Made by a program: the position numbers and the translations under genes. A DNA stretch of 64,000 bases from Rubellicoccus peritrichatus (GTDB taxonomy: Bacteria; Verrucomicrobiota; Verrucomicrobiia; Opitutales; Cerasicoccaceae), in the NCBI RefSeq assembly GCF_033100135.1, contig NZ_CP136920.1, positions 5,389,001 to 5,453,000 of the forward strand, written 5' to 3'. Shown piece after piece: positions 1 to 64,000 of this stretch. The notes beneath the pieces are model-generated. The model had not been told where the DNA came from. It saw only the letters and a program-made list of their open reading frames with translations, and did no database searches. Each line of letters starts with the position of its first letter. The stretch's first letter is position 1.

Positions 1-2
1 CT

Positions 3-644
3 TTTAATCACATGGCTGACGCCCATGCAGGACACCATGTGCATGCAACCCCTTGGGCATTCATTTTAGCCAGCGCAGGAATCCTTCTGATTCTATTGAT
101 AGAAAAAGTAATCCCGACGCGACGTGATTTTGACGAGACTTTCATGATCGATGAAGTCGTTGGTGAAAGTTGCCATAAGCATGCTCATGGCAACCATCTG
201 CACGGAGCAACTTATCCTACGATTCTTCTCGCCGCCCTTTCCGTCCATGCACTCTTCGCTGGCATTGCCATGGGAGCAGAATCCGGTGTTAAAGAGATTG
301 CTGCAATCCTCCTCGCGATTCTCGCACACAAGCTGGTGGAAAGTTTTGCCCTGGGAGTGACACTGGCTGGCAGTGAGTATCGCAGGAAAACCATCATACG
401 ACTGATCATTATTTTCGCCTTAATGACACCTATCGGAGTCCTTTTAGGCGCAAGTATCATGAATATGGTTGATGGGCATTCCCGAGAGCTGGCTGGTGCG
501 ATCTTCAACTCAATTGCCGCTGGCACTTTTATTTATATCGCAACAATGGACATATTAAATGAGGAATTTCACAGACCACAAATGCGCTGGCAGAAGTTCA
601 CTCTTGTCCTCGTCGGGTTTATTGCGATGTCACTGATCCACTAA
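3..644 (+). CDS. ZIP-family metal ion transporter (5' end outside window)
   Basis: Integral inner-membrane importer of divalent metal, probably zinc. From the first in-frame ATG (position 12) there is a His-rich start, a membrane helix at about residues 15-35, a second His-rich loop ([10 protein letters not shown]), then the ZIP core helices [10 protein letters not shown] and [10 protein letters not shown], which carry the metal-binding polar residues, followed by three more hydrophobic helices. ZIP proteins have eight helices and the first two or so are absent here. The frame is open to the window edge, so the true start lies upstream. The 3' end overlaps convergent ppgK by four bases. Confidence 0.75.
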
Positions 645-1396
645 CGAGCACTCTTTGCCGCATAAGCGGCGCCGATGATTCCTGCTGCATTCTCCAGAGT
701 CGCCGTCCGCACCTCGCAAGGAGACTGCAGTTTATCCATAAACTTATCATGCTTCTTGGCAATACCGCCACCGATCAGGAAAAGCTCGGGGCGGGTCAAT
801 GAATGGACGTATTTCAAGTATTTACTGAAATGCTTGGCCCAGGTGCCCCAACTCATATCCTCCGCACGGCGCGATGAATCGGCGGCGATTTCCTCAGCAT
901 CCACAAATTTGCCTTTATGCTTCAGCTTTAAATGGCCCAATTCAAGGTTGGGAACGAGCTGGGATTCATGAAACATAGCAGTTCCAAGGCCGGTGCCGAC
1001 AGTTATTAAAACAGCCACCCCATTGAACCCTTTTCCGGAACCATAATGCATTTCCGCCAGACCGGCTGCATCTGCATCATTCAAAATGCGCGTAGGCTTG
1101 CCTGTTTTTGCAGTAATCGCTCCCCCAAGATCAAAACCTAGCATCGAATCATCCAGATTAGCCGCAGTAAAAATCGTGTTCTGGTGAATAACCCCCGGAA
1201 AACCGCAACCTACCTTCCCCTTCCATTTAAATGCGTCGATAATCTCATAAATAGTCTCAATGACAGCCTCAGGCGTAGCTGGCTTCGGTGTTGGTATCCT
1301 GAGGCGTTCTTCGGCAAATTCACCCGTGGCCAGATCTACTGGACAACCTTTAATACCTGAACCACCAATATCAATGCCTAGAATTTTCACTATCAA
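641..1396 (-). CDS. ppgK: Polyphosphate glucokinase (ROK family)
   Basis: Phosphorylates glucose to glucose-6-phosphate using polyphosphate (and often ATP) in the cytoplasm. The 251 residues follow the PpgK pattern: N-terminal phosphate-binding loop [12 protein letters not shown] (about 6-17), GFPGV segment near 65, [11 protein letters not shown] near 105, GTGLGTA near 134, the [12 protein letters not shown] block typical of PpgK, and a C-terminal [11 protein letters not shown]. Length matches bacterial PpgK. ROK sugar kinases in general are the alternative, but the [11 protein letters not shown] block favours the polyphosphate type. Monocistronic and convergent with the ZIP gene. Confidence 0.88.
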
Positions 1397-1498
1397 ATGA
1401 TAAAAAAGTAACGTAATACAGTTTTATGATATACTGACACGGAATCCAAAAGGTGCCAACCCGAAACCGACGCCCAGCATGCTTTTTCATCAAAAAAA

Positions 1499-1510
1499 GC
1501 CCAATTGGGC
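1499..1510. repeat. 12-bp perfect palindrome upstream of FecR-domain gene
   Basis: GCCCAATTGGGC is a perfect palindrome in the 217-bp spacer between divergent ppgK and the FecR-domain gene. It could be an operator. The rest of the spacer is A/T-rich and shows nothing else I can name. Confidence 0.35.
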
Positions 1511-1613
1511 ATACATTCTGGGTGCAAACAATTTGCTTGAATCAATTCCATAGGAAAGATATGTTCCTCCTAAATTTCATAAACAATTCACCAATATATA
1601 AAACCTGCTCACG

Positions 1614-2447
1614 ATGAATATTATTCGTAAGATTCTGTCTACCCTCGCTGTTACAGTGCTTTTTACGGCTGTTGCTCAAGCCCAAATTAGTGAGGGAACT
1701 GTCAAAGTCTTCACTGTTAAGGGAAACGTCTCTCTCATTGACATTGAAACAAAAAAAGCGGAGCCACTACGTCGTGGAATGGAGTTCTCTGCAGGCAAAA
1801 TGGTGAGCACGGGAGAAAATTCCACTGCGCTTTTACTCTTCTCAAACGGAGCAGCTGTCAACGTCAGCGAGAAATCAACGGTAAGTGTTGATCAATTCAT
1901 TCAAGCTAAGTTTGACCCGCAACTTGGTTCCTATCTTCGTCTGACAGAAGACCCAAGCCAGTCCAAGACCGAGCTTTACGTTGAGGAAGGCACGATTGCT
2001 GGTCAGGTAAAAAGACTTCAGAACGGCTCTCAGTATGACGTGAACACGCCAAACGCATCGGCTGGCATTCGCGGCACTGACTACGTTGTTACAGTGGTTA
2101 TCTCTGGTGGCCAGTTAAGCACAGTCATCACCAATGCATCCGGTGATGTGGTTGCAGTTGCCCAAGGCAACCCAATCGGATTGAGCCCTGGTGAGTCTGT
2201 AACAATCACGGCAAATCGCGTAGTCGATCCAAATACAGGAACAGTCACCTACGATGTAACTGACATTGGAACTCCAGGGCCAGCAACTGCAGACGAAATT
2301 CAGACAGCAAATGACGCTGTCGATCAGATCAATGATGCAACAGTAGCACCAGTTCCATCAGTTCCAACAGCAACTCCAGGAACTGAAGGTGAAACTCCAG
2401 TGCTTGATATTGATCCAGGTATCAATGTCAGCCCTGCAGGTGGTTGA
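1614..2447 (+). CDS. Secreted FecR-domain protein
   Basis: 277-residue exported protein. A Sec signal peptide covers about residues 1-23 (cleavage after AQA). The mature part begins with a FecR-type beta domain: GTVKVFTVKGNVSLI, then LRRGMEFSAGKMVSTGENS and LLLFSNGAAVNVSEKS, and later NTPNASAGIRGTDYVV, the block typical of FecR domains. The last 60 residues are Pro/Thr/Glu-rich and probably disordered. Classic FecR is a sigma regulator, but no sigma factor or TonB receptor lies next to this gene and there is no membrane anchor, so a cell-envelope role is more likely. Followed by a strong terminator. Confidence 0.75.
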   Translation: MNIIRKILSTLAVTVLFTAVAQAQISEGTVKVFTVKGNVSLIDIETKKAEPLRRGMEFSAGKMVSTGENSTALLLFSNGAAVNVSEKSTVSVDQFIQAKFDPQLGSYLRLTEDPSQSKTELYVEEGTIAGQVKRLQNGSQYDVNTPNASAGIRGTDYVVTVVISGGQLSTVITNASGDVVAVAQGNPIGLSPGESVTITANRVVDPNTGTVTYDVTDIGTPGPATADEIQTANDAVDQINDATVAPVPSVPTATPGTEGETPVLDIDPGINVSPAGG

Positions 2448-2471
2448 TCCAATTTAATAAATTTCTATCCA

Positions 2472-2504
2472 GAAGCCTCGGCGTTTTGCTGAGGCTTCTT
2501 TTTT
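2472..2504 (+). terminator. Rho-independent terminator after FecR-domain gene
   Basis: GAAGCCTC (2472-2479) pairs perfectly with GAGGCTTC (2491-2498), loop of 11 bases, followed by a run of six T. Lies 25 bases after the stop codon. Confidence 0.9.
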
Positions 2505-2559
2505 GTAAAGACCGGGCTTGAACCATCGTCCAATCCGACATTTCCTGACTTTTGAATCT

Positions 2560-3102
2560 ATGAAAATACTGGTAATCAGTTGCAGTCACAATCCCAAGAG
2601 CCGGAGCAACATCCTTGCTCAGGAAGCATTAAACGACCTTAAGGCAGAAGGCGGTGAAGTTGAATGGATCGACCTGGCCAAAACAGAACTCCCTTTCTGC
2701 GACGGGGCCCATAGTTACGGCCATGAGAACGTCGGTCCCGTCTCTGAAAAAATCAGTCAAGCGGATGGGATCATTCTGGCTGCTCCGGTTTATAATTATG
2801 ACCTCAATGCTGCTGCAAAAAACTTGCTGGAACTGACTGGACGTAACTGGACCGGGAAGATAGTCGGCTTTGCCTGCGCAGCGGGAGGCCATGGCAGCTT
2901 CATGTCAATCATGCCCTTTGCAAACAGCCTGATGCTCGATTTCCGCTGCGTCATTGTCCCGCGCTTTGTCTATGCAACCGGGGCTGCTTTTGCCGATGGC
3001 AAAGTCTCCGATCCTGAAATCCGGGAAAGAGTCAGAGGGTTGGCAAAAGATTTAGTCAATTTCTCCAAAGGACTTAATGGCTACACTGAAAAAGCCGATT
3101 AA
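2560..3102 (+). CDS. NADPH-dependent FMN reductase-family protein
   Basis: 180-residue flavodoxin-fold oxidoreductase of the NADPH-dependent FMN reductase family (FMN_red). The start was placed at the ATG giving MKILVISCSHNPKSRSN, which begins strand beta-1 and the phosphate-binding loop; the frame is open 14 codons further upstream. The flavin-contacting segment ILAAPVYNYDLNAAAKNLLE (about 80-100) and the CAAGGHGSFMS segment are present. Substrate unknown; quinone or chromate reductases are common in this family. Six bases separate it from the following LOG-family gene, so they are probably co-transcribed. Confidence 0.75.
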   Translation: MKILVISCSHNPKSRSNILAQEALNDLKAEGGEVEWIDLAKTELPFCDGAHSYGHENVGPVSEKISQADGIILAAPVYNYDLNAAAKNLLELTGRNWTGKIVGFACAAGGHGSFMSIMPFANSLMLDFRCVIVPRFVYATGAAFADGKVSDPEIRERVRGLAKDLVNFSKGLNGYTEKAD

Positions 3103-3108
3103 CAACAT

Positions 3109-3948
3109 ATGTGGCCTTCACAATATATGCCCGAAGGTTTAGCATCGGACCATCAATTTGACCTCGTCGGGCAAGCTGTAGAGAATATTCTCGAGATGCA
3201 GCCGGAGTTCATCAAAACGGCAATCCAGCTCGAAAGAGAAAACGTCCGTCAAACCGTCGTGTTCTTTGGTGCAGCAAAGGTGTTATCTCCCGAGAATGCA
3301 CAAGCAGAATTGGACGCACTGGAGTTAAGATTCAAACAAATCAAACGGCGCACAAAGAAGCACTGGCAGCAACTTGATCAAGCAGCCGATGGCGTCTACA
3401 TGTCGCGTTATTATCAGGCAGCTGAAGACCTCGCTGCAAAAATAACTCTCTGGTCAAAGACTCGAGGCCCCAAGAAAGAGCTTGTGATCGCAACTGGAGC
3501 CGGACCAGGAATTATGGAAGCGGCCAATAAAGGCGCATTCACGGCAGGTGGGCGCAGTGCTGGCTTTGGAATAGAAATCCCTACTGAGCAAAAGCCCAAC
3601 GAATATATCACCCCTGAGTTACTCTTTTACTTCAAGAGCTTCCTGCCTCGAAAATTCTGGCTGATTTTTCCGGCAAGAGCACTTGTTGTTTTTCCAGGGG
3701 GAATTGGAACTCTCGATGAGCTTTTTGAAGTCTACACGCTAATGAAAACTCGAAAAGCAACCCGGTACATCCCAATCGTGCTCTATGGCCGTGAATACTG
3801 GGAGGAGCTGATCAACTTTGATACCATGGTACGGTTTGGAACCATCCATAAATCTGATCTGGATTTCATTAGCTTTTGTGACTCAGTAGATGAAGCATTC
3901 GACTTCATCACAAATGAGCTCGAAAAACAGGAAGCTGCCAAAGACTGA
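3109..3948 (+). CDS. LOG-family (lysine decarboxylase-like) nucleotide-binding protein
   Basis: 279-residue Rossmann-fold protein of the LOG/TIGR00730 group, whose characterised members hydrolyse cytokinin ribotides or nucleoside monophosphates to release the base. The signature PGGIGTLDE is present near residue 200 and the partner motif GAGPGIMEAANKGA near 128. About 100 residues precede the Rossmann core, making it longer than the 180-200-residue plant-type LOGs and like the longer bacterial group. Directly follows the FMN reductase gene. Confidence 0.8.
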   Translation: MWPSQYMPEGLASDHQFDLVGQAVENILEMQPEFIKTAIQLERENVRQTVVFFGAAKVLSPENAQAELDALELRFKQIKRRTKKHWQQLDQAADGVYMSRYYQAAEDLAAKITLWSKTRGPKKELVIATGAGPGIMEAANKGAFTAGGRSAGFGIEIPTEQKPNEYITPELLFYFKSFLPRKFWLIFPARALVVFPGGIGTLDELFEVYTLMKTRKATRYIPIVLYGREYWEELINFDTMVRFGTIHKSDLDFISFCDSVDEAFDFITNELEKQEAAKD

Positions 3949-3961
3949 GGACAGATTGATT

Positions 3962-4687
3962 TTACCAAAGGCCAACAACATGGCCTTGAAATAGTTTTAT
4001 CAGAAACACCCCTAGATTACTGGCAAGATGCGCAGCCATACACGGGATCAGGGAATGAGCAGGGTTCAGGGCAAAAAATCGAACACTGTAAAACCAGAGC
4101 GAATTCAAAAACACAATGATCGTACTGAACCATGCCTTCTCGGTGAAATTGAAGGTCAGATTCGCTTCCCAAAATTGCCATCCCGCAACTCCTTCAGGAT
4201 AATCCAGCTCCCAGAGAAATGGATGGATCACTGTAAAAATCAAAGAGAAGCCTACAATACTGGCGATGAGCGGCGCCTTCCCCTTTTTATCGACCACCAG
4301 ATAACCTCGAAAGATCAATTCTTCAAAAAATGCAGCACTGACCAACGATAGCAAAGCCAAGGCTGTAATATCGCTCTGCTCTGAAACAACTCCAAGCGCA
4401 TACTCTCCACCTGTTTCAAGAGCCAACAACACAAGAGCACCAGCCACAGCAACGCCAATTGCCAGTCGACTGCAGCCTACAGCCCCGGGAAACGCTCCAG
4501 GCTTGGCCTTGCCAGCTCTAGCGGAACGAAAATCATCCAACCAAAGCTTGGCCAGGTAAACACTGACTCCAAACATCACAATGATCATTAAAGGATCATT
4601 CTGCATTGCGCTGAGATTATCCTCTTCAGATAAATCGTTATCTGCTGCCTGTATCGTAGTTGAAGTCTCGTGGGCGTCTTGACTCAT
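3962..4687 (-). CDS. CPBP-family intramembrane metalloprotease
   Basis: 241-residue multi-pass protein of the CPBP/ABI (CAAX-protease-like) family. Three motifs are visible: EELIFR (EExxxR) near residue 118, FTVIH (FxxxH) near 150 and HLASN (HxxxN) near 225, which together form the glutamate/histidine active site. Four or more hydrophobic segments surround them; the N-terminal 25 residues are acidic and cytoplasm-like. Substrate unknown. Convergent with the LOG-family gene and divergent from the polyprenyl synthase. Confidence 0.8.
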   Translation of the reverse strand: MSQDAHETSTTIQAADNDLSEEDNLSAMQNDPLMIIVMFGVSVYLAKLWLDDFRSARAGKAKPGAFPGAVGCSRLAIGVAVAGALVLLALETGGEYALGVVSEQSDITALALLSLVSAAFFEELIFRGYLVVDKKGKAPLIASIVGFSLIFTVIHPFLWELDYPEGVAGWQFWEANLTFNFTEKAWFSTIIVFLNSLWFYSVRFFALNPAHSLIPCMAAHLASNLGVFLIKLFQGHVVGLW

Positions 4688-4827
4688 CCTCGTTTTTCGT
4701 TCTGTGTATACCGTGAGAAATATAATTTATTCAACAAGGGCCAGATAAATCCAACCACATTCGCACTTCACATTAACCATCTCTCCCTTCATTAAGTCTA
4801 GAGTCACACGCCATCCAACCAACCAGC

Positions 4828-5841
4828 ATGCTCGCAACAACAGATTCCAAGCACTCCAAGCCCACCGGCTTTGATGACATTATCGCCCCAGTAGAGGCGA
4901 GCCTGCATGCGCTAACAGCATTTCTAGACAACCAGTCCAATGAATTTGAGACTGAAGTCCGCGAAATGGTCGCTTATTGCCTGAAGAACCAAGGCAAGCG
5001 CATCCGCCCTGTCCTGGTCTTCTTCAGTGGTTGGCCCATTACCACTGAGAATCAAGATTTGCTGGTACGGGCATCTGCTGTCGTCGAACTCGTTCATTTG
5101 GCGACGCTTGTTCATGACGACATTCTGGATGATGCAACGATACGTCATAATTCAGATACGGCCAGCGCACGCTGGGGTAACGCAGCTGCTGTCCTCCTTG
5201 GCGACGCATTGTTTTCGCAAGCGCTCAAGCTCGCCTCCGATTTCCCTACTGTTGAGGTATGCCGTGCCGTCTCTCTGGCAACCCGCAGAGTCTGTGCAGG
5301 TGAAATCCGTCAGACCTTCGAGCGAGGCAACGCCAACTTTGCTCTCGATGAGTATTTCCGCGTCATAGAGCTAAAAACCGCAGAATTATTCAAAGTATCC
5401 TGTTTTCTTGGGGCACACCTAAACGGCTACTCTGAAACAGCAGTCAATGCAGCTGCTGAATTCGGGCGTCGCCTGGGTATCGCCTATCAGATTTACGATG
5501 ATCTCGCTGACATTCTTGGAGATGAGAAGAAAATCGGAAAGACACTGGGAACAGACCTGGCAAGCGGCAAATACACACTCCCCACCCTGCTTCTGCTCCA
5601 GGATGGACATATTTCATCAAAAGAACTGTTAGAAATTAAGCAAAGTGGCAAATTTGACCATGAGCACTTCCTTGGGCAGCTACGCGACTCTGGAATCATC
5701 GAGCGCGTGCATGAAATTTTCTTAAAGGAGATTGATGCGGCTGAAGCAGCAATCATAAGCGTCCAAGACGAGTTCCAGGCCGGTGAGTATCTACTTCGCT
5801 TAAGTGAATTCGTACGCCTCCAAATGGCACGCTATTCTTGA
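4828..5841 (+). CDS. Trans-polyprenyl diphosphate synthase
   Basis: Condenses isopentenyl diphosphate with allylic diphosphates to make a long-chain prenyl diphosphate for quinones or related lipids. The 337 residues carry the first Asp-rich motif HDDILDD (near 92-98), RHN after it, the KTAELF segment, and the second Asp-rich motif YDDLAD (near 222). GKRIRPVLVFF near 55 is the substrate-binding start of the fold. Length fits octaprenyl/solanesyl-type IspB or geranylgeranyl synthases; chain length cannot be read from the sequence. Confidence 0.87.
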   Translation: MLATTDSKHSKPTGFDDIIAPVEASLHALTAFLDNQSNEFETEVREMVAYCLKNQGKRIRPVLVFFSGWPITTENQDLLVRASAVVELVHLATLVHDDILDDATIRHNSDTASARWGNAAAVLLGDALFSQALKLASDFPTVEVCRAVSLATRRVCAGEIRQTFERGNANFALDEYFRVIELKTAELFKVSCFLGAHLNGYSETAVNAAAEFGRRLGIAYQIYDDLADILGDEKKIGKTLGTDLASGKYTLPTLLLLQDGHISSKELLEIKQSGKFDHEHFLGQLRDSGIIERVHEIFLKEIDAAEAAIISVQDEFQAGEYLLRLSEFVRLQMARYS

Positions 5842-5980
5842 GAAACAGATCTCAAGATATTCAGAAATAGACAGGGAATTCATCTTTTTGCTTTAAGCAT
5901 TCAGTACGAACCATTTAGGGCTGCGTGCATGGCGCGTTTAGAGTTGCAATTCTACCGCCAAACCTTGAATCTATCTGGAA

Positions 5981-6613
5981 ATGGCTCACAGCAGCGCCAT
6001 ATCCAAGTCCGTCGCCGTCAGAACGGCCGACCAAGCCGTTTCAGCAGATTCGGACATGGCCATCGTACGCCAAGTGCAAGCGGGCGACGTCGCTGCCTTT
6101 GATCGTTTGACAGTCAAATATCGAGAACGACTGTTCTCCGTTGTATACAATCTGACATCAAACCGAGAAGATGCAAATGACCTGACTCAGGATGCCTTCA
6201 TCAAGGCATTCCGCTCTATTAATAAGTTTAAAGGTCGTTCCAGCTTCTTTACCTGGCTCTATCGCATTGCTGTGAATGGTGCAATTTCGCACCTCAAAAA
6301 GAACCGTTTGAGGCGTTTTTTCAGCTTGGAAGACCTCAATGAGTCAGCTGGCAGCAAAGAGATCCTGGATGCCCTTGCGGTCAAAACAGGCACAGAAAAA
6401 CCTGCTCTTTTAAACGAACTTCAAGAAAAATTGAACGAGGCGCTCCAAAAACTGTCTCTAAAGCATAGAACCGTAGTTGTGCTATTTGAAATAGAGGGGT
6501 TGAGTCATCAGGAAATAGCCGAAGTTACCAAAACTTCGGAAGGTACTGTGCGCTCCCGGCTCCACTACGCCAAACAGCAGCTACAATCATCTCTCAGCGA
6601 CTATTTGGCTTAA
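5981..6613 (+). CDS. ECF-type RNA polymerase sigma factor
   Basis: 210-residue sigma70-family factor with only regions 2 and 4. Region 2 spans about 28-105 (VRQVQAGDVAAFDRL, then DLTQDAFIKAFRSINKF and TWLYRIAVNGAI); region 4 spans about 150-205 (LSLKHRTVVVLFEIEGLSHQ and the helix-turn-helix EIAEVTKTSEGTVRSRLHYA). The first 25 residues are not conserved, so the true start may be slightly downstream. The next two genes encode a single-pass membrane protein and a secreted PDZ protein, an arrangement reminiscent of envelope-stress sigma systems. Confidence 0.88.
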   Translation: MAHSSAISKSVAVRTADQAVSADSDMAIVRQVQAGDVAAFDRLTVKYRERLFSVVYNLTSNREDANDLTQDAFIKAFRSINKFKGRSSFFTWLYRIAVNGAISHLKKNRLRRFFSLEDLNESAGSKEILDALAVKTGTEKPALLNELQEKLNEALQKLSLKHRTVVVLFEIEGLSHQEIAEVTKTSEGTVRSRLHYAKQQLQSSLSDYLA

Positions 6614-6637
6614 ATTTTGCTTACTTCATTTTAACTT

Positions 6638-7186
6638 ATGGCTGAAAAACCATCGAAAGATTCAGAAAAAGTAACCGTCGAAGATCTGCTGCAGCTTAAA
6701 AAGCACGAGCAACCGGACAAGGCGTTCTGGGATCGCTTCGAGCGCGAGCTTCATGAGAAAACCTTACGCTCACTCGTCAAATCTCCCTCTGCTTCAAAAG
6801 GTGCTCTCATCAGACTCTTTGGAAAACTACACCCCGCATTGCCACTCAGTGGTGCTGCCGCTTTCACACTCACTTTCCTCATCGCCAATGGCTATCTGAA
6901 CACCACTGCATTCATAGAGCAGGAGGTGTCCCCCCAAGTCGTAGTAGCCAGCGCTCCTGAGATTGCGAACGAAACATCCACGACGGCCGAACTTAAGCCA
7001 ATGGCCGACTATCAAGCAAGCTACGTGGTAAGCGCACTGCCTGCTCATACTGGCGAATCAATGGAGCCATACACTCAGGTTGCAGCATCCAAAGCGCTGA
7101 CTCCAGTCCATCGCCCTGGCGTTCAATATGTCTCAGGTAGCTTCGCGACCTCAATAGGTACCAGCGGAACTATTGGCATTTATTGA
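6638..7186 (+). CDS. Single-pass membrane protein, possible anti-sigma partner
   Basis: 182-residue protein I cannot assign to a named family. It has a charged cytoplasmic N-terminus (residues 1-65, with VTVEDLLQLKKHEQPDKAFW and DRFERELHEKTLRSL), one hydrophobic segment (about 70-88) and a Thr/Ala/Ser-rich outer part ending in GTIGIY. The topology and its position 24 bases after an ECF sigma gene fit an anti-sigma factor, but no zinc-binding anti-sigma motif is seen. Its stop lies just before the start of the next gene. Confidence 0.6.
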   Translation: MAEKPSKDSEKVTVEDLLQLKKHEQPDKAFWDRFERELHEKTLRSLVKSPSASKGALIRLFGKLHPALPLSGAAAFTLTFLIANGYLNTTAFIEQEVSPQVVVASAPEIANETSTTAELKPMADYQASYVVSALPAHTGESMEPYTQVAASKALTPVHRPGVQYVSGSFATSIGTSGTIGIY

Positions 7187-7214
7187 GCATATCGGAGTGA
7201 AAACACCAAGCAGT

Positions 7215-8453
7215 ATGAAACTGCTGTTATTCATTACGACAGCAGTCATAAGCGCACTCAGCTTCAGTCCGTTGCTTGCTCAGGATGACGCTGGACTCAA
7301 TGCAGCCCTTGGCTTGCAGCGGAGAGTCCAAAACGTCTTCGAAGACAACAAACTCGCTGTCGTAAAAGTCATCTCGGCCTTCAATACAGAAAACGAAGAC
7401 GCCAAAAACGTTTTATTGGTCGGAACCGGTTTCTACATAAGCAAAGAAGGCCACATCATGACCAACACAAATGTGGTCTACGGGGCTGATCGTATCTGGA
7501 TTGAACGAGAAGGTATCGCTTATGTATGTGAAGCCGTAGGACATGATCCGCTGACCAATATTTCGATTATACAAGCCCTGACCCTTCCTTCCGATTTTGA
7601 ATTTCTCCGTTTTTCAGAAAAACCAGACCTGCCTGCTGTTGGGAGCTTCCTCCTTTCCATAACCTGTGAGCTAGGTATGCAGCCAGGACCTTCTTTTGGA
7701 TTGATCTCCGGATGGAATACCCAGTATGTCGAGCGCATCCTGCCAACGATCTATCTCCGTACGGACATCCCTTATGATGGAGGTGAAGGTGGCGCCCCGG
7801 TATTCGATCTCAACGGCTCTCTGGTTGGCATGATCGTAGCCGCATTGCCTGAGATCCGCTCCTCTCTTGTCCTGCCCGCCAGAGCGATCCAACGTGTCAG
7901 AGATGACATTCTCTTTTCCGGCCAAGTGACCTATGCCTATTTTGGTTTCCAAACGCGACAGACATCAAGTCTTGCCAGCGGCCCTTGGGTAGAAGTCGAA
8001 GATGTTCAAAAGGATAGCCCTGCAGACACAGCTGGTATTCTGAAAGGTGACATTTTAAAACAAGTCGGGGACTTCGAAATAAAGACCGATGATGATTTAA
8101 GAACTGCTTCATTCTTCACGCGGCCAGACGAATTTGTCACCATCTACATCATTCGTGGTGACAAAGAGATGAATCTTGAAATGAAGCCGTCTGTGCGTGA
8201 AGTCCCGATTACGGCCATGCCTCCGGCACATGCTCAAGCTCCAATGGAGGCAGATGGTCCGTTTCCCGTAGGTGCAGATTTCGTGCTACCAACGGAAACA
8301 GCTCCTCCAGCAGAAGAAAAGGCGACCTCAGAAGAAGATTCGTTACCAGATGAAGCTGCTCCTGCTCAATCCGCATCACCAAAAGATAAAGATGCGCCGG
8401 TCGCATCTCCGCAGGTCGAAAAAGCTCCATCAGACACAGGAGAAGAGTCATGA
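7215..8453 (+). CDS. Secreted HtrA-like trypsin/PDZ protein lacking catalytic residues
   Basis: 412-residue exported protein. Signal peptide about 1-22 (SPLLAQ). The trypsin-like domain has HtrA landmarks, but the catalytic His is Asn86 (TNTNVV instead of TNxHVV) and the nucleophilic Ser is Glu190 (GGEGGAP instead of GNSGGP); Asp110 (GHDPLTN) is kept. A PDZ domain follows at about 240-330 (DSPADTAGILKGDILKQVGD). The C-terminal 75 residues are Pro/Ala/Glu-rich. This is a probable pseudoprotease, perhaps a peptide-binding sensor or chaperone in the sigma-membrane protein module upstream. The start was chosen where the signal peptide begins. Confidence 0.8.
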   Translation: MKLLLFITTAVISALSFSPLLAQDDAGLNAALGLQRRVQNVFEDNKLAVVKVISAFNTENEDAKNVLLVGTGFYISKEGHIMTNTNVVYGADRIWIEREGIAYVCEAVGHDPLTNISIIQALTLPSDFEFLRFSEKPDLPAVGSFLLSITCELGMQPGPSFGLISGWNTQYVERILPTIYLRTDIPYDGGEGGAPVFDLNGSLVGMIVAALPEIRSSLVLPARAIQRVRDDILFSGQVTYAYFGFQTRQTSSLASGPWVEVEDVQKDSPADTAGILKGDILKQVGDFEIKTDDDLRTASFFTRPDEFVTIYIIRGDKEMNLEMKPSVREVPITAMPPAHAQAPMEADGPFPVGADFVLPTETAPPAEEKATSEEDSLPDEAAPAQSASPKDKDAPVASPQVEKAPSDTGEES

Positions 8454-8471
8454 TATCGCTTCAAACAGGGT

Positions 8472-9074
8472 TTACTCTCTACCCTCGCGACTTTTAGCTG
8501 CAAGTCTCTGGATAGCACGTTGACGGGCGGCATAGCTGCGACTCGGATCATGCAGCTCAGGTGGATTCCACTTTTGAGCCTCAAGACGCTCCCAGTCCTT
8601 CCCCAGTGTCATGGCATCGTCATAAACCGGCGGGGAATCCTTAGTCTCCCCTGGTTCGAAGATATAACTGGGGTTACTCAAGTATAGTAATCTTGCTGGT
8701 TCAGAGCCCTGTGAATTGTCCAACTGTAGAAATGTGCCTGGCTGTATCAGTAAAGCTGCACTGGTAAAGCCCGGCTTTCCTGACGGTTCAGGTAGCTTCA
8801 GTTCTTGTGCGTAGAGTTCCTGCTCATCCCATGGTTCCTTCATCCAGATTTTGATTTCACCCGATAACAGAACAATGACGTGAGAGATGAAGGAATGTAC
8901 GATAATGTCAGACACGATACCAGAGTCGACTTGCCCTGCGGCGACACTTAGGCCGTCTAGTAAATCCCAAGGCAGCCCACTCTTAATATCCTTAGGGTTA
9001 AGATAGGGATTCACAAGCGTACCATCCGGTACTGTATAAAAACCATCCTCTGAGCATTCAAATAAACTCTTCAT
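8472..9074 (-). CDS. Cupin-like hypothetical protein
   Basis: 200-residue cytoplasmic protein, not confidently recognised. The central part has alternating beta strands like a cupin barrel (IVHSFISHVIVLLSGEIKIW and SAALLIQPGTFLQLDNSQ), with no obvious metal-binding His cluster beyond HSFISH. The C-terminal 60 residues are charged and helical (DWERLEAQKWNPPELHDPSR and an Arg-rich end). Monocistronic, convergent with the HtrA-like gene. Function unknown. Confidence 0.55.
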   Translation of the reverse strand: MKSLFECSEDGFYTVPDGTLVNPYLNPKDIKSGLPWDLLDGLSVAAGQVDSGIVSDIIVHSFISHVIVLLSGEIKIWMKEPWDEQELYAQELKLPEPSGKPGFTSAALLIQPGTFLQLDNSQGSEPARLLYLSNPSYIFEPGETKDSPPVYDDAMTLGKDWERLEAQKWNPPELHDPSRSYAARQRAIQRLAAKSREGRE

Positions 9075-9133
9075 TAGAGCACACTATCATAACCAAGTTA
9101 TAAAATCCCAAAAAAACAGCAATTCACTTAATT

Positions 9134-9706
9134 CTACTCAGTCGTTTTCAGCTTCTCAAGCTCTGGCTTAATTACTTTCTCATAATGGTCGGGGTCGATT
9201 CCATGAGAAAGCTTAATCCCCAAGTGATTATCCATGAACTCCTCAATTGTCTGCCAACCTTCATCCGGGAAATTAATCCTCTTGGTGTAGGCGCAAATGG
9301 TAAGTACATTTTCGAGTGATTTGATCCGTGAAGTGCTCTTCAAAATCCGCTCGGCAACATGCAGCCTGATTTGTAGTTGAGTTCGATTTAACGGCTTGGC
9401 GAGGAAGTCATCCACCCCTGCATCCATCGCCTTAAAGTAATTATCCTCTTCACCAATATTAGCAGTTAACATGATGAAATACGTATAGTCTGACTTTTTA
9501 TGCCCACGAATGTGCTCGCAAAGCTCAATACCATCCATGTTCGGCATCAACCAGTCACTGACAATTATACGAGTGGGCATGGTTTGATACATTCTCCAAG
9601 CCTCTTCGCCGTCGTTAGCCACAGTGACTTCATAACCCATTTGCTCAAGATTCGTCTGTAGCAGACGCTGAGAAATGAAATCGTCTTCCGCGATTAAAAC
9701 GTTCAT
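9134..9706 (-). CDS. Single-domain response regulator
   Basis: Receiver-domain protein with no DNA-binding output domain. MNVLIAEDDF gives the acidic pair; the phosphoacceptor is the Asp in IVSDWLMPNMDG; the conserved Lys is in AKPLNR; the switch Thr is in MLTAN. About 65 residues follow the receiver and are helical with no recognised domain. The start used gives MNVLIAEDD; an in-frame ATG seven codons upstream (9727) preceded by GGGG is also possible. No histidine kinase is adjacent, so it is an orphan regulator here. Confidence 0.82.
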   Translation of the reverse strand: MNVLIAEDDFISQRLLQTNLEQMGYEVTVANDGEEAWRMYQTMPTRIIVSDWLMPNMDGIELCEHIRGHKKSDYTYFIMLTANIGEEDNYFKAMDAGVDDFLAKPLNRTQLQIRLHVAERILKSTSRIKSLENVLTICAYTKRINFPDEGWQTIEEFMDNHLGIKLSHGIDPDHYEKVIKPELEKLKTTE

Positions 9707-9836
9707 AGCCAATATGAAAGGAGACATTACAGCCCCATTTTCAATTTTGCCACTGTAATCTGTAAAAGATGTCCCTCAGACGCTTTCTAAATCAATAAGA
9801 AAACGTAAAAATGCGATAAATCCAGAAGACTTACCC

Positions 9837-10268
9837 TTAAACCGCGGAGACTTCCCCTGCTTTGCACAACTCAGCAAAAGTTTTAATTTTGACCCAAACG
9901 TTAGAGAGGCCATTGCGCCGATTCGGCGTCAAATGTTGAGTAATACCAACTTCAGTGAGGAAATCAGGTTCATTCTCCAGTATCTCCAATGGAGTCGCAC
10001 CACTGTAGAGATTTGTTAGCAGACCAGCCACGCCTTTGGTAATGACAGCATCAGAATCGGTCTCGAAATAACAAAGCCCATCTTCAAAACGTGGAACGAG
10101 CCATAAATTCGACTGGCAACCTTCAATGCGGAATGCGTCAATTTTGTACTCATCAGCAAGACTCGACTGCCCTTTGGCTTCATCGATAATATATGCAAAA
10201 CGCTCTTGTGGGTCGTCGATGAATGACAACTCCTCAACCAGCTGATCTCGTTTCTCTACTAAAGACAT
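9837..10268 (-). CDS. sufE: SufE-family sulfur acceptor
   Basis: 143-residue SufE-like protein that accepts persulfide sulfur from a cysteine desulfurase (SufS) and activates it for Fe-S cluster assembly. The active-site Cys is in RIEGCQSNLW near residue 50; GVAGLLTNLYSGATPLEIL and LTPNRRNGLSNVWVKIK match the family's central and C-terminal helices. No suf cluster is adjacent. The distance to hpt upstream (145 bases) suggests its own promoter. Confidence 0.88.
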   Translation of the reverse strand: MSLVEKRDQLVEELSFIDDPQERFAYIIDEAKGQSSLADEYKIDAFRIEGCQSNLWLVPRFEDGLCYFETDSDAVITKGVAGLLTNLYSGATPLEILENEPDFLTEVGITQHLTPNRRNGLSNVWVKIKTFAELCKAGEVSAV

Positions 10269-10377
10269 ATTTAAATCTAATTATATCACCTCTCGGTATC
10301 CTTTCAAAGGGCTTAAGCCCAAATTGCGCACAGTCGAGCGAAACCTGCTACATCTGGAATATATTCAGCAAACTAGA

Positions 10378-10408
10378 GGTGTTTTCTGAAAGAAAACAAC
10401 AAGACACC
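10378..10408 (-). terminator. Hairpin downstream of hpt
   Basis: On the minus strand GGTGT and GTTTTCT pair with AGAAAAC and ACACC around a short loop. It lies just after the hpt stop codon. There is no clear U tract, so it may be a weak terminator or a 3'-end stabiliser. Confidence 0.4.
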
Positions 10409-10413
10409 CCAAA

Positions 10414-10989
10414 TTACTGCCACTCAGGTGGATTTTGGAGCTCAGGACGTAAAACTCCAATATGGGGAAGGTTGCGATAGCGCTCGGCAAAATCCAAACC
10501 GTAACCTACGACAAATTCATTCGGAATTTTGAAGCCGACATAAGTGGCCTCGTAGCGACATTGCCGTCGTCCTTGTTTCTCAAGCAAAACACAAGTCTCC
10601 AGAGTCTGAGGCTCAAATGTCTGCAGTATCATAACCAGCTTCTCAAGCGTCTTCCCCGTATCCAAAATGTCATCGACCAGCAGGACATGTCGACCGGTCA
10701 AATCAAGACGAATCTGGTCAATGATCTCTGGTTCAGTAATGGGACTGTCCTCATTCTGGTAGGAAGAAACTCGGACACAGTCAACACGCGCGTACATATT
10801 AATCCTGCGTAAAAGGTCTGCCGCAAAAATGATTGAACCATTTGTTATACATATCAGCGTAAGCTCTTCCACACCATTACTCTGATAATGATTCGTGATG
10901 GTCTCACCAAGTTCATCGAGACGCTTATCGATTGCATCCGCATTCACAAGAATACGGGCCAAATCACTCTCCATGGCTGTCTCAATCAT
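10414..10989 (-). CDS. hpt: Hypoxanthine phosphoribosyltransferase
   Basis: Purine salvage enzyme making IMP/GMP from hypoxanthine/guanine and PRPP in the cytoplasm. The 191 residues contain the PRPP-binding loop [14 protein letters not shown], the flexible-loop region [10 protein letters not shown], and [24 protein letters not shown] near the C-terminus, which is characteristic of bacterial Hpt. The start codon overlaps the stop of the upstream TPR gene (ATGA), so the two are translationally coupled. Confidence 0.92.
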
Positions 10990-11708
10990 AGTTCTTTGGG
11001 TTCTTGGAACGAATCAGGGAATTCTTTTCGAGCCTCTTCCAGAGCCTCATCAATGCGATGCTCAAGGCGCGATGCTCCCGGTGTGGTTTGTGCAGCTAAA
11101 AGCAATTCTACTGCAGAATCATCATCCTTTTTCAGGGCAAATTCTCCAGCATAGAAATAAACCGAACGACGAAGACCGTCATTGAACCAATCTGGATTCA
11201 ATTCAATATTGGCCAAAAGCCAGTCAAAGTCTGCTTCAGCCTCATCGCTCCGCCCAAGAAAACCGGGTACTTCAGATGAATTTGCAGCTCGAATCAAACG
11301 CACATCAGGATCATCTGGTGCTGTTTCAACAGCCTTATCAAGAATATCAAACCCCTTCTCGGCATGGCTTAACTTCGTGAATATGGAGGAATAGCGTGCC
11401 TTTAAAACAGTCAGGCTGCCAATAAAAGCCATCGCTTTCACTCGAGTCGGATCCTGTTCAAGAATATACTCAAACTGATCGATCGCCTTGTCGATTGCAT
11501 CCTCATCATCATTCAAAGCCAACTCGTTGTAAGCAAGCCCCAGATCATAATGCAAATCCAAGTCTTCCGGATTCTCAGCGACAGCAAGCTCGAGACGCTT
11601 GGCATGTTGGACCTCCGGCGTCTCGTCTGCTTTCCCGTGCAACAGGCTGATTCCGGCAATAACGAAGCTGATACTTTGTAAAATGAGACGTATATTGATG
11701 TTCTGCAC
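10986..11708 (-). CDS. TPR-repeat exported protein
   Basis: 240 residues. An N-terminal hydrophobic segment (about 8-22) acts as signal peptide or anchor. Then come tetratricopeptide-like helical pairs: [20 protein letters not shown] and [20 protein letters not shown], with two weaker repeats to about 200. Acidic overall. Probably a periplasmic protein-protein interaction module; the partner is unknown. The four-base overlap with hpt suggests co-translation, though a functional link is not evident. Confidence 0.65.
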
Positions 11709-11774
11709 GCCTATAAAGCCCCCGAATACTAGGGGAGAATAAGTGAATAAGTAAGAAGTGAATTAAAAAAGAGC

Positions 11775-14700
11775 CTATTGCTCCTCGGCAAGATTTTTAA
11801 AGTATTCTTCAACCAGTCTACGATACTGTTCTGGAGGTGGCGCTGAGCCACGATTGAGCTGCAACCGCTCCGAAACACTTTCATTCCTGAGATATTCCCG
11901 AACAATGGATGAGGCCTGATCCAACATCGGGACAATCTGGGCTTCAGTCAGGCCTGAGCCATCACCATCAGCTTCTCTGGTCGCCTCCAGGTTTGCCCCC
12001 AGCTCCACCAGTGACTGATTTGCAAGTGCCTCTCCCGCCGAACCAATGCGTTTACCAACATCACTGACTGCCTCTTGAGCAGCGTTTCGCCCTTCCCCAC
12101 CAGTTTGTCCTTCTTTGCCTTCGCCACGCTCCTGTGCTTGTCCTTCCATCGAACGACGCGCAGTTCCAATTTGCTCGAGTAAGTTCTGTAAGCCTGACGA
12201 TGACATCCCAGGCAATTCGCCTTTTGCTGTCTCAAGGGCTGCAGTCAGCTCTGAAAGCTGCCCCTGCGCTTCACTTTGGTGCCTTGTAGCACGCTTAAAT
12301 CGCTCATAAAGCAATGCATTGGCCGCACGCTGCATCTCGCCAGACGTGTTGGCGCGATTGGCATTTTGTGCTGCTTCAGCCAATGCTTTAGCAACATCAG
12401 GGAAAATGGAGTCCATTTCTACCGCTTCTCGAGCGATATCTGCCTGCAATTGCTCAAATTCCCCACGCATAGCATCCTGTTCTTTACGCATTTCAGCAGC
12501 ATTTCCAGTCCCACCGCTGGCAGCAGACTGACTGGCCTTGGCCGCTTCTCCCTGCTGCTGGCCAAGTGCCTCTGCCCGACTGGCCAAGGCTTGAATCTGC
12601 TGCTGTGTGGCTTCTCGAATTCGATCGTCGAGGACACCTGCAGCCCTGATCATCGATTCACGCGCGCGCATGCCATAACGTTCAGCACGACCCATTTCTC
12701 CATCTCCGGCGCTGGAACCAGCCGATTTCATCTCGGTTTTGGACTCCTCCAGCATCTGTCGCAAGCCATAGCTTTCCTCCAGGCTCTGGTGGAATGCATC
12801 GATCTGCTTCTGTAGTTTATCGGCAATGTCCTTCTGGCTAGATTCCATTTCCCTCATTTCAGACTGTCCAAGATCCTGGCCATCCGACTCTCGATAGTCC
12901 GCGTTTTGTTGAGCCTGCTGGTCAATCAGCCCATTCAAATCTTCCAGCATTTCCTGCATGTCTGAGGCAGACATCTCCGATTGCCCCTGGCTTTCACTTT
13001 CTCCTTCGGATTGCTCCTGGGAGTTTTGAGCCGAGCTTTTCTGCTCAGACTGTTCACCACCCTGTCCACCACTCTGCTGCATCTGAGGTAGTGATTTCGC
13101 GTAGCTCTCAACCAAAATAATATTACTCAAAGCTTCCTCCAGGGCGGGAATAGCTTCTATAGGCTGATCATCGTTGACTGAACGTTCAGCATCATCCATC
13201 CGGACAATGCCATTGCGGAAAACTTCATATATGACGCCACCCTCTACCTCCATCAGCATGCTGCCCATTTTGGTCAGAATTGTAGCAGATTCGTTTTTAA
13301 CAGCATTGATGTCGGCACCGAGCGTCTGCAGGAAGTCAGCCCGCTCCTGCCCTTCATACTCAATTGATGAATGGCTCTGACGAATCAGGCGCTTCAATTC
13401 CACGATAATAGCACGAAGGTCGATTTCCTCGGGTGGATTTCCACTACCACTCTCCTGGTCCCCCTCTTGCTCCTGATCAGGGACATCAACCAAAGCTTCA
13501 ATGAAGAATACATCCGAGCGAGCAGACTGAGGTTCTGGCTCCTTGTTATCCCAGGCAATTGCGTAGTATGTAATGACATCACCATGCTCTGCACTAAGTC
13601 GGGCGAGCTCAACGGCAGAACTCATTTCACGTTCGGTAGGAAATCCGTCTTTAGCGTCAAAAACCGCAACCGGGCTTCTTGGCAAACCGGAAACAGACAG
13701 ATGTAACTCAACTTTGCTGAGGCCATAATCATCAGCAGCGAACATACTGAGCGGCACTGCACCATCCGGCTTCGCTGAAGTATCTTTACCTGGTTCAACA
13801 ATTTCAATGGTGGGTGGTTCGTCAGGAATGACATCAATTTCATGAAGTGGCGTGACAGCGATACGGCCTTCATCATTGGTCAAAACCAATTGATATGTCC
13901 CATCATCCAAAGCCTCAAAGGCACCTGAGAAATCACCCTCACCTGTCGTTTCAAGAGACACGGCATCACCAAAGGCCCGGAGCTCAGTCGAAACGCGCGG
14001 AGAAGTCTGCCCATTGATTCGAATTTCAGATCCTTCCGGCACAAACAGATCGACCAGTCTGTTGAATTCGCCTGGCTCCTCTCTGGTATACTCCGGTGGA
14101 ATTGTTTCGATCTTTATAGAATCCAGCTCAGGTGGGTCATAGACATTTACCATATAACTCTCAGAGATCAAAGAAGGTGTCTGAACATGATACTCGAAAG
14201 GTTCTTCAACTCCAAAGAAAGTAAACTCGGCTTCACCGCTGCTGCGAAGTGTCATTGGATATGTCTTCGTTAGGCCGGCAATTTCATAGACGATCTCTGC
14301 CCGCCTTTCCCAGCGATTGATCTGCGCAGCAATAGTAAGATCCGAATCGCGGGGAACATCAACGGTGCCGGGTTCCACAGTAAGCCCTGTATTCTCCCCA
14401 TTCACTTGGTCGATACGATAGTAGCGGGCTTTTTCTACCAAATCTGTCTTACTGGCAAAATCCGAAAGAATGAACGAAGCGGCAATGATCAACAAGACGG
14501 CAGCCGGACGAAGGACCTTGGGCCGTGATGCGCGACGAAAGTCAATTTCAGCAGTCTTGGCTGCAACCGAACGAAAAAGTGCCTCCTCAAGCTCACCAGT
14601 TGGTCCACCATTTCGGCCCTGAATCTCAACCGCCGTACTAAGTGACTCCTTCAGCTCAGGGTGACGCGTCTCAACCAGTCTGGCAATATCACCGACCTTG

Positions 14701-14936
14701 GGCCGACGACGTAAAATAAAGATAATACCAACAAGCGTTGTGACCAAGCCGACCAAAGCTGTGGTGAGAAAAATAGTCCATGCCGCTGGTTCTCGAATTG
14801 GAGTGATCGCATTAACAAGATCAGCCAGGATAATAAAAATGCTGAAAATACCTAAAATCGAGAAAACCAGCAGGATGGTCAAAAGAATGACTAACAGACG
14901 GCTCTGGAACTTTAGCTTTTCAAGAAACTCAGGCAT
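11775..14936 (-). CDS. Large DUF4175-like membrane protein with Gln-rich coiled coil
   Basis: 1053-residue inner-membrane protein. Two N-terminal helices (about 18-38 and 50-72) and a third near 145-165 frame a cytoplasmic segment (RRRPKVGDIARLVETRHPEL). The extracytoplasmic part has beta-sandwich-like stretches (about 190-500, including DEPPTIEIVEPGK and FAADDYGLSKVELHLSVSG), followed by about 500 residues rich in Gln, Glu, Ser and Ala predicted to be helical or coiled coil (SSAQNSQEQSEGESESQGQS). This matches the DUF4175-type proteins seen beside MoxR/VWA operons. It starts within the last codons of the BatA gene and is the last gene of the operon. Confidence 0.75.
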   Translation of the reverse strand: MPEFLEKLKFQSRLLVILLTILLVFSILGIFSIFIILADLVNAITPIREPAAWTIFLTTALVGLVTTLVGIIFILRRRPKVGDIARLVETRHPELKESLSTAVEIQGRNGGPTGELEEALFRSVAAKTAEIDFRRASRPKVLRPAAVLLIIAASFILSDFASKTDLVEKARYYRIDQVNGENTGLTVEPGTVDVPRDSDLTIAAQINRWERRAEIVYEIAGLTKTYPMTLRSSGEAEFTFFGVEEPFEYHVQTPSLISESYMVNVYDPPELDSIKIETIPPEYTREEPGEFNRLVDLFVPEGSEIRINGQTSPRVSTELRAFGDAVSLETTGEGDFSGAFEALDDGTYQLVLTNDEGRIAVTPLHEIDVIPDEPPTIEIVEPGKDTSAKPDGAVPLSMFAADDYGLSKVELHLSVSGLPRSPVAVFDAKDGFPTEREMSSAVELARLSAEHGDVITYYAIAWDNKEPEPQSARSDVFFIEALVDVPDQEQEGDQESGSGNPPEEIDLRAIIVELKRLIRQSHSSIEYEGQERADFLQTLGADINAVKNESATILTKMGSMLMEVEGGVIYEVFRNGIVRMDDAERSVNDDQPIEAIPALEEALSNIILVESYAKSLPQMQQSGGQGGEQSEQKSSAQNSQEQSEGESESQGQSEMSASDMQEMLEDLNGLIDQQAQQNADYRESDGQDLGQSEMREMESSQKDIADKLQKQIDAFHQSLEESYGLRQMLEESKTEMKSAGSSAGDGEMGRAERYGMRARESMIRAAGVLDDRIREATQQQIQALASRAEALGQQQGEAAKASQSAASGGTGNAAEMRKEQDAMRGEFEQLQADIAREAVEMDSIFPDVAKALAEAAQNANRANTSGEMQRAANALLYERFKRATRHQSEAQGQLSELTAALETAKGELPGMSSSGLQNLLEQIGTARRSMEGQAQERGEGKEGQTGGEGRNAAQEAVSDVGKRIGSAGEALANQSLVELGANLEATREADGDGSGLTEAQIVPMLDQASSIVREYLRNESVSERLQLNRGSAPPPEQYRRLVEEYFKNLAEEQ

Positions 14937-16851
14937 AACGAGCTACCGGCTTCCTCTCGGGACTGCCGGCCAATAAAGTTTCGGTAAGATAGACGAGGAG
15001 AGCAGCCAATGCAAACCATGGCCATAATTCCAGGCCAGTGAAGGTATTCGATGTATCGACCGAAGCAACCTTACGACCAGAACCTGTAAATGCTTGCCGC
15101 ACATCAGTCAGTGATGCGGGGGTGAAATCCGATTCGCGGCGATCGACATTGATCTCTACCGCCTGAGTGCCTCCCCAGAAAGCGGTCGGCTCATCAATAC
15201 CTTCCATTTCTCCAAGAGGCAACCGAAGCACCGCTTCACCCGAAGCAGAGTCAGCCAAAGACTCACGCAATAAAGGCAAAAATGAATTCCTCAGTGGAAG
15301 ATCAGACCAACCTCCGTCAAAACCCAATGCACTGGTCAGGACATTACCTTTGCCAACTGTTTCATCAAAAAGCAATGGATCGCCACCTTCTTCACTCAGT
15401 AGAATGCGGGCATCATCGCCAGGTTTCAAACGAGCGTACTGGTAAATCTCAGCCATGAAAAGATCACGGGCGGTGTCATCGTCAAAGACCTGCCCTAAGC
15501 GGCTCTGTTCGGCAATCTCACCAATATGAAAGGTCCCAGCCTGGTCGCGGTGACGACCCGGTTGCCCAATGTAGGCTGCTTTCGTCAGACCGGATTCTCT
15601 CAGACGCCGCTGCTGCCTGGCTGCACTCTTGGATGGAGTTACCAAGAGCGAACCACCATCAGAAATGTAAGTTTTAACCATCTCAAGCTGGTCATCGCTC
15701 AAGTAACCTCCTGACCCTGCCAGATAGAGAATATCAGGGCGAGTCTGCGGATCACTCAGCATATCCGGGGTCAGCGCAAAAAGATCAAACGGGCGATGTC
15801 CAGTTTCAGCACTGGTCTCAAGCGCGCGAGCCACGAAATCGATCTCTGCCATTTTCTCAGGCTCGTCAATTTCCGAGAAAATGGTCCCAACTCGAACTGG
15901 TGCAGGCGCTCCCAACCAGAAACGAAAAACATCATCCAATGCATAGGCATCGCCCTCACTGCCCTCTGGAAATGAAAGTGAAATCACACCAGCCTCTCCA
16001 CCATTGTTCTTCGTGATAAAAATAACCGGTTCGACACCTTGAGGAGCAATCGTAACCTCCTGTTCTTCGGCTTCATTCAGTGTGACCTTTACCAACTGCT
16101 CGGTATCAGAAAAATTCTTCAAACGCGTAATCACCCGAAGATTTCCGCCAGTTGACGGATAAGCCTCAGCTGAAAGAACAGCAACGTTTGCCGTGTCTTT
16201 TGCGCTGACGCGTTCGAGACGTAAATCAACGTTTTCAGGAATGGCCCTTAAATTTGCCCCGGACCATTCGTTCGCCTGAAAATCTGAAATCAAAACGAGT
16301 TCGGACGGCTCATCATCCGGCAGCAAAGAAAGCGCCTTGTTAATGCCCACCGAGGGTTGCGCGGACATTTGACTTGGTTCTATTGAGTCAAAGTTCAACG
16401 ACTGCCCTGCGCCCAGCTCAGTCGAGTAAATCACATCATTGCTAAATACAACCAAAGCCACTGCGGAGCCACTGGGCAGCTCACGAACCTGCTCTTCGAC
16501 CAGCTCTTTGGCCGAACTCCAAGTATCACCGGCATTCATGCTGGCAGATGCATCGACTACAAAAACCGTGGGCTTGGCGTCATCACCAATTGCTAAAATC
16601 TCAGGAGCATCACTCCAGCGCGGCTGCGCCAGCGTCATAACAATCAACGCAAAAAACAAAAGCCTGAGTAAAAGCAGGATCCAATCCTTGGGCGTCCGTC
16701 GCCCTCTTTGAGGCAATGTCGAAGCTGGAATAAAGCGAATCGATGGAAAACGTACCGGCTCCGCCCGCTCACGATTGATCAGGTGGATGATCAGCGGAGC
16801 AGCCAACGCCCCGAGCCCAAACAAAAACAATGGTGCCGCAAAACTGAACAT
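14929..16851 (-). CDS. BatA-type VWA membrane protein
   Basis: 640 residues. Starts with the BatA N-terminal domain (LGALAAPLIIHLINRERAEP and PSIRFIPASTLPQRGRR), with two helices in the first 80 residues. A von Willebrand A domain follows with the MIDAS signature DASAS near residue 100. The middle is extracytoplasmic, with a glutamine amidotransferase-like segment (DILYLAGSGGYLSDDQL), and a last membrane helix lies near 610-630 (WPWFALAALLVYLTETLL). Works with MoxR and DUF58 proteins in a chaperone or envelope-maturation complex. The stop is 3 bases from the DUF58 start region, indicating one operon. Confidence 0.82.
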   Translation of the reverse strand: MFSFAAPLFLFGLGALAAPLIIHLINRERAEPVRFPSIRFIPASTLPQRGRRTPKDWILLLLRLLFFALIVMTLAQPRWSDAPEILAIGDDAKPTVFVVDASASMNAGDTWSSAKELVEEQVRELPSGSAVALVVFSNDVIYSTELGAGQSLNFDSIEPSQMSAQPSVGINKALSLLPDDEPSELVLISDFQANEWSGANLRAIPENVDLRLERVSAKDTANVAVLSAEAYPSTGGNLRVITRLKNFSDTEQLVKVTLNEAEEQEVTIAPQGVEPVIFITKNNGGEAGVISLSFPEGSEGDAYALDDVFRFWLGAPAPVRVGTIFSEIDEPEKMAEIDFVARALETSAETGHRPFDLFALTPDMLSDPQTRPDILYLAGSGGYLSDDQLEMVKTYISDGGSLLVTPSKSAARQQRRLRESGLTKAAYIGQPGRHRDQAGTFHIGEIAEQSRLGQVFDDDTARDLFMAEIYQYARLKPGDDARILLSEEGGDPLLFDETVGKGNVLTSALGFDGGWSDLPLRNSFLPLLRESLADSASGEAVLRLPLGEMEGIDEPTAFWGGTQAVEINVDRRESDFTPASLTDVRQAFTGSGRKVASVDTSNTFTGLELWPWFALAALLVYLTETLLAGSPERKPVARYA

Positions 16852-16854
16852 CGC

Positions 16855-17754
16855 TTACCGGGCTTCCCTTCGACTGAGATAATGAGCGATCGTTAACCCA
16901 AGTGATGCCCTCGTATTAACTTGCAGGTAATCGATCTGAGCTCCTGAAAAGCCTTTCTTCAGTTTCCCCAGAAAGCGGTCCATATCCTCCCTATAGCGTG
17001 CGCGTACTGCTTCCGGCCAGGCAACAATCTCCTTGCCGGATTCAATATCCTGAAAGCGCGACACACTTGGATGAGGCAAGTTTTCCTCATCCGGGTCCAA
17101 CACCTGAATTGCCAATACATCGCAGTGCCGGAAACGAAATTTAGCCAAAGCCTGAGGCAAGCTGTCTTCAGCTTCCAGCATGTCTGATATATAGACCACG
17201 ATACCACGTTGACGTAAACGCAGGCTCAATGAATTGAGCAAAGCATCGTGTGCGGCAGTCCCTTCGGGCTTGGCCCGGACCAGGCTCTTCAAAAAGCGGT
17301 CAAACTGGCCACTACGGTGTCCCGGCTCGAGAGCTTCTCGCACGTGCTCACCATATGCAAAGAGGCCAAGATTGTCCCCCTGACGCTGAGCCAGATAAGC
17401 AATGCAGGCAGCTGCCATCCTCGCATACTGAATCTTAGATACGGGCGCATCAGTTCCCTGATAGTCCATTGATGCCGACGCATCCAACAGAACATAGCAG
17501 TTCATGTTGGTCTCTTCTTCGTAGACTTTGGTGTAAAGGCGATCGCTGCGGGCGTAAACCTTCCAGTCCAAGTATTTCAAATCCTCTCCCGGCGTATAAT
17601 TGCGATACTGCAGGAACTCCGTCCCAAAGCCATGAAAGAGACTGCGATGCATTCCGGAAAGAAAACCCTCCACCGCCATCTTCGCCATTAGAGACAGGTT
17701 ACCCAAGCCACTTAAAGTTGCGGGATCAAGAAGATCAGTGTCTCGGGCGGGCAT
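16855..17754 (-). CDS. DUF58 protein with VWA-like fold
   Basis: 299-residue cytoplasmic DUF58 protein. The hallmark block FLQYRNYTPGEDLKYLDWKV and ARSDRLYTKVYEEETNM lies at about 45-90, followed by the MIDAS-like LLDASASMDY near 92. DUF58 proteins partner MoxR ATPases. Here the gene sits between moxR and batA on the same strand, though 146 bases containing a dispersed palindromic repeat separate it from moxR. Confidence 0.86.
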   Translation of the reverse strand: MPARDTDLLDPATLSGLGNLSLMAKMAVEGFLSGMHRSLFHGFGTEFLQYRNYTPGEDLKYLDWKVYARSDRLYTKVYEEETNMNCYVLLDASASMDYQGTDAPVSKIQYARMAAACIAYLAQRQGDNLGLFAYGEHVREALEPGHRSGQFDRFLKSLVRAKPEGTAAHDALLNSLSLRLRQRGIVVYISDMLEAEDSLPQALAKFRFRHCDVLAIQVLDPDEENLPHPSVSRFQDIESGKEIVAWPEAVRARYREDMDRFLGKLKKGFSGAQIDYLQVNTRASLGLTIAHYLSRREAR

Positions 17755-17781
17755 GAAGGTGTGTCTTACTGAGTATTATAT

Positions 17782-17885
17782 AACCACAAAAAGCACAGAA
17801 GGCTCAAAAATTCATCATGGACAAATCCAAGTGTCATGGAGCCTTAAGCAATCCACTTTCTGTGATTTTTGTGTATTCTGTGGTT
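17782..17885. repeat. Dispersed imperfect inverted repeat (CACAAAAA type)
   Basis: AACCACAAAAAGCACAGAAG near 17782 is roughly the reverse complement of the block ending TGTATTCTGTGGTT at 17885; GGCTC and GAGCC also pair. Resembles the CAC-AAA-GAC-type intergenic repeats scattered in many genomes. A related copy lies at 44257-44345. Confidence 0.5.
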
Positions 17886-17900
17886 GATAAACAGGCATGC

Positions 17901-18899
17901 CTAGAGTTCAGCAATGAGTGACTCGATCAGGTCGTCGGATTTGACTCCATCTGCCTCAGCCTGGAAGGTTGGAATAATCCTGTGGCGCAGCACTGGTTTC
18001 GCCAACTCACGAATGTCTTCAAGGGAGACGGCATAGCGGCCATTAAGCAGCGCCCTCGCCTTGCCAGCGAGAACCAGACTCTGCGAAGCACGGGAGCCAG
18101 CGCCCCATTTTATCTTTTCTTTTGCCAGAGAGGATGCGTTTTTATGGGTCGGACGTGAAGATGCGGTCAAACGGACCGCGAAATCGGCCACATCGGTGGA
18201 AACCGGCACCTTGCGAACTAAATCCTGCAATGCGATGACCTCTTCGCCACTGAGGATTTCAGCAAGCGGCTCCTTCGCTGGAGAAGTCGTTGCGGCCACC
18301 ATTTTGACCTCCTCCTCGATCGGAAGGTAGTCCATCACGACATTGAAGAGAAAGCGGTCAAGCTGTGCCTCAGGCAGCGGGTAAGTCCCCTCCAACTCGA
18401 TAGGATTCTGAGTCGCCAGAACAAAAAACGGAGGCTTCAGCGAATGGGTTTCTCCGGCAGCGGTAACTTGTCGCTCTTCCATCGCCTCGAGCAGAGCTGC
18501 CTGCGTCTTCGGTGGGGTGCGATTGATTTCATCCGCAAGGAGTATATTTGAGAAAACCGGCCCGGGAACAAAGCGAAAGCTGCGCTTGCCCGTCGCCGGG
18601 TCTTCTTCAACGACCTCAGTCCCAAAAATGTCAGCCGGCATGAGGTCCGGCGTAAACTGAATACGCTTAAAAGAGAGCGAAAAGGCTTCAGCCACTGAGC
18701 GAACCAGCAATGTCTTCCCCAAACCCGGAACCCCAGTCAAAAGGGCATGACCACGAGCCAGAATGGCAATTACCAGCTGCTCAATAACGTCATGTTGCCC
18801 GACAATTTTCTTTTCCAGCTCCGTAAAAAGCCGATCTCTCGCCTTACCAACACGTTCGACGATCTCTTCGCCGGATTCAAGCTCGGGTAATTCAGTCAT
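17901..18899 (-). CDS. MoxR-family AAA+ ATPase
   Basis: 332-residue AAA+ ATPase. Walker A is in GVPGLGKTLLVRSVAE near 57, Walker B in ILLADEINRTPPKTQAALLE near 125, and sensor 1 in FFVLATQNPIELEGTYPLPE near 165; all match MoxR. Acts as a cytoplasmic ATP-driven chaperone for the VWA proteins encoded downstream (DUF58, BatA-type). First gene of the cluster; the following spacer holds a palindromic repeat that could attenuate read-through. Confidence 0.92.
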   Translation of the reverse strand: MTELPELESGEEIVERVGKARDRLFTELEKKIVGQHDVIEQLVIAILARGHALLTGVPGLGKTLLVRSVAEAFSLSFKRIQFTPDLMPADIFGTEVVEEDPATGKRSFRFVPGPVFSNILLADEINRTPPKTQAALLEAMEERQVTAAGETHSLKPPFFVLATQNPIELEGTYPLPEAQLDRFLFNVVMDYLPIEEEVKMVAATTSPAKEPLAEILSGEEVIALQDLVRKVPVSTDVADFAVRLTASSRPTHKNASSLAKEKIKWGAGSRASQSLVLAGKARALLNGRYAVSLEDIRELAKPVLRHRIIPTFQAEADGVKSDDLIESLIAEL

Positions 18900-19055
18900 G
18901 TTTTCCTTAAATTAGTCGGGGTCTTAAAGTTTAAGTGCTTAAGAAACCCTAATGCGCGGAGAGGTTCCAGAAAAAAGCAAATTGGTGGCAGGAAATCAGG
19001 GAGAGCGTTTCACGATTGAATGCTTTATTGCTAACAAGCCAATTCGGTGACTCAT

Positions 19056-19538
19056 TTAGCTATCTTTCTTAAGATGCGATCGAATGGCCTCAAGTTTCTT
19101 TACCGTGAGGATATCCTTCTGACGCTTCAACGCGGACTTCGCGATGATAAGCCCATCAAAATCAAGTGTCTTGATCGTTCCAAAATCGAGCTTAATCTCA
19201 CGAGCATACTGCAAGACCAAATCATAGTCACCAAGCCCTTCAATCCTACCTAGACAATCCAGGCTTCCCAAATCGGTTTGCAAGTAAAGGTTCTTGATCG
19301 AATCTGCTGTCGCCATTTCCCGGGTGATCGTTTTTTTATCAGGTCCCATACGATAGCGCGGATTTAGATCATCAACCGAATCATAAATACGGTTGAGATT
19401 CTCTGAACTCAATCGCACGCAAATATCAAGATCCTGAGTGAGCATATCACTCCCCAAAAGCATCGAAGCATAACCGCCAACTACAACAAACTCTGTGCTG
19501 TGCTTATGAAGCCTTTGCAATAGCGTTAGAAAGTCCAT
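19056..19538 (-). CDS. Nucleotidyltransferase-fold protein
   Basis: 160-residue small nucleotidyltransferase (pol-beta fold). FVVVGGYASMLLGSDMLTQD and LDICVR provide the GG[SA]-type turn and a catalytic DxD-like motif (QDLDI). LDFDGLIIAKSALKRQKD near 130 is typical of the DUF6036/MNT-like group. Related proteins act as antitoxins or AMP transferases paired with small partners. The start overlaps the end of a 72-residue upstream gene by 35 bases, so they form a translationally coupled pair. Confidence 0.72.
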   Translation of the reverse strand: MDFLTLLQRLHKHSTEFVVVGGYASMLLGSDMLTQDLDICVRLSSENLNRIYDSVDDLNPRYRMGPDKKTITREMATADSIKNLYLQTDLGSLDCLGRIEGLGDYDLVLQYAREIKLDFGTIKTLDFDGLIIAKSALKRQKDILTVKKLEAIRSHLKKDS

Positions 19539-19722
19539 CTATTTGCATCAATGCGGCTTCACGTAATTGCATTGCCTGGTTCATCGCACGATCATGCTGA
19601 ATGATGCGCTCAGTGTAACTCAACTTGAGATTAGCCTCAATTAATGACATATCACAACCATAAGCCTCAGCTTCCCGCCAGGCATCTCTTGGTCCCTTGC
19701 TGTCGTGATTATCATTTCCCAT
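19504..19722 (-). CDS. Small helical partner of the nucleotidyltransferase
   Basis: 72 residues with the core AEAYGCDMSLIEANLKLSYT and RIIQHDRAMNQAMQLREAA, a pattern I recall as widespread in environmental bacteria next to small nucleotidyltransferases. Mostly amphipathic helix; function unknown. It overlaps the downstream nucleotidyltransferase gene by 35 bases, suggesting coupled expression as a two-component module, possibly toxin-antitoxin-like (inference only). Confidence 0.65.
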   Translation of the reverse strand: MGNDNHDSKGPRDAWREAEAYGCDMSLIEANLKLSYTERIIQHDRAMNQAMQLREAALMQIDGLSNAIAKAS

Positions 19723-19782
19723 AAAAAATAGAGTATACTAATTATCAGCGGGAGAGTGCAAGCGCGCAGTCACAGGAAACAA

Positions 19783-20724
19783 TCACGCCCGGGGGTGCGC
19801 TCGCGCATGTGCCTCTTTCAAACGGGAAATACTAACGTGCGTATAAATCTGTGTGGTGGAAAGACTGGCATGGCCAAGTAATTCCTGCACCGTGCGAAGG
19901 TCTGCCCCTCGATCAAGCATATGTGTCGCGAAGGAATGTCGTATCTTATGGGGCGTCAAATCCAGTGGCAAATCCGCCAGACTTAGATAGCGTTTGAGCA
20001 TGAGCTGAACCCACCGCACCGACAGGCGCTTGCCTTTTTCATCAATCAATATCGGTGCATTACGTGATGTGTCACTGGAAAACTCCGCGCGGTACTTTCG
20101 ATACACGGCCATCGCAACATCCCCCAGAGGACACAGGCGTTCTTTACTCCCCTTCCCCAAGACCCGAGCCATACCTTCTTTTTCATCTATGTCACCGTAG
20201 TTTAAAGCAACCAGTTCACTCACGCGAAGCCCGCCACCATAAAGTAACTCCATCACAAGACGATCACGTATCGCTTCAGAAGGCTTGATAACCTCCTCTT
20301 CCATCAATCGCGTCGGCCCGGCGAGCAACTTCGCGATCTGGGCTTCATTCAAAACAATCGGGAGCCGCTTCTCGGTTTTGAGCAAGGCTTGTCCCGCAAT
20401 TGGGTTCCCTTTCACTAAATTGTGCTTGCGGAGGTATTTATAGAACGTTTGCAGACCGGAAAAGTGCAGCCGAACTGTTCGCCGATCCCAACGGTCATTG
20501 GCATGTAAAACATAACGTCGGACCTGTCGAGCATCCACTGCGTCAAAGTCTCCTGCCCAGTCGCAGGTCTGACGCAACCACAGGGCAAATTGTTGGATCG
20601 CATGGCGGTAATTGCGAACCGTCTTGTCCGATAAACGACGCTCTTTCTCGATGTGGACCAGAAATTCGCCCACACATGGCGGCAAAACCAGTTTGGGCTC
20701 TTCAGAATCCTCCGACATTACCAT
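19783..20724 (-). CDS. XerC/XerD-type tyrosine recombinase
   Basis: 313-residue site-specific recombinase, likely for chromosome dimer resolution. The N-terminal SAM-like core-binding domain covers about 15-105. The catalytic domain has Arg in GGGLRVSELVAL, Lys in LGKGSKERLCPLG, His-x-x-Arg in HKIRHSFATHMLDRG, and His/Tyr in LLGHASLSTTQIYTHVS. It lacks the extra helix insert that defines integron integrases, so it is not IntI although a cassette array lies 11 kb away. The first bases overlap the end of the beta-propeller gene by seven. Confidence 0.9.
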   Translation of the reverse strand: MVMSEDSEEPKLVLPPCVGEFLVHIEKERRLSDKTVRNYRHAIQQFALWLRQTCDWAGDFDAVDARQVRRYVLHANDRWDRRTVRLHFSGLQTFYKYLRKHNLVKGNPIAGQALLKTEKRLPIVLNEAQIAKLLAGPTRLMEEEVIKPSEAIRDRLVMELLYGGGLRVSELVALNYGDIDEKEGMARVLGKGSKERLCPLGDVAMAVYRKYRAEFSSDTSRNAPILIDEKGKRLSVRWVQLMLKRYLSLADLPLDLTPHKIRHSFATHMLDRGADLRTVQELLGHASLSTTQIYTHVSISRLKEAHARAHPRA

Positions 20725-21713
20725 TGAATCGGTTTCATCGAGACCGGACTGATAGCAAGCCCGTCGGAACCAGCACCGGCTTTAAAAATCCGAACCACTT
20801 TCCAGGTTTTACAATCAATCTCCACAACCCTGGCGCCATCCTGAGCTCCAGCATAGAGATAGGTTCCATCCGGAGCAAACAGAAGCGAAGCCGGCGCGAT
20901 GGCGCCTTCGCTGGCAACATCTATCGCTGCAATCTCCTTGCGAGTCGCGGCATCATAAATGACGATACGGTTACCATGCAAATCCGCCACCGCCACGACT
21001 TTGCCATCAGGACTGAAGCGGACGCGAATTGGCAAAAATTGAACGTCAATCGTATCAATCTGCTTTAAGGTATCTGTATCATAGATAAAAATATTCTCCG
21101 ACTGATTATTCCCAATCCACAACTCCTTGCTATCGGGACTAACCGTAACGCCCTCCGGCCCCTTGCCGGCCTTCACTGTTTTGAGCAACTGCATATTTGG
21201 CACATCGATCACGCAAAAGGTACCAGATCCACGATTAGTCACATAAGCTGTCTTTGCATCTGGAGATAACGCCAGTAAATGAGTTCCGATCTGATCTGTA
21301 GCAACGGAAGCAACGACCTTCCCTTCGGGGATATTAACTTTAATAACATCATGAGTCTCCTCTGTGGTGACAATAACATCATCAGTATCTCCAATCCACT
21401 CAATGCCATGCGGTGCTTTATGCGGGCTGATTGAGATGGTCTTGATCAGTTTTGTCGAAGCGACATCAAATACATTCAGCTCCTGCCCAATGTAACCGTC
21501 TTCCATGTAGGAGACGACAACCAATTCGGTCTTATCAGGTGACAGCGTAAGCTCATGGGGCGAGCCACCTGTCTCCGGCTGGACGACTTCTCTGGCAGTA
21601 TTCAGATCAATAAAACTAACAGTACTGGCGTATTTGTTACCAACCATCAAAGTGTTTCCAAATAATAATGGAGAAACAATTACGCTGACAAAGATTGCAG
21701 ATGTAAGCTTCAT
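20718..21713 (-). CDS. Exported YVTN/YncE-like beta-propeller
   Basis: 331 residues. Signal peptide about 1-18 (IVSPLLFG region). The rest is repeated beta-propeller blades with YVTN-type cores: GNKYASTVSFIDLNTAREV, LSPDAKTAYVTNRGSGTFCV, VSPDSKELWIGNNQSENIFI, FSPDGKVVAVADLHGNRIVI and FAPDGTYLYAGAQDGARVVE. Seven blades are plausible. Probably periplasmic or surface-exposed; ligand unknown. Overlaps the downstream xer gene start. Confidence 0.78.
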   Translation of the reverse strand: MKLTSAIFVSVIVSPLLFGNTLMVGNKYASTVSFIDLNTAREVVQPETGGSPHELTLSPDKTELVVVSYMEDGYIGQELNVFDVASTKLIKTISISPHKAPHGIEWIGDTDDVIVTTEETHDVIKVNIPEGKVVASVATDQIGTHLLALSPDAKTAYVTNRGSGTFCVIDVPNMQLLKTVKAGKGPEGVTVSPDSKELWIGNNQSENIFIYDTDTLKQIDTIDVQFLPIRVRFSPDGKVVAVADLHGNRIVIYDAATRKEIAAIDVASEGAIAPASLLFAPDGTYLYAGAQDGARVVEIDCKTWKVVRIFKAGAGSDGLAISPVSMKPIQW

Positions 21714-21891
21714 ATCGATAAGTGGGTTATAGAATCAGTAGAACACTAATTCTAATTCGAACCGATAGGCAAACATAACTATTGGTAATGATTTCCAGTA
21801 AGGTGGCACTCCATACTGCCATATTACCTGAATAGCTCCGCAAACATCAACTATCACTTAGTTATCTAAATGCTGTTCGAGAAAGAACACT

Positions 21892-23304
21892 CTATGCCAT
21901 AAAGCCAATCGGCTTTTCACCGGAATTGATTCCATAAAAGCGACCAATATTTGGAAAAATGTTTGGCAGAGAACTGGCATCGACTCCCATCCACATTGCC
22001 ATTTCAGCGAAGTATTCGTCAACCGATAGAGTTGGGATAAGACGGCCCCGACCAGTATCAAGTGGGTTCCCTGCATAAAGTGAGGGATACTGTCCAAAGA
22101 GACAACCGCCATTCACACTACCTCCCATCACGATGTGATTACCACCCCAGGCATGATCGGAGCCACGCCCGTTGGAAGTCAAAGTGCGACCGAAATCCGA
22201 AGCGGTAAAGGTGGTTACTTTGTCAGCCACTCCGAGCTCCTGAGTCGCCACATGAAACTCGGATAAACCCTTGCTAACAACGGACAGCATCTGGTTTTGT
22301 GCATTGATGACCTCGTCATGATGGTCCCAGCCACCAAAAAGGATGAAGAAAGTCTGGCGCCGCTGCCCGAGTGCCTTGCGGCTGGCGATGGTTTTGGCAA
22401 TCGCCCTGAAGCTCTGTGACACTTCATTCGCCGAGAATGCAGTTTGTATGGTCGGAGCCGACTGCAAAGCTGTCCGAAAGAGTTCATTGGCCTCGATACT
22501 CCCTTTTGAGAGACTGGCATAATTCTTTTCAAACAGATTACGATACTCCTGGTCCATCATGCTTTGGATCGAACTTTGCCGCAATTGATCCATAAGCCCG
22601 CCATCACCGTCTTCTGCATTTTCTCCTACAACTTGCCCTGGTGATGTAACATAGTTGAATGTCTGATTACCGGTTTGAAATACATTGTTACCTGAGACCG
22701 AAATGTTCATGGAAACGCGTTGGTCCTGATTGGCGGCTTGAAGCATATCGGCCATACCTCCTGCCCAACCCGTGGTCGAACGTCGGTCAGGAATGGAAGA
22801 TTGCCAATGCATGATCTGGTCGGAATGCGAATAAAGTCCCAATGGCAAACGGTTAGAACCGCTGAGGACGCCGTTCAGCGTAGTGGGTTCAACCAGGGTG
22901 CCGACGTTCGCCACCATTGAAGCATGCCCGTTGTTGAAGAGTTGTTGTAACTCTGGCATAGCTGGATGGACGCCGAACTCGCGCCCATCTGAGTTCACAA
23001 TATTAATGGGCAGAAGTGAATCGCGTTTGAGCGCCAGGTCAGTTCGAATGCCTTGGTATTCATTGTAATCCGATACACTACGCGGTACCAGCATGTTAAA
23101 GGAATCGTTTCCACCGGCGAGGAAGAGACAGACAAGCGCCTTATAGTCTTCGCCATTGTCAATGATTGGGATATTTGAAACGGCCGCACTTGCCATGCGC
23201 AGATTGAAAAGTGTGGAAAACAATGCGGTGGAACCAACCGCAGCACAACTGGCCTGTCCCATGAAACGACGGCGGGACATACGGAGTTTATCTGCTTCTT
23301 TCAT
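21892..23304 (-). CDS. DUF1501 protein with Tat signal
   Basis: 470 residues. Twin-arginine signal at the start (MSRRRFMGQASCAAVG), then the DUF1501 body: LVCLFLAGGNDSFNMLVP near 55, ALRKALGQRRQTFFILFGGWDHHDE-type catalytic-like block near 320, and SDHAWGGNHIVMGG near 415. DUF1501 belongs to the alkaline-phosphatase/sulfatase-like superfamily; no defined substrate is known. It is 19 bases downstream of the DUF1800 gene, the usual pair in Planctomycetes and Verrucomicrobia. Confidence 0.88.
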   Translation of the reverse strand: MKEADKLRMSRRRFMGQASCAAVGSTALFSTLFNLRMASAAVSNIPIIDNGEDYKALVCLFLAGGNDSFNMLVPRSVSDYNEYQGIRTDLALKRDSLLPINIVNSDGREFGVHPAMPELQQLFNNGHASMVANVGTLVEPTTLNGVLSGSNRLPLGLYSHSDQIMHWQSSIPDRRSTTGWAGGMADMLQAANQDQRVSMNISVSGNNVFQTGNQTFNYVTSPGQVVGENAEDGDGGLMDQLRQSSIQSMMDQEYRNLFEKNYASLSKGSIEANELFRTALQSAPTIQTAFSANEVSQSFRAIAKTIASRKALGQRRQTFFILFGGWDHHDEVINAQNQMLSVVSKGLSEFHVATQELGVADKVTTFTASDFGRTLTSNGRGSDHAWGGNHIVMGGSVNGGCLFGQYPSLYAGNPLDTGRGRLIPTLSVDEYFAEMAMWMGVDASSLPNIFPNIGRFYGINSGEKPIGFMA

Positions 23305-23323
23305 AACAAATGTCTTTCTGGTT

Positions 23324-25459
23324 TTAATGTGAGATTACAAAATCGGGTGAGACAAAGATCAAATAGATGGCAAAACGAACGCGTTCCTCAGCCGAGATAC
23401 CTTCATTGCTCATCCGCGTTAGGCTGGATTCGACAATCTGTCGTGTGCTCGAAGAGAGTGTGCCATAAGTCAGCAGCGTATCGAGGCGGTCAAGTAGTGC
23501 TCTCGGATTATCAACCAGGGCAATCTCCTGTGACAGATCGACCGACCATGTCCAGTTATCGATACCAAGGCGAGTTGCATCTTCCGGCTCCAGCTCCTGG
23601 ATAAAATCCTCGACGATAACACCATACATGACATCAGCAATTTCCGTCAATGTATAGGAATTTGTAATTTGAAATTCAGGGGCAAACAAACCTGCCTCAG
23701 AGACGGCTCCAAGAGGGCTGTAGTCTGGCAGAAAGAAATTGAAAACACTGGGCGAAGAAAGAGGTCTTTGCAAAAAAGCTTCACTAAACCCAACATCATC
23801 GATGAAGTAATCACTACCGCCTGGCTGGCCATTGAACGCTTTTAAATAAGTAACGAACCGGAAGTAAGGCTCCCGCATTTTGCCCTGACTTGGATCGTTA
23901 AGCAAATCGAGGCTCATTGCCTCCGGATCGAGCAGGATCGCTTCGATAATGGCTTTCATATCACCACGCACGCCCTTTCCATTGTTAGCGAAAACATCCG
24001 CCACCCGTTTGATATAGGCAGGACTTGGATTGGATTTCACCAGCCGCTGTATGAGCAAACGACTGATAAACGGTCCGGTATTCGGATGATTAAAGAGATT
24101 GTCCAGTGCATCGGATATATCCTTCTGAATATTCTGATTGGCAGGCAGGGCGACTCCATTCAGCAAACGTTTTTCCTCCTTATCATGTTCACGATCAAAG
24201 AGAATCATGGGGTCAACGTAATTGAACATTTCATAACCGTAGATGGCCTCAAAGGGAATCGTTTCCAAGGTTGGCGGAGAATCAAACTGCATTGGTGGAA
24301 CACCTTCCATTTCGAATTCCTTAACGACCTCAAGGAATTCTTCGAAATTTCCCTGGATCTCTATGAGTTCGCTCCGGATATCGTAATTCATTCCGGTAAA
24401 GACACGGGCAAACGCCGTGATCTCTTCGTTTCCATAAGTTGGTATCGGTTGACCAGATGCATTCAATCTTTGAGTTCCATCCGGGTTCAATTCGAAGAGA
24501 CCGATTGTGAAAAGCTGCATGACTTCACGTGCATAATTTTCATCGGGGAAACGTCCGGTTTGAGGATCCGCTTTTCGGTTGCCGACATGACTAAGATATG
24601 CCCCCATCGCAGGGTGATAAGTAACATCCTCCAATAATTGACGATAGTTACCAAAAGCATTCCGCTGCAGCATATCATAATAACTCGCCATACCCAATGG
24701 GCTGTCTTCCAAGTTATCAAGGCGATCGGAGACAACAAATATTTCGCTCAAGGCCAGGGCAACGCGATGGCGCAACATATCTTTGGCTGGATAAACAACA
24801 TTCCACCATCCCTGGCGGAAAGTATCCGGGCTTGAAAGCCCTTCTTCCGACATGACGTGACGCCGCTCAATATATTCTCTAATTGAAATAACCGGAAGGT
24901 TGAACTGCTCCTCCAGCCACACGTTGATGCCTTTGCTGGCTGCGCTCTGTATGGTTTGCATATCCACCCCAAGGGTCGATTGAGCAAGAAAGCGCGATGT
25001 TCTTTGGAGATTATCCAGTGCCGGGTCCATAACGGATCGATCATAAAGCAACCATTGCCCGGTTCGCGTGATAAAGTAATAAGTGAAATCTGTCTCTACG
25101 GCAAAATAGACCCAGCCGTTGATGGTATGGTAAACAAACGGATAAGTAGCTGCATTCGTCCACAACCAGGAGCGAAACCCGGCATGATAAAACCAAATGT
25201 TGTTGTTACCCGTTGACACAGCATACATCCAGCCCAAGCCCTGGCTGTAAATCCAATTGTTGTTTGCTTCGGGTTGCGAATAACTGCCAAGCCAACTGGA
25301 ATACCACCAGTTATTCTGAAGCGAACTCGAGCCTTCGATGACTGGGGTTCTCTCCTGAGAAAACAGTGGCGACAAAAAGCACAAACCAATAATTAAAATC
25401 AAAATGTGGCTAGCACGAAATGGGGATAAAAACTTGAGGAGGTTCTTCATAGTCATCAA
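23324..25459 (-). CDS. DUF1800 protein with Trp-rich N-terminal repeats
   Basis: 711 residues. Signal peptide about 10-36. Residues about 45-150 form an aromatic repeat region (WWYSSWLGSYSQ, GLGWMYAVSTGNNNIWFYHA, GFRSWLWTNAATYPFVYH). The DUF1800 domain follows (TSRFLAQSTLGV, then HRVALALSEIFVV, MQLFTIGLFELN, QRLVKSNPSPAYIKRV). Secreted and function unknown; always seen with DUF1501 proteins, as here. The start has three close Met codons (MMTMKN); the third is also possible. Confidence 0.85.
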   Translation of the reverse strand: MMTMKNLLKFLSPFRASHILILIIGLCFLSPLFSQERTPVIEGSSSLQNNWWYSSWLGSYSQPEANNNWIYSQGLGWMYAVSTGNNNIWFYHAGFRSWLWTNAATYPFVYHTINGWVYFAVETDFTYYFITRTGQWLLYDRSVMDPALDNLQRTSRFLAQSTLGVDMQTIQSAASKGINVWLEEQFNLPVISIREYIERRHVMSEEGLSSPDTFRQGWWNVVYPAKDMLRHRVALALSEIFVVSDRLDNLEDSPLGMASYYDMLQRNAFGNYRQLLEDVTYHPAMGAYLSHVGNRKADPQTGRFPDENYAREVMQLFTIGLFELNPDGTQRLNASGQPIPTYGNEEITAFARVFTGMNYDIRSELIEIQGNFEEFLEVVKEFEMEGVPPMQFDSPPTLETIPFEAIYGYEMFNYVDPMILFDREHDKEEKRLLNGVALPANQNIQKDISDALDNLFNHPNTGPFISRLLIQRLVKSNPSPAYIKRVADVFANNGKGVRGDMKAIIEAILLDPEAMSLDLLNDPSQGKMREPYFRFVTYLKAFNGQPGGSDYFIDDVGFSEAFLQRPLSSPSVFNFFLPDYSPLGAVSEAGLFAPEFQITNSYTLTEIADVMYGVIVEDFIQELEPEDATRLGIDNWTWSVDLSQEIALVDNPRALLDRLDTLLTYGTLSSSTRQIVESSLTRMSNEGISAEERVRFAIYLIFVSPDFVISH

Positions 25460-25544
25460 TTTTAGTGGAATTCACACTGGGTAGTTGGAACTTATTTATC
25501 TTCTATAACGAACGAAGATCATGAATTATTGGTGACCCGGTTCA

Positions 25545-25558
25545 TTTTTGCGCAAAAA
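25545..25558. promoter_or_regulatory. Palindrome TTTTTGCGCAAAAA upstream of sulfatase gene
   Basis: 14-bp perfect palindrome 97 bases before the sulfatase start. The same 12-bp core TTTTGCGCAAAA occurs at 46924-46935, just upstream of an XylR/AraC-type regulator. Candidate operator. Confidence 0.4.
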
Positions 25559-25655
25559 ACTTATGCCATCTGCGGCTTTTAAGGGATCTGATCTGTGAAG
25601 ATCACTTGCCTGGTCTACGACGAATCGACAATCTAAGCTCACACTCGTTTATTCA

Positions 25656-27188
25656 ATGCGCCCATATATTAATATTAAAGTTCTCTTTTTCCTCTGCTTC
25701 GTCACCAGAGTGGTTGCCAATACAAGTCACCCCAATATTGTCATGATCATTGCTGACGATCTGAAGCCCAGCATAGGAGCATTCGGAGACGAAAAGGCAA
25801 TAACACCAAACATGGACAAGCTTGCTGCTAATGGTGTTGTCTTCCTCAATAATCATTGTCAGCAAGCAGTATGTGGTCCATCTCGCAACAGTGTCTTCAC
25901 AGGGCAATTGCCCAACCGTAATGGAATTTGGGAATTTGGACAAAAGCTGCGTAAAGTTCGTCCCAACATTGTGACACTGCCACAGTACTTTAAACAACAC
26001 GGTTACCATGCCGCAAGTATGGGGAAAGTCTATGATGGACGTAACACCGATGGCTGGAGCACTCAGGATAAAGCCTCCTGGAGTGAACCTCACTCTTGGC
26101 CAAAGGGAAAAAGCGTTTTAGGGAAATATGCGGGTGTGGAAGCAAAAGCATTGGTCCAGCGTCTCAAAGATGAAGGAAAATGGGAAAAAAGTGTCGATGC
26201 TGGTCGGCAGTTAAGGGCACATGGATTTCGCCCTTCAACAGAAGCCGCCGAGGTCAAAGACACCGCTTATGCCGATGCCGTTATAGCCCAATCAGCGGTA
26301 AATAAAATAGAGCAGTTTGCATCTGAAGATAAGCCGTTCTTTCTCGCAGTTGGCTTTTCCAGCCCGCACCTGCCTTTCAACGCACCAACGAAATACTGGG
26401 ATCTCTATGAGCGCGAAGATTTCTCAGTTCACACAGATCAAAAGCGGGCGAAAGGGTCACCGGAAATTGCCTACCACAACATGGGAGAGTTACGCAGTTA
26501 CAGCGACATCCCAAATCAAGGCCCTATCCCCAAAGACAAACAGGCTGAGCTGGCACATGGATACTATGCTGCAACTTCATTTGTTGACGCGCAAATCGGC
26601 AAAGTCGTTGATGCAATCCAAACTATGGATATCGCCGACAATACCATTATCGTTCTCTGGGGTGATCATGGCTATCATTTGGGCGATCATGGTTTGTGGA
26701 ACAAGCATACGAATTTTGAGCAGGCAACGCGCTCACCTCTCATCATTGTCGATCCAGGTCTTTCCTCAAAGGACGTGGTTGTTAAAGCACCCACAGAATT
26801 GACCGACATATATCCGACGCTGTGTCAGCTGGCAGGTCTCCCGGTTCCAAATGAGAAGCTGGACGGAAAAAGCCTTGTGCCATTGATGGAGAATCCACAA
26901 GCACCACACCGCGGAGTCGCGCGCAGCCAATACCGACGAAAAAAAGGCGGCAAACCACATATGGGCTATTCCATTCGTTCGGACCGATACCGCCTTACAG
27001 AATGGATACAATGTGAGTACATGAATGGAGAATTCGATGGAGACTCAATCGCGATTGAGCTTTATGATTATCAGGAAGATTCAAACGAGACTATCAACCT
27101 TGCAGCGGACCCTGACCAGGCAGACAGGTCAACTGCAATGCGGCAAACCTTACGCGAAGCATTCGGACTTTCAGCCTTGGAACAGTAG
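25656..27188 (+). CDS. Secreted sulfatase, iduronate-2-sulfatase-like
   Basis: 510-residue formylglycine sulfatase. Signal peptide about 1-21. Metal ligands in MIIADDLKPSIGAFG; the modification site CGPSR (C-x-P-S-R) in QAVCGPSRNSVFTGQLPNRN near residue 75 is matured by formylglycine-generating enzyme; LWGDHGYHLGDHGLWNKHTN near 335 supplies further ligands. This layout is that of iduronate-2-sulfatase-like S1 subfamilies acting on sulfated polysaccharides. Divergent from the DUF1800 gene. No sugar hydrolase is adjacent, but a fucosidase lies in the same window. Confidence 0.9.
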   Translation: MRPYINIKVLFFLCFVTRVVANTSHPNIVMIIADDLKPSIGAFGDEKAITPNMDKLAANGVVFLNNHCQQAVCGPSRNSVFTGQLPNRNGIWEFGQKLRKVRPNIVTLPQYFKQHGYHAASMGKVYDGRNTDGWSTQDKASWSEPHSWPKGKSVLGKYAGVEAKALVQRLKDEGKWEKSVDAGRQLRAHGFRPSTEAAEVKDTAYADAVIAQSAVNKIEQFASEDKPFFLAVGFSSPHLPFNAPTKYWDLYEREDFSVHTDQKRAKGSPEIAYHNMGELRSYSDIPNQGPIPKDKQAELAHGYYAATSFVDAQIGKVVDAIQTMDIADNTIIVLWGDHGYHLGDHGLWNKHTNFEQATRSPLIIVDPGLSSKDVVVKAPTELTDIYPTLCQLAGLPVPNEKLDGKSLVPLMENPQAPHRGVARSQYRRKKGGKPHMGYSIRSDRYRLTEWIQCEYMNGEFDGDSIAIELYDYQEDSNETINLAADPDQADRSTAMRQTLREAFGLSALEQ

Positions 27189-27241
27189 ATTGTCTCAAAC
27201 TTCTGAGCGTCTTAGATAGCGCCCAATTAGAAAACCTCTCT

Positions 27242-27877
27242 TTACCATTCCAAGTGCTCATCCTGGCCAGTAAGTTCGTTAAAGCGCCGTTCGATAATCT
27301 TATCACGGGCATCTTCGCGCCTCTTCAAGAGGGTTCTCAATTCTTCGACTTCGTCCTCAAGATTGTTTAGCTCGGCTTTTTGTAATGAGAGCTTAAGGTC
27401 AAAAGCTTTTTCGATTTCCTGGCGGAGTTTCTTTCTTGTGCCCTCGCTGTCATCACCTTCCTCGATTTTCATCGAAAGCAAATGAGAGAGCACTTCACTG
27501 CGACTGTAATCCAGGAAAATCTTGGCGACGTCAGGTTGCCATTGTTTCAAATCTAGATACTCTTCGCGGACTTCCATTAAGTGCTGTAAAATTTCATAAG
27601 CATCATATGGATTCTCGGATACTTGTTGTGTAACCCATGGAATGGTTCCCTTGGGCATTTCTTTTTCAATGAACTGTCGAAGTTGTGCGCCCTCTTCGGT
27701 ATTACTCATGAATTCCCGAATTTTCTTCTGAATGTCTTCTGTGCTTTCCTCTTCGTTTTCGTGAACTGAAATTGCTTCTTCGTCTTCATGTTCATCGTCC
27801 TCGGCTCTAACGCCCAGGCTGAGTGACAAAAAAATGGCCAGAAACAGAATACTGATTTGTTTGTATTTACTTTTCAT
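27242..27877 (-). CDS. Exported acidic coiled-coil protein
   Basis: 211 residues, family not recognised. Signal peptide about 1-25 (VRAEDDEHEDEE follows), then an acidic stretch and long helices (LKQWQPDVAKIFLDYSRSEV and KAELNNLEDEVEELRTLLKR). The late part resembles periplasmic helical stress sensors of the CpxP/Spy type in general shape only. Last gene of a three-gene ECF sigma operon. Confidence 0.62.
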   Translation of the reverse strand: MKSKYKQISILFLAIFLSLSLGVRAEDDEHEDEEAISVHENEEESTEDIQKKIREFMSNTEEGAQLRQFIEKEMPKGTIPWVTQQVSENPYDAYEILQHLMEVREEYLDLKQWQPDVAKIFLDYSRSEVLSHLLSMKIEEGDDSEGTRKKLRQEIEKAFDLKLSLQKAELNNLEDEVEELRTLLKRREDARDKIIERRFNELTGQDEHLEW

Positions 27878-27889
27878 AATGAGAATTCC

Positions 27890-28342
27890 TTAAGAAAGAT
27901 CTTCGCGCAAAGTGCGAATTCGGTTTTCCAAATTTTGATTGTGATTCGAGTTTCGGTTGAAAAAAGTGGTGCCGCTGGAAGCATCGACTCGGCTGAGTCG
28001 CAGTCGTGTATCTTTAAGCCGTTGATCGATAACATCCGTCGAGGACCATGCCAATTCCGGTGGCAGAGGTTCAATGGTAATTGTTTCTTGAACGAATAAA
28101 GAGGGAGGAACTTGCGTCCCAGCGTTTTTGAATAATGTGACGGCAAGCAAGACTACTGCGACGCATGCGAATGCGAAACTAACGAATGCCCAGCGTCGGA
28201 CGAATTGAGTTCGCTGATGCTTTTGTTCAAACGCATCGTAAAGACCGGCTCGCTTTTGAGAGTCGAGTCGATAAGTGTGACTAGTGACTTTCTCAGCCAG
28301 TTCTTTGGCAAAGCGTTCTTCTTCTGGAGTGAGTTCACTCAT
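27890..28342 (-). CDS. Single-pass membrane protein, putative anti-sigma
   Basis: 150 residues. The cytoplasmic N-terminus (LTPEEERFAKELAEKVTSHT) is followed by one membrane helix at about 47-67 (WAFVSFAFACVAVVLLAVTL) and an outer helical tail with ENRIRTLREDLS. Starts within the stop of the sigma gene (ATGA overlap). Position and topology fit an anti-sigma factor; no HxxxCxxC motif is seen. Confidence 0.6.
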   Translation of the reverse strand: MSELTPEEERFAKELAEKVTSHTYRLDSQKRAGLYDAFEQKHQRTQFVRRWAFVSFAFACVAVVLLAVTLFKNAGTQVPPSLFVQETITIEPLPPELAWSSTDVIDQRLKDTRLRLSRVDASSGTTFFNRNSNHNQNLENRIRTLREDLS

Positions 28343-28923
28343 GATTCATTCCTTTCCAACTCTTCTCGCATCAGTTCCAGCGAACGCCGCATGCGCCAAA
28401 GGGCGGTACCCAAGGGGATGCTTAGTTGTTTTGCGATTTCTTCAAAAGTAAGCTCAGCATAGATGCGCAGTGTGACCACAGCCCGCAGGTTTTCCGGCAA
28501 CTGCGACATCAAATATTCTGCGTCGCTACGCGCCATCTCCGTTTTCTGGATGGTTGCTGGCTCAGGCTGTGACTCTAAAGGGCTCATTCGCTTGCGCTTC
28601 CTGATTGCATCTATTGCCTGATTTTTCGCGACACGAAACAGCCATGGTTTCAATGAATCAGGATTCAGCCTTCTCGGTGGACGCTTTATCAGACGGAGAA
28701 AAGTCTCCTGCGCAACATCCTGGGCAAGATTGGAATCGCAGAGGTAGCCCGTTAAAAAACCAATCAAGGGTTCCTCATAACGACGCAGTATTTCACGAAG
28801 CGCTTCATTGTTTCCCTTTTTAAACCGCTGAAGCAAAACCCCATCCCTCAGAGCTGTCCAGTCGAAGCTGTCCTCATCGAAATGGTCTCTCATCATGGGG
28901 ACTGTCATTGAAATACTAGTCAT
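28339..28923 (-). CDS. ECF-type RNA polymerase sigma factor
   Basis: 194 residues. Region 2 at about 35-105 (NNEALREILRRYEEPLIGFL, LAQDVAQETFLRLIKRP, WLFRVAKNQAIDAIRKRKRM) and region 4 at about 130-185 (LPENLRAVVTLRIYAELTFE, then EIAKQLSIPLGTALWRMRRS). In-frame Met codons at residues 6, 10 and 11 are alternative starts. Coupled by overlap to a membrane protein and followed by an exported helical protein: a self-contained envelope-sensing module. Confidence 0.88.
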   Translation of the reverse strand: MTSISMTVPMMRDHFDEDSFDWTALRDGVLLQRFKKGNNEALREILRRYEEPLIGFLTGYLCDSNLAQDVAQETFLRLIKRPPRRLNPDSLKPWLFRVAKNQAIDAIRKRKRMSPLESQPEPATIQKTEMARSDAEYLMSQLPENLRAVVTLRIYAELTFEEIAKQLSIPLGTALWRMRRSLELMREELERNES

Positions 28924-29091
28924 ATATCCTTAACAACGTTCGAGGCCATGAGATTATTGGCGAAAATTTCAATTTTATACACAACTCGAGTGATATGGGA
29001 AAAAGCTTGCCGCCTATACACGGTGGTTTTTATTCTAAAGTAGATGACTTAGTAGCAATTCTGTAAACTAACCCTCTAACCGAAGGCTGAC

Positions 29092-29631
29092 ATGGATGAC
29101 CCCACAACTATGATCATAGTCGTTGTTGTAGCGATTATAGTTATATTCCTGCTTTTCACCTATTTACTACCAGCTGAATTCGCTGTGACGCGAACGGTGA
29201 AAATCTCGGCACCATTAAAAAAGATTACTCCTTATCTGACAAATGTTCGCCTTTGGCAGGAGTGGTCACCCTGGCGCGAAAAAGACCCAAACATGGAAAT
29301 GGCTTACTCAGAGAATGATACTGGCGACGGTGCCTGGTTCACCTGGGAAAGCAGTTCGCAAGGCAAAGGCAAAATGGTTTTTGCCAAAGTGACCGAGTTC
29401 GGCGTCGAATATGAAATCGAGTTTATCGGAAAAGGTGGTCCCTGCCATGGTAGCATGGAGGCGTCTGATGAAGACGATGAGCATTCATACGTCGTCTGGT
29501 CATTTCATGGCAAATCCGGCATGAATCCAATTGCTCGCTGGTTCGGTTTGTTAATGGACAGAATGGTCGGCCCTGACTTCGAAAAAGGGCTCAACAAGCT
29601 CAAGACCATCACTGAGAAAGCAGACAGTTAA
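29092..29631 (+). CDS. Membrane-anchored SRPBCC (START-like) protein
   Basis: 179 residues. An N-terminal membrane helix (about 5-27, VVVAIIVIFLLFTYLL) is followed by a polyketide-cyclase/SRPBCC domain: VTRTVKISAPLKKITPYLTN, then WQEWSPWREKDPNMEMAYSE and YVVWSFHGKSGMNPIARWFG, the usual pattern of these lipid/ligand-binding folds. Ligand unknown. Stands alone between two sigma-factor operons. Confidence 0.78.
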   Translation: MDDPTTMIIVVVVAIIVIFLLFTYLLPAEFAVTRTVKISAPLKKITPYLTNVRLWQEWSPWREKDPNMEMAYSENDTGDGAWFTWESSSQGKGKMVFAKVTEFGVEYEIEFIGKGGPCHGSMEASDEDDEHSYVVWSFHGKSGMNPIARWFGLLMDRMVGPDFEKGLNKLKTITEKADS

Positions 29632-29685
29632 ATCAGTTCCGATTCCGCTGAGTAGATACTCAGCTGAGAAGAGCATTTACAAATT

Positions 29686-30927
29686 CTAAATCTGAAGCCT
29701 GTGCTTCAAAAGGGCTTCTACCGCAGGTGTTGGTGCTGATTTTAATGCGGTATCTCGATAATGATCCGCCGCATCAGTGTTGCCGCAGCGTAGATGCAAA
29801 TAGGCCAGAACCGCCGACCATAGATAAGAACCTGATAACCAGCCTGGCGCTTCAAAATTTTTAAGAATCGCAAGCCCCTCCTCGGGGCCTCGCCACTCTG
29901 ACACCGCTACAGCCCGGTTAAGTGTATGTATGGCCGAAGGCGCAACATGCTCCAATAATTCGTAACACTCCACGATTCTATCCCAACGCGTCTCCTCCAA
30001 CGAAGGGGCAAGACAGTGTTCCGCTGCAATACCCGCCTCTGCATGATAACGAGAAAAGGCATCACCTTGGGCAGACTTGCCTAACCATTCCAAACCCACT
30101 TGAATCTCCCGGTAATCCCAAAGCGATCGGTCCTGCTCTTCCAACAGGAGTAATCCACCAGATGTATCCTGCCGGGCACTCATCCGGGCACTGTGCAAAT
30201 GCATCAGAGCCCGGAGGGCAAAGGTTTCTGGAGCATGACCGATTGGATGCCCAGCAAGGATCGTAGCCAGACGGATAGCTTCGCCGCAAAGTTCACGGCG
30301 AATCGCCATTTCAGCATGAGAAGAAAGGTAGCCTTCAGTAAATAGTAGGTAGAGGATTTTATTTACGGCTGGAAGTCGTGAAGAATACTGTTCATCCGAG
30401 AGATCGCCTGGCTGAAACTCAATTTCTCGCAAACGACTACGCGCTCGAGCAAGACGCTTGTAGACGTTCGCCTCGCTGGTAAACAACCGAAGGGCAATCT
30501 CCCGAACATCAAAACCGCAGAGTGTCTTGAGCGCCAATACCAGTTGTGACTCCACAGGAATTGATTCGTCGCAGCAGACAAAGAGCATCCGCAACATATC
30601 GTCACAGATCTCCCCTTCGAGGAAAACCTCAGGTTCCCTATCCAGTGTGTCGATGCCTTCTTTAAAGTTCTTATCCAGAATGCGACGCCGTCCGGTTCGC
30701 TGGCGCAGCTCGCTCATCAAATTGTTACGAGCGACCCGATAAAGCCAGGCTGAGGGATTATCCGGCAGACCGGATTTCGTCCAACTTCCAAGCGCCGTCA
30801 CCAAGGCAGACTGAACGGCGTCTTCAACATCCTCGGTGTATTGCACTCCTACCCGGCACGACAACATGGCAACAAGCCTGCCATATTCGTGCCGGAAGAA
30901 ATGCTCAACAAGTTTGGGCGTGGTCAA
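29686..30927 (-). CDS. ECF sigma factor with C-terminal SnoaL/TPR-like extension (ECF42 type)
   Basis: 413 residues. Sigma regions 2 (about 10-80, YTEDVEDAVQSALVTALGSW and AWLYRVARNNLMSEL) and 4 (about 115-170), followed by a long helical extension with LYLLFTEGYLSSHAEMAIRR, DRSLWDYREIQVGLEWLGKS and YELLEHVAPSAIHTLNRAVA, the DUF6596-type extension of ECF42 sigma factors. Overlaps the upstream DGPF-domain gene by four bases, the known ECF42-DGPF partnership. Confidence 0.9.
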   Translation of the reverse strand: MTTPKLVEHFFRHEYGRLVAMLSCRVGVQYTEDVEDAVQSALVTALGSWTKSGLPDNPSAWLYRVARNNLMSELRQRTGRRRILDKNFKEGIDTLDREPEVFLEGEICDDMLRMLFVCCDESIPVESQLVLALKTLCGFDVREIALRLFTSEANVYKRLARARSRLREIEFQPGDLSDEQYSSRLPAVNKILYLLFTEGYLSSHAEMAIRRELCGEAIRLATILAGHPIGHAPETFALRALMHLHSARMSARQDTSGGLLLLEEQDRSLWDYREIQVGLEWLGKSAQGDAFSRYHAEAGIAAEHCLAPSLEETRWDRIVECYELLEHVAPSAIHTLNRAVAVSEWRGPEEGLAILKNFEAPGWLSGSYLWSAVLAYLHLRCGNTDAADHYRDTALKSAPTPAVEALLKHRLQI

Positions 30928-31265
30928 GGATTCCCAATCTCCCGAATCTCAATACTGGACCCGGGCATGAGGACTCCCGGACTCTCACGGGCGACCTCCA
31001 TGGCTTCTTCATAGCTTTCCGCTTCTACAACCATATAACCACCAACAATCTCCTTGGTTTCCACAAAAGGCCCGTCGGTTGCACTTTCAGCAGTGACAAC
31101 TTTGCCACCAGCTTCCAACCGTCCGCCCATATCAAATATATTGTCAGCAAACTTCTCTTTCCAGGAGAGGAACTTGGCATACATCTCCTCCATTTGTGCT
31201 GGAGACGGCTGCTCGCACTGCCCGCCCACACTTCTTTGAATACATAGATATTTCTTTTTAGACAT
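30924..31265 (-). CDS. YCII-related (DGPF) protein
   Basis: 113-residue YCII-like protein. The DGPF motif is seen in SATDGPFVETKEIVGGYMVV near 70; EEAMEVARESPGVLMPGSSIE follows, as in the family. DGPF proteins are genomic partners of ECF42 sigma factors, usually without a classical anti-sigma factor. Stop and start overlap (ATGA) with the sigma gene downstream. Confidence 0.9.
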   Translation of the reverse strand: MSKKKYLCIQRSVGGQCEQPSPAQMEEMYAKFLSWKEKFADNIFDMGGRLEAGGKVVTAESATDGPFVETKEIVGGYMVVEAESYEEAMEVARESPGVLMPGSSIEIREIGNP

Positions 31266-31428
31266 GATTATTCGATTTTTGAGTTATGCCGGAAAAATGA
31301 ACCGACACCTTATGACGCATGAGGACACCCGTTTTGGACACTTATTGGATAATTTTCATTCTTTTGCTGAAAGAAATGTTAAAGCATGGTGCGGAGCTGA
31401 GACACAGGCGAATGAATCCAGCATGGCC

Positions 31429-32184
31429 TCATTCAGCTTTCTGGTAGACTTTGAGAATGAGGGGCCATTGGACGGGACGAATCTCACTGCCCCAGAGTAA
31501 GCTCAATTCTTCTTCTATATCTGATACAGGATCGGTCATGGATGCCTCGCGATGATAACGTGTGCCTGACCAAGAAGACAGGTGTTTCAGATACTGAGCA
31601 GAAGACCAACTTTCGGTGATGCTGAAATCCGGATTCTCTATTCTTTTAAGTGGGGCGACAACGTCCACATACCCACTTTGAAGATGCTGACTTTTCTCGG
31701 GCCAGTAACTCGCAATATTCTCTCTGAATTGCTCAAGCAGGGAATCGATTCGATCATCTACCACCGGCCAGACATAGCCCCAATAAGCCAATATTCCATT
31801 CGGTTTCAAAACGCGCTCTACTTCACCCCAATAGGCGTCGAATTCAAACCAATGGATAGCCTGTGCTACTGTGATTAAATCAACACTGCATGCGGTGATT
31901 CCAGAGTCTTCTGCAGGAGCAGCTCTGAATTCGATATTTTCTTTATTTTTCGCATGGGAAAGTAGCGAATCGCTAATATCTGTAGCGATGACTTTGGCAA
32001 AATACTTGGATAAATCATTGGCCGCCTGGCCTGAACCAGTCGCGCAATCCCATACACATTCTCTTTCTTCACAAAGCCCAGCCAAGTATCCATATAGCTC
32101 TTCAGGATATGTGATGCGTCCATCCTTGTAGGCAGTAGCGATACTGGAAAAATGGTCTTGTGGATGATTCATTCTTTTGTCCAT
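31429..32184 (-). CDS. Class I SAM-dependent methyltransferase
   Basis: 251 residues of the Methyltransf_11/25 type. SAM-binding motif I is CVWDCATGSGQAANDLSKYF near 43; motif II is KVIATDISDSLLSHAKN; SVDLITVAQAIHWFEFDAYW near 105 matches the yeast trans-aconitate methyltransferase (TMT1) and UbiE-like group. Substrate unknown. An ATG four codons downstream is an alternative start. Probably the last cassette of the array, but no convincing attC follows it. Confidence 0.82.
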   Translation of the reverse strand: MDKRMNHPQDHFSSIATAYKDGRITYPEELYGYLAGLCEERECVWDCATGSGQAANDLSKYFAKVIATDISDSLLSHAKNKENIEFRAAPAEDSGITACSVDLITVAQAIHWFEFDAYWGEVERVLKPNGILAYWGYVWPVVDDRIDSLLEQFRENIASYWPEKSQHLQSGYVDVVAPLKRIENPDFSITESWSSAQYLKHLSSWSGTRYHREASMTDPVSDIEEELSLLWGSEIRPVQWPLILKVYQKAE

Positions 32185-32238
32185 CGATACGTTAATGCCC
32201 TCAGAACAGTTCCTGGAGTTGCTGCAATAACTGATCTA

Positions 32239-33009
32239 CTATTCGGGGTCTTTACTCATTTTTGAAGCACTCAACATTAAAGTTAATGGTTGGCCATTCG
32301 GCGATTCTCCCACGTCCAATATAATTTCTTCATCGGGCTGGATCTTTTGTTTTATTATGTAAAAGCCATTCCTTACCTCCTTGAAGATGCTGCTGGATAT
32401 TGGCACTATCTTTTTGCTTTTGAGGAATACCTTTGCGGACTCGTTTCCTTTCACTATTATGGCGCTTGGCCTTGATGATACCAAGTCGACAGACACTAAG
32501 GTAATTCCGTTTTTCGTTTGACCCAGACCTATCCACTGGGAGCTCCCATCTCGTTTGTCTTCCAGACTAATGGAGATAGACTCTTTTCCGAGTGCGAACA
32601 GTCCGGCCATTCTTAAATAGTGAGGAAATGCTTCACTGCTCGACTCTGCGGACTCCGACTGCTCCGGAGCATCACTGTATCCCGAAAGTTTGGAGAGTAA
32701 ACTTTTTGCATCTGAAGTGGCTAAATGCTTAGTTCCTTCAATACCATCAGAATGGGAAAAAATGGCGATTACCTCAATCCCCTCATCTGTAATGGTTGGG
32801 TTCAGGGTTAGATTGATAGAGTCTGGTAAACCCACCCTGGCATCCACTCCCTCATTTACAGTTATCCGGGGCATTGAAAGAAATTCGTGCTCTCCTTTAA
32901 GGTCACCAGATACAATTTTGCTTTCTATTAGGACGGCTTGAACTTCTTCAACTGCCAAAAGAGGCAATACCTGCAGTGAAAAAACGATAACATATAGTAT
33001 TTCTTTCAT
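32239..33009 (-). CDS. Secreted hypothetical protein (cassette gene)
   Basis: 256 residues, family not recognised. Signal peptide about 1-19 (ending LPLLAVEE). The mature protein is beta-rich (LPDSINLTLNPTITDEGIEV, QPDEEIILDVGESPNGQPLT), with a Ser/Glu-rich linker in the middle. The open frame extends upstream into repeat sequence; the start here was chosen at the signal peptide, 14 bases after the end of the attC-like repeat (GTTCTCT). The promoter in that repeat probably drives it. Confidence 0.6.
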   Translation of the reverse strand: MKEILYVIVFSLQVLPLLAVEEVQAVLIESKIVSGDLKGEHEFLSMPRITVNEGVDARVGLPDSINLTLNPTITDEGIEVIAIFSHSDGIEGTKHLATSDAKSLLSKLSGYSDAPEQSESAESSSEAFPHYLRMAGLFALGKESISISLEDKRDGSSQWIGLGQTKNGITLVSVDLVSSRPSAIIVKGNESAKVFLKSKKIVPISSSIFKEVRNGFYIIKQKIQPDEEIILDVGESPNGQPLTLMLSASKMSKDPE

Positions 33010-33016
33010 AGGTGTT

Positions 33017-33106
33017 AGAGAACGTGTGAGCTGAGGTGCGAGCGTTTCGAACGTAGCAAACTTGTTTGCGAAGTGACAATAACGAAGTCGCCCCTCGCGG
33101 ATCAAT
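33017..33106 (-). repeat. attC-like promoter repeat before secreted cassette protein
   Basis: Carries the conserved promoter block and a diverged right end (CTCAGCTCACAC then R' GTTCTCT, minus strand). The left half is not recognisable. A match to the expected R'' (AAAGAAC) lies at about 33255, overlapping the preceding attC. Between 33107 and 33259 I see only a small hairpin (CAGGAT/ATCCTG). Confidence 0.55.
33050..33079 (-). promoter_or_regulatory. Cassette promoter copy
   Basis: Minus strand: TTGTCA, 18-base spacer, TACGTT. The spacer contains the palindrome GCAAAC-AA-GTTTGC. About 40 bases upstream of the secreted cassette gene. Confidence 0.6.
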
Positions 33107-33259
33107 GGACGACGCAACCGGACTTCAAACCGATTGAACCTATCCACCATCAAGAGCCTGCCATAGGCCATTGACGATCCCGCTTCGATGCAGAGTGCGT
33201 ATTTATTTAAACAATAATTGAGTCAGGATACTGATAATCCTGTTACCAATATACACGTT

Positions 33260-33366
33260 CTTTGTCGCATCAGGATTGGGCAGCAACTTCGGCTTCTTAA
33301 GCAGAGATGCTGGATCAAATCAAACGCTAGCCCATAGCAACGTTTGAAATCACTGATGCGTTAAAG
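33260..33366 (-). repeat. attC of the nitrilase cassette
   Basis: Minus strand: R'' CTTTAAC, arm GCATCAGTGATT, and far arm AATCCTGATGC pairing with it over 11-12 bp with one bulged T; R' is degenerate (GACAAAG). The R'' overlaps the last codons of the nitrilase gene. 107 bp. Confidence 0.65.
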
Positions 33367-34168
33367 TGCCTGCTGCATTTACTTGTTCATTGTAATACAG
33401 GCTAGGTCTGTGGCCTTGATACCATGGATTGCTTTTTCGCATGCTAAGTGCTTCTTCCACATTAACGTCTGCAATGACGATTCCTTCCTGCTTCCATAGT
33501 TCCGCAAGAAGACTCCCATCGGCATAAGTAATGTTGCTCCCGCCACTGTTAAAATTGCCTTTCTCATCTTTGCCACAGCAACAAGAAGCAGCAATAATCA
33601 TCGAATTTCGATAAGAGAGATCTTTTACTTCAGAATGTCCGCGACTCTCTCTGTTGTTCATCCATAATATTGCAGAGCAATCTAAGTTGGCATAAGCACG
33701 AGTCATTTCCGGAAAATCTCCATCGTAGCAGATCATTATCCCGTATTTGTAGTTTTTGTATTCAAAAACAACGAGTTCATTGCCTGGAGAATAATAAGTA
33801 GGTTCATGTCGAAGCCCTTCTGCATCCCACCAAAGATGTGTCTTTCGGTAATTGGCAATAACACCGGTTGCGGAAACAACTGGCGCAGAAATGTAATAAT
33901 TCTCACCATCCCGTTCAGTGAGCCCATAGATAATTAGAGAGTCTTTATCCTGTAGAAGCTTTTGAAATGCCTGAGTCGTTGGGCCATCTACGGGTTCAGC
34001 GAGATCGCGAAGGTTAGGAGTGTAGCCTACGATCACTTCCTCATGAAAAAGAATTATTTCAGCACCTTGATCGAGAGCCTGTTGGGCAAAACGAATAGCT
34101 TTATCCCGGTTCTCTTCAGGCTGACCTGGATTTGCATTTAGTTGAATAACTGCTAATTTTACTGCCAT
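33350..34168 (-). CDS. Nitrilase-family carbon-nitrogen hydrolase (cassette gene)
   Basis: 272 residues of the nitrilase superfamily, which hydrolyses amides, carbamoyl groups or nitriles. The Glu-Lys-Cys triad is visible: Glu in LFHEEVIVGY near 46, Lys in YRKTHLW near 118, Cys in GIMICYDGDFPE near 155. The start was chosen at MAVKLAVIQLNANPG because AGGAG sits six bases upstream; a longer frame reads into the preceding spacer. Substrate unclear; resembles N-carbamoyl-amino-acid or putrescine amidohydrolases. Ends inside its own attC. Confidence 0.87.
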   Translation of the reverse strand: MAVKLAVIQLNANPGQPEENRDKAIRFAQQALDQGAEIILFHEEVIVGYTPNLRDLAEPVDGPTTQAFQKLLQDKDSLIIYGLTERDGENYYISAPVVSATGVIANYRKTHLWWDAEGLRHEPTYYSPGNELVVFEYKNYKYGIMICYDGDFPEMTRAYANLDCSAILWMNNRESRGHSEVKDLSYRNSMIIAASCCCGKDEKGNFNSGGSNITYADGSLLAELWKQEGIVIADVNVEEALSMRKSNPWYQGHRPSLYYNEQVNAAGTLTHQ

Positions 34169-34260
34169 TTTATCTCCTAACACTATTTTTCCTAAACTCG
34201 CTTTGATTACAATATCTATGTTTTGTAACTGAAGTAAGCCTGCTTCTTGCGCAAGTAAAA

Positions 34261-34318
34261 TCACAACATTGCTTCAAGTGGCTTGATGGGCAGTGCAGCT
34301 AAACTTTTATGCGTTATT
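34261..34318 (-). repeat. attC of the RibD/DHFR-like cassette
   Basis: Minus strand: R'' AAATAAC next to the gene stop and R' GTTGTGA 58 bases on. Inner arms (CATCAAG/CTTGAAG) pair only partly, so this is one of the weaker sites. Confidence 0.5.
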
Positions 34319-34844
34319 TCGCTCTTCGATACCTGCTCTTAACGAGATAGTTTTCGATCACCTCAGTCTCAACATGTTCGAAGTCGATACTTTCATTTAA
34401 ATCTCCAAACAATGGAATACCTTTTCCCAGTAATTTGGGGAATCGGGTCACGATCAATTCATCAATTAAGTCTTCTTGCAGGAATGATTGGATCAAGCGC
34501 CCTCCATCAATGTAGAGGTTCTTGTAATGCTTTGCTCCAAGTTCTGACACCACACTTGATGGGCTTCCTGATATGATCTCTGCTTTTTCTTTTAGTTCAT
34601 TGGGTACTGAGCCAAGTGTGTTGCTTAGAACGTATACCGGGACTGAATACGGCCACTGACCGAAACTAAGCACCTTTTCGAAGGTGTGGCGCCCCATCAG
34701 CAAAGCATCGACTCTGGAAATAAATTCAGAGAAGCCGAAATCGCTTCCATCAGGATTAGGTGCGTCTTCCAGCCATTCAATTCCGCCATCAATCGTTGCG
34801 ATGAAGCCGTCAAGGCTTGTTGCTATATAAACGTAGTTTGCCAT
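34314..34844 (-). CDS. RibD/dihydrofolate reductase-like protein (cassette gene)
   Basis: 176-residue member of the RibD C-terminal/DHFR-like family (YyaP/YwjB type). MANYVYIATSLDGFIATIDG begins the NADPH-binding fold; DALLMGRHTFEKVLSF near 47 and NLYIDGGRLIQSFLQEDLID near 108 match the family; RFPKLLGKGIPLFGDL is the C-terminal signature. Such reductases are frequent integron cargo, as dfr genes are, but trimethoprim resistance cannot be claimed. It has no promoter copy of its own: the upstream repeat is truncated. Confidence 0.85.
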   Translation of the reverse strand: MANYVYIATSLDGFIATIDGGIEWLEDAPNPDGSDFGFSEFISRVDALLMGRHTFEKVLSFGQWPYSVPVYVLSNTLGSVPNELKEKAEIISGSPSSVVSELGAKHYKNLYIDGGRLIQSFLQEDLIDELIVTRFPKLLGKGIPLFGDLNESIDFEHVETEVIENYLVKSRYRRAK

Positions 34845-34852
34845 ATGTTTTT

Positions 34853-34870
34853 ACAGAACTCCGCGCTGAG
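34853..34870 (-). repeat. Truncated attC remnant
   Basis: Only the last 18 bases of the long repeat remain (CTCAGCGCGGA then R' GTTCTGT, minus strand), directly after the stop codon of the VanY-like gene. The R'', left arm and promoter are missing, so a deletion has fused the two cassettes. Confidence 0.6.
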
Positions 34871-34873
34871 ACA

Positions 34874-35323
34874 TTACCTTTTGTATAACCAGTGCCACGG
34901 TTCATAAGCAATGCCATATTCGTTACCTCGTGGGTAGCTTAATATGAATCCGAAAACAGACGCATTATTGTTCAACCACTGAAATGCTTCAGAATTCTCA
35001 AATTCTTTTTCAAGTGCAGTGTATCCTTCAGTACTAATATCAATGGCTCTTCCCGAATGGTGTTCACTGAATCCTGCTGGAGCACTGACCCTAAAAATGT
35101 CCCTATCCGGGATTCCTTTCTTTTTCTTTTTTTCGATTATTCTATTCTGTCGCTCGATACTGCGAAATGCAGATACCAGCCAAAGTTCAATTCCTTGGGA
35201 TTTTGCTGTGGCTTTCATCTTTCGCCAAGCTTCCGCCGCATGAGGATGCAAAAGGAATTTCTTTTCTCTGTCAGCCACAGTGACAAGGTCTCGCTCTTCA
35301 GGAATTGGGGAAAGTGGCTTCAT
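34874..35323 (-). CDS. VanY-like D-alanyl-D-alanine carboxypeptidase (cassette gene)
   Basis: 149-residue M15B peptidase that trims D-Ala from peptidoglycan stem peptides. Zinc site: SEHHSGRAIDIS near 100 (H-x6-D type) and EPWHW near the C-terminus; LVSAFRSIERQNRIIEKKKK near 55 is the family's N-terminal block. No signal peptide is evident, which is odd for a periplasmic enzyme. The start gives MKPLSPIPEERDL, 7 bases after the repeat boundary. The C-terminus abuts a truncated attC. Confidence 0.82.
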   Translation of the reverse strand: MKPLSPIPEERDLVTVADREKKFLLHPHAAEAWRKMKATAKSQGIELWLVSAFRSIERQNRIIEKKKKKGIPDRDIFRVSAPAGFSEHHSGRAIDISTEGYTALEKEFENSEAFQWLNNNASVFGFILSYPRGNEYGIAYEPWHWLYKR

Positions 35324-35329
35324 ATTTCT

Positions 35330-35472
35330 ACATAGTTCCGCGCTGAGACGCGAGATGTTCGAATGTAGCGAACTTGTTTGCAAAGTGACAATACCGAAGT
35401 CGGCTCAAGCAATCTGTCGAGAAGTACTTCGCGCCGAATCGATAAGTTGCTTGAGCTGGCTCAATGTTCAGG
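35330..35472 (-). repeat. Long promoter-bearing attC before VanY-like gene
   Basis: About 143 bp. R'' CCTGAAC; left arm degraded (ATTGAGCCAGC instead of TCCGCGCTGAGC); right end CTCAGCGCGGAACTATG with the R' GTT mutated to ACT. Inner part matches the other long copies. Confidence 0.65.
35362..35391 (-). promoter_or_regulatory. Cassette promoter copy
   Basis: Minus strand: TTGTCA, 18 bases, TACATT. The spacer palindrome has one mismatch (GCAAAC-AA-GTTCGC). About 40 bases upstream of the VanY-like gene. Confidence 0.6.
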
Positions 35473-35528
35473 ATGTGATGCGGATAGCGAAGACAGACTT
35501 ACCTTTGAAAACTCCACGCATGTTATCT
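35466..35528 (-). repeat. Probable attC of the DUF2200 cassette
   Basis: R'' AGATAAC is close to the complement of the R' that opens this cassette (GCTCTCT); arm ATGCGTGG faces CCGCAT. The right end runs straight into the R'' of the next repeat without a clear GTT. Confidence 0.4.
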
Positions 35529-35541
35529 CATGTTGTCTAAG

Positions 35542-35907
35542 CTAGGGAGAACGCAGGATCTTATCCATCTTGCGCCCTTTTGCCAACTCGTCCACCAACT
35601 TGTCCAAGTATCTGACCTGCCTGGTCAACGGTGTCTCAATTTCTTCGATTCGATAACCACAGATTGAACCGGTAATCAGGCTCGCATTGGGGTTGACCGC
35701 GGCTTCAGCGAAAAATTGTTCAAACGTAGCTTTATTTTTAATCAGGCGCTGCACATCCTTCACTTTGAAACCAGTCAACCACTCAATGACTTGATGTAGT
35801 TCCTCTAAGGTTCGCCCCTTCTTCTCAACCTTCGCGGCATAGTGCGGATAAACAGAGGCAAACGTCATGTTCGCAATTCTCTCATCGTGATCTTTGGTGG
35901 TCTTCAT
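35542..35907 (-). CDS. DUF2200 protein (cassette gene)
   Basis: 121-residue small protein of the DUF2200 family: [20 protein letters not shown] at the start, [20 protein letters not shown] in the middle and [20 protein letters not shown] near the end, with basic C-terminus [12 protein letters not shown]. Function unknown. Members are often found in accessory regions. Sits 45 bases after the cupin cassette's attC. Confidence 0.8.
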
Positions 35908-35951
35908 AATCGTTTTAGCGTGAGTAACATTAATGGTCTGGATTTTCTTTC

Positions 35952-36022
35952 AGAGAGCGTAGAGGTGTCTCAAGACCGTAGCGCAGAACGTGAAAGGAAT
36001 TGAGATCACCAAGTGGTTATGA
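35952..36022 (-). repeat. attC of the cupin cassette
   Basis: 71 bp. Minus strand: R'' TCATAAC; arm GGTGATCTCAA pairs with TTGAGACACC leaving one unpaired A; R' GCTCTCT differs from a sound GTTCTCT by one base. Confidence 0.7.
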
Positions 36023-36024
36023 TT

Positions 36025-36504
36025 TTATTCTTCTCCATCATAATAATCTATAGAATCAGAGCGTATCAATTGACCTTGTGGTGACCTCACCAGCCATTTA
36101 TTGCTGTCGGGATAATAGCAGGATTCACCAATCGGATTATCAGCTATTACATAAATTATCAAATCACTATTTCCATTGTTAATTAATTGATGTGGTTCAC
36201 CTGGTTTGAAAAGAAATGCATCTCCTTCTTTGATGTCTCTTTCCCCCTCTTCATAGCGAAGCATTCCACTTCCAGAAATCACATGATAAAATTCCCACTG
36301 CGCGCTATGAGAATGATAAGGATATGGAATCATCCCGGGTTCGACTCTTAAGATCTCCACATCAAATGGGTGTCTTTCATTCAAGTCTGTAGAGTTTGGA
36401 TTTCGCCCCAAGGCTCCAGAAACTTGTTTTCCCATTCCTGCAAATTTCTTTTTAGGAGATATCCAGGAAGTTTCTTCCAATTCGTTGGTGTTTACTATTT
36501 TCAT
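36025..36504 (-). CDS. Cupin-domain protein (cassette gene)
   Basis: 159 residues with a single small beta-barrel cupin. Motif 1 is HSHSAQWEFYHVISGSG near 65 (His and Glu ligands); motif 2 is GDAFLFKPGEPHQLINNG near 95. Probably binds a metal; substrate unknown, similar to mannose-6-phosphate isomerase-like cupins. Only about 17 bases separate its start from an R''-like GCCGAAC, so the attC of the preceding AlkD-like cassette is incomplete. Confidence 0.82.
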   Translation of the reverse strand: MKIVNTNELEETSWISPKKKFAGMGKQVSGALGRNPNSTDLNERHPFDVEILRVEPGMIPYPYHSHSAQWEFYHVISGSGMLRYEEGERDIKEGDAFLFKPGEPHQLINNGNSDLIIYVIADNPIGESCYYPDSNKWLVRSPQGQLIRSDSIDYYDGEE

Positions 36505-36518
36505 TTAATTTTAATCGA

Positions 36519-36528
36519 TTTGTTCGGC
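36519..36528 (-). repeat. Possible attC remnant after AlkD-like gene
   Basis: Minus-strand GCCGAACAAATCG matches the R''-plus-next-bases of two intact attCs in this array (GCTGAACAAATC, GTTGAACAAATC), but no right half follows before the cupin gene. Confidence 0.35.
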
Positions 36529-36578
36529 CGGCCATTTCTTTCTCTTGGATTGATGAGTTTGAACCATTCAATAAATCT

Positions 36579-37304
36579 CTATTTTCTAGCTAGAAAGTCG
36601 GCCCGCTCTTGTCCTTTGAGATCTCTGATTGCATAGGATGTAATAGTTCCGGAAATGTTCTGCTGGCGCAGTTTGAATACGTAATCCAGAACTCGTTTTT
36701 TGTCCGAGCGCATCAAGTCCTTGAGTGCCCAACCAACACCTTTCCGAACGAGGTCTTCGGGTGCATGTTTCAAGCTGTCGCACATCGTAAGCGCAAAATC
36801 ATTAAATAGCCCAGATTTAGCGACTTTACGTGCAAAAAGGACGACGCTGGCCCGCCTAAGCCATAGATCCGAATCTTGATTCCATTTTTCTACAAGTAAT
36901 GGAAATTTCTTGGGATGATTAAACAAAACATCTCGTAGTAAAGAGCCCGTGAATCCATCTACTTTGCTCCAGCCGTGAAGGCATCCGACAAGCCGGTCCA
37001 ATTCACCGAAACGCTCCGGGATATAGTAATCGGAGTGGGGCTCGAGAATAAAGAGACCAACGCTTTGCTGCTCGCCAAAACCGGACTCCACCATTTGAGT
37101 GGCTAATTTGATTTGCCTGCCAAGCTCAAGCTGCCGAATGGCCGGGCGATGCTTCTTCAAAATCTCTCTAAGCGCAGGTGCACGAACACCGTAAGCTTTG
37201 TAACGCGGGTCTGATTCATTGGCATCCGCGACATACAGGCTTTTTCTACCTGCCTCCTCCAAATCCCGAACGATCTGACTTTTCAAGTGTTTGATATCGC
37301 CCAT
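36579..37304 (-). CDS. AlkD-like DNA alkylation repair protein (cassette gene)
   Basis: 241-residue HEAT-like repeat protein of the DNA alkylation repair (AlkC/AlkD) family, glycosylases that remove bulky or cationic alkyl bases. YKAYGVRAPALREILKKHRP near 32, SVGLFILEPHSDYYIPERFG near 82, GWSKVDGFTGSLLRDVLFNH near 111, WLRRASVVLFARKVAKSG near 148 and DLVRKGVGWALKDLMRSDKK near 185 match the helical repeats and the DNA-binding Arg/Trp/Asp positions. A stand-alone repair enzyme carried as a cassette. Confidence 0.82.
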   Translation of the reverse strand: MGDIKHLKSQIVRDLEEAGRKSLYVADANESDPRYKAYGVRAPALREILKKHRPAIRQLELGRQIKLATQMVESGFGEQQSVGLFILEPHSDYYIPERFGELDRLVGCLHGWSKVDGFTGSLLRDVLFNHPKKFPLLVEKWNQDSDLWLRRASVVLFARKVAKSGLFNDFALTMCDSLKHAPEDLVRKGVGWALKDLMRSDKKRVLDYVFKLRQQNISGTITSYAIRDLKGQERADFLARK

Positions 37305-37318
37305 GCTAACAATGCTTC

Positions 37319-37378
37319 AGAGAACGTCCGAGGCCACCCACACGCTATCGTGACCGCACCTCCGACTTCAGGTTAAGG
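37319..37378 (-). repeat. attC after the TrpF-like cassette
   Basis: 60 bp. Minus strand: R'' CCTTAAC, arm GTCGGAGG, far arm CCTCGGAC, R' GTTCTCT. This heptamer also opens the secreted-protein cassette. Confidence 0.65.
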
Positions 37379-37388
37379 GTTCTAATTA

Positions 37389-38090
37389 TCATTTAAATCT
37401 CGACTCAGGTAGCGGGTTGGTGTGCGCCGCCTTGTTCGGCGCGTTTGGTATTGCAGCGAAGAATGCTCCGAGCTTTTCAAAGTCAAGGCTGTCAGCTGTC
37501 CGCACGCTGCTGCACAAATCGATGCCAAACGGCTCTACTAATCTAATTGCCTCTGCCACGTTCTCTTCAGTTAGCCCGCCAGCTAGAAAAAGAGGAATCT
37601 TTATAGCATCGCGAATCTTCCGGCTTAACCCCCAATCGTGGGTGCGCCCAGTCCCTCCAAGCTCCTTGATCGGAGCTGAAAGCCTTCCGGAGTCCAACAG
37701 AAGTGCGTCTACATGTTCTGCAGCAGAAACCGCGTAATCTACCGATTCCATATCCTCGACGTGAACGACCTGAACCAGTTTTATACCGGGCAGTGCATTC
37801 CGAATAGTTGGATAGGTGGAAGGCGGCAGGTGGTCACACAGCTGTAGGGTGTTTGTTCCGCAGCGACGCTGTTGCGCAACAATCTCCTCGGAGTCGACTG
37901 CCGACGTTAACAAAAACGTTGCTATCGGAGGTGGAACCGACCTCGCTATTTGGGCGATCACCGCCTCATCCACAATACCAGGACCGCTGGGCATCGTCGA
38001 TACCAGCCCGAGTGCAGATGCCCCAAACTCGATTGCCGCATGGGCTTCTTCAATCGACTTGATACAGCAGATCTTTACCTTGGTGCGCAT
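37389..38090 (-). CDS. Phosphoribosylanthranilate isomerase-like protein (cassette gene)
   Basis: 233-residue TIM-barrel TrpF relative. VKICCIKSIEEAHAAIEFGA at the start (normally VKICGI, the Cys active site kept), LGLVSTMPSGPG, LQLCDHLPP, LLLDSG, GGTGRTHDWG (the GGTG-x3-DW signature) and LAGGLTEENVAEAI. The end differs from TrpF: the last 17 residues (APNKAAHTNPLP...) are encoded by a fossil attC left half. Either tryptophan synthesis or a related isomerase. Driven by the promoter in the GNAT attC. Confidence 0.82.
   Translation of the reverse strand: MRTKVKICCIKSIEEAHAAIEFGASALGLVSTMPSGPGIVDEAVIAQIARSVPPPIATFLLTSAVDSEEIVAQQRRCGTNTLQLCDHLPPSTYPTIRNALPGIKLVQVVHVEDMESVDYAVSAAEHVDALLLDSGRLSAPIKELGGTGRTHDWGLSRKIRDAIKIPLFLAGGLTEENVAEAIRLVEPFGIDLCSSVRTADSLDFEKLGAFFAAIPNAPNKAAHTNPLPESRFK
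37411..37440 (-). repeat. Fossil attC half inside the TrpF-like C-terminus
   Basis: Minus-strand GCCGAACAAGGCGGCGCACA looks like a classic attC R''-L'' and is one base from the complement of the heptamer opening this cassette (GTCCGGC). No right half follows; the gene frame now reads through it. Confidence 0.5.
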
Positions 38091-38102
38091 GGAAGTTTCT
38101 TA

Positions 38103-38218
38103 GCCGGACTCCGCGCTGAAGCGCGAAAGTTTGGAACGTAGCAAACTTGTTTGCAAAGTGACAATCCCGAAGTCGACTCAAGTAGCTTGTCTGCGTTCCT
38201 AGCGCTGGCTGGTTATGC
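38103..38218 (-). repeat. Promoter-bearing attC of the GNAT cassette
   Basis: 116 bp. R'' GCATAAC contains the GNAT stop codon and exactly complements the R' at that cassette's start; right end GCTTCAGCGCGGA then R' GTCCGGC. The left arm (CAGCGCTAGGAACGC) differs from the mini-cassettes while the promoter core is the same. Confidence 0.75.
38135..38164 (-). promoter_or_regulatory. Cassette promoter copy
   Basis: Minus strand: TTGTCA, 18 bases containing GCAAAC-AA-GTTTGC, TACGTT. About 45 bases upstream of the TrpF-like gene. Confidence 0.6.
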
Positions 38219-38653
38219 ATTCGCATTTTCGGAGCGATTATATGAGTAAATATAAATCTCATTCCTTCTTTCCCAACCATTCGATGGCCAATAATCATTA
38301 GCTAGATCATTACTTTCTAATACATGGATGTGGGTTTTGTAAATTCCCAAAGACTGCAATGCGTCTAAACACCTAGAAACTAAGCCATTTCCAATTCCTT
38401 TTCTTCTTTCTTCTGCTTTCACAATCAAATGCTGCAGGTATCCACGACGTCCATCATGACCGCACATAACGCAACCAACAATTTCTTCATTTACTTTTGC
38501 AACAAAACTCAAACCTGGATTACGTTCAAAATACCGTTTTGTTGCATCACGAGAGTCAGCTTCTCTAACCGTAACTCCAGGAGTAATTTTCATCAATTCT
38601 ATGACCTCGTCATAGTCATTAAGGCTCATTTCTCTATATTCAATTTCTTGCAT
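38213..38653 (-). CDS. GNAT-family N-acetyltransferase (cassette gene)
   Basis: 146-residue GNAT enzyme using acetyl-CoA. SFVAKVNEEIVGCVMCGHDG near 50 and YLQHLIVKAEERRKGIGNGL near 73 give the acetyl-CoA-binding motif A (RRKGIG); HIHVLESNDLANDYWPSNGW near 110 is motif B. Substrate unknown; antibiotic acetyltransferases are a common cassette type but nothing here shows resistance. The ATG is part of the R' (GTTATGC) and the TAA part of the R'' (GCATAAC), so the cassette is almost entirely coding. Confidence 0.88.
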   Translation of the reverse strand: MQEIEYREMSLNDYDEVIELMKITPGVTVREADSRDATKRYFERNPGLSFVAKVNEEIVGCVMCGHDGRRGYLQHLIVKAEERRKGIGNGLVSRCLDALQSLGIYKTHIHVLESNDLANDYWPSNGWERRNEIYIYSYNRSENANA

Positions 38654-38824
38654 AACTCCGCGCTAAGGCGCGAGGTATTGGAACGTAGCAAACTTGTTTG
38701 CGAAGTGACAATAACGAAGTCGACTCAAGCAACTGGTTGGGAGGCGCTTCGCGCCGAACCGAAAAGCTGCTTGAGCTGGCTCAGCGCGGAGTTGGGACGG
38801 CGAGCGAAGCGAGTCCGTCCCAAC
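38650..38824 (-). repeat. Gene-less promoter mini-cassette C
   Basis: Body 38791-38824 (34 bp: GTTGGGACGG facing CCGTCCCAAC) plus a 148-bp attC at 38650-38797 with perfect 11-bp arms at the ends (TCCGCGCTGAG on the left; right copy with one change). Holds no open reading frame. Lies between the DUF6714-like and GNAT cassettes. Confidence 0.75.
38682..38711 (-). promoter_or_regulatory. Cassette promoter copy
   Basis: Minus strand: TTGTCA, 18 bases containing the palindrome, TACGTT. About 30 bases upstream of the GNAT start; the short leader ends with a GCGC stem and GGAG immediately before ATG. Confidence 0.6.
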
Positions 38825-38950
38825 GTTTTAAGTGTGACGCCAGATACGCTGACGCCTATTGACTTTAGGGCATCAGAAAACTCTCGCCGAAGCAAGTCAG
38901 CCCTCGAAAACTCTATGTGCGTATCTGGTTGCCACCACTGATTTGTTCAG
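38818..38950 (-). repeat. attC of the 166-residue hypothetical cassette
   Basis: 133 bp. Minus strand: R'' GCTGAAC, arm ending CCAGATACGC pairs perfectly with GCGTATCTGG about 70 bases on, R' GTTGGGA. It fills most of the 300-base gap between genes. Confidence 0.72.
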
Positions 38951-38959
38951 CTGGTCGAT

Positions 38960-39460
38960 CTATGGTGACCACACGCTATAGGCATCACAGAGTGCACTGA
39001 ACTCTTCGACACATCGACGCTGTCCCTCATTCAGTAGGCTTAATCTGTCATCTGGTCGCCTTACAGCAGTGCAGACTGCTACCCAGCCTCCGTTCGGAAA
39101 ATCTCGCAGAAAGTGACTCATGAAGGCTGGCAAGTAAAACCTCCATCCTTCAGCATCAGAAAACGTAAAATACTCTTGGAAACATTCCATCTTTGAGTCG
39201 GATACCTCCTGCCACGTCCTTTCCGTGTCCTTGGCCTTAAGCTCCTCTCCACGCTCTTGAGAAACTGTCCATTCGTCATCATAGGCACGAGCCACGTGGA
39301 GCGTGATGCGAGGAGATGGCACCTCCCGAAACTGATTGGCTATATCGGCTAACAAAGAATCGACCCGCCGACACATCTCAGCAAAACGAGCTCCAGCAGG
39401 TGTTGATAAATCATACCCACGCTTTTTGAGTTCGTCGTATGGAATGAACGAATCGCTCAT
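38960..39460 (-). CDS. Hypothetical protein, DUF6714-like (cassette gene)
   Basis: 166 residues. The pattern YDDEWTVSQERGEELKAKDT, then WQEVSDSKMECFQEYFTFSD, GWRFYLPAFMSHFLRDFP and a late LSLLNEGQRRCVEEFSALCD resembles DUF6714-type proteins; I am only moderately sure of the family. Cytoplasmic; function unknown. The start was set at MSDSFIPYDELKKRG, just after the R' GTTCTAC of the preceding attC; the longer frame only reads through that attC. Confidence 0.7.
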   Translation of the reverse strand: MSDSFIPYDELKKRGYDLSTPAGARFAEMCRRVDSLLADIANQFREVPSPRITLHVARAYDDEWTVSQERGEELKAKDTERTWQEVSDSKMECFQEYFTFSDAEGWRFYLPAFMSHFLRDFPNGGWVAVCTAVRRPDDRLSLLNEGQRRCVEEFSALCDAYSVWSP

Positions 39461-39466
39461 TTTATT

Positions 39467-39527
39467 GTAGAACGTCGAGCTCTGGCAACGGCGCGTTAGG
39501 ACGTTGTCCAGAAGCGGCTTGTTATCT
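39467..39527 (-). repeat. Canonical short attC of the 97-residue cassette
   Basis: 61 bp, the clearest site in the array. Minus strand: R'' AGATAAC (exact complement of GTTATCT at this cassette's start), arm TCTGGACAACG pairs with CGTTGCCAGA leaving one unpaired A, R' GTTCTAC. Confidence 0.85.
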
Positions 39528-39538
39528 TTTCTATTCAT

Positions 39539-39832
39539 TCAATGGCTAGGATAAGTTCTATCCTTTGCGGAGAACCCTTTACCTCTTGCCCATATTTTAA
39601 ATTGAAACGAAAGCTCCATCCATCCTGAACCGGGTTCGTTTTCACTATAAATCTTGTCTAAAAACTCTTCTATTTCACTTTCTCTAATTTTTTCTTTCTC
39701 AGTTAGTTTTTCCCATTCATAGCATAATTCAAGCCCTCGTTGAAGTTGCCCAGTATATTCTTGTTCCTTTGCCCCTCTTGCAAAATAGGCAATCATCGCA
39801 TCGAGATTGTTAAATATTCCATCTTTAAACAT
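39539..39832 (-). CDS. Small hypothetical protein (cassette gene)
   Basis: 97 residues, not recognised. Starts MFKDGIFNNLDAMIAYFARG; mostly helical and charged (LTEKEKIRESEIEEFLDKIY), with a conserved-looking end FKIWARGKGFSAKDRTYPSH. Cytoplasmic, no membrane segment. Start placed 8 bases after the cassette boundary (GTTATCTAAAAATG). Promoter copy 37 bases upstream. Confidence 0.65.
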   Translation of the reverse strand: MFKDGIFNNLDAMIAYFARGAKEQEYTGQLQRGLELCYEWEKLTEKEKIRESEIEEFLDKIYSENEPGSGWMELSFQFKIWARGKGFSAKDRTYPSH

Positions 39833-39836
39833 TTTT

Positions 39837-40011
39837 AGATAACTCCGCGCTGAGGCGCGAGGGTTTGGAATGTAGCAAACTTGTTTGCGAAGTGACAATA
39901 ACCAAGTCGCCTCTCGAAACTGCTTGGGAGGCGCTTCGCGCCGAACCGACAAGTTGCTTGAGCTTGCTCAGCGCGGAGTTGGGACGGAGAGCGAAGCCAG
40001 TCCGTCCCAAC
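39837..40011 (-). repeat. Gene-less promoter mini-cassette B
   Basis: Body 39978-40011 (34 bp hairpin GTTGGGACGG/CCGTCCCAAC) and 148-bp attC 39837-39984. The end arms TCCGCGCTGAG and CTCAGCGCGGA are perfectly complementary. Roughly 90% identical to copies A and C by eye. No coding sequence. Confidence 0.78.
39869..39898 (-). promoter_or_regulatory. Cassette promoter copy
   Basis: Minus strand: TTGTCA, 18 bases containing GCAAAC-AA-GTTTGC, TACATT. Drives the 97-residue gene. Confidence 0.62.
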
Positions 40012-40073
40012 GTGAAGCGTGTGCCAAGAACGATCTTAGCGAGTGAATTGGCATACGCGCTACTCTGTTTTTT
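40005..40073 (-). repeat. attC of the DUF5076 cassette
   Basis: 69 bp. Arm GCGTATGCCAA pairs with TTGGCACACGC (one mismatch); R' GTTGGGA is sound; R'' is degenerate (AAAAAAC) and overlaps the gene stop. Confidence 0.62.
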
Positions 40074-40365
40074 AGTCAACATAGTCTCCGCTGGGTGTAT
40101 CCGTAGGACTCTGTAGCTCACGATTAAACATGTCTCGAATACTAGACAAGACTTGCTCTTTATTAAGTTTTTCAGACTGCTCAAGCGCATCCGAAATATG
40201 GTTAGCCACGTCAGCGAGAACGATTCCCCAGCAACCTGGGTCATCCTTCCATATCTCAGGTGCTATAGAACAATGTAATTCCTTATCAATTACCCAAGCT
40301 CTTAGGACTTCAATGGCTTCTTTCGCATCTTCGCTCGCTGGAGGGATAATCAATTCTTTCTTCAT
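40072..40365 (-). CDS. DUF5076 protein (cassette gene)
   Basis: 97-residue member of DUF5076: MKKELIIPPASEDAKEAIEV, then LRAWVIDKELHCSIAPEIWK, DDPGCWGIVLADVANHISDA and a short helical end. The ELIIPP...VLRAW...W.D...WGI.L.D...H pattern is the family's hallmark as I know it. Function unknown. Starts 10 bases after the R' GTTCTGC of mini-cassette A. Confidence 0.78.
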   Translation of the reverse strand: MKKELIIPPASEDAKEAIEVLRAWVIDKELHCSIAPEIWKDDPGCWGIVLADVANHISDALEQSEKLNKEQVLSSIRDMFNRELQSPTDTPSGDYVD

Positions 40366-40374
40366 ATTTTATCT

Positions 40375-40548
40375 GCAGAACTTCGCGCAGAGGCGCGAGG
40401 GTTGGAATGTAGCAAACTTGTTTGCGAAGTGACAATAACCAAGTCACCTCAAGCAACTGGTTGAGAGGCGCTTCGCACCGAACCGACAAGTTACTTGAAC
40501 TTGCTCAGCGCGGAGTTGGGACGGAGAGCGAAGCCAGTCCGTCCCAAC
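40375..40548 (-). repeat. Gene-less promoter mini-cassette A
   Basis: Body 40515-40548 (34 bp hairpin) and 147-bp attC 40375-40521. Some arm positions have drifted (GCGCGAAG instead of GCGCGGAG). No coding sequence. Confidence 0.75.
40406..40435 (-). promoter_or_regulatory. Cassette promoter copy
   Basis: Minus strand: TTGTCA, 18 bases containing the palindrome, TACATT. Upstream of the DUF5076 gene. Confidence 0.62.
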
Positions 40549-40617
40549 GATTGAGCTCATGCCACTCCGGAAGCCACGTAGCGGCTGGAGGAGTTGGTAT
40601 AAAGCGATTTGTTCAAC
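40542..40617 (-). repeat. attC of the zinc-ribbon cassette
   Basis: 76 bp. R'' GTTGAAC is one base from the complement of GTTCGAC at this cassette's start; arm CCAACTCC faces GGAGTGG with one extra A; R' GTTGGGA. It shares the bases AACAAATC after R'' with the 166-residue cassette's attC. Confidence 0.7.
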
Positions 40618-40644
40618 TTTTCCGTCATGGCGTCGGCAGGTGCT

Positions 40645-41022
40645 TCATGCTTCGTCTTGGCGGAGCGGCAATCGTTGTTCTTGGGCCTTTGTGCTTAGAT
40701 CTTTTCTTGTTCCATCAAGTAGATCATGCGGCGTGTCCTCGAATTCGGGATTGAAGACATAGCGATCGCTAAAGTCTCTATTCCAGATGATCACACTGCC
40801 GCATTCTCGGCACTGATACATTGTTCTAGTTCTTGGGAATTGCTGCCGAAGGCGCATGTAGTCAGCATCCGAAATTTGTCGACCAGCAGCAATTTCATCC
40901 AACATGTCATCGACAATGTTGAAAGGGTCATAGTAGTTCACATCCGGTAACATGTGTGCCTTGTAAGGTAGATAGTCTGTGCCATCGCAAATCGTGGCTC
41001 CGCATGTGCAAAGAAATTTCAT
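40645..41022 (-). CDS. Small zinc-ribbon-like protein (cassette gene)
   Basis: 125 residues with two Cys pairs that could bind one zinc: CTCGATIC at the N-terminus and CRECG in MYQCRECGSVIIWNRD near 84. The middle is helical (DPFNIVDDMLDEIAAGRQIS), the end charged. Not a recognised family; a nucleic-acid or protein adaptor role is possible. First cassette of the array as seen here. Start placed at MKFLCTCGATICDG, 10 bases after the cassette boundary. Confidence 0.68.
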   Translation of the reverse strand: MKFLCTCGATICDGTDYLPYKAHMLPDVNYYDPFNIVDDMLDEIAAGRQISDADYMRLRQQFPRTRTMYQCRECGSVIIWNRDFSDRYVFNPEFEDTPHDLLDGTRKDLSTKAQEQRLPLRQDEA

Positions 41023-41026
41023 AGTC

Positions 41027-41108
41027 GTCGAACTCCGCGCTTCAGCGTGAAGTATTGTAATGTAGCAAACTTGTTTGCGAAGTGACAATCCCGAAGTCGA
41101 CTCAAGCA
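41027..41108 (-). repeat. Truncated attC at the array's right edge
   Basis: Right half of the long repeat only: CTTGAGTCGACTTCGG, the promoter core, GCTGAAGCGCGGA and R' GTTCGAC. The left half (R'' and arm) is missing; sequence beyond 41108 belongs to the MFS gene's leader. A probable breakpoint. Confidence 0.65.
41059..41088 (-). promoter_or_regulatory. Cassette promoter copy
   Basis: Minus strand: TTGTCA, 18 bases containing the palindrome, TACATT. Upstream of the zinc-ribbon gene. Confidence 0.6.
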
Positions 41109-41153
41109 CGCAAGATTAGCATATGTTTTTGGGCCTTGCGGATGGTTTTTTCA

Positions 41154-42407
41154 ATGTCCACGATAAAACTCTCTCAAATGACTCTGCTTAATTCAGCTAC
41201 GGAACGCCGGTGTCGCATCTCATTGGCTTGCACGAACTTTGCACTCGCAGATGTTCGTGACGGGTTGATGCCGTTCATGGCGATTTATCTGATGACTGTG
41301 CATGACTGGAAACAGGGACAGATTGGAACGGTCATCGCGATCATGAGCATCTGCGGCTTACTGGCGCAGACGCCTATGGGGGCGCTGGTTGATTCGACTT
41401 CGAGAAAGCGCCTCTTGCTTTCCACTGCCGCAATCATCGTCGCACTTTCGTCACTCAGTCTTGTTTTCTTTCCCACATTCTGGCCGGTTGCGATTTCCAA
41501 AGGAATCCTTGGGGCAGTGGCTTCGGTTTTTGCACCAGCGATCGCGGCTATCACTTTAGGTATTTGGGGGCAGAGTGGCTTTACCGCCCAGATCGGAAGA
41601 AACGAAGCTTTTAATCACGGTGGTAATGTCTTCAGCGCATTGGTGGCTGGCGTCTTGGGTTATACCCTGGGGATGCAATGGGCGTTTTACTTTGTGGCCT
41701 TCTCGGCTCTCGTCAGCGTGATCACGATCAACTGGATTCCAGGCAAGGCCATCGATAATGAAAGAGCCCGTGGGCTGACTGAGGCAAATGAAAAGCAAGG
41801 GGACAAACCATCGGGTTTTGCTACGCTTTTCGAATCCAAACCATTGCTCATCTTCTCACTTTGTATCCTGCTTTTCCATTTTGCGAATGCAGCCATGTTG
41901 CCACTCGTCAGTGAAAAACTGTCCAAAGCAGATTCAGACCATGCTTCGCTATATGTTTCCGCCTGTGTGGTTCTGGCCCAGTTGGTGATGATTCCGATGG
42001 CGATTCTGGTTGGCCGCAAGGCTGATACATGGGGGCGTAAACCGATCTTTCTCGTCGGCTTTCTTATCCTGCCGATTCGCGGAGTGCTTTTCACCTTGAG
42101 TGACTATCCGTTTTACCTGATGTCGGTGCAGGTCCTTGATGGGATAGGTGCCGGTATCTTCGGTGCCCTCTTTCCAATCGTCATTGCCGACCTGACCCGG
42201 GGCACGGGTCGCTACAATGTTGCCCAGGGCGCGGTCTTCACCTTGATGGGAATTGGTGTTGCCTTGAGCAATTTGATCGCCGGGTACGTTGCCGAGTTCG
42301 CCGGTTTCAGTGCGGCATTTTATTTTCTGGCAGCCGTTGCCGGGACAGCGCTTGCATTGCTATGGTTTGCGATGCCGGAAACACTTAATTTCGAATCGGA
42401 AAAATGA
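41154..42407 (+). CDS. MFS transporter
   Basis: About 417-residue, 12-helix major facilitator. FALADVRDGLMPFMAIYLMT starts helix 1; GALVDSTSRKRLLL is the loop 2-3 motif; VGRKADTWGRKPIFLVG is the matching loop 8-9 motif. Resembles the MFS group linked to SLC13-type permeases. The start is uncertain: ATG at 41142, 41154 or 41178 are all possible, without a clear ribosome-binding site; the frame also runs back into the array repeat. Overlaps the next transporter gene by four bases. Confidence 0.82.
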   Translation: MSTIKLSQMTLLNSATERRCRISLACTNFALADVRDGLMPFMAIYLMTVHDWKQGQIGTVIAIMSICGLLAQTPMGALVDSTSRKRLLLSTAAIIVALSSLSLVFFPTFWPVAISKGILGAVASVFAPAIAAITLGIWGQSGFTAQIGRNEAFNHGGNVFSALVAGVLGYTLGMQWAFYFVAFSALVSVITINWIPGKAIDNERARGLTEANEKQGDKPSGFATLFESKPLLIFSLCILLFHFANAAMLPLVSEKLSKADSDHASLYVSACVVLAQLVMIPMAILVGRKADTWGRKPIFLVGFLILPIRGVLFTLSDYPFYLMSVQVLDGIGAGIFGALFPIVIADLTRGTGRYNVAQGAVFTLMGIGVALSNLIAGYVAEFAGFSAAFYFLAAVAGTALALLWFAMPETLNFESEK

Positions 42408-43636
42408 GCGAAATCTCAGTCACCATAGCTGTCATTGTTTTTGTCATTACCTATACAGGGATGGCGACAGGCTCTATTCGCTGGCTAAAGCTCGACCGAG
42501 CCGGCATTGCAGTGGTCGGCGCGTTTACTCTGATCATAAGTGAAACCATCACACTCGAGGACGCCGTTGGCAGTATTGATTTTTCAACCATCCTGACGCT
42601 TTTCGGGCTCATGATCCTTTCAGCCCAGATGCGGGCAGCTGGCTTTTACGCATGGTTTGCCCAAGGGCTGGCCAAACATCTGGAAAAACCAAAGCGTTTT
42701 CTTTTCATCCTGATGGGTGCATCGGCATTTTTGTCCGCCCTGCTGATCAACGATGTGGTATGCCTGGCTTTCACCCCTATCGTTTGTGCCGCGCTATTAC
42801 GCCATGGTTTAAACCCCGTTCCCTTTCTGGTTGGACTCGCCATCTCGTCCAACATTGGTTCGGCGGCAACCACAATTGGTAATCCGCAAAATATACTTAT
42901 CGCGCAAAAGGCAGAGTTAGGCTTCGGCTCATTTCTACTCTGGTGCATTGTACCCGTAATCATTTCTTTGGTCATCGCCGGCATGATGGTTTGGATGCTG
43001 GGACGCAATCATCTGGAACTAAAAGAGAAGCCCAGAATCGAAGAAGTCGAAGCCCAACCGCTGCATCGCTGGATGGCGACCAAGGGTGTCATTGTACTCA
43101 TCCTGATGATCGTGCTCTTTCTGCTGCCGGTGCCTCACGAGCTCGGTGCCCTCTTCGCCGCGGCTGCAATCCTGGTCAGTCATCGCCTGCACTCGGCAAG
43201 TCTGTTCAAAGAAGTGGACTGGTCACTGCTGCTGCTATTCTGCGGTTTGTTCGTCGTGGTTGGCGCCTTCACCAAAACCGGCTTGCCCGAAGAAGGTGTC
43301 TCCTGGTTGCAGGGACACGGAGTCGAATTCGACAACCTTTATGTTCTCTCCGGAATCGCCGCCGTATTGAGTAATATCATCAGCAATGTTCCAGCCATTA
43401 TGTTGCTGCTCGAACTACAACCCGTGGAGTCGCCACGGATGGGTTATACCTTGGCGCTGGCCAGTACTTTTGCCGGCAACTTCATCCTCGTCGGCAGCAT
43501 CGCAAACCTCATCGTAGTTGAACAAGCCAAACGTTTAGGTGTGAGAATCAGCTTTGGCGAATACTTCCGCTATGGCGCACCTGTGACGCTGATCTCGTTT
43601 GTTATATTGTTCGGCTGGCTGGCCTTGGTGGGCTGA
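42404..43636 (+). CDS. SLC13-type anion permease
   Basis: 410 residues with about 11 membrane helices, of the ion transporter superfamily (SLC13/ArsB/CitMHS). STILTLFGLMILSAQMRAAG, LLINDVVCLAFTPIV near 112, SNIGSAATTIGNPQN near 148 and SNIISNVPAIMLLL near 325 are the paired re-entrant NxP/TxxGNPxN-type motifs of this fold. Probably moves carboxylates, sulfate or arsenite; the substrate cannot be read. ATGA overlap with the MFS gene means one operon. Confidence 0.85.
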   Translation: MSEISVTIAVIVFVITYTGMATGSIRWLKLDRAGIAVVGAFTLIISETITLEDAVGSIDFSTILTLFGLMILSAQMRAAGFYAWFAQGLAKHLEKPKRFLFILMGASAFLSALLINDVVCLAFTPIVCAALLRHGLNPVPFLVGLAISSNIGSAATTIGNPQNILIAQKAELGFGSFLLWCIVPVIISLVIAGMMVWMLGRNHLELKEKPRIEEVEAQPLHRWMATKGVIVLILMIVLFLLPVPHELGALFAAAAILVSHRLHSASLFKEVDWSLLLLFCGLFVVVGAFTKTGLPEEGVSWLQGHGVEFDNLYVLSGIAAVLSNIISNVPAIMLLLELQPVESPRMGYTLALASTFAGNFILVGSIANLIVVEQAKRLGVRISFGEYFRYGAPVTLISFVILFGWLALVG

Positions 43637-43658
43637 GTTTTTAAATACTGTACACAGT

Positions 43659-43688
43659 AGAAACTGGACACCTAAGTGTCCAGTTTCT
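43659..43688. terminator. Bidirectional hairpin between convergent genes, overlapping a stop codon
   Basis: AGAAACTGGACAC (43659-43671) pairs perfectly with GTGTCCAGTTTCT (43676-43688), 13 bp with a 4-base loop. It includes the last codons and the TAG of the PepSY gene on the minus strand. No U tract. Confidence 0.65.
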
Positions 43689-44136
43689 CAATAAGCAATG
43701 CGCCTGTTAACGCGTTCAACTTGAGCTCGTATTTGACGCCTTCCTTGTAGGCTTCAACTTCCCATATGTTGTTACGCTCGTAATCTACTTCAGAGATTAC
43801 GTAACCCGTCTTTTCAACGGTTTGAGCAATAGCTGAAAGCGGCTTTGCGTTATTGGGAGGCCATGGATCATCGGTATCGTCCACTTTTTGCCAGCGAACT
43901 TTCCCAGTGGTTCCTTCCAGCCGTAACTCATAAGCGGTCCCATCTTTAAGTGCCTCGACTTCCCAATCGCCTTTCTTGTAAGTGGCTTCTGAAATGAGAT
44001 AGCCTTCACTTTCCATCAAGGAAGCGATTTCTGAAAATGGCTTCGCATCCCTGGTTGGCTCATCAGCCCGCAGGGTGTGATTCGAGAAAGCCAGAATCAT
44101 CGTTAAACAAGATATGGATATAGTTTGATTACTCAT
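43672..44136 (-). CDS. Exported tandem PepSY protein
   Basis: 154 residues. Signal peptide about 1-24. Two PepSY-like repeats follow: DAKPFSEIASLMESEGYLIS with WEVEALKDGTAYELRLEGTT, and NAKPLSAIAQTVEKTGYVIS with WEVEAYKEGVKYELKLNALT. Small periplasmic PepSY proteins are thought to be inhibitors or ligand binders. Monocistronic; the last codons lie in a hairpin. Confidence 0.82.
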   Translation of the reverse strand: MSNQTISISCLTMILAFSNHTLRADEPTRDAKPFSEIASLMESEGYLISEATYKKGDWEVEALKDGTAYELRLEGTTGKVRWQKVDDTDDPWPPNNAKPLSAIAQTVEKTGYVISEVDYERNNIWEVEAYKEGVKYELKLNALTGALLIEKLDT

Positions 44137-44256
44137 GACTACCTATTCGGTTAATCTATAAGTTAGATGCACCGAACGTAGAGATATTCCAATTTTCCTG
44201 ATAAATGAGAAACGATCTAATATGGTATCGCTACAGTTCTTATCAGAATTATTGAT

Positions 44257-44345
44257 GGCCACGAAAATTCACAAAAAGACGCAAAAAACCGCAGCCCCAG
44301 GGCTTAGAAATTCTTCTGTGAATTTTTGTGCCTCTTTGTGGCTAA
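44257..44345. repeat. Dispersed imperfect inverted repeat (CACAAAAA type)
   Basis: GGCCACGAAAATTCACAAAA at the left is close to the reverse complement of the block TTCTGTGAATTTTTGTGCCT...TTTGTGGC at the right. Related to the repeat at 17782-17885. Confidence 0.55.
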
Positions 44346-44396
44346 AAGATATGCAAAGACCTTAAGAAGTACAGCACAACGGCTACGACTTCAGAT

Positions 44397-44428
44397 AAAA
44401 AAACGCCCCGACATAAGCCAGGGCGTTT
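44397..44428 (-). terminator. Rho-independent terminator of ppiC
   Basis: On the minus strand AAACGCCC pairs with GGGCGTTT around a 12-base loop, followed by a run of seven T. Located 28 bases after the ppiC stop. Confidence 0.88.
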
Positions 44429-44455
44429 GAAGTAAAATTCGTAATGATCCGAGTG

Positions 44456-44734
44456 CTAGCTGCGCTCAGTAATTTCGATCAGGTGAAAACCAAAGTCAGT
44501 CTTAACCGGACCGTGGACCTTGCCCACTTCGTCATTGAAGACAACCTTGTCAAATTCAGGAACCATTTGGCCTTGTTGGAAAGTTCCGAGATCACCGCCG
44601 CTACTACCTGAAGGGCACTTGGAGTGCTCTTTAGCGAGATCAGCGAAGCTTGCTCCACCTTCGATTTTTGTTTTGAGGTCCTCGCATTCCTGTTCGGAAG
44701 CTACGAGGATGTGACGAGCTGATGCTGTTGCCAT
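44456..44734 (-). CDS. ppiC: Parvulin-type peptidyl-prolyl isomerase
   Basis: 92-residue cytoplasmic parvulin matching E. coli PpiC in length and layout: ASARHILVASEQECEDLKTK, GASFADLAKEHSKCPSGSSG, GDLGTFQQGQMVPEFDKVVF and the end TDFGFHLIEITERS. Catalyses cis-trans isomerisation before proline. The start was set at MATASARHIL, as in the family; an upstream GTG (44773) would add 13 residues. Confidence 0.9.
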   Translation of the reverse strand: MATASARHILVASEQECEDLKTKIEGGASFADLAKEHSKCPSGSSGGDLGTFQQGQMVPEFDKVVFNDEVGKVHGPVKTDFGFHLIEITERS

Positions 44735-44858
44735 AGTTTTATGAGGTTTCAGTAATTTTTTCCAAAAGGCCACGGTAAAATGAGGTTATTGAGTTCACAT
44801 GTCCTTATATGGAAATCCTTTAGACTTGAAAAGATAAACTGTTGAATCCGAGAACAAC

Positions 44859-45806
44859 TCAACTTCTGACAGCACCAGCTTCTGTGTCCTTCAGAAAGTG
44901 CTCGTAGGCGTCACGAATACCTGTTTCCAAATCGATCTTTGGTGTCCAGCCAGTCGCATTGATCTTGGAGTTATCCATCAGCTTGCGCATGGTTCCATCG
45001 GGCTTGGAGCTGTCCCAGGTCAATCGCCCTTCATAGCCAATGACTGCTTTAACCGTCTCCGCGAGCTCCTTGATGGAAACATCACTGCCGTAGCCGACAT
45101 TCACCCAATCCGGCGGATTCTCAATCTCCAGCAGGTGGATCAAGCCTTCGGAAAGGTCATCCACATGGAGAAATTCGCGCATGGGCTTGCCGCTTCCCCA
45201 GACAACGACCTCTTCTAGGCCGTCCACTTTCGCTTCGTGAAAGCGACGAATCAAGGCTGGCAGGACATGAGAGTTCTCCGGATGGTAGTTATCACCGGGA
45301 CCGTAAAGATTGGTCGGCATAGCCGAGTGAAAAAGAACGCCATATTGCTTCCGATAGTACTGACAAAGCTTGAGGCCTGCGATCTTGGCAATCGCATAGG
45401 GCTCATTGGTTGGCTCCAGAATTCCGGTCAGCAGGCAATCTTCCTGCATAGGCTGAGGTGCCTCACGTGGATAAATGCAGGAACTTCCAAGGAATAGCAG
45501 ACGCTTAACGCCTGCCTCATAAGCACTATGGATACAATTATGAGCACTGGCCAGATTCTCATGAATGAACTCGGCCGGATAGGTGTTGTTGGCATGAATA
45601 CCACCAACGCGCGCAGCAGCTACAATCACAATCTCAGGCTTCTGCTCTTCGAAAAAAGCCTTGGTCGCCGCCTGATCGCATAGATTCAGCTCACTGCGAG
45701 TGCGGGTAATGATATTTTCATAACCAAGGGCTTTGAGTCGGCGGACAACACCTCCGCCGACCATGCCTCTGTGCCCTGCTACATAGATGCGCGATTGCTT
45801 ATCCAT
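44859..45806 (-). CDS. fcl: GDP-L-fucose synthase
   Basis: 315-residue short-chain dehydrogenase that converts GDP-4-keto-6-deoxymannose to GDP-L-fucose (epimerase/reductase). NADP-binding [14 protein letters not shown] near 12, [18 protein letters not shown] near 107 and the catalytic YAIAKIAG (YxxxK) near 137 match WcaG/Fcl; [12 protein letters not shown] near the end is typical. It follows gmd by 6 bases on the same strand. Supplies fucose for surface polysaccharide. Confidence 0.93.
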
Positions 45807-45812
45807 TGATTA

Positions 45813-46859
45813 TTAAGCAGGGACGCCGTTTTTGTTCATGTTGAGATTCGCAGTCGCTTCCTGCACCGCTAGCTCATGCTTGGCCACATCAAGGTCTGCC
45901 TCAACCATGATACGAACAAGATCCTTGAAACGAACCTTTGGCTCCCAGCCGATGTTCTTCTTCAATTTAGCTGGATCACCAACAAGAAGATCCACCTCGG
46001 TTGGACGCTCATAGCGTTTGTCGTAATCAACGTATTCCTTCCAATCGAGATCGAGCAGTCCAAAAGTCTCTTCTACGAATTCACGAATCGTTCGGGTTTC
46101 ACCTGTCGCGCAAACATAATCATCTGGCTTGTCCTGCTGAAGCATCAACCACATCACTTCGACATACTCCTTGGCATAACCCCAGTCACGCTTGGCGTCG
46201 AGATTTCCCAGGTAGAGCTTGTCCTGCAATCCCATCTTGATACGGGTCGCCGCACGAGTGATCTTGCGAGTAACGAACGTCTCACCACGGCGCGGACTTT
46301 CATGATTGAAGAGAATCCCGCTGCTGGCATGCATATTGTATGACTCGCGGTAGTTAACCGTCAGCCAGTGGGCATAGAGCTTAGCGCAACCATAAGGGGA
46401 ACGTGGGTAAAACGGCGTTGTTTCGATCTGAGGAACGGCCTGAACCATGCCGAACATCTCTGAAGAAGATGCCTGATAGTAACGAACTTTGCCGACCAAA
46501 CCAGCTTCGCGGATCGCATCAAGAATACGGGCGGCTCCGATTCCTGTGACGTCACCAGTGTATTCAGGGATGTCAAAAGAAACGCGGACGTGACTTTGAG
46601 CTGCGAGATTATAAATCTCATCCGGCTTCAACTCATAAATCAGTTTCACCATACGAACCGAGTCAGCGATGTCACCATAGTGCAGGAACAGCTTGGTTCC
46701 GTGAACATGCGGATCATTGTAAAGATGATCAATGCGGCTTGTGTTAAAAGTCGAGCTGCGACGGATGATGCCATGAACTTCATAACCTTTCTCAAGAAGA
46801 AGTTCAGCGAGATAAGAGCCGTCTTGGCCGGTGATTCCAGTAATAAGTGCTTTTTTCAT
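45813..46859 (-). CDS. gmd: GDP-mannose 4,6-dehydratase
   Basis: 348-residue enzyme making GDP-4-keto-6-deoxy-D-mannose from GDP-mannose, the first step to GDP-L-fucose. NADP site [35 protein letters not shown]; catalytic ASSSEMFG and [15 protein letters not shown] (YxxxK); [20 protein letters not shown]. All are hallmark Gmd blocks. Transcribed away from the XylR-type regulator, whose candidate operator lies in the shared spacer. Confidence 0.95.
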
Positions 46860-46922
46860 TACGATCAGGTTAACAAATCATGGAGTAAATGTCTTTGCGT
46901 AAATGCGTAAATTATGTTTGTT

Positions 46923-46936
46923 ATTTTGCGCAAAAT
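46923..46936. promoter_or_regulatory. Palindrome ATTTTGCGCAAAAT before XylR-type regulator
   Basis: 14-bp perfect palindrome just before the ATG at 46940, in the spacer shared with gmd, beside repeated TGCGTAAA motifs at 46895-46912. Same core as at 25545-25558. Candidate operator, perhaps autoregulatory. Confidence 0.45.
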
Positions 46937-46939
46937 CGA

Positions 46940-48067
46940 ATGACCAAGCAATCACCCAGTGAACCAAAGCGTATTGCACTCCTGATTGAAGCTTCACCAA
47001 GTGGCTTGATAGAATTTGCGAGCGGCATGAGCGAGGCAATTTTGAGACATATCAAGCTGGACGTTGTTCCTGTCAGTGGTGGACCTGAAGCAGCGCTAAA
47101 AGACATCGTCACCAGTGGGCAATTCCATGGTATTATAGGCAGTTTTGTCAGCGATGCCTGGATTCGCTCCCTCCCCTCGCCCTTTCCACTTTTGAATATC
47201 GAAGTCTTTTCCCGCTTGAGAGGAGTCGCATCAGTGGGTGTTGACTGGGCTGAGGCGGGTCGTTTCGCAGCCAAGTCTTTCCAAACTGAAGGAATCGAGC
47301 AGCTGGCCTTTGCAGGAACACGTGGGCAATACGCATCCCAGGCTTTGCTGGAAGGCTATGCCATTGATCAGAAATCGAAGGAAAGCGAAGTATCGATAGT
47401 TCCAGCAATGGCAGCTGCCCAAAAAGATTGGCTGAAATATCTTGAAACACCTGTCGGCGTCCTTTGCTCATCACCATTTACAGCAGTCCGACTGGCGCTC
47501 ATGACCAAAGAGCTTGGATTGGCTATAGCAAAAGACGTTGCTTTCATTGTAGTGGGAGACCCTGTGATGGCTTCGATCCAAGCAGGTGTCGAATTTTCCG
47601 AAATACCCGTACCCTATAACGAAATGGGCAAAGCCGCTGCACACCTTATGGAGTTGCAACTGCTTGATGCAGTTAAGCATAGAGAGCTCGTTCCAGTGGA
47701 TTCCGTTATTGTCCGGGCAAGTTCACTGAGACGTGATAAGCGGCACATCGCATTTGAACGCGTCATCGAAGCCTTTCCTGATCGTCTTGGAGATAACTGG
47801 AGCGTAGAGGACATGGCAAAAGAAGCTGCAATGTCGCGCCGAGCCTTTGAAATACGTTTCCGTGAGCGCTTTGGCGCAAGTCCTCATCATAAGCTAAAAG
47901 AGATACGTTTGCTACATGCGCAAAAGCTCCTGACGGAGAGCTCTTTAAGCGTTGGTGAAATCGGCAATCGTTGCGGCTATCTTGAAATACACGCCTTCAG
48001 TGCCGCTTTCAAACGACGCTTTGGCATGAGTCCGAATGCTTTTCGGGATAGAGTGTCAGGAGAGTGA
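46940..48067 (+). CDS. XylR/AraC-type transcriptional regulator
   Basis: 375-residue one-component sugar-sensing regulator: an N-terminal LacI-like periplasmic-binding fold (about 1-270, VGVDWAEAGRFAAKSF, IVVGDPVMASIQAGV, SEIPVPYNEMGKAAAHLME) and a C-terminal AraC helix-turn-helix pair (VEDMAKEAAMSRRAFEIRFR and IGNRCGYLEIHAFSAAFKRR). Start taken at MTKQSPSEPKRIALL because the palindrome sits just upstream; an ATG at 46889 is in frame. Its stop lies in a 33-bp inverted repeat. Confidence 0.85.
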   Translation: MTKQSPSEPKRIALLIEASPSGLIEFASGMSEAILRHIKLDVVPVSGGPEAALKDIVTSGQFHGIIGSFVSDAWIRSLPSPFPLLNIEVFSRLRGVASVGVDWAEAGRFAAKSFQTEGIEQLAFAGTRGQYASQALLEGYAIDQKSKESEVSIVPAMAAAQKDWLKYLETPVGVLCSSPFTAVRLALMTKELGLAIAKDVAFIVVGDPVMASIQAGVEFSEIPVPYNEMGKAAAHLMELQLLDAVKHRELVPVDSVIVRASSLRRDKRHIAFERVIEAFPDRLGDNWSVEDMAKEAAMSRRAFEIRFRERFGASPHHKLKEIRLLHAQKLLTESSLSVGEIGNRCGYLEIHAFSAAFKRRFGMSPNAFRDRVSGE

Positions 48068-48159
48068 GAAGTAAGAAGGCAGAAGTGAGAAGAACTCTGT
48101 GCAGCTTACAACTTCGTTTTTCAAGCCTTCTCACTTCTGCCTTCTTACTTCTCACTCTC
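48060..48159. terminator. 33-bp perfect inverted repeat between convergent genes
   Basis: Arms 48060-48092 and 48127-48159 are perfectly complementary with a 34-base loop. Each arm is built of heptamers GAAGNNA (GAAGTAA GAAGGCA GAAGTGA GAAG). It starts in the regulator's stop codon and ends near the Nudix gene's stop. Likely a bidirectional terminator or a mobile palindromic repeat. Confidence 0.7.
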
Positions 48160-48164
48160 TTGCA

Positions 48165-48626
48165 TTAATTAATATCGCCCAAATATTCCCTGTCGATAGC
48201 GACTTCACCATTATTAATGTACTCTTTCAAGACGGCAGGAAAGAAGTCCAACTGCTCAAGCTCATCCAGGGGAATCCAGCGAACACCAATCTGATTCTTA
48301 TCCATATCAATTCCAACCTTCGTCTCACCATTAGGCAGGCTGCATCGGAATACCACTTCGATCTGATGAAAATCCTTGTGCGCTTCTTTGAAAGTATGAT
48401 TACGACCGATGTATTCACGAACGTAGGCAATCGGCCCCATCACAGGCGCGATACCGATTTCTTCAAGACATTCGCGCTTCAAAGTTGCTTCCAGTGTTTC
48501 CCCGTGAACCTGTCCACCTCCTGGTAAGATGTAGAACACCGGTTCATTCCCACGCTGCATTTCGATGGTCAGGAGTTTTCCATCCTGGATAATGAGAGCA
48601 CGGGCTGCACTTCGAACTGACTTCAT
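48165..48626 (-). CDS. Nudix hydrolase
   Basis: 153-residue Nudix protein that hydrolyses nucleoside-diphosphate-linked compounds. The Nudix box GGGQVHGETLEATLKRECLE continuing EIGI (G-x5-E-x7-RExxEExG) is intact near 32-55. ARALIIQDGKLLTIEMQRGN precedes it. Substrate unknown. Monocistronic; convergent with the XylR-type regulator. Confidence 0.87.
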   Translation of the reverse strand: MKSVRSAARALIIQDGKLLTIEMQRGNEPVFYILPGGGQVHGETLEATLKRECLEEIGIAPVMGPIAYVREYIGRNHTFKEAHKDFHQIEVVFRCSLPNGETKVGIDMDKNQIGVRWIPLDELEQLDFFPAVLKEYINNGEVAIDREYLGDIN

Positions 48627-48672
48627 TCAGCTAGGGTAAGTGCTCTAATCTGTCTCTGGCAAAGTAATTTAT

Positions 48673-49350
48673 CTAATCACGTCTGGGAAGCCGTCGAATC
48701 TCGGCTCTACCAAACGCCATGGTCTGTGGCTCAAGGTAACCACCAAAGGCAAGCGCGGGTCCGACGACCGATCTTTTTGCCAGAATGGTTCCGGGTTGAA
48801 GCGCCGCATTACAGCCTACTTCAGCAGCATCAGCCAGAATCGCTCCGAATTTGCGAAGGCCAGTCTCGTAAACACCATCGGGCAAAACGACAGAAATATG
48901 CTTTTGGTCAAGGCGAAGGTTGGAACAAATGACACCAGCCCCCAAATGTGATTTGTTACCCAGAATGGAATCACCGACATAATTATAATGTGGCGTCTGC
49001 ACATCATCCATAAGAAGGCAATTTTTGAACTCGCAGGCATTGCCCAAAACACAACCAGCACCAACAATGACATTTCCCCGAATATAAGCTCCGGGTCGAA
49101 TCTCGGTTTCTGGACCGATCCAGGCAGGTCCCTCAATGACACAGTAAGGTGGCAACTTGACCGAAGGCGCCAGATAAACATCACCCTTGATATGAACCCC
49201 AGGCTGCGATGGAAGATCAGTCGGGTCGAAGTCAAAGTCCTTCAGCACTTCTTTAATCAATGGCAACCACTCCCATGGTTTTGCCTCGCCAGGAAAGCGA
49301 TCTCGGAACGGAAAAGTGTCGGATAGTGAAAAGAGGTCCGCTGCTTGCAT
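48673..49350 (-). CDS. Left-handed beta-helix (hexapeptide) transferase-like protein
   Basis: 225 residues. Hexapeptide repeats run through about 60-200: VKLPPYCVIEGPAWIGPETE, IRPGAYIRGNVIVGAGCVLG, SILGNKSHLGAGVICSNLRL and EVGCNAALQPGTILAKRSVV. Resembles the C-terminal acetyltransferase domain of GlmU-like sugar-nucleotide enzymes, without a pyrophosphorylase domain. Possible UDP-sugar acyltransferase; acceptor unknown. Starts with a short helical leader (FSLSDTFPFRDRFPGEAKPW). Confidence 0.8.
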   Translation of the reverse strand: MQAADLFSLSDTFPFRDRFPGEAKPWEWLPLIKEVLKDFDFDPTDLPSQPGVHIKGDVYLAPSVKLPPYCVIEGPAWIGPETEIRPGAYIRGNVIVGAGCVLGNACEFKNCLLMDDVQTPHYNYVGDSILGNKSHLGAGVICSNLRLDQKHISVVLPDGVYETGLRKFGAILADAAEVGCNAALQPGTILAKRSVVGPALAFGGYLEPQTMAFGRAEIRRLPRRD

Positions 49351-49435
49351 GATTTCTATTTTCCCTTTGCCCCCTTAACATCGCAAGAAGGAAGCGAAAA
49401 GAATTGTGAGATAATGTAGCCGCCAGCTTCTGACG

Positions 49436-50326
49436 CTACTCGACCGAGCTCTCATCCGCCTCTTCCAGGAACGAAAGTAACATCACATCCTGCTCAGGCG
49501 ACCATGCTTCGATAAAGGCTTCCGTGAAAATTTCCGAGGGCAACTCAACCTGCATTTTCCTTTTCAACGTCACTGAACAATCGAGCGTTTCCTTTTCAAA
49601 ATGCTCCAATGTCATGCGACTGGGTCGAGAAACAACATTCGGTGTATCTTCAGCCGCACTCTCATGAACAGAAGCACGTAAAGTTTTTATCAGGCCCCCA
49701 TCCCAGTCATAGAATTCAACCTTCCGTAAATCTCCACTATCTTGTGTAATCCATAGAATCCGGCTCCCGTAGCGCGTCACATTCTCAGCATCCGGAAATG
49801 CAGGCGTTGCTTGAATTTTATTACAAACAAGGCCATCAAGCATCACAATACCCTGCTTCCCGTAGTCGAAGCGTGCGCCTGTCTCCGGAGTCAAGTCTTC
49901 GAACGTCCAACCCAAATGGTAAAAATAATCAGCAAGCTCAGACTTTTTGATTTTACGATTTTCACCCAGATCGGGATCATAAAGAATAACTTCGGTTGGA
50001 CGGCCCGGGGACTCGATCCTAAGAACAGAAACACCTTCGAGTGGCCCGAAAAAACGCATTAAATATTTTATTGTTCCTTCGCCATCCGATTGAATAAACC
50101 AGATAATGTCCATCGTGATGACGTCACCATTTGCTCCCAGATGCACTAGCCGGCTAAGCTCAACATTGGACCAGGGTTGAGCAATGACCTGAGTTTCCGA
50201 AATAATACGCTCACCACGGTCCGGCATAGGAGTGCGAAACCCCCAGAGGCCACTGTACCCGAAGCAAATAAATGCGGCACAGAACATTGCAGTATGACTA
50301 AGCCTATGTGAAAACTTCTGAAACAT
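49436..50326 (-). CDS. LolA-like outer-membrane lipoprotein-sorting protein
   Basis: 296 residues. Signal peptide about 1-29 (ending GYSGLWG). The beta-rich body has IKYLMRFFGPLEGVSVLRIE, PTEVILYDPDLGENRKIKKS, LGWTFEDLTPETGARFDYGK and ITQDSGDLRKVEFYDWDGGL, as in the outer membrane lipoprotein-sorting group related to LolA and TDE-type proteins. Probable periplasmic lipid or lipoprotein carrier, often seen near RND-type exporters, but none is adjacent. Confidence 0.75.
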   Translation of the reverse strand: MFQKFSHRLSHTAMFCAAFICFGYSGLWGFRTPMPDRGERIISETQVIAQPWSNVELSRLVHLGANGDVITMDIIWFIQSDGEGTIKYLMRFFGPLEGVSVLRIESPGRPTEVILYDPDLGENRKIKKSELADYFYHLGWTFEDLTPETGARFDYGKQGIVMLDGLVCNKIQATPAFPDAENVTRYGSRILWITQDSGDLRKVEFYDWDGGLIKTLRASVHESAAEDTPNVVSRPSRMTLEHFEKETLDCSVTLKRKMQVELPSEIFTEAFIEAWSPEQDVMLLSFLEEADESSVE

Positions 50327-50379
50327 ACTTTAGAGGACTCCAATTTATGGCGCGCCTAAAGCAAGAGGCAAGACCTGTA

Positions 50380-51678
50380 TTATGTTGACTGCTTACTTGA
50401 TGGTGAAGCTTCTTGCCCGTCTCGTAGTTTCATGCGGTAGGTCTCCGGCAAAAAGAATACCGTGACTGAGGTTATGGCAGCGGTAATCATCAGGTAAAAT
50501 GCAGGTTCCAAACGATTTCCGGATTCAGAAATCAACCATGTTGCAACCATCGGCGCTGTTCCACCAAAAGCGGCCAGAGTAAAATTATAGGCCAGTGAAA
50601 CCGTTGTGCAGCGATACTCCGGTGCTGTACACTCCACCATCATGGCAGTCATTGCGCTCAAGGTTGAGCCAATCAATATCGCGAATCCCAACTGACCGAA
50701 GAACACATAAATCGGCGTGGCTATATCAATCAGAATGAATAAGGGATACGTAAAGAAAACACACCCCACGGACGCGGTTAGCAAAACGGGTTTCCGCCCA
50801 ATTCGATCACTTATCTTGGCCATGCCCAAGGTACAGCCAATAAGCGCCAACATGGCAAAAGAACTCACTTCAAGCGCCATTCCTTCGGCCATCCCTAACT
50901 CAGTGTGCATGTATGTCGTCAGGTAAATGAATATCATGTAGAAACCTGAGCTGCCGAACAGAAGCATACCAATGATTCTAAGCATCGCCTTCCACTCAGA
51001 TTTAAAGGCCATTAACAACGGCAAATGTTTGGAGGGCACAATATTGCCACTTTTTTTGAGGTCCCGTCTAAAAAAGACCGCCAAAAACATAATGCAAATG
51101 CCACAAAGAAAAGGTAAACGCCACCCCCACTGTGCGACTTGTTCAGGAGTCAGGAGATTATTGATAAATGCACCAAAGACAGAACCCAGCAGTATGCCGA
51201 TGTAAGCTCCTACGAAAGCTAATGATCCCGTGAATCCTCTGCGGTCTGCCGGTGCATGCTCTACCATATAAACGATCGACCCAGTGAGCTCACCACCGAC
51301 TGAGAATCCCTGGAGAATGCGTAGCAATGTCAAAAGAATTGGCGCGACAATTCCAATGCTGTCATAGGTTGGCAATATCCCCATCAAAAAGGTCGATGAC
51401 CCCATTAAAATCACCGACCATCGCAAAACCACCTCACGTCCCATCCGGTCTCCAATATGCCCGAAGAAAGCGGCACCAATGGGCCGGGCAATGAAACCCG
51501 AAGCGAACACGCCAAAAGCAGCAAGCAATGAAATCGTTTCATCGTCATTGGGGAAGAAGCGTGCGCCGATAACTGCAGCGAAAAAACCGTAAGCGGCAAA
51601 ATCAAACCATTCCAATAGGTTTCCCACAGCCCCAGCTAGTGCTTGTTTTCTGGAACTAACTGGAGTCGATGATGCCAC
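50380..51678 (-). CDS. MHS-family MFS transporter
   Basis: 432-residue, 12-helix metabolite:H+ symporter (ProP/KgtP/ShiA-like). AGAVGNLLEWFDFAAYGFFA is the classic N-terminal motif; FGHIGDRMGREVVLRW is the loop 2-3 motif; GFSVGGELTGSIVYMVEHAP and AKISDRIGRKPVLLTAS follow. Substrate could be a carboxylate, amino acid or osmolyte. Lies back to back with a divergent AraC-type gene cluster and the fucosidase. Confidence 0.88.
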   Translation of the reverse strand: MASSTPVSSRKQALAGAVGNLLEWFDFAAYGFFAAVIGARFFPNDDETISLLAAFGVFASGFIARPIGAAFFGHIGDRMGREVVLRWSVILMGSSTFLMGILPTYDSIGIVAPILLTLLRILQGFSVGGELTGSIVYMVEHAPADRRGFTGSLAFVGAYIGILLGSVFGAFINNLLTPEQVAQWGWRLPFLCGICIMFLAVFFRRDLKKSGNIVPSKHLPLLMAFKSEWKAMLRIIGMLLFGSSGFYMIFIYLTTYMHTELGMAEGMALEVSSFAMLALIGCTLGMAKISDRIGRKPVLLTASVGCVFFTYPLFILIDIATPIYVFFGQLGFAILIGSTLSAMTAMMVECTAPEYRCTTVSLAYNFTLAAFGGTAPMVATWLISESGNRLEPAFYLMITAAITSVTVFFLPETYRMKLRDGQEASPSSKQST

Positions 51679-51767
51679 GAAACGTGATGCAAATAAGTTT
51701 CACGTTTATCGCAAGCACTACTTGACGATTAGCGAATAGGACGAATCATCAACAATAAACATTCGAA

Positions 51768-52646
51768 CTACTTCCGCCCACTAGGTGCGCGATTGAATGT
51801 TTTTTTGTAGAACCTTGTAAAGTCATTCGGGTGTTGATAGCCAAGATGCCATGCCACTGATTTAACAGAATGCCCCTCGGCTAAGAGACGTTCGGCTTCT
51901 TGAGCTTTCAAAGATTGAAAAGCAACTAATGGCCCCTCTCCAGTATGACGTTTGAAGATACGCTGTAAGGTTGCTTCCGACACGCCAAGATAAACAGAGA
52001 GCTCGGCAACCGGATGTCTTGATTTAAGGTTATGGCGCATCCAGTTCAGCCCGGATTCGTAGCGCGTCTCAAACTGCTGCGTCGTGGCTGTCCCTACCCC
52101 GCTTCGGAGCCAGGCGACATCGAGTCTACGCTGACAACCTTCCAAGGCATCGGCAGTATAATCATCGGAAGCCGCCAGCTCCTGACGACATTCACGATGG
52201 ATCCGATCCAGACTGTCCAATTTCTGTTCAACCAAATTCCAACGCTGCCATCCGTTTAATGCAGGGCGAAGCCTTTCGATCGTTGGTGGCTTATCCCATA
52301 TCCAGACCAGGATTTTGGATTGGGCGCCTTCAATATCCTCCCACCCAATTGGACATTCCAAACCTATCGTCGCGGCAGTACCTGGATTACATGCAACACG
52401 CTCATCCTTCACCAGTAAGGTCGGCTTACCTTCGAGCACAACGGCATACACCCAGCCGAAGTTAAGGCTCAATGGAACCGGCTCTTCACCAAACCGCCGA
52501 AGCCCCCAGCCGAGATACTCCAGAGGCAAGGTCTGCTTTGAGGTAGGAACCTTAAAACTGCGACGGCCAGATGGAGGATTGAGAACCCGCTTGAGCTGAG
52601 ACATGCTGAAATTAGTAGCAAGATCAGTCAACGACTGGCAATGCAA
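51768..52646 (-). CDS. AraC-family transcriptional regulator
   Basis: 292 residues. The N-terminal beta-rich cupin-like sensor covers about 20-130. The C-terminal double helix-turn-helix is NLKSRHPVAELSVYLGVSEA, TLQRIFKRHTGEGPLVAFQS, then EAERLLAEGHSVKSVAWHLG and YQHPNDFTRFYKKTF. Alternative start at residue 15 (MSQLKRVLN). Divergent from the fucosidase gene by 132 bases, so it is a plausible regulator of it. Confidence 0.85.
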   Translation of the reverse strand: MHCQSLTDLATNFSMSQLKRVLNPPSGRRSFKVPTSKQTLPLEYLGWGLRRFGEEPVPLSLNFGWVYAVVLEGKPTLLVKDERVACNPGTAATIGLECPIGWEDIEGAQSKILVWIWDKPPTIERLRPALNGWQRWNLVEQKLDSLDRIHRECRQELAASDDYTADALEGCQRRLDVAWLRSGVGTATTQQFETRYESGLNWMRHNLKSRHPVAELSVYLGVSEATLQRIFKRHTGEGPLVAFQSLKAQEAERLLAEGHSVKSVAWHLGYQHPNDFTRFYKKTFNRAPSGRK

Positions 52647-52777
52647 TTCAAAGAAGATTGCGATAGGGACGCGATTTGAGTTTAGCTATTTAGTCCCCAA
52701 GTAACACAAATCTGTTTTATGCAGTGGACATGAACCCATGAGCTAATCCAAACGGATAACAAAAACAGCCATATTCA

Positions 52778-54640
52778 ATGAACAGCACTTTCATACAACA
52801 AACAACCCTCTTGTTAGCTCTGACTCTGGGGCTATGCTCTAAGCTAATTGCCGAAGCAACTGAGTATGACTTCGAAACCATCTACGGCGAACGCGAAATC
52901 CCTGCATGGTTTAACAAAGACAAATTTGGCATCTTCGTCGTATGGGGCCCCTACTCCGTTCCATCTTATAAAAAAGACGGCTATGCGGAATGGTATTGGA
53001 TGGAAACAGTCCGCACTCCGGATACGACTGCCTTTCACAACCGAGTCTATGGTGAAGATTTCGCATACGAAAACTTTGCCGACATGTTTACTGCCGAGCT
53101 TTGGGACCCGGATTTCTGGTGCGACTTGTTTGTCGCATCAGGCGCAAAGTATGTCGTCACTACAGCGAACTATCATGATGGCTTTGCCATGTGGCCGACT
53201 GAATATGCGAAGACCAAAGATACGGATTCATGGAACTCAATGGAACGTGGTCCCATGCGCGACATCATTGGCGAGCTCAATCAAGCCGGTGAAGCGCGTG
53301 GCTTGAAAATGGGCATCTACTATTCGCTCTACGAATGGTATCATCCACTCTGGCTTGAGGACAAAGAAAGGTTTGCCACAGAGTGGTTCCATCCGAAATT
53401 CAAAGAAGTCGTCACAAAATATAAGCCCTGGCACATCTTTTTTGATGGAGAGTGGCATCAAGACTACAAAGGTTGGAAGAGCGAAGAGTTAGCACATTGG
53501 CTCTATAACGAATCACCGGTCAAGGATACCGTCGTGACTAATGATCGCTGGGGGCGTGTTCGTGGCAAGTGGGGTGATGTCTATGAAAGTGAATATGGTG
53601 GCGGTAAATACACCCGCCCGGATCACCCATGGCAGGAAGACCGAGGTATCGGAAAGAGTTATGGCTATAACCGAACAGAATCCATTTACGACTATGACTC
53701 CCGCGATGAACTCATTCGTATGTTCAGCGGTGTAGTTGGAGGCGGAGGCAACTTCCTCCTTTGCGTTGGCCCAACTGCTGACGGGCGCATCCCCGTCATC
53801 ATGCAGGAACGTCTATTACAAATCGGCGAGTGGCTGAAAACAAACGGCGTAGCAATTTATGGGACAACCGCAAATCCATTCTGGCCACGAAAGTTTGAAT
53901 GGGGAACGATCTCTAAAAAACCTGGTAAACTATTTCTTCATATTCACGAACCAAAGATGGAGCAATTGAAGATCAAGGGAATCAAAGCAAAAGTAAACTC
54001 CGCTCAACTGCTCAATGTCGCAGGCAACCAGCCGGTCGACTTTGAAAACGACGGCAACAACCTCAGCTTCAACTGGTCCAAATACTTGAACGATTCTGCT
54101 GTCACGATCATCGAACTCGATGTGGATAAGGGCTACGAAGTCGATAAAACGCCACGCCAATCAGCCAGTGGAAATATAGAGTTCGATTGCTGGACAATGG
54201 AAGTTCATGGAGATAAAGCTTATCCGAATTACGGAGGCTATCAGAATCAGATGTTCATGCGTGATTGGTCCGATCCTGAAGAATATCTAACTGGCGAGTT
54301 CATAGTCGAAACGCCTGGCAAGTACAAGGTCGAACTAATCTATGCCGCTCTTGAAAAAAAGAGCAAAGAAGAAGCCGGAGAACAAACCGGTGCCAGAAGA
54401 AAGCGTGGCAACACACCGGTTGGCGGACAGCTCACTCTACAACTCGGCGACAACGAACAGGTGGTCACCATTGAAAACGTTGGCAGTGCTGTTACACCGA
54501 AACCGGTCTCCGTTGGAGACGTCGAATTCACTCGCGCTGGCATACACACATTCTCCCTAAAACCGATTGATAATGAGAACTGGAAAAGCTTCGAATTCCA
54601 AGGTATTCGGATAACTCCACAGGTCTCGCTGAAGCAATAG
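52778..54640 (+). CDS. Alpha-L-fucosidase (GH29)
   Basis: 620-residue exported glycoside hydrolase releasing alpha-L-fucose. Signal peptide about 1-25. The barrel shows [36 protein letters not shown] (the HDGF block), [10 protein letters not shown] with the nucleophile Asp in FFDGE, and [20 protein letters not shown], all hallmarks of GH29. The C-terminal half (about 380-620) is beta-sandwich like (putative carbohydrate binding). Fits a life on sulfated, fucose-rich polysaccharides together with the sulfatase in this window. Confidence 0.92.
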
Positions 54641-54778
54641 TAAGGTCACACTTCACCACCAAAATGTAGGTCCCAAGCTATAATCTGACATATACTCCAG
54701 CATCGATGCTCACAGCGCGAAAATAGACTCATTTCATTTCACAAAGACTCTGAAGCAACAAGTCCAGCAGGAGAACTC

Positions 54779-54871
54779 TCAAATCAAGTACGTCACCAGC
54801 ATCGCGACTCCAGCAAGGAAAGCCAGAGTGGTAAGGGCACGGGCTTCGAGGCGTGAAAGCTTGAATGGCAT
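54779..54871 (-). CDS. Possible 30-residue membrane peptide
   Basis: Small open frame reading MPFKLSRLEARALTTLAFLA then GVAMLVTYLI, one hydrophobic helix with a basic N-terminus. It starts 15 bases after the serine hydrolase stop on the same strand, so it could be the last gene of that operon. No clear ribosome-binding site. The remainder of the 54641-54886 gap shows nothing else. Confidence 0.4.
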   Translation of the reverse strand: MPFKLSRLEARALTTLAFLAGVAMLVTYLI

Positions 54872-54886
54872 GACGGATTCTTTGGT

Positions 54887-57091
54887 TTACTCAGCGGTTT
54901 TAACAATGGTGTGATCGTGAATCGCACGAATGATACGGTTGACATAAGTACTGGCTGCCTGACCGTGATTTTTACGGCCTCCGGCAACGACGATGCCACT
55001 TTCCAAACCGACTTGAAGAATGGAAGCCGTGGCAGAGCCATGCCCCAACATCCGCTCATTGTAATAAGCGCCCTCTTCTTGCTCGGATTCCGGAATCTCC
55101 GGCCCATTCATCCAGGAAAGCCCGATGCCATATTCTCGATCTCCAACTTCAGGATAATGATCACCCAGGCGCTTGGGCAGGAGCTCTTCGTAAACTTCAT
55201 CTGTGAAAAACAGGAGGTCTCCATAAGTGCCCTTGTTACTTAAGAGCTGACCAAACTTTGCGATGTCTTCCGCACTGAAAATACCGGAAGTGCCAAGACT
55301 CATGATGGACGCATCTTTTATTCCAAGTGGGTTGAACAACTCCTCATGGAAGAGACGTTGAATATTGGTACCAGATGCGATTTCCATAACACGCCCAGCC
55401 AAGATAAAACCTATCCCGTTATACTTAAATTCCTGTCCAGGCTCAAGGTCTTCGTTCATAATTTGCGCTGCTAGATTATCAAGATATGGATTCCATGGAC
55501 CACCTTGCCCCAGAGTCCAGTGCCCCTCAAATCCCGTGGTGTGGGTAAAGCATTGGCGAAGTGTGATCGCCTTGGGGCCCGTCACAGGAAAATCAGGTAA
55601 GTATTCCCCGATTGGGTCATCCAATGATAACAACCCTTGTGACAAGAACTCTGCAAAGAGCAATCCACTGACGGCCTTGGAAATCGAGGCAACGTAATAC
55701 TTCGTCTCAAGGTCAACAGGCTCCCAACCAGGACTCTGAAAAGCTTCGTGAAAGACGATCACACCATCGCGGGCAATCATCAGAGTAAAGGGACCATTAG
55801 CACCATCGTCCACGGTGGCCCATTCTTCACAAATTTCCCGCACTGCATCACCGAGCCCTGCTTTGAAACCTGCACTGGCCAAACTTCCAGAACGAAGGAT
55901 GGGTTCCGGTGTATCAGTTTTTGTTGGAGGGTGCAGAGGTTTAGCTTTATCTTCAACATCCAGCATCCTACGCTTCAAAGCCAACTGCAGTTCATTGTGG
56001 GCAATCAAAGGAACATCCAAAGGAGTCGCGTCCTCATTGGATGGCTGCATCTCTGAAAGGTAAGCCGCGAGAATGGCCCCTTCGTGAGTTGTGGCCATGT
56101 GCTCGGTGGCTGCATCGACATACCATTCGCCAACCTCTTCGCTTCGCTGCGCCAAAGCCTCCTTTGAAAACGGCGCATTTGATGGTATCATTATCGTACC
56201 ACTGCCACTATCCTCCCAGAAGCGCCATGATCGAGGGCGGCAATAGAAAGTAAGTCCGCGTCGAATGATCTGACCGTCAGGAAGTTCTGATTCGACATAA
56301 GCCATGTAGCGACCCGGTTTTTCTGCCGTAGCCACTTCTTCAAGATCACTGTTAAACCAGCGAACGGTAAATGGCATTTCGCCGTATAGATTCTGCATCA
56401 TGCCTGGATGACGCCAGTTGATATCCGGGAATTTTCCTGGAGGAAATATGAAACTGTCACGCCCTTCAGTTGTAAGGGCACCACGGCCAAATCGTTTTCG
56501 CATATCTGCCTCACGCTTTGCCTCAATTGCCTCATCGGTATAAAGGTTCAACTTGAACCCCCAACCTCCAACAGCCTCTTCAACTTTAACAAGGATACTG
56601 TTTGCTCCCTCAAGAAGCGTTACAGTCTGCTGATCATCATCCTCGCCAATACCTCGGCCTGGAGTCCAGAATTCATAAATCAACTCACCATTAAGCCAGA
56701 TTTTGGCACTGTCATCCGAACCAAAACCAAGCAATGCCTCTTGTTCTTTATCGGATATAACCGTGGCATAGGCATAGGCAACTTTCATGTCCTGCTTACC
56801 AAAAATCTTCTCAAAATTGACCACGCCACCTTGGCCAGCAGTAAACGGCTGGCTTTGCAGCTCACTGTTTACCGGAGTAAAGTTTGCCTCCCCGTTCAGA
56901 TAATCCTTTTCGTAACCTATGCGGTTGATACCGCCGGCCTCAACTCCTTCGATCTTCTCATTATCAAATGGCCCGATGATCTCCCACACACGAATTGCAG
57001 GATCAGCACCCAAGGTTTGAGCCGAGCGTTCAGCCGACAGGCACGGCATCATGCCAATGGTCAAGAGCAAGAGAGGCAATAGAGTTTTCAT
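54887..57091 (-). CDS. Serine beta-lactamase-like hydrolase with N-terminal jelly-roll
   Basis: 734 residues. Signal peptide about 1-20. Residues 25-200 form a PA14/galactose-binding-like domain (RVWEIIGPFDNEKIEG, GFGSDDSAKIWLNGELIYEF). The C-terminal domain (about 400-720) is a class C beta-lactamase/DD-peptidase fold: SISK (SxxK nucleophile) in YYVASISKAVSG, YNGIG (YxN) in FKYNGIGFILAG, and LGHGSATAS (HxG). Probably an esterase or peptidase on cell-wall or polysaccharide material. The upstream frame is open to 57148, but the signal peptide decides the start. Confidence 0.82.
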   Translation of the reverse strand: MKTLLPLLLLTIGMMPCLSAERSAQTLGADPAIRVWEIIGPFDNEKIEGVEAGGINRIGYEKDYLNGEANFTPVNSELQSQPFTAGQGGVVNFEKIFGKQDMKVAYAYATVISDKEQEALLGFGSDDSAKIWLNGELIYEFWTPGRGIGEDDDQQTVTLLEGANSILVKVEEAVGGWGFKLNLYTDEAIEAKREADMRKRFGRGALTTEGRDSFIFPPGKFPDINWRHPGMMQNLYGEMPFTVRWFNSDLEEVATAEKPGRYMAYVESELPDGQIIRRGLTFYCRPRSWRFWEDSGSGTIMIPSNAPFSKEALAQRSEEVGEWYVDAATEHMATTHEGAILAAYLSEMQPSNEDATPLDVPLIAHNELQLALKRRMLDVEDKAKPLHPPTKTDTPEPILRSGSLASAGFKAGLGDAVREICEEWATVDDGANGPFTLMIARDGVIVFHEAFQSPGWEPVDLETKYYVASISKAVSGLLFAEFLSQGLLSLDDPIGEYLPDFPVTGPKAITLRQCFTHTTGFEGHWTLGQGGPWNPYLDNLAAQIMNEDLEPGQEFKYNGIGFILAGRVMEIASGTNIQRLFHEELFNPLGIKDASIMSLGTSGIFSAEDIAKFGQLLSNKGTYGDLLFFTDEVYEELLPKRLGDHYPEVGDREYGIGLSWMNGPEIPESEQEEGAYYNERMLGHGSATASILQVGLESGIVVAGGRKNHGQAASTYVNRIIRAIHDHTIVKTAE

Positions 57092-57175
57092 GAGAGATCT
57101 TAGTTTCAGAGAAAAAGACAGTGAAATCCAAAATCCATATCCCTGCATGTGGCAACAAAGAATAAGCTCAAGGTG

Positions 57176-57571
57176 TCATAAGCTTTCTTCGAGATAGTCC
57201 TTCAATGGAATGCCCAGTATTTTCTCTGCAGCTTCAACAGAAGAAACCACCTCGATGGGGTGTCTTTCATCTGCCTGTGATTTGTAAAGCATGGTCAACG
57301 CAGTTGCCTGAGGTGAAGTTGCCACCACAACCCAAAGTCCCTGAGTAAACTCCAGTTCCATCATGCGCTTGGCCAGCTTGATTGCTTCCTCCGGAGTCTC
57401 ATACTCAAAAGTCGCACTCCGCATATCCACCACACCGGAGTATCTATCTGAAAATGCTTCGTGACTGAGCGCCTCAACAAACCAGGCTTCTATGGTCTCA
57501 AAACGGACGACTCCACTAAATTTCTTAACGATTAGCCGGCGCTCAATATCAATATGGAAGGAATCATCCAT
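57176..57571 (-). CDS. STAS-like (SpoIIAA-like) protein
   Basis: 131 residues. Alternating strand-helix pattern with FHIDIERRLIVKKFSGVVRF, RYSGVVDMRSATFEYETPEE and ALTMLYKSQADERHPIEVVS resembles SpoIIAA-like STAS proteins found in marine bacteria. No phosphorylatable Ser is obvious. Role unknown, perhaps a regulatory switch or lipid-binding protein. Confidence 0.65.
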   Translation of the reverse strand: MDDSFHIDIERRLIVKKFSGVVRFETIEAWFVEALSHEAFSDRYSGVVDMRSATFEYETPEEAIKLAKRMMELEFTQGLWVVVATSPQATALTMLYKSQADERHPIEVVSSVEAAEKILGIPLKDYLEESL

Positions 57572-57672
57572 TGGCAGTCTTTAGCAAGCTTTCCAATGAT
57601 GATTAAAGAAATGGTTTAGCGCAACCCGAAGATGAAGAATATGTTAAAAATTTTCCAAAACCAGAAATGATA

Positions 57673-59565
57673 TCAATGCTCTGGCGCATTCTCCACGACA
57701 ACAGCCGGACTCAATCCCTCTGGCTCGCGAACGGAATCCACCATGGCGCGAATCTCATCGGTCGGTGGCTTCGTAAAGGGCGTCAGGATCAACGTAACAG
57801 CAAAATTTACGAGCATCCCAACAGCACCGATCCCTTGTGGGCTGACACCATGATCGGTTAACCCAAAGGTCCATTTTTCCATGCCAAAGTAAACTGTTCC
57901 AAGAATGTAGAACAAGGTAAAGCCAAGGCCTGCAAGCATCCCGAAAATGGCGGGGACCGTCCCTACCCGCTTACTGAAAATACCGAGAACAATGACCGGA
58001 AAGAAACTCGCCGCAGCCAAACCAAAGGCGAAAGCCACCACTTCACTGACAAAGCCGGGCGGATAGATGCCAAAGATACCAGCCACCACCACAGCCAGGC
58101 CAATCACACCACGGCCAACCAATAGCCGCTTTTTCTCATCCGCCTTTGGATTAATGACTCGGAAGTAGAGGTCATGGGCCACACTGGATGAAATGACCAG
58201 CAGCAAACCACTGGCTGTGGATAGCGCTGCCGCCAAACCGCCAGCAGCAACGAAAGCGATAATCCAGCTCGACAGCTCTGCCATCTCAGGCGTTGCCAAA
58301 ACGATGATATCCTTGTCCGGCCCACTCAGTCCCAATCCCACAAGATGTGGCCGGGCATCTTTACCTTCTGCGCCTTGAGAACTGACCCATTCCTGGTGCT
58401 CTCTGGTTAAGGTCAACAGTTCAGATTCACTCAATTTACCTTTATTAAAAATTTCGTTCTCCTTCGGATCAGCAGTATACTCCAAAGAGTTATCACCATC
58501 ATCAAACCAAAGGACCAGACCCGTGGTTTCCCAGCTCTTATACCAGGACGGCAGATTTTCCTTCTTTTCGCCGTTGAGTGTTTCGAGCATATAATAGCGG
58601 GCAAAACCGGCAATGGCTGGAGCAGTCAAATACAACAGCGCGATGAAAAACAAAGCCCAGAATCCACTCCAGCGCGCTGCACGTGGAGATTTCACTGTGT
58701 AAAAGCGAACAATGACATGCGGCAGGCCCGCAGTCCCCACCATCAAAGTAAGCGCGACCAGAAAAACGTTCACTTTATCCCACTTCCCGACAAAAGTATC
58801 TGTATAGCTGCCAAAGCCCAGATCCTTCTGAATCTGATTTAATTTATCAAAAAAGTAGACGCTCTGATCCGCCAGTTGAGCACCGAGTCCAGCCTGTGGC
58901 AAAAAGGTATCTGTCAGCTTGATTGAGATCGCAATGGCCGGAACAAGAAACGCAGTGATCAAAACCCAGTATTGAGCAACTTGAGTCCAGGTAATACCCT
59001 TCATCCCGCCAAGTGTTGCGTAGATGAAAACAATGACCATGCCAATGACGACACCAACGTTGACCTCGACCTCGAGGAAACGACTGAAGACCACGCCAAC
59101 ACCACGCATTTGGCCAGCCACATAAGTAAAGCTGGCAAAGAGCGCACAAATCACAGCGACGAGCCGAGCCGGGTTTCCAGTGATGCGCTGCATCATGTTT
59201 GGAGTTTCGATACCCGCCAAAGTACGGGTCGCAAAACGATCTCCCACAAAGTCAGGAACTGTAAAATGACCAAACTTGCGTAAATATGGTGCAAGTAGCA
59301 GCGACAGCAGCACAAAGCCACCCGTCCAACCCATCAAATAAACACCACCTGAATAGCCCATGGTCGCAACTAAACCCGCCATGGAAATATAGGATGCGGC
59401 ACTCATCCAGTCAGCCGCGGTAGCCATGCCATTGGCCGCTGCAGGCACACCGCGACCGGCTACGTAAAAGCTTTTGGTGTCGGCTACCCGAGCCCACCAT
59501 GCGATCCCAAGATAGAGTGCAAAAGTCAGGCCAACGAAAAGATAGGTATAAATCTGAACGCTCAC
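57673..59565 (-). CDS. Acetate-type sodium:solute symporter (ActP-like)
   Basis: 630-residue SSS-family transporter with about 13 helices. KSFYVAGRGVPAAANGMATA and DWMSAASYISMAGLVATMGY open the fold; PDFVGDRFATRTL and YATLGGMKGITWTQVAQYWV follow; a soluble insert of about 80 residues sits between helices 8 and 9 (LEYTADPKENEIFNKGKLSE). Matches the VC_2705/ActP subgroup that moves acetate or short carboxylates. The small DUF4212 subunit gene precedes it with a four-base overlap. Confidence 0.9.
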   Translation of the reverse strand: MSVQIYTYLFVGLTFALYLGIAWWARVADTKSFYVAGRGVPAAANGMATAADWMSAASYISMAGLVATMGYSGGVYLMGWTGGFVLLSLLLAPYLRKFGHFTVPDFVGDRFATRTLAGIETPNMMQRITGNPARLVAVICALFASFTYVAGQMRGVGVVFSRFLEVEVNVGVVIGMVIVFIYATLGGMKGITWTQVAQYWVLITAFLVPAIAISIKLTDTFLPQAGLGAQLADQSVYFFDKLNQIQKDLGFGSYTDTFVGKWDKVNVFLVALTLMVGTAGLPHVIVRFYTVKSPRAARWSGFWALFFIALLYLTAPAIAGFARYYMLETLNGEKKENLPSWYKSWETTGLVLWFDDGDNSLEYTADPKENEIFNKGKLSESELLTLTREHQEWVSSQGAEGKDARPHLVGLGLSGPDKDIIVLATPEMAELSSWIIAFVAAGGLAAALSTASGLLLVISSSVAHDLYFRVINPKADEKKRLLVGRGVIGLAVVVAGIFGIYPPGFVSEVVAFAFGLAAASFFPVIVLGIFSKRVGTVPAIFGMLAGLGFTLFYILGTVYFGMEKWTFGLTDHGVSPQGIGAVGMLVNFAVTLILTPFTKPPTDEIRAMVDSVREPEGLSPAVVVENAPEH

Positions 59566-59909
59566 TTGGCACCACCCTTCCGGCTGAGTGCAGTGAGCTC
59601 TTCATGATGCACCCGGTCGAGACGGTTCATAGCCAAAGCATAGATCAGGATTATCAAAACAAAGATGATGATCGCCCCCTGGTGCGCGAACCAGAATCCC
59701 AATGGGTAACCCGTGCCAGGCAGATTATACTGGTTGAGCGTATCGGCAAAAATAATGCCACAACCGAGACCTGCAAAGGCCCAGACGAGTAGTAAAACGC
59801 CCATCAACAGCAGATTTTTACGCCAGTATGATTTCAACGATGCAGCCGCCTCGGGCTTCAGACGTTCGGAAGGGTAATTTTTATTAATCATGGGTAAAGG
59901 GGGGAGCAT
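59562..59909 (-). CDS. DUF4212 small subunit of the sodium:solute symporter
   Basis: 115 residues, two membrane helices (about 34-54 and 75-97): YWRKNLLLMGVLLLVWAFAG and GFWFAHQGAIIIFVLIILIY are DUF4212 hallmarks. This family always precedes ActP-like SSS genes and is presumed to be a subunit. ATGA overlap with the symporter gene. Alternative start at MINKNYPSER (residue 7). Confidence 0.92.
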   Translation of the reverse strand: MLPPLPMINKNYPSERLKPEAAASLKSYWRKNLLLMGVLLLVWAFAGLGCGIIFADTLNQYNLPGTGYPLGFWFAHQGAIIIFVLIILIYALAMNRLDRVHHEELTALSRKGGAK

Positions 59910-59994
59910 GCTGCCGGAAACCTCACAAGGTCAAGACATTATACGGTTTCCCAACGTGAAACCCAGAGCACTTTAACTGAATCAGGGGGAATCA

Positions 59995-60897
59995 ATGATT
60001 GAATCGCTCTCAAGTCGAATTGACTTAGCGCGTGTCAACATAGTATCTATTTCAGGATCAATTAAAATGAATATTGATAACTATGCCGCTGCTCAGCATC
60101 CATCGGAGAATCTTTTTAATACGAAAAAGAATTTCTCTTTGGAAATCATCAGCTGCGGGTCACATCATCTAGGAGAAACCTGGAAGACCCCTATCCAGCA
60201 AGTTGCATTCTGGCGATACATCATCTCCTCCGAAAACGGTTGTGGATTTTACTCCGGTAGCAAAAAAATCGAAATACAGGCCGACCAAATCTACATGATA
60301 CCGCCCTTCTCTGACATCATAACCTGGCAGGAAACGAACCCGCATTTTTTCTATATACACTTCAATGCTCCTAAATCCTTTGAGCGATCAAGGAATCAGT
60401 ACCATATACTACCACTTGATACTGAAAGTAAAGAAAGAGTCGAACGATTGCGCCAATCAATACCATCGGGATTAACCAACAAGCCAAGCACATTGATCCA
60501 GGCAGTCCTTCTCTGTTCTACTGCACTGATTGAGATTTCACAGGACGATCTTGTCTCTGCCGAAGAGGACTCTGCCATTGATGATATTATGGATAAGATA
60601 CGCAACCTCTACATAAAGGAATACCGCACAGAGGATATTGCAGCCCGTATCGGCATGTGCCCCGATGCTTTTATTCGCCGCTTCAAAGCATATGCCGGAA
60701 TGACACCTTACCAGTATTTTCTTAGTGCACGTATATCGACAGCTGCATACCTCCTTGGAAATACTGATAAAACGATCGAAGAAATATCAGAATTTGTTGG
60801 TTTCAAAGACCGCTTCCAATTCTCACAATCTTTTAAAAATCGAACAGAATATACGCCTGGGAAATACCGCAGAATGGTCCGCATGCCTAATAAATAA
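59995..60897 (+). CDS. AraC-family transcriptional regulator
   Basis: 300 residues. The N-terminal cupin sensor covers about 45-130 (QIYMIPPFSDIITWQETNPH). The C-terminal AraC domain is YRTEDIAARIGMCPDAFIRR, FKAYAGMTPYQYFLSARIST and ISEFVGFKDRFQFSQSFKNR. The first 24 residues are not conserved; MNIDNYAAAQHPSENL is an alternative start. Lies between the symporter operon (divergent) and the PEP-CTERM gene (co-directional), either of which it could control. Confidence 0.84.
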   Translation: MIESLSSRIDLARVNIVSISGSIKMNIDNYAAAQHPSENLFNTKKNFSLEIISCGSHHLGETWKTPIQQVAFWRYIISSENGCGFYSGSKKIEIQADQIYMIPPFSDIITWQETNPHFFYIHFNAPKSFERSRNQYHILPLDTESKERVERLRQSIPSGLTNKPSTLIQAVLLCSTALIEISQDDLVSAEEDSAIDDIMDKIRNLYIKEYRTEDIAARIGMCPDAFIRRFKAYAGMTPYQYFLSARISTAAYLLGNTDKTIEEISEFVGFKDRFQFSQSFKNRTEYTPGKYRRMVRMPNK

Positions 60898-61088
60898 GGC
60901 AAAACAGCGAAAACAGATCCATTCTCCAGGCGGCCGGTAAGTCGATTTTTCATATAAACGCATCGATTATGCCTATAGGATCTGACAGGCATGTATGATA
61001 TACTGTATGCACTCATTGAAATCCACTGGCCGAAGGTCATCTATAATAATAGGACCTCTCCCAGCCCCAACAAATAACCACAGTAATC

Positions 61089-61763
61089 ATGAATAAAAAG
61101 CTATCATCAAAAGCAATCGCTTTACTCAGCTTAAGTTTGAGCACAACCCTTTGGGGGCAATCATTTATCAGTGCAGATCTTGCTTCGACTTCGGACACAG
61201 TCGCGACCTTTGGCACCAATCTGGATCACACCACAGACCAGTCTGGTTTACCAGCCGGAGCACTCGCCGCAGCAACAGATGCAACTATTCTGAACATAAG
61301 CCATGATCTCGGCTTTGATGCTGGCATCCAATTTGTAGATGCACCGGAAGCAGGTGTTTCAACTGGCTCCACCTCAGGCACTTTCGATTACACTTTCAAC
61401 TCAGCGGTAGACATAACCGATGTCTACGTTTGGAACTACAGCCAGTCTGGTTTTGGCAACAGAGGTCTAGGCGACTACAACATTTTCGTCGACACAGGTT
61501 CTGGCTTCGGCAGCTCAATTGCCACGGGCACGCTTAACGCAGCAAACTATGTCAATGGTTCTCACTTCGCTCAGGAGATTGACCTTGGTGGCACCCATTC
61601 CGGTGTTGTTGGATTAAGAATAAGCGCTCTTAACCTTGGCGGAGATTCCATCGGACTTGATGAAGTCGCATTCCGTGCAGTTATTCCTGAGCCTTCTTAT
61701 TACACTCTATTTGCCGGATCACTGGTCCTTGCCATACTCGCCATTCGCAAACGGCGTTCATAA
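61089..61763 (+). CDS. PEP-CTERM sorted surface protein
   Basis: 224 residues. Signal peptide about 1-22 (LSLSTTLWGQS). The central beta-rich domain contains FDYTFNSAVDITDVYVWNYS and LGDYNIFVDTGSGFGSSIAT, a jelly-roll-like body. C-terminal sorting signal VIPEPSYYTLFAGSLVLAIL followed by a basic tail AIRKRRS (PEP, hydrophobic helix, Arg cluster). Needs an exosortase, which must be elsewhere in the genome. Typically attached to extracellular polysaccharide; a TATAAT-like box is at 61043. Confidence 0.85.
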   Translation: MNKKLSSKAIALLSLSLSTTLWGQSFISADLASTSDTVATFGTNLDHTTDQSGLPAGALAAATDATILNISHDLGFDAGIQFVDAPEAGVSTGSTSGTFDYTFNSAVDITDVYVWNYSQSGFGNRGLGDYNIFVDTGSGFGSSIATGTLNAANYVNGSHFAQEIDLGGTHSGVVGLRISALNLGGDSIGLDEVAFRAVIPEPSYYTLFAGSLVLAILAIRKRRS

Positions 61764-61776
61764 AAGAAGTATCGTT

Positions 61777-62691
61777 TTACTCTATCGGCTTAATGCCGTG
61801 GAGGTTCTGGAAGCATGTCTTACGATTCAACTCAATGAAGCCTTGCATGTAAGCCAGGCTGACCTTGCTCCGGTCGGTTGCCATGTAAAAGTTCGTCCGC
61901 AGGCCGTTGCGACGGATCGGACGGGCAACCACATAGTTGCGATCAAGGTAAGGCTGCACCGCCCATCCCGCCATCGCTGTAATCCCACGGCCGCTGGCCA
62001 CGAGCTGTAGAATCGCAACGGTCAGCTCAGTGGTCCGGCGGTTCGGAGTCACACCGGCTGGCCCGAGAACCTCACGGATGACATCCAGACGATTATCGGG
62101 AATTGGATAAGTGATCAGCGTTTCGCGCTCAAAATCACGGGCTGTTAAATATGGCTTGGCCAGCAAGCGATGCCCATGTGGCAATAGCGCCAGGACTTCA
62201 TAACTAAACAAAGGATGATACGCGATTCCTGACCGCGAATGTGCATGCGACACCAAAACCAGGTCTGCCTCACCTTCGGTCAGCAGGCCAACGGGATCTG
62301 CGTGAAATCCGCTTACCAGATCCACCTCGACTTCGGGCCAATCCTGCCGAAACGCATCCATCGATGGCATAAGCCAGTCGAAGCAGGAATGACACTCCAC
62401 TGCGACACGAAGTTGACCTGCCTTGCCATCGCGAATACGTGCAATATCCCTCTCTGCTTTATTCAATTCGTTGATCACCGTAAAGGCACTTTCGAGCAGG
62501 CGTTGACCCAATGGCGTAAAACGCAGTGGATCGCTTTTACGTTCGAAAACCTCACCCACACAGTGTTCCTCAATGTCTCGCATTTGGCGAGATACAGCTG
62601 GCTGTGAAAGGGCTAGCTCGCGACCGGCACGGGATAAGTTTCCCGTTTCAGCAAGTGTAATCAAAAGACGAAGGTGGCGTATTTCCAACAT
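61777..62691 (-). CDS. metR: LysR-family regulator MetR
   Basis: 304 residues. N-terminal helix-turn-helix LRLLITLAETGNLSRAGREL and ALSQPAVSRQMRDIEEHCVG; the sensor domain has the MetR-specific ECHSCFDWLMPSMDAFRQDW (compare IECHSCIQWLTPALENF in E. coli MetR), plus SRSGIAYHPLFSYEVLALLP and LITYPIPDNRLDVIREVLGP. Responds to homocysteine and activates metE, here transcribed divergently 80 bases away. Start at MLEIRHLRL; an ATG three codons earlier is possible. Confidence 0.92.
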   Translation of the reverse strand: MLEIRHLRLLITLAETGNLSRAGRELALSQPAVSRQMRDIEEHCVGEVFERKSDPLRFTPLGQRLLESAFTVINELNKAERDIARIRDGKAGQLRVAVECHSCFDWLMPSMDAFRQDWPEVEVDLVSGFHADPVGLLTEGEADLVLVSHAHSRSGIAYHPLFSYEVLALLPHGHRLLAKPYLTARDFERETLITYPIPDNRLDVIREVLGPAGVTPNRRTTELTVAILQLVASGRGITAMAGWAVQPYLDRNYVVARPIRRNGLRTNFYMATDRSKVSLAYMQGFIELNRKTCFQNLHGIKPIE

Positions 62692-62711
62692 TATGACCAT
62701 AACCTGTACGC

Positions 62712-62722
62712 ATGAATTTCAT
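62712..62722. promoter_or_regulatory. Candidate MetR operator in metR-metE spacer
   Basis: ATGAATTTCAT is an inverted repeat (ATGAA-T-TTCAT) in the 80-base spacer between divergent metR and metE. MetR sites in enterobacteria are TGAA/TTCA palindromes with wider spacing, so this is only suggestive. Confidence 0.45.
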
Positions 62723-62771
62723 CATGACAATGCATTTTGTTGAATATCGTTAGCATGATAGAATGTTGTCC

Positions 62772-64000
62772 ATGTCGTCACAACAGAAGACTCATAACCT
62801 TGGATACCCACGTATTGGGGAACGCCGCGAACTGAAGAAAGCGACCGAAGCATACTGGCAGGGCAAGCTTTCTCAAGACGAGCTGAAAGCCGTCGGAAAG
62901 CAGTTGCGCCAAACCAACTGGGAGAAACAACGCGATGCGGGTATCGACCTGATTCCCTGCAACGATTTCTCCTTCTACGATCAGATGCTCGACATGAGCT
63001 GTCTCCTCGGAAACATCCCGGAACGCTTTCAGGGTGAGCACTCAAACGATACTTTTGACCTGCAGTTTAAAATCGCCCGTGGGGTTCAGGAAACAAAGGA
63101 CAAATCCTCACCATGCAGCCCCAGTGGCTTCGCCAGTGAGATGACAAAATGGTTTGATACCAATTATCATTTCATTGTTCCTGAGTTCACAAAAGAAAGT
63201 ACCTTTCAAGTTTTATCGACGAAGGTATTCGACGAATTCGCGGAAGCCAAAGCACTCGGCATCAACGCCAAGCCTGTCCTGATTGGGCCACTGACCTACT
63301 TGACTCTGGGTAAAGTTCAGGATGCGAAAAATCCGGACTTCAATCGCTTTGAGCTGATTGACAAACTGTTACCCGTCTATGAGACAGTGCTTGCACGTCT
63401 GGCAGAAGAAGGAGCCGAATGGGTTCAAATTGACGAGCCGGTACTCGCACTGGATTTGAGCAACGAGCAACGCGCCATCCTGAAGGAATCTTATGCTCGC
63501 CTGGCAAATGCAAGCGGCGCAGCAAAGCTGATTGTCGCCAGCTACTTCGGTGAGTTACGGGAAAACCTCGCTGACTTTCTTGCGCTGCCCGTAGACGGAC
63601 TGCACTTCGACGCTGATCGCGGTTACGCAGAAATCGATAGCGTTCTGGCGAATTTCCCCAAGGACAAAATCCTTTCTCTTGGCGTAGTCGATGGACGCAA
63701 CATCTGGATCAACGACTTCAGCCGATCATTACAAATCTTAAATAAAGCTACCACAACGGTTGGCCCAGAAAGTCTCTGGGTTGCTCCTTCCTGCTCGCTG
63801 CTTCACACGCCAATCACATTGAAAAACGAGCCCAAGCTCGATACCGAGCTCACAAGCTGGTTGGCCTTTGCCAATGAAAAGCTTGATGAAATTGCAAGTC
63901 TTAGAAACCTCCTGGTCGACTCGGATTCGAATCAGGACAAACTCGCAAAAAACATTTCAGCGCATCAATCACACAGCAACAGCAAGCGCATTCACAATCC
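62772..64000 (+). CDS. metE: Cobalamin-independent methionine synthase (3' end outside window)
   Basis: Transfers methyl from 5-methyltetrahydropteroyl-triglutamate to homocysteine without vitamin B12. The 409 visible residues cover the N-terminal half: HNLGYPRIGERRELKKATEA, WEKQRDAGIDLIPCNDFSFY, MTKWFDTNYHFIVPEF, KPVLIGPLTYLTLGK, WVQIDEPVLALDL and LWVAPSCSLLHTPI, all matching MetE. No stop before the window ends; the full protein is about 750 residues. A second in-frame ATG lies at 62763. Divergent partner of metR. Confidence 0.95.
   Translation, partial: MSSQQKTHNLGYPRIGERRELKKATEAYWQGKLSQDELKAVGKQLRQTNWEKQRDAGIDLIPCNDFSFYDQMLDMSCLLGNIPERFQGEHSNDTFDLQFKIARGVQETKDKSSPCSPSGFASEMTKWFDTNYHFIVPEFTKESTFQVLSTKVFDEFAEAKALGINAKPVLIGPLTYLTLGKVQDAKNPDFNRFELIDKLLPVYETVLARLAEEGAEWVQIDEPVLALDLSNEQRAILKESYARLANASGAAKLIVASYFGELRENLADFLALPVDGLHFDADRGYAEIDSVLANFPKDKILSLGVVDGRNIWINDFSRSLQILNKATTTVGPESLWVAPSCSLLHTPITLKNEPKLDTELTSWLAFANEKLDEIASLRNLLVDSDSNQDKLAKNISAHQSHSNSKRIHN

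Follow-up and report, generated by a model that had tools for sequence, protein, structure and literature searches.

In the textbook view, HtrA proteases with PDZ domains trigger sigma-E type responses by virtue of their ability to cut. A Verrucomicrobiota lineage nevertheless keeps an HtrA without the cutting residues beside its sigma factor, which raises the question of what such a protein could do there. We examined one such locus in a 64-kb window, by which we mean the whole stretch of DNA analysed (64,000 nucleotides), where the genes for an ECF sigma factor, a one-pass membrane protein (hereafter the middle protein) and an HtrA-fold protein follow one another on the + strand. The initial annotation had already placed these three together, and the grouping stands, all three being co-directional. 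In window coordinates, the features are:

5981..6613, + strand: ECF sigma factor, 210 aa, with regions 2 and 4 (TIGR02937, Sigma70_r2, Sigma70_r4_2).
6638..7186, + strand: middle protein, one-pass membrane protein of 182 aa, putative anti-sigma factor (transmembrane prediction, conserved motif).
6830..6886, + strand: predicted transmembrane helix of the middle protein, residues 65-83.
7181..7183, + strand: C-terminal aromatic codon of the middle protein, Tyr182 (Phe or Tyr in most relatives, counted below).
7215..8453, + strand: HtrA-fold pseudoprotease with one PDZ domain, 412 aa (Pfam, Foldseek, alignment).
7215..7283, + strand: N-terminal hydrophobic segment of the HtrA-like protein, probable signal peptide (by eye; helix 2-15 in the AF2 model).
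7470..7472, + strand: Asn86, at the catalytic His position (alignment).
7557..7559, + strand: Asn115, at the catalytic Asp position (alignment).
7689..7691, + strand: Pro159, family invariant.
7758..7760, + strand: Arg182, family invariant.
7788..7790, + strand: Gly192, at the catalytic Ser position, with Glu191 just before it (alignment).
7941..8183, + strand: PDZ domain, residues 243-323, with the carboxylate-loop YFGF kept (PDZ_2, model, alignment).
8211..8450, + strand: C-terminal tail of the HtrA-like protein, predicted to be disordered (pLDDT about 50 in the model).

The HtrA-like gene likely starts at ATG 7215 rather than at TTG 7173, as given in the mechanical ORF list. No Rfam family was found in 4800-9200, and no tRNA gene within the 64-kb window.

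Is the third protein truly an HtrA, and is it truly inactive? Pfam finds Trypsin_2 (E=5e-15) and PDZ_2 (E=3.4e-11), and Foldseek matches the model to DegP, DegQ, DegS and AlgW (best E 3.2e-25), in agreement with the HtrA fold and PDZ domain originally described. The protein thus has the trypsin-like fold followed by a PDZ domain that defines an HtrA, but not the His-Asp-Ser triad, all three residues of which are replaced: His by Asn86, Asp by Asn115 and Ser by Gly192. The initial annotation had correctly taken Asn86 for the catalytic His position, but had assigned the Ser to Glu190; GEGGAP aligns without gaps to the GNSGGP of true HtrAs, so that the Ser position is Gly192 and the Glu, residue 191, falls on the Asn that precedes the Ser. 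The loss of the Asp is a third replacement, absent from that annotation. As far as sequence can tell, the missing triad speaks against cleavage of an anti-sigma factor by this protein.

It had been recognised from the outset that orthologues with an intact triad would point to a recent pseudogene or a sequencing error. Among 91 dereplicated relatives, however, none has an intact triad, and none has His at that position (4 gaps). The Ser is kept in 10/91 and the Asp in 1/91, never both and never with His, which makes a hidden active site unlikely. Stops inside the matched stretch, seen in two of 43 orthologue matches (L025 and L032), are all that was found in favour of a pseudogene, an error or a misassembly; the other 41 matches have no internal stop, and the 91 relatives that share the losses come from many genomes. 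We therefore reject this explanation as very unlikely. In a tree, a single branch (SH-aLRT 100) parts the 91 dead HtrAs, as we shall call them, from 25 true HtrAs, and the dead group has invariants of its own: Pro159 and Arg182 are present in 91/91, where the true HtrAs have Val and Gln in 25/25. From the distribution of the relatives, the dead state appears to be old and to date back at least to the family's spread through the class.

That distribution was examined by searching 54 genomes, including that of the window, for orthologues of the dead HtrA (matches at E<=1e-23). An orthologue was present in 42 of the 54; as the parts of one gene fall on separate contigs, this gives 43 loci. The recurrence goes beyond chance: in 39 of the 43 loci examined, the sigma gene occupies the corresponding position beside the dead HtrA, and the middle gene was also present in 38 of those 43, plus L023. 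In a second set of loci, whose records are partly shared with the first, 47/49 have the complete three-gene set, as do 17 of 20 loci picked from a phylum search, the other three being true HtrAs. Counted by genome, the middle gene and the dead HtrA were both present in 40, both absent in 10 and found one without the other in four (n=54). The middle gene was not found in two genomes with a dead HtrA, G010 (whose gene is partly N) and G017, and at L094 neither partner gene was found in the 2.5 kb examined upstream. The three genes are found together widely within the order, and the set also turns up in further orders of the class and in one genome from a different class. In the Opitutaceae, 33 of 41 genomes are without the dead HtrA.

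The sigma factor is readily classified. It matches TIGR02937 (E=1.2e-33, above the model's cut-off) and is a short protein carrying Sigma70_r2 and Sigma70_r4_2, as expected of the ECF class; its best NCBIfam match is the RpoE-like TIGR02939, but this falls below the cut-off of that model. Upstream of 93 sigma genes (125 before dereplication; seven more lacked the anchor pattern), a search for two-block motifs revealed no RpoE-like site that would indicate autoregulation. The top motif, about TTTGCAA, 13 bases and TGCTTT, has a log-likelihood of 150 against 51 in shuffled sequence, figures that come from 60 restarts against 25 for the shuffled set and with kinship among the loci left in. By eye, it resembles a housekeeping promoter in several of 29 printed loci, as TTGC(C/A)A ... 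TGcTAggtT. A first 6-mer search was set aside, its pattern having missed 44 of 132 sigma genes.

The middle protein is harder to place by similarity. For that of the window, neither Pfam nor NCBIfam gives a match at E<=0.1. The NCBIfam anti-sigma model NF052375 matches 2/37 middle proteins, with a best E of 0.0016 and among other chance-level matches; in one middle protein an unrelated model outscores it (E 0.00027). A fold comparison aligned nine chains but gave no clear match, the best being a phage tail needle at Z 4.1, and a PDB sequence search with the alignment gave a single match (E 0.78). In the middle protein, about 60 N-terminal, cytosolic residues with a conserved LLxLKxxExPxxxFWxxF motif are followed by the transmembrane helix and then by a disordered, variable periplasmic tail, and the bias of Lys and Arg predicts an N-in topology in 101/109 dereplicated middle proteins. 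A gene adjoining the sigma gene and encoding an N-in, single-pass protein with a periplasmic tail is the arrangement of RseA and MucA, and we infer that the middle protein is a putative anti-sigma factor.

The finding that is new to this analysis concerns the end of that variable tail, which is aromatic. Phe or Tyr is the C-terminal residue in 101/109 dereplicated middle proteins, against a background of 7.6%, and position -3 is hydrophobic in 61% (34% at -2). All eight outer-membrane proteins examined in the window's own genome likewise end in Phe or Tyr. On the side of the dead HtrA, Gly244 of the PDZ carboxylate loop is kept in 81/91.

Two known systems give these observations a context. 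According to the excerpted text of PMC8545111, the PDZ domain of DegS binds YxF, AlgW binds the C-termini of outer-membrane proteins and of MucE, and RseB and MucB suppress the cleavage of RseA and MucA. The DegS-RseA-RseB-sigma-E system of E. coli and the AlgW-MucA-MucB-AlgU system of P. aeruginosa resemble our operon in having an ECF sigma factor, an inner-membrane partner with a periplasmic tail and an HtrA-fold PDZ protein, and OMP-like aromatic C-termini are likely a signal common to both. Unlike them, however, the operon of the window has an HtrA-like partner without any triad residue, carries an aromatic C-terminus on its own membrane protein and, in the window, includes no third regulator such as RseB or MucB. 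The dead HtrA would resemble RseB and MucB in its proposed role, that of guarding an anti-sigma factor in the periplasm without cleavage, but with Trypsin_2 and PDZ domains and an HtrA fold in the model it differs in fold from those proteins. MucE offers a further parallel: it is periplasmic and, in the excerpts of PMC8545111, its C-terminal aromatic peptide is recognised by the PDZ domain of an HtrA. It is, however, a stand-alone activator, acting on an active protease, rather than the sigma-operon partner of a dead one.

Taken together, these data suggest an alarm in which unfolded proteins are sensed through binding and not through cutting. We consider it quite possible, if still somewhat doubtful, that the operon encodes an envelope-stress switch of sigma and anti-sigma factor in which a non-cleaving HtrA senses aromatic C-termini. 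The cytosolic N-terminal part of the middle protein would hold the sigma factor, and the periplasmic tail, ending in an OMP-like aromatic residue, would be the PDZ ligand. By gripping the tail through its PDZ domain, the dead HtrA would shield the anti-sigma factor in the manner of RseB and MucB; the C-termini of unassembled outer-membrane proteins would compete for the same PDZ domain and free the tail, which could then be cut by a true HtrA and RseP to release the sigma factor. Besides an RseP-type protease, the genome does encode two HtrAs whose triad motifs are intact.

It is important to note that the Opitutaceae complicate this scheme. In Opitutaceae genomes without the dead HtrA, the middle protein still ends in Phe in 14/16 examined; since the residue outlasts the loss of the dead HtrA, it cannot serve that PDZ domain alone, and the tail peptide may have another reader as well. 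The eight Opitutaceae dead HtrAs of the dereplicated set have all lost the PDZ Gly, yet 6/8 of their tails are still aromatic. Signalling by peptide binding without cleavage, as the initial annotation proposed, is an inference that the operon, the PDZ Gly kept in most relatives and the aromatic tail fit. One candidate reader is a true HtrA coded elsewhere, acting as site-1 protease, for which the aromatic end would be a ligand or degron, while the dead HtrA would act as a brake on the protease, either through mixed oligomers or through competition for the tail. The two intact HtrAs of the window genome and the persistence of the aromatic end agree with this, and the excerpts of PMC4794232 describe MamO as acting on MamE-dependent proteolysis without catalysis of its own. 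The Opitutaceae without a dead HtrA would, however, need a different brake or none, and we think this reading unlikely, though well worth keeping in mind. MamO, from magnetotactic bacteria, is likewise an HtrA-family pseudoprotease with a non-catalytic role, but in those excerpts it has Thr at the Ser position, keeps His and Asp, and carries a TauE-like transporter domain and a metal site; the window protein shares none of the Thr, the His and Asp or the TauE-like C-terminal domain, having instead Gly at the Ser position, a PDZ domain, a disordered tail and a sigma factor beside it.

By eye, many Opitutaceae tail ends look like beta-signals, for example VSIKF. The tail could accordingly imitate a beta-signal and be recognised by either the BAM complex or a chaperone of the periplasm, so that the switch would report BAM load and the dead HtrA would be a chaperone of the same pathway. 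Such ends, and the similar ends of the eight outer-membrane proteins, speak for this, but a tail that a helix anchors in the inner membrane would make an odd client for BAM, and the neighbouring PDZ domain would stay unexplained. We regard it as decidedly improbable.

HtrA genes are also known in sigma operons: MucD is encoded in algU-mucABCD, and htrA lies beside sigE in mycobacteria. Both are active proteases in operons that likewise combine an ECF sigma factor and an anti-sigma factor. The dead HtrA might similarly serve in the periplasm as a chaperone or scaffold under sigma control, an effector of the operon like MucD minus the proteolysis, and not a regulator of the switch. Among the literature matches listed, proteolytically inactive HtrAs are described as chaperones, and the link between PDZ loop and tail lacks statistical support (PDZ Gly against aromatic end, Fisher p=0.078, not significant; 89 rows, two dropped). 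The tight co-occurrence with the middle gene, together with the loss of the triad and the new invariants, nevertheless points to a private partner, and we hold the effector role to be improbable.

Returning to the competition switch, a broader version, which we offer tentatively and with rather more doubt, would make it a class-wide system: an anti-sigma factor carrying its own OMP-mimic PDZ ligand, and an ancient pseudoprotease weighing that tail against unassembled outer-membrane proteins without cutting either. A sensor of the sigma-E type would have been rebuilt as a competition switch, and the former HtrA activation site, which we take to be the activation cluster of DegS, rewired (Arg lost at 169 and gained at 182).

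Our searches of the literature on Verrucomicrobiota or the order listed no paper on an envelope-stress pathway of this kind with an HtrA, and among the matches listed for the three-gene operon or its parts there was nothing on the operon itself. If the PDZ domain does read the aromatic tail of its own operon, then sensing and cutting, which the textbook triggers unite, would be separable; the locus would offer a system in which to study PDZ sensing without proteolysis, and Verrucomicrobiota would have a testable envelope-stress pathway.

The initial annotation read an ECF sigma factor, a membrane protein and an HtrA-like protein with a PDZ domain as one operon, and the three are indeed co-directional + strand genes occupying 5981-8453. 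They and their neighbours are as follows:

4828-5841, + strand, polyprenyl synthetase, preceding the sigma gene
5981-6613, + strand, ECF sigma factor
6638-7186, + strand, one-pass membrane protein of 182 residues (the middle protein)
7215-8453, + strand, HtrA-fold protein with one PDZ domain
8472-9074, - strand, next long frame downstream

Operons joining an ECF sigma factor to an HtrA are already known (mucD). So are HtrA pseudoproteases, MamO being described as one in PMC4794232. Text searches of a library with few subscription papers and no bioRxiv preprints turned up no publication describing either a pseudoprotease HtrA within a sigma operon or the present Verrucomicrobiota system.

DegP-like proteases are the nearest solved sequences to the profile of the HtrA-fold family (best E=1.8e-59). 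The AlphaFold2 model of the window copy, P0001, has a pLDDT of at least 90 in 282 of 412 residues, chiefly in the protease and PDZ domains, and Foldseek groups it with DegP, DegQ, DegS and AlgW at an identity of ∼20%. Aligned with triad-bearing relatives (true HtrAs), P0001 carries Asn86 at the catalytic His, as initially annotated, Asn115 at the Asp, a loss that had been overlooked, and Gly192 at the Ser; the Glu previously assigned to the Ser lies one residue early and aligns to the Asn of GNSGGP. Among 91 dereplicated relatives, a set restricted to loci that have a sigma gene and whose HtrA match is complete or almost so (L032, L033, L040-L042, L093, L094 and L153 being excluded), the His position holds Ser in 46, Asn in 18, a gap in 4, other residues in 23 and His in none; the Asp position holds Asn in 76, Gly in 11, Asp in one and others in three; and the Ser position holds Gly in 59, Ser in 10 and others in 22. 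Orthologues with an intact triad had been named as the finding that would undo the pseudoprotease claim; none of the 91 has a full triad, and the excluded loci likewise lack it wherever they are readable. In 25 true HtrAs from the same phylum, His and Ser are present in all and Asp in 24. Ten dereplicated dead HtrAs (L029, L030, L034-L037, L043, L071, L089 and L155) keep the Ser, as GESG or GDSG, and none of them has the His or the Asp; the Ser may have been the last triad residue to go, or may be retained for another use.

The dead HtrAs also have invariants of their own. Pro159 and Arg182 occur in 91/91, where 25/25 true HtrAs have Val and Gln, and the Arg found at position 169 in every true HtrA has in most of them given way to another residue (Ser in 32, Lys in 22, Thr in 14); the fold therefore looks rebuilt rather than left to decay. 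We take positions 169 and 182 to be the counterparts of Arg178 and Gln191 in the DegS activation cluster, an equivalence for which a text search found no literature source. In an unrooted tree of the 91 dead and 25 true HtrAs, made by a quick method and with 22 of the 25 true HtrAs from Opitutaceae, a single branch splits the two groups (SH-aLRT 100).

Within a set of 54 genomes of relatives, the window genome included, 42 have a best match to the dead HtrA that we count as orthologous (E<=1e-23). The matches that follow, from 2.7e-20 downwards in strength, are to longer frames of, for example, 582 and 597 residues. The sigma gene is in place at 39 of 43 dead-HtrA loci, and the middle gene at 38 by one-sequence search and at L023 by profile search. 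Four loci lack the sigma gene: L041 covers the latter part of a gene divided between two contigs, L040 contains a run of N with no sigma gene in the stretch beyond (L147), and neither L033 nor the stretch beyond it (L148) has one. The fourth, L032, belongs to a genome that has all three genes, the dead HtrA lying apart from the other two (L145) and the middle protein ending in Phe. Counted by genome, dead HtrA and middle gene occur together in 40 (non-adjacent in G044), neither occurs in 10, the dead HtrA alone in two (G010, G017) and the middle gene alone in two (G022, G043). Among 288 genomes drawn from the phylum, with at most seven candidates scored per genome so that counts are a lower bound, at least 26 contain a match scoring >=198 bits: 14 of Opitutales, 11 of other orders of Verrucomicrobiia and one of another class. 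We took 20 loci from the list of matches (5 of the order, 11 of the class, 1 of another class, and 3 of the next-best matches); the first 17 have all three genes, the middle gene being recognised through its profile in 12 and through its position in five (L045-L049), and the remaining three (L058-L060) are true HtrAs without a sigma gene. Named genomes, whose records overlap with the unnamed set, gave 49 dead-HtrA loci, of which 47 have both partners; at L093 there is hardly any upstream sequence, and L094 has neither partner within 2.5 kb upstream. Cerasicoccus frondis and C. arenae are among the named organisms, the others being mostly Opitutales/Puniceicoccaceae metagenome genomes.

The polyprenyl synthetase lies upstream of the sigma gene on the same strand in 22 of 67 dereplicated loci with at least 300 bases upstream of the sigma frame. 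These 22 include L044, from another order of the class, and L051, from another class, synteny that is compatible with vertical descent. The region 5842-5980 and its counterpart in relatives share an element before the sigma gene, approximately TTGC(C/A)A ... TGcTAggtT by eye, which looks more like a housekeeping than an ECF promoter. Elsewhere in the window, 1614-2447 encodes a putative secreted protein, FecR-like by eye, with a Pro/Thr-rich end.

No known domain was recognised in the middle protein by Pfam, PDB sequence and fold comparisons; an NCBIfam anti-sigma model weakly matched 2 of 37 members, amid other chance-level matches. Its N-terminal part conserves LLxLKxxExPxxxFWxxF, with Lys21, Pro26, Trp31 and Phe34 invariant in 37 aligned sequences, and AlphaFold2 (mean pLDDT 66.7, pTM 0.27) predicts helices at 14-23, 28-47 and 52-63, a membrane helix at 65-83, then disorder. 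K/R is commoner before than after the membrane helix in 101 of 109 middle proteins, rarer in four and equally frequent in the other four, which makes a cytosolic N-terminus probable.

The C-terminal tail varies in sequence and in length (median 104, range 23-233, with helices placed automatically). Even so, 101 of 109 dereplicated proteins terminate in F or Y, two residues that make up 7.6% of the other positions among the final 60. The binomial p = 1e-102 takes no account of relatedness, and we do not take it as a measure. The eight others are L009 (at an assembly gap), L013, L026, L030, L152, L155, L179 and L180. Hydrophobic residues occupy position -3 in 61%, position -2 in 34% and position -4 in 21%. 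At the same loci an aromatic end occurs in 1/109 sigma proteins and 1/91 HtrA-like proteins. Two family searches of the window genome listed eight OMPs, two of them Omp85 proteins and six TonB receptors; seven end in F and one in Y. PMC8545111 describes DegS as reading YxF and AlgW as reading OMP and MucE C-termini. Given these likenesses, the tail resembles an OMP-type PDZ ligand.

In Opitutaceae the middle gene is present in 40 of 41 genomes, the dead HtrA in just eight (cut-off >=278 bits; next match 169.6). Since 14 of the 16 middle proteins that we read there from genomes lacking a dead HtrA end in F (the other two in L), the aromatic end evidently serves something apart from this PDZ domain. 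These 16 frames have 274-370 residues; those with a dead HtrA mostly have 190-211, but 422 and 302 in two. The Opitutaceae middle proteins encoded with no dead HtrA beside them (L143, L144 and L179-L197) are for the most part longer, many with a VSIKF end resembling a beta-signal. All eight dereplicated Opitutaceae dead HtrAs have the Gly of the PDZ carboxylate loop (Gly244) replaced, mostly by Pro, and six of the eight accompany an aromatic tail end; over 89 rows the link between this Gly and the aromatic end was not significant (p=0.078). Because of these tails and this result we keep two readings. In one, favoured by the aromatic ends retained without a dead HtrA, a true HtrA would read the tail and the dead HtrA would modulate its action; in the other, which we prefer, the dead HtrA would itself hold the tail.

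Two HtrAs whose triad motifs are intact are encoded in the window genome, as is an RseP-type protease. The frame of the latter (G000:C1:5221451-5223118, in the window genome), of 600 residues, is longer than the 421-position family model and lies near a TonB receptor gene (5219209). Guard proteins of the kind we propose exist: according to PMC8545111, RseB/MucB complex with RseA/MucA and suppress cutting. As read from sequence, the operon is conserved, the triad is missing, the PDZ loop is kept in most members and the tail end is aromatic in most. In the mechanism that we propose, the middle protein would span the membrane N-in with its tail in the periplasm and act as an anti-sigma factor, the PDZ domain would contact the tail, OMPs would compete for that contact, and a true HtrA and RseP would do the cutting.
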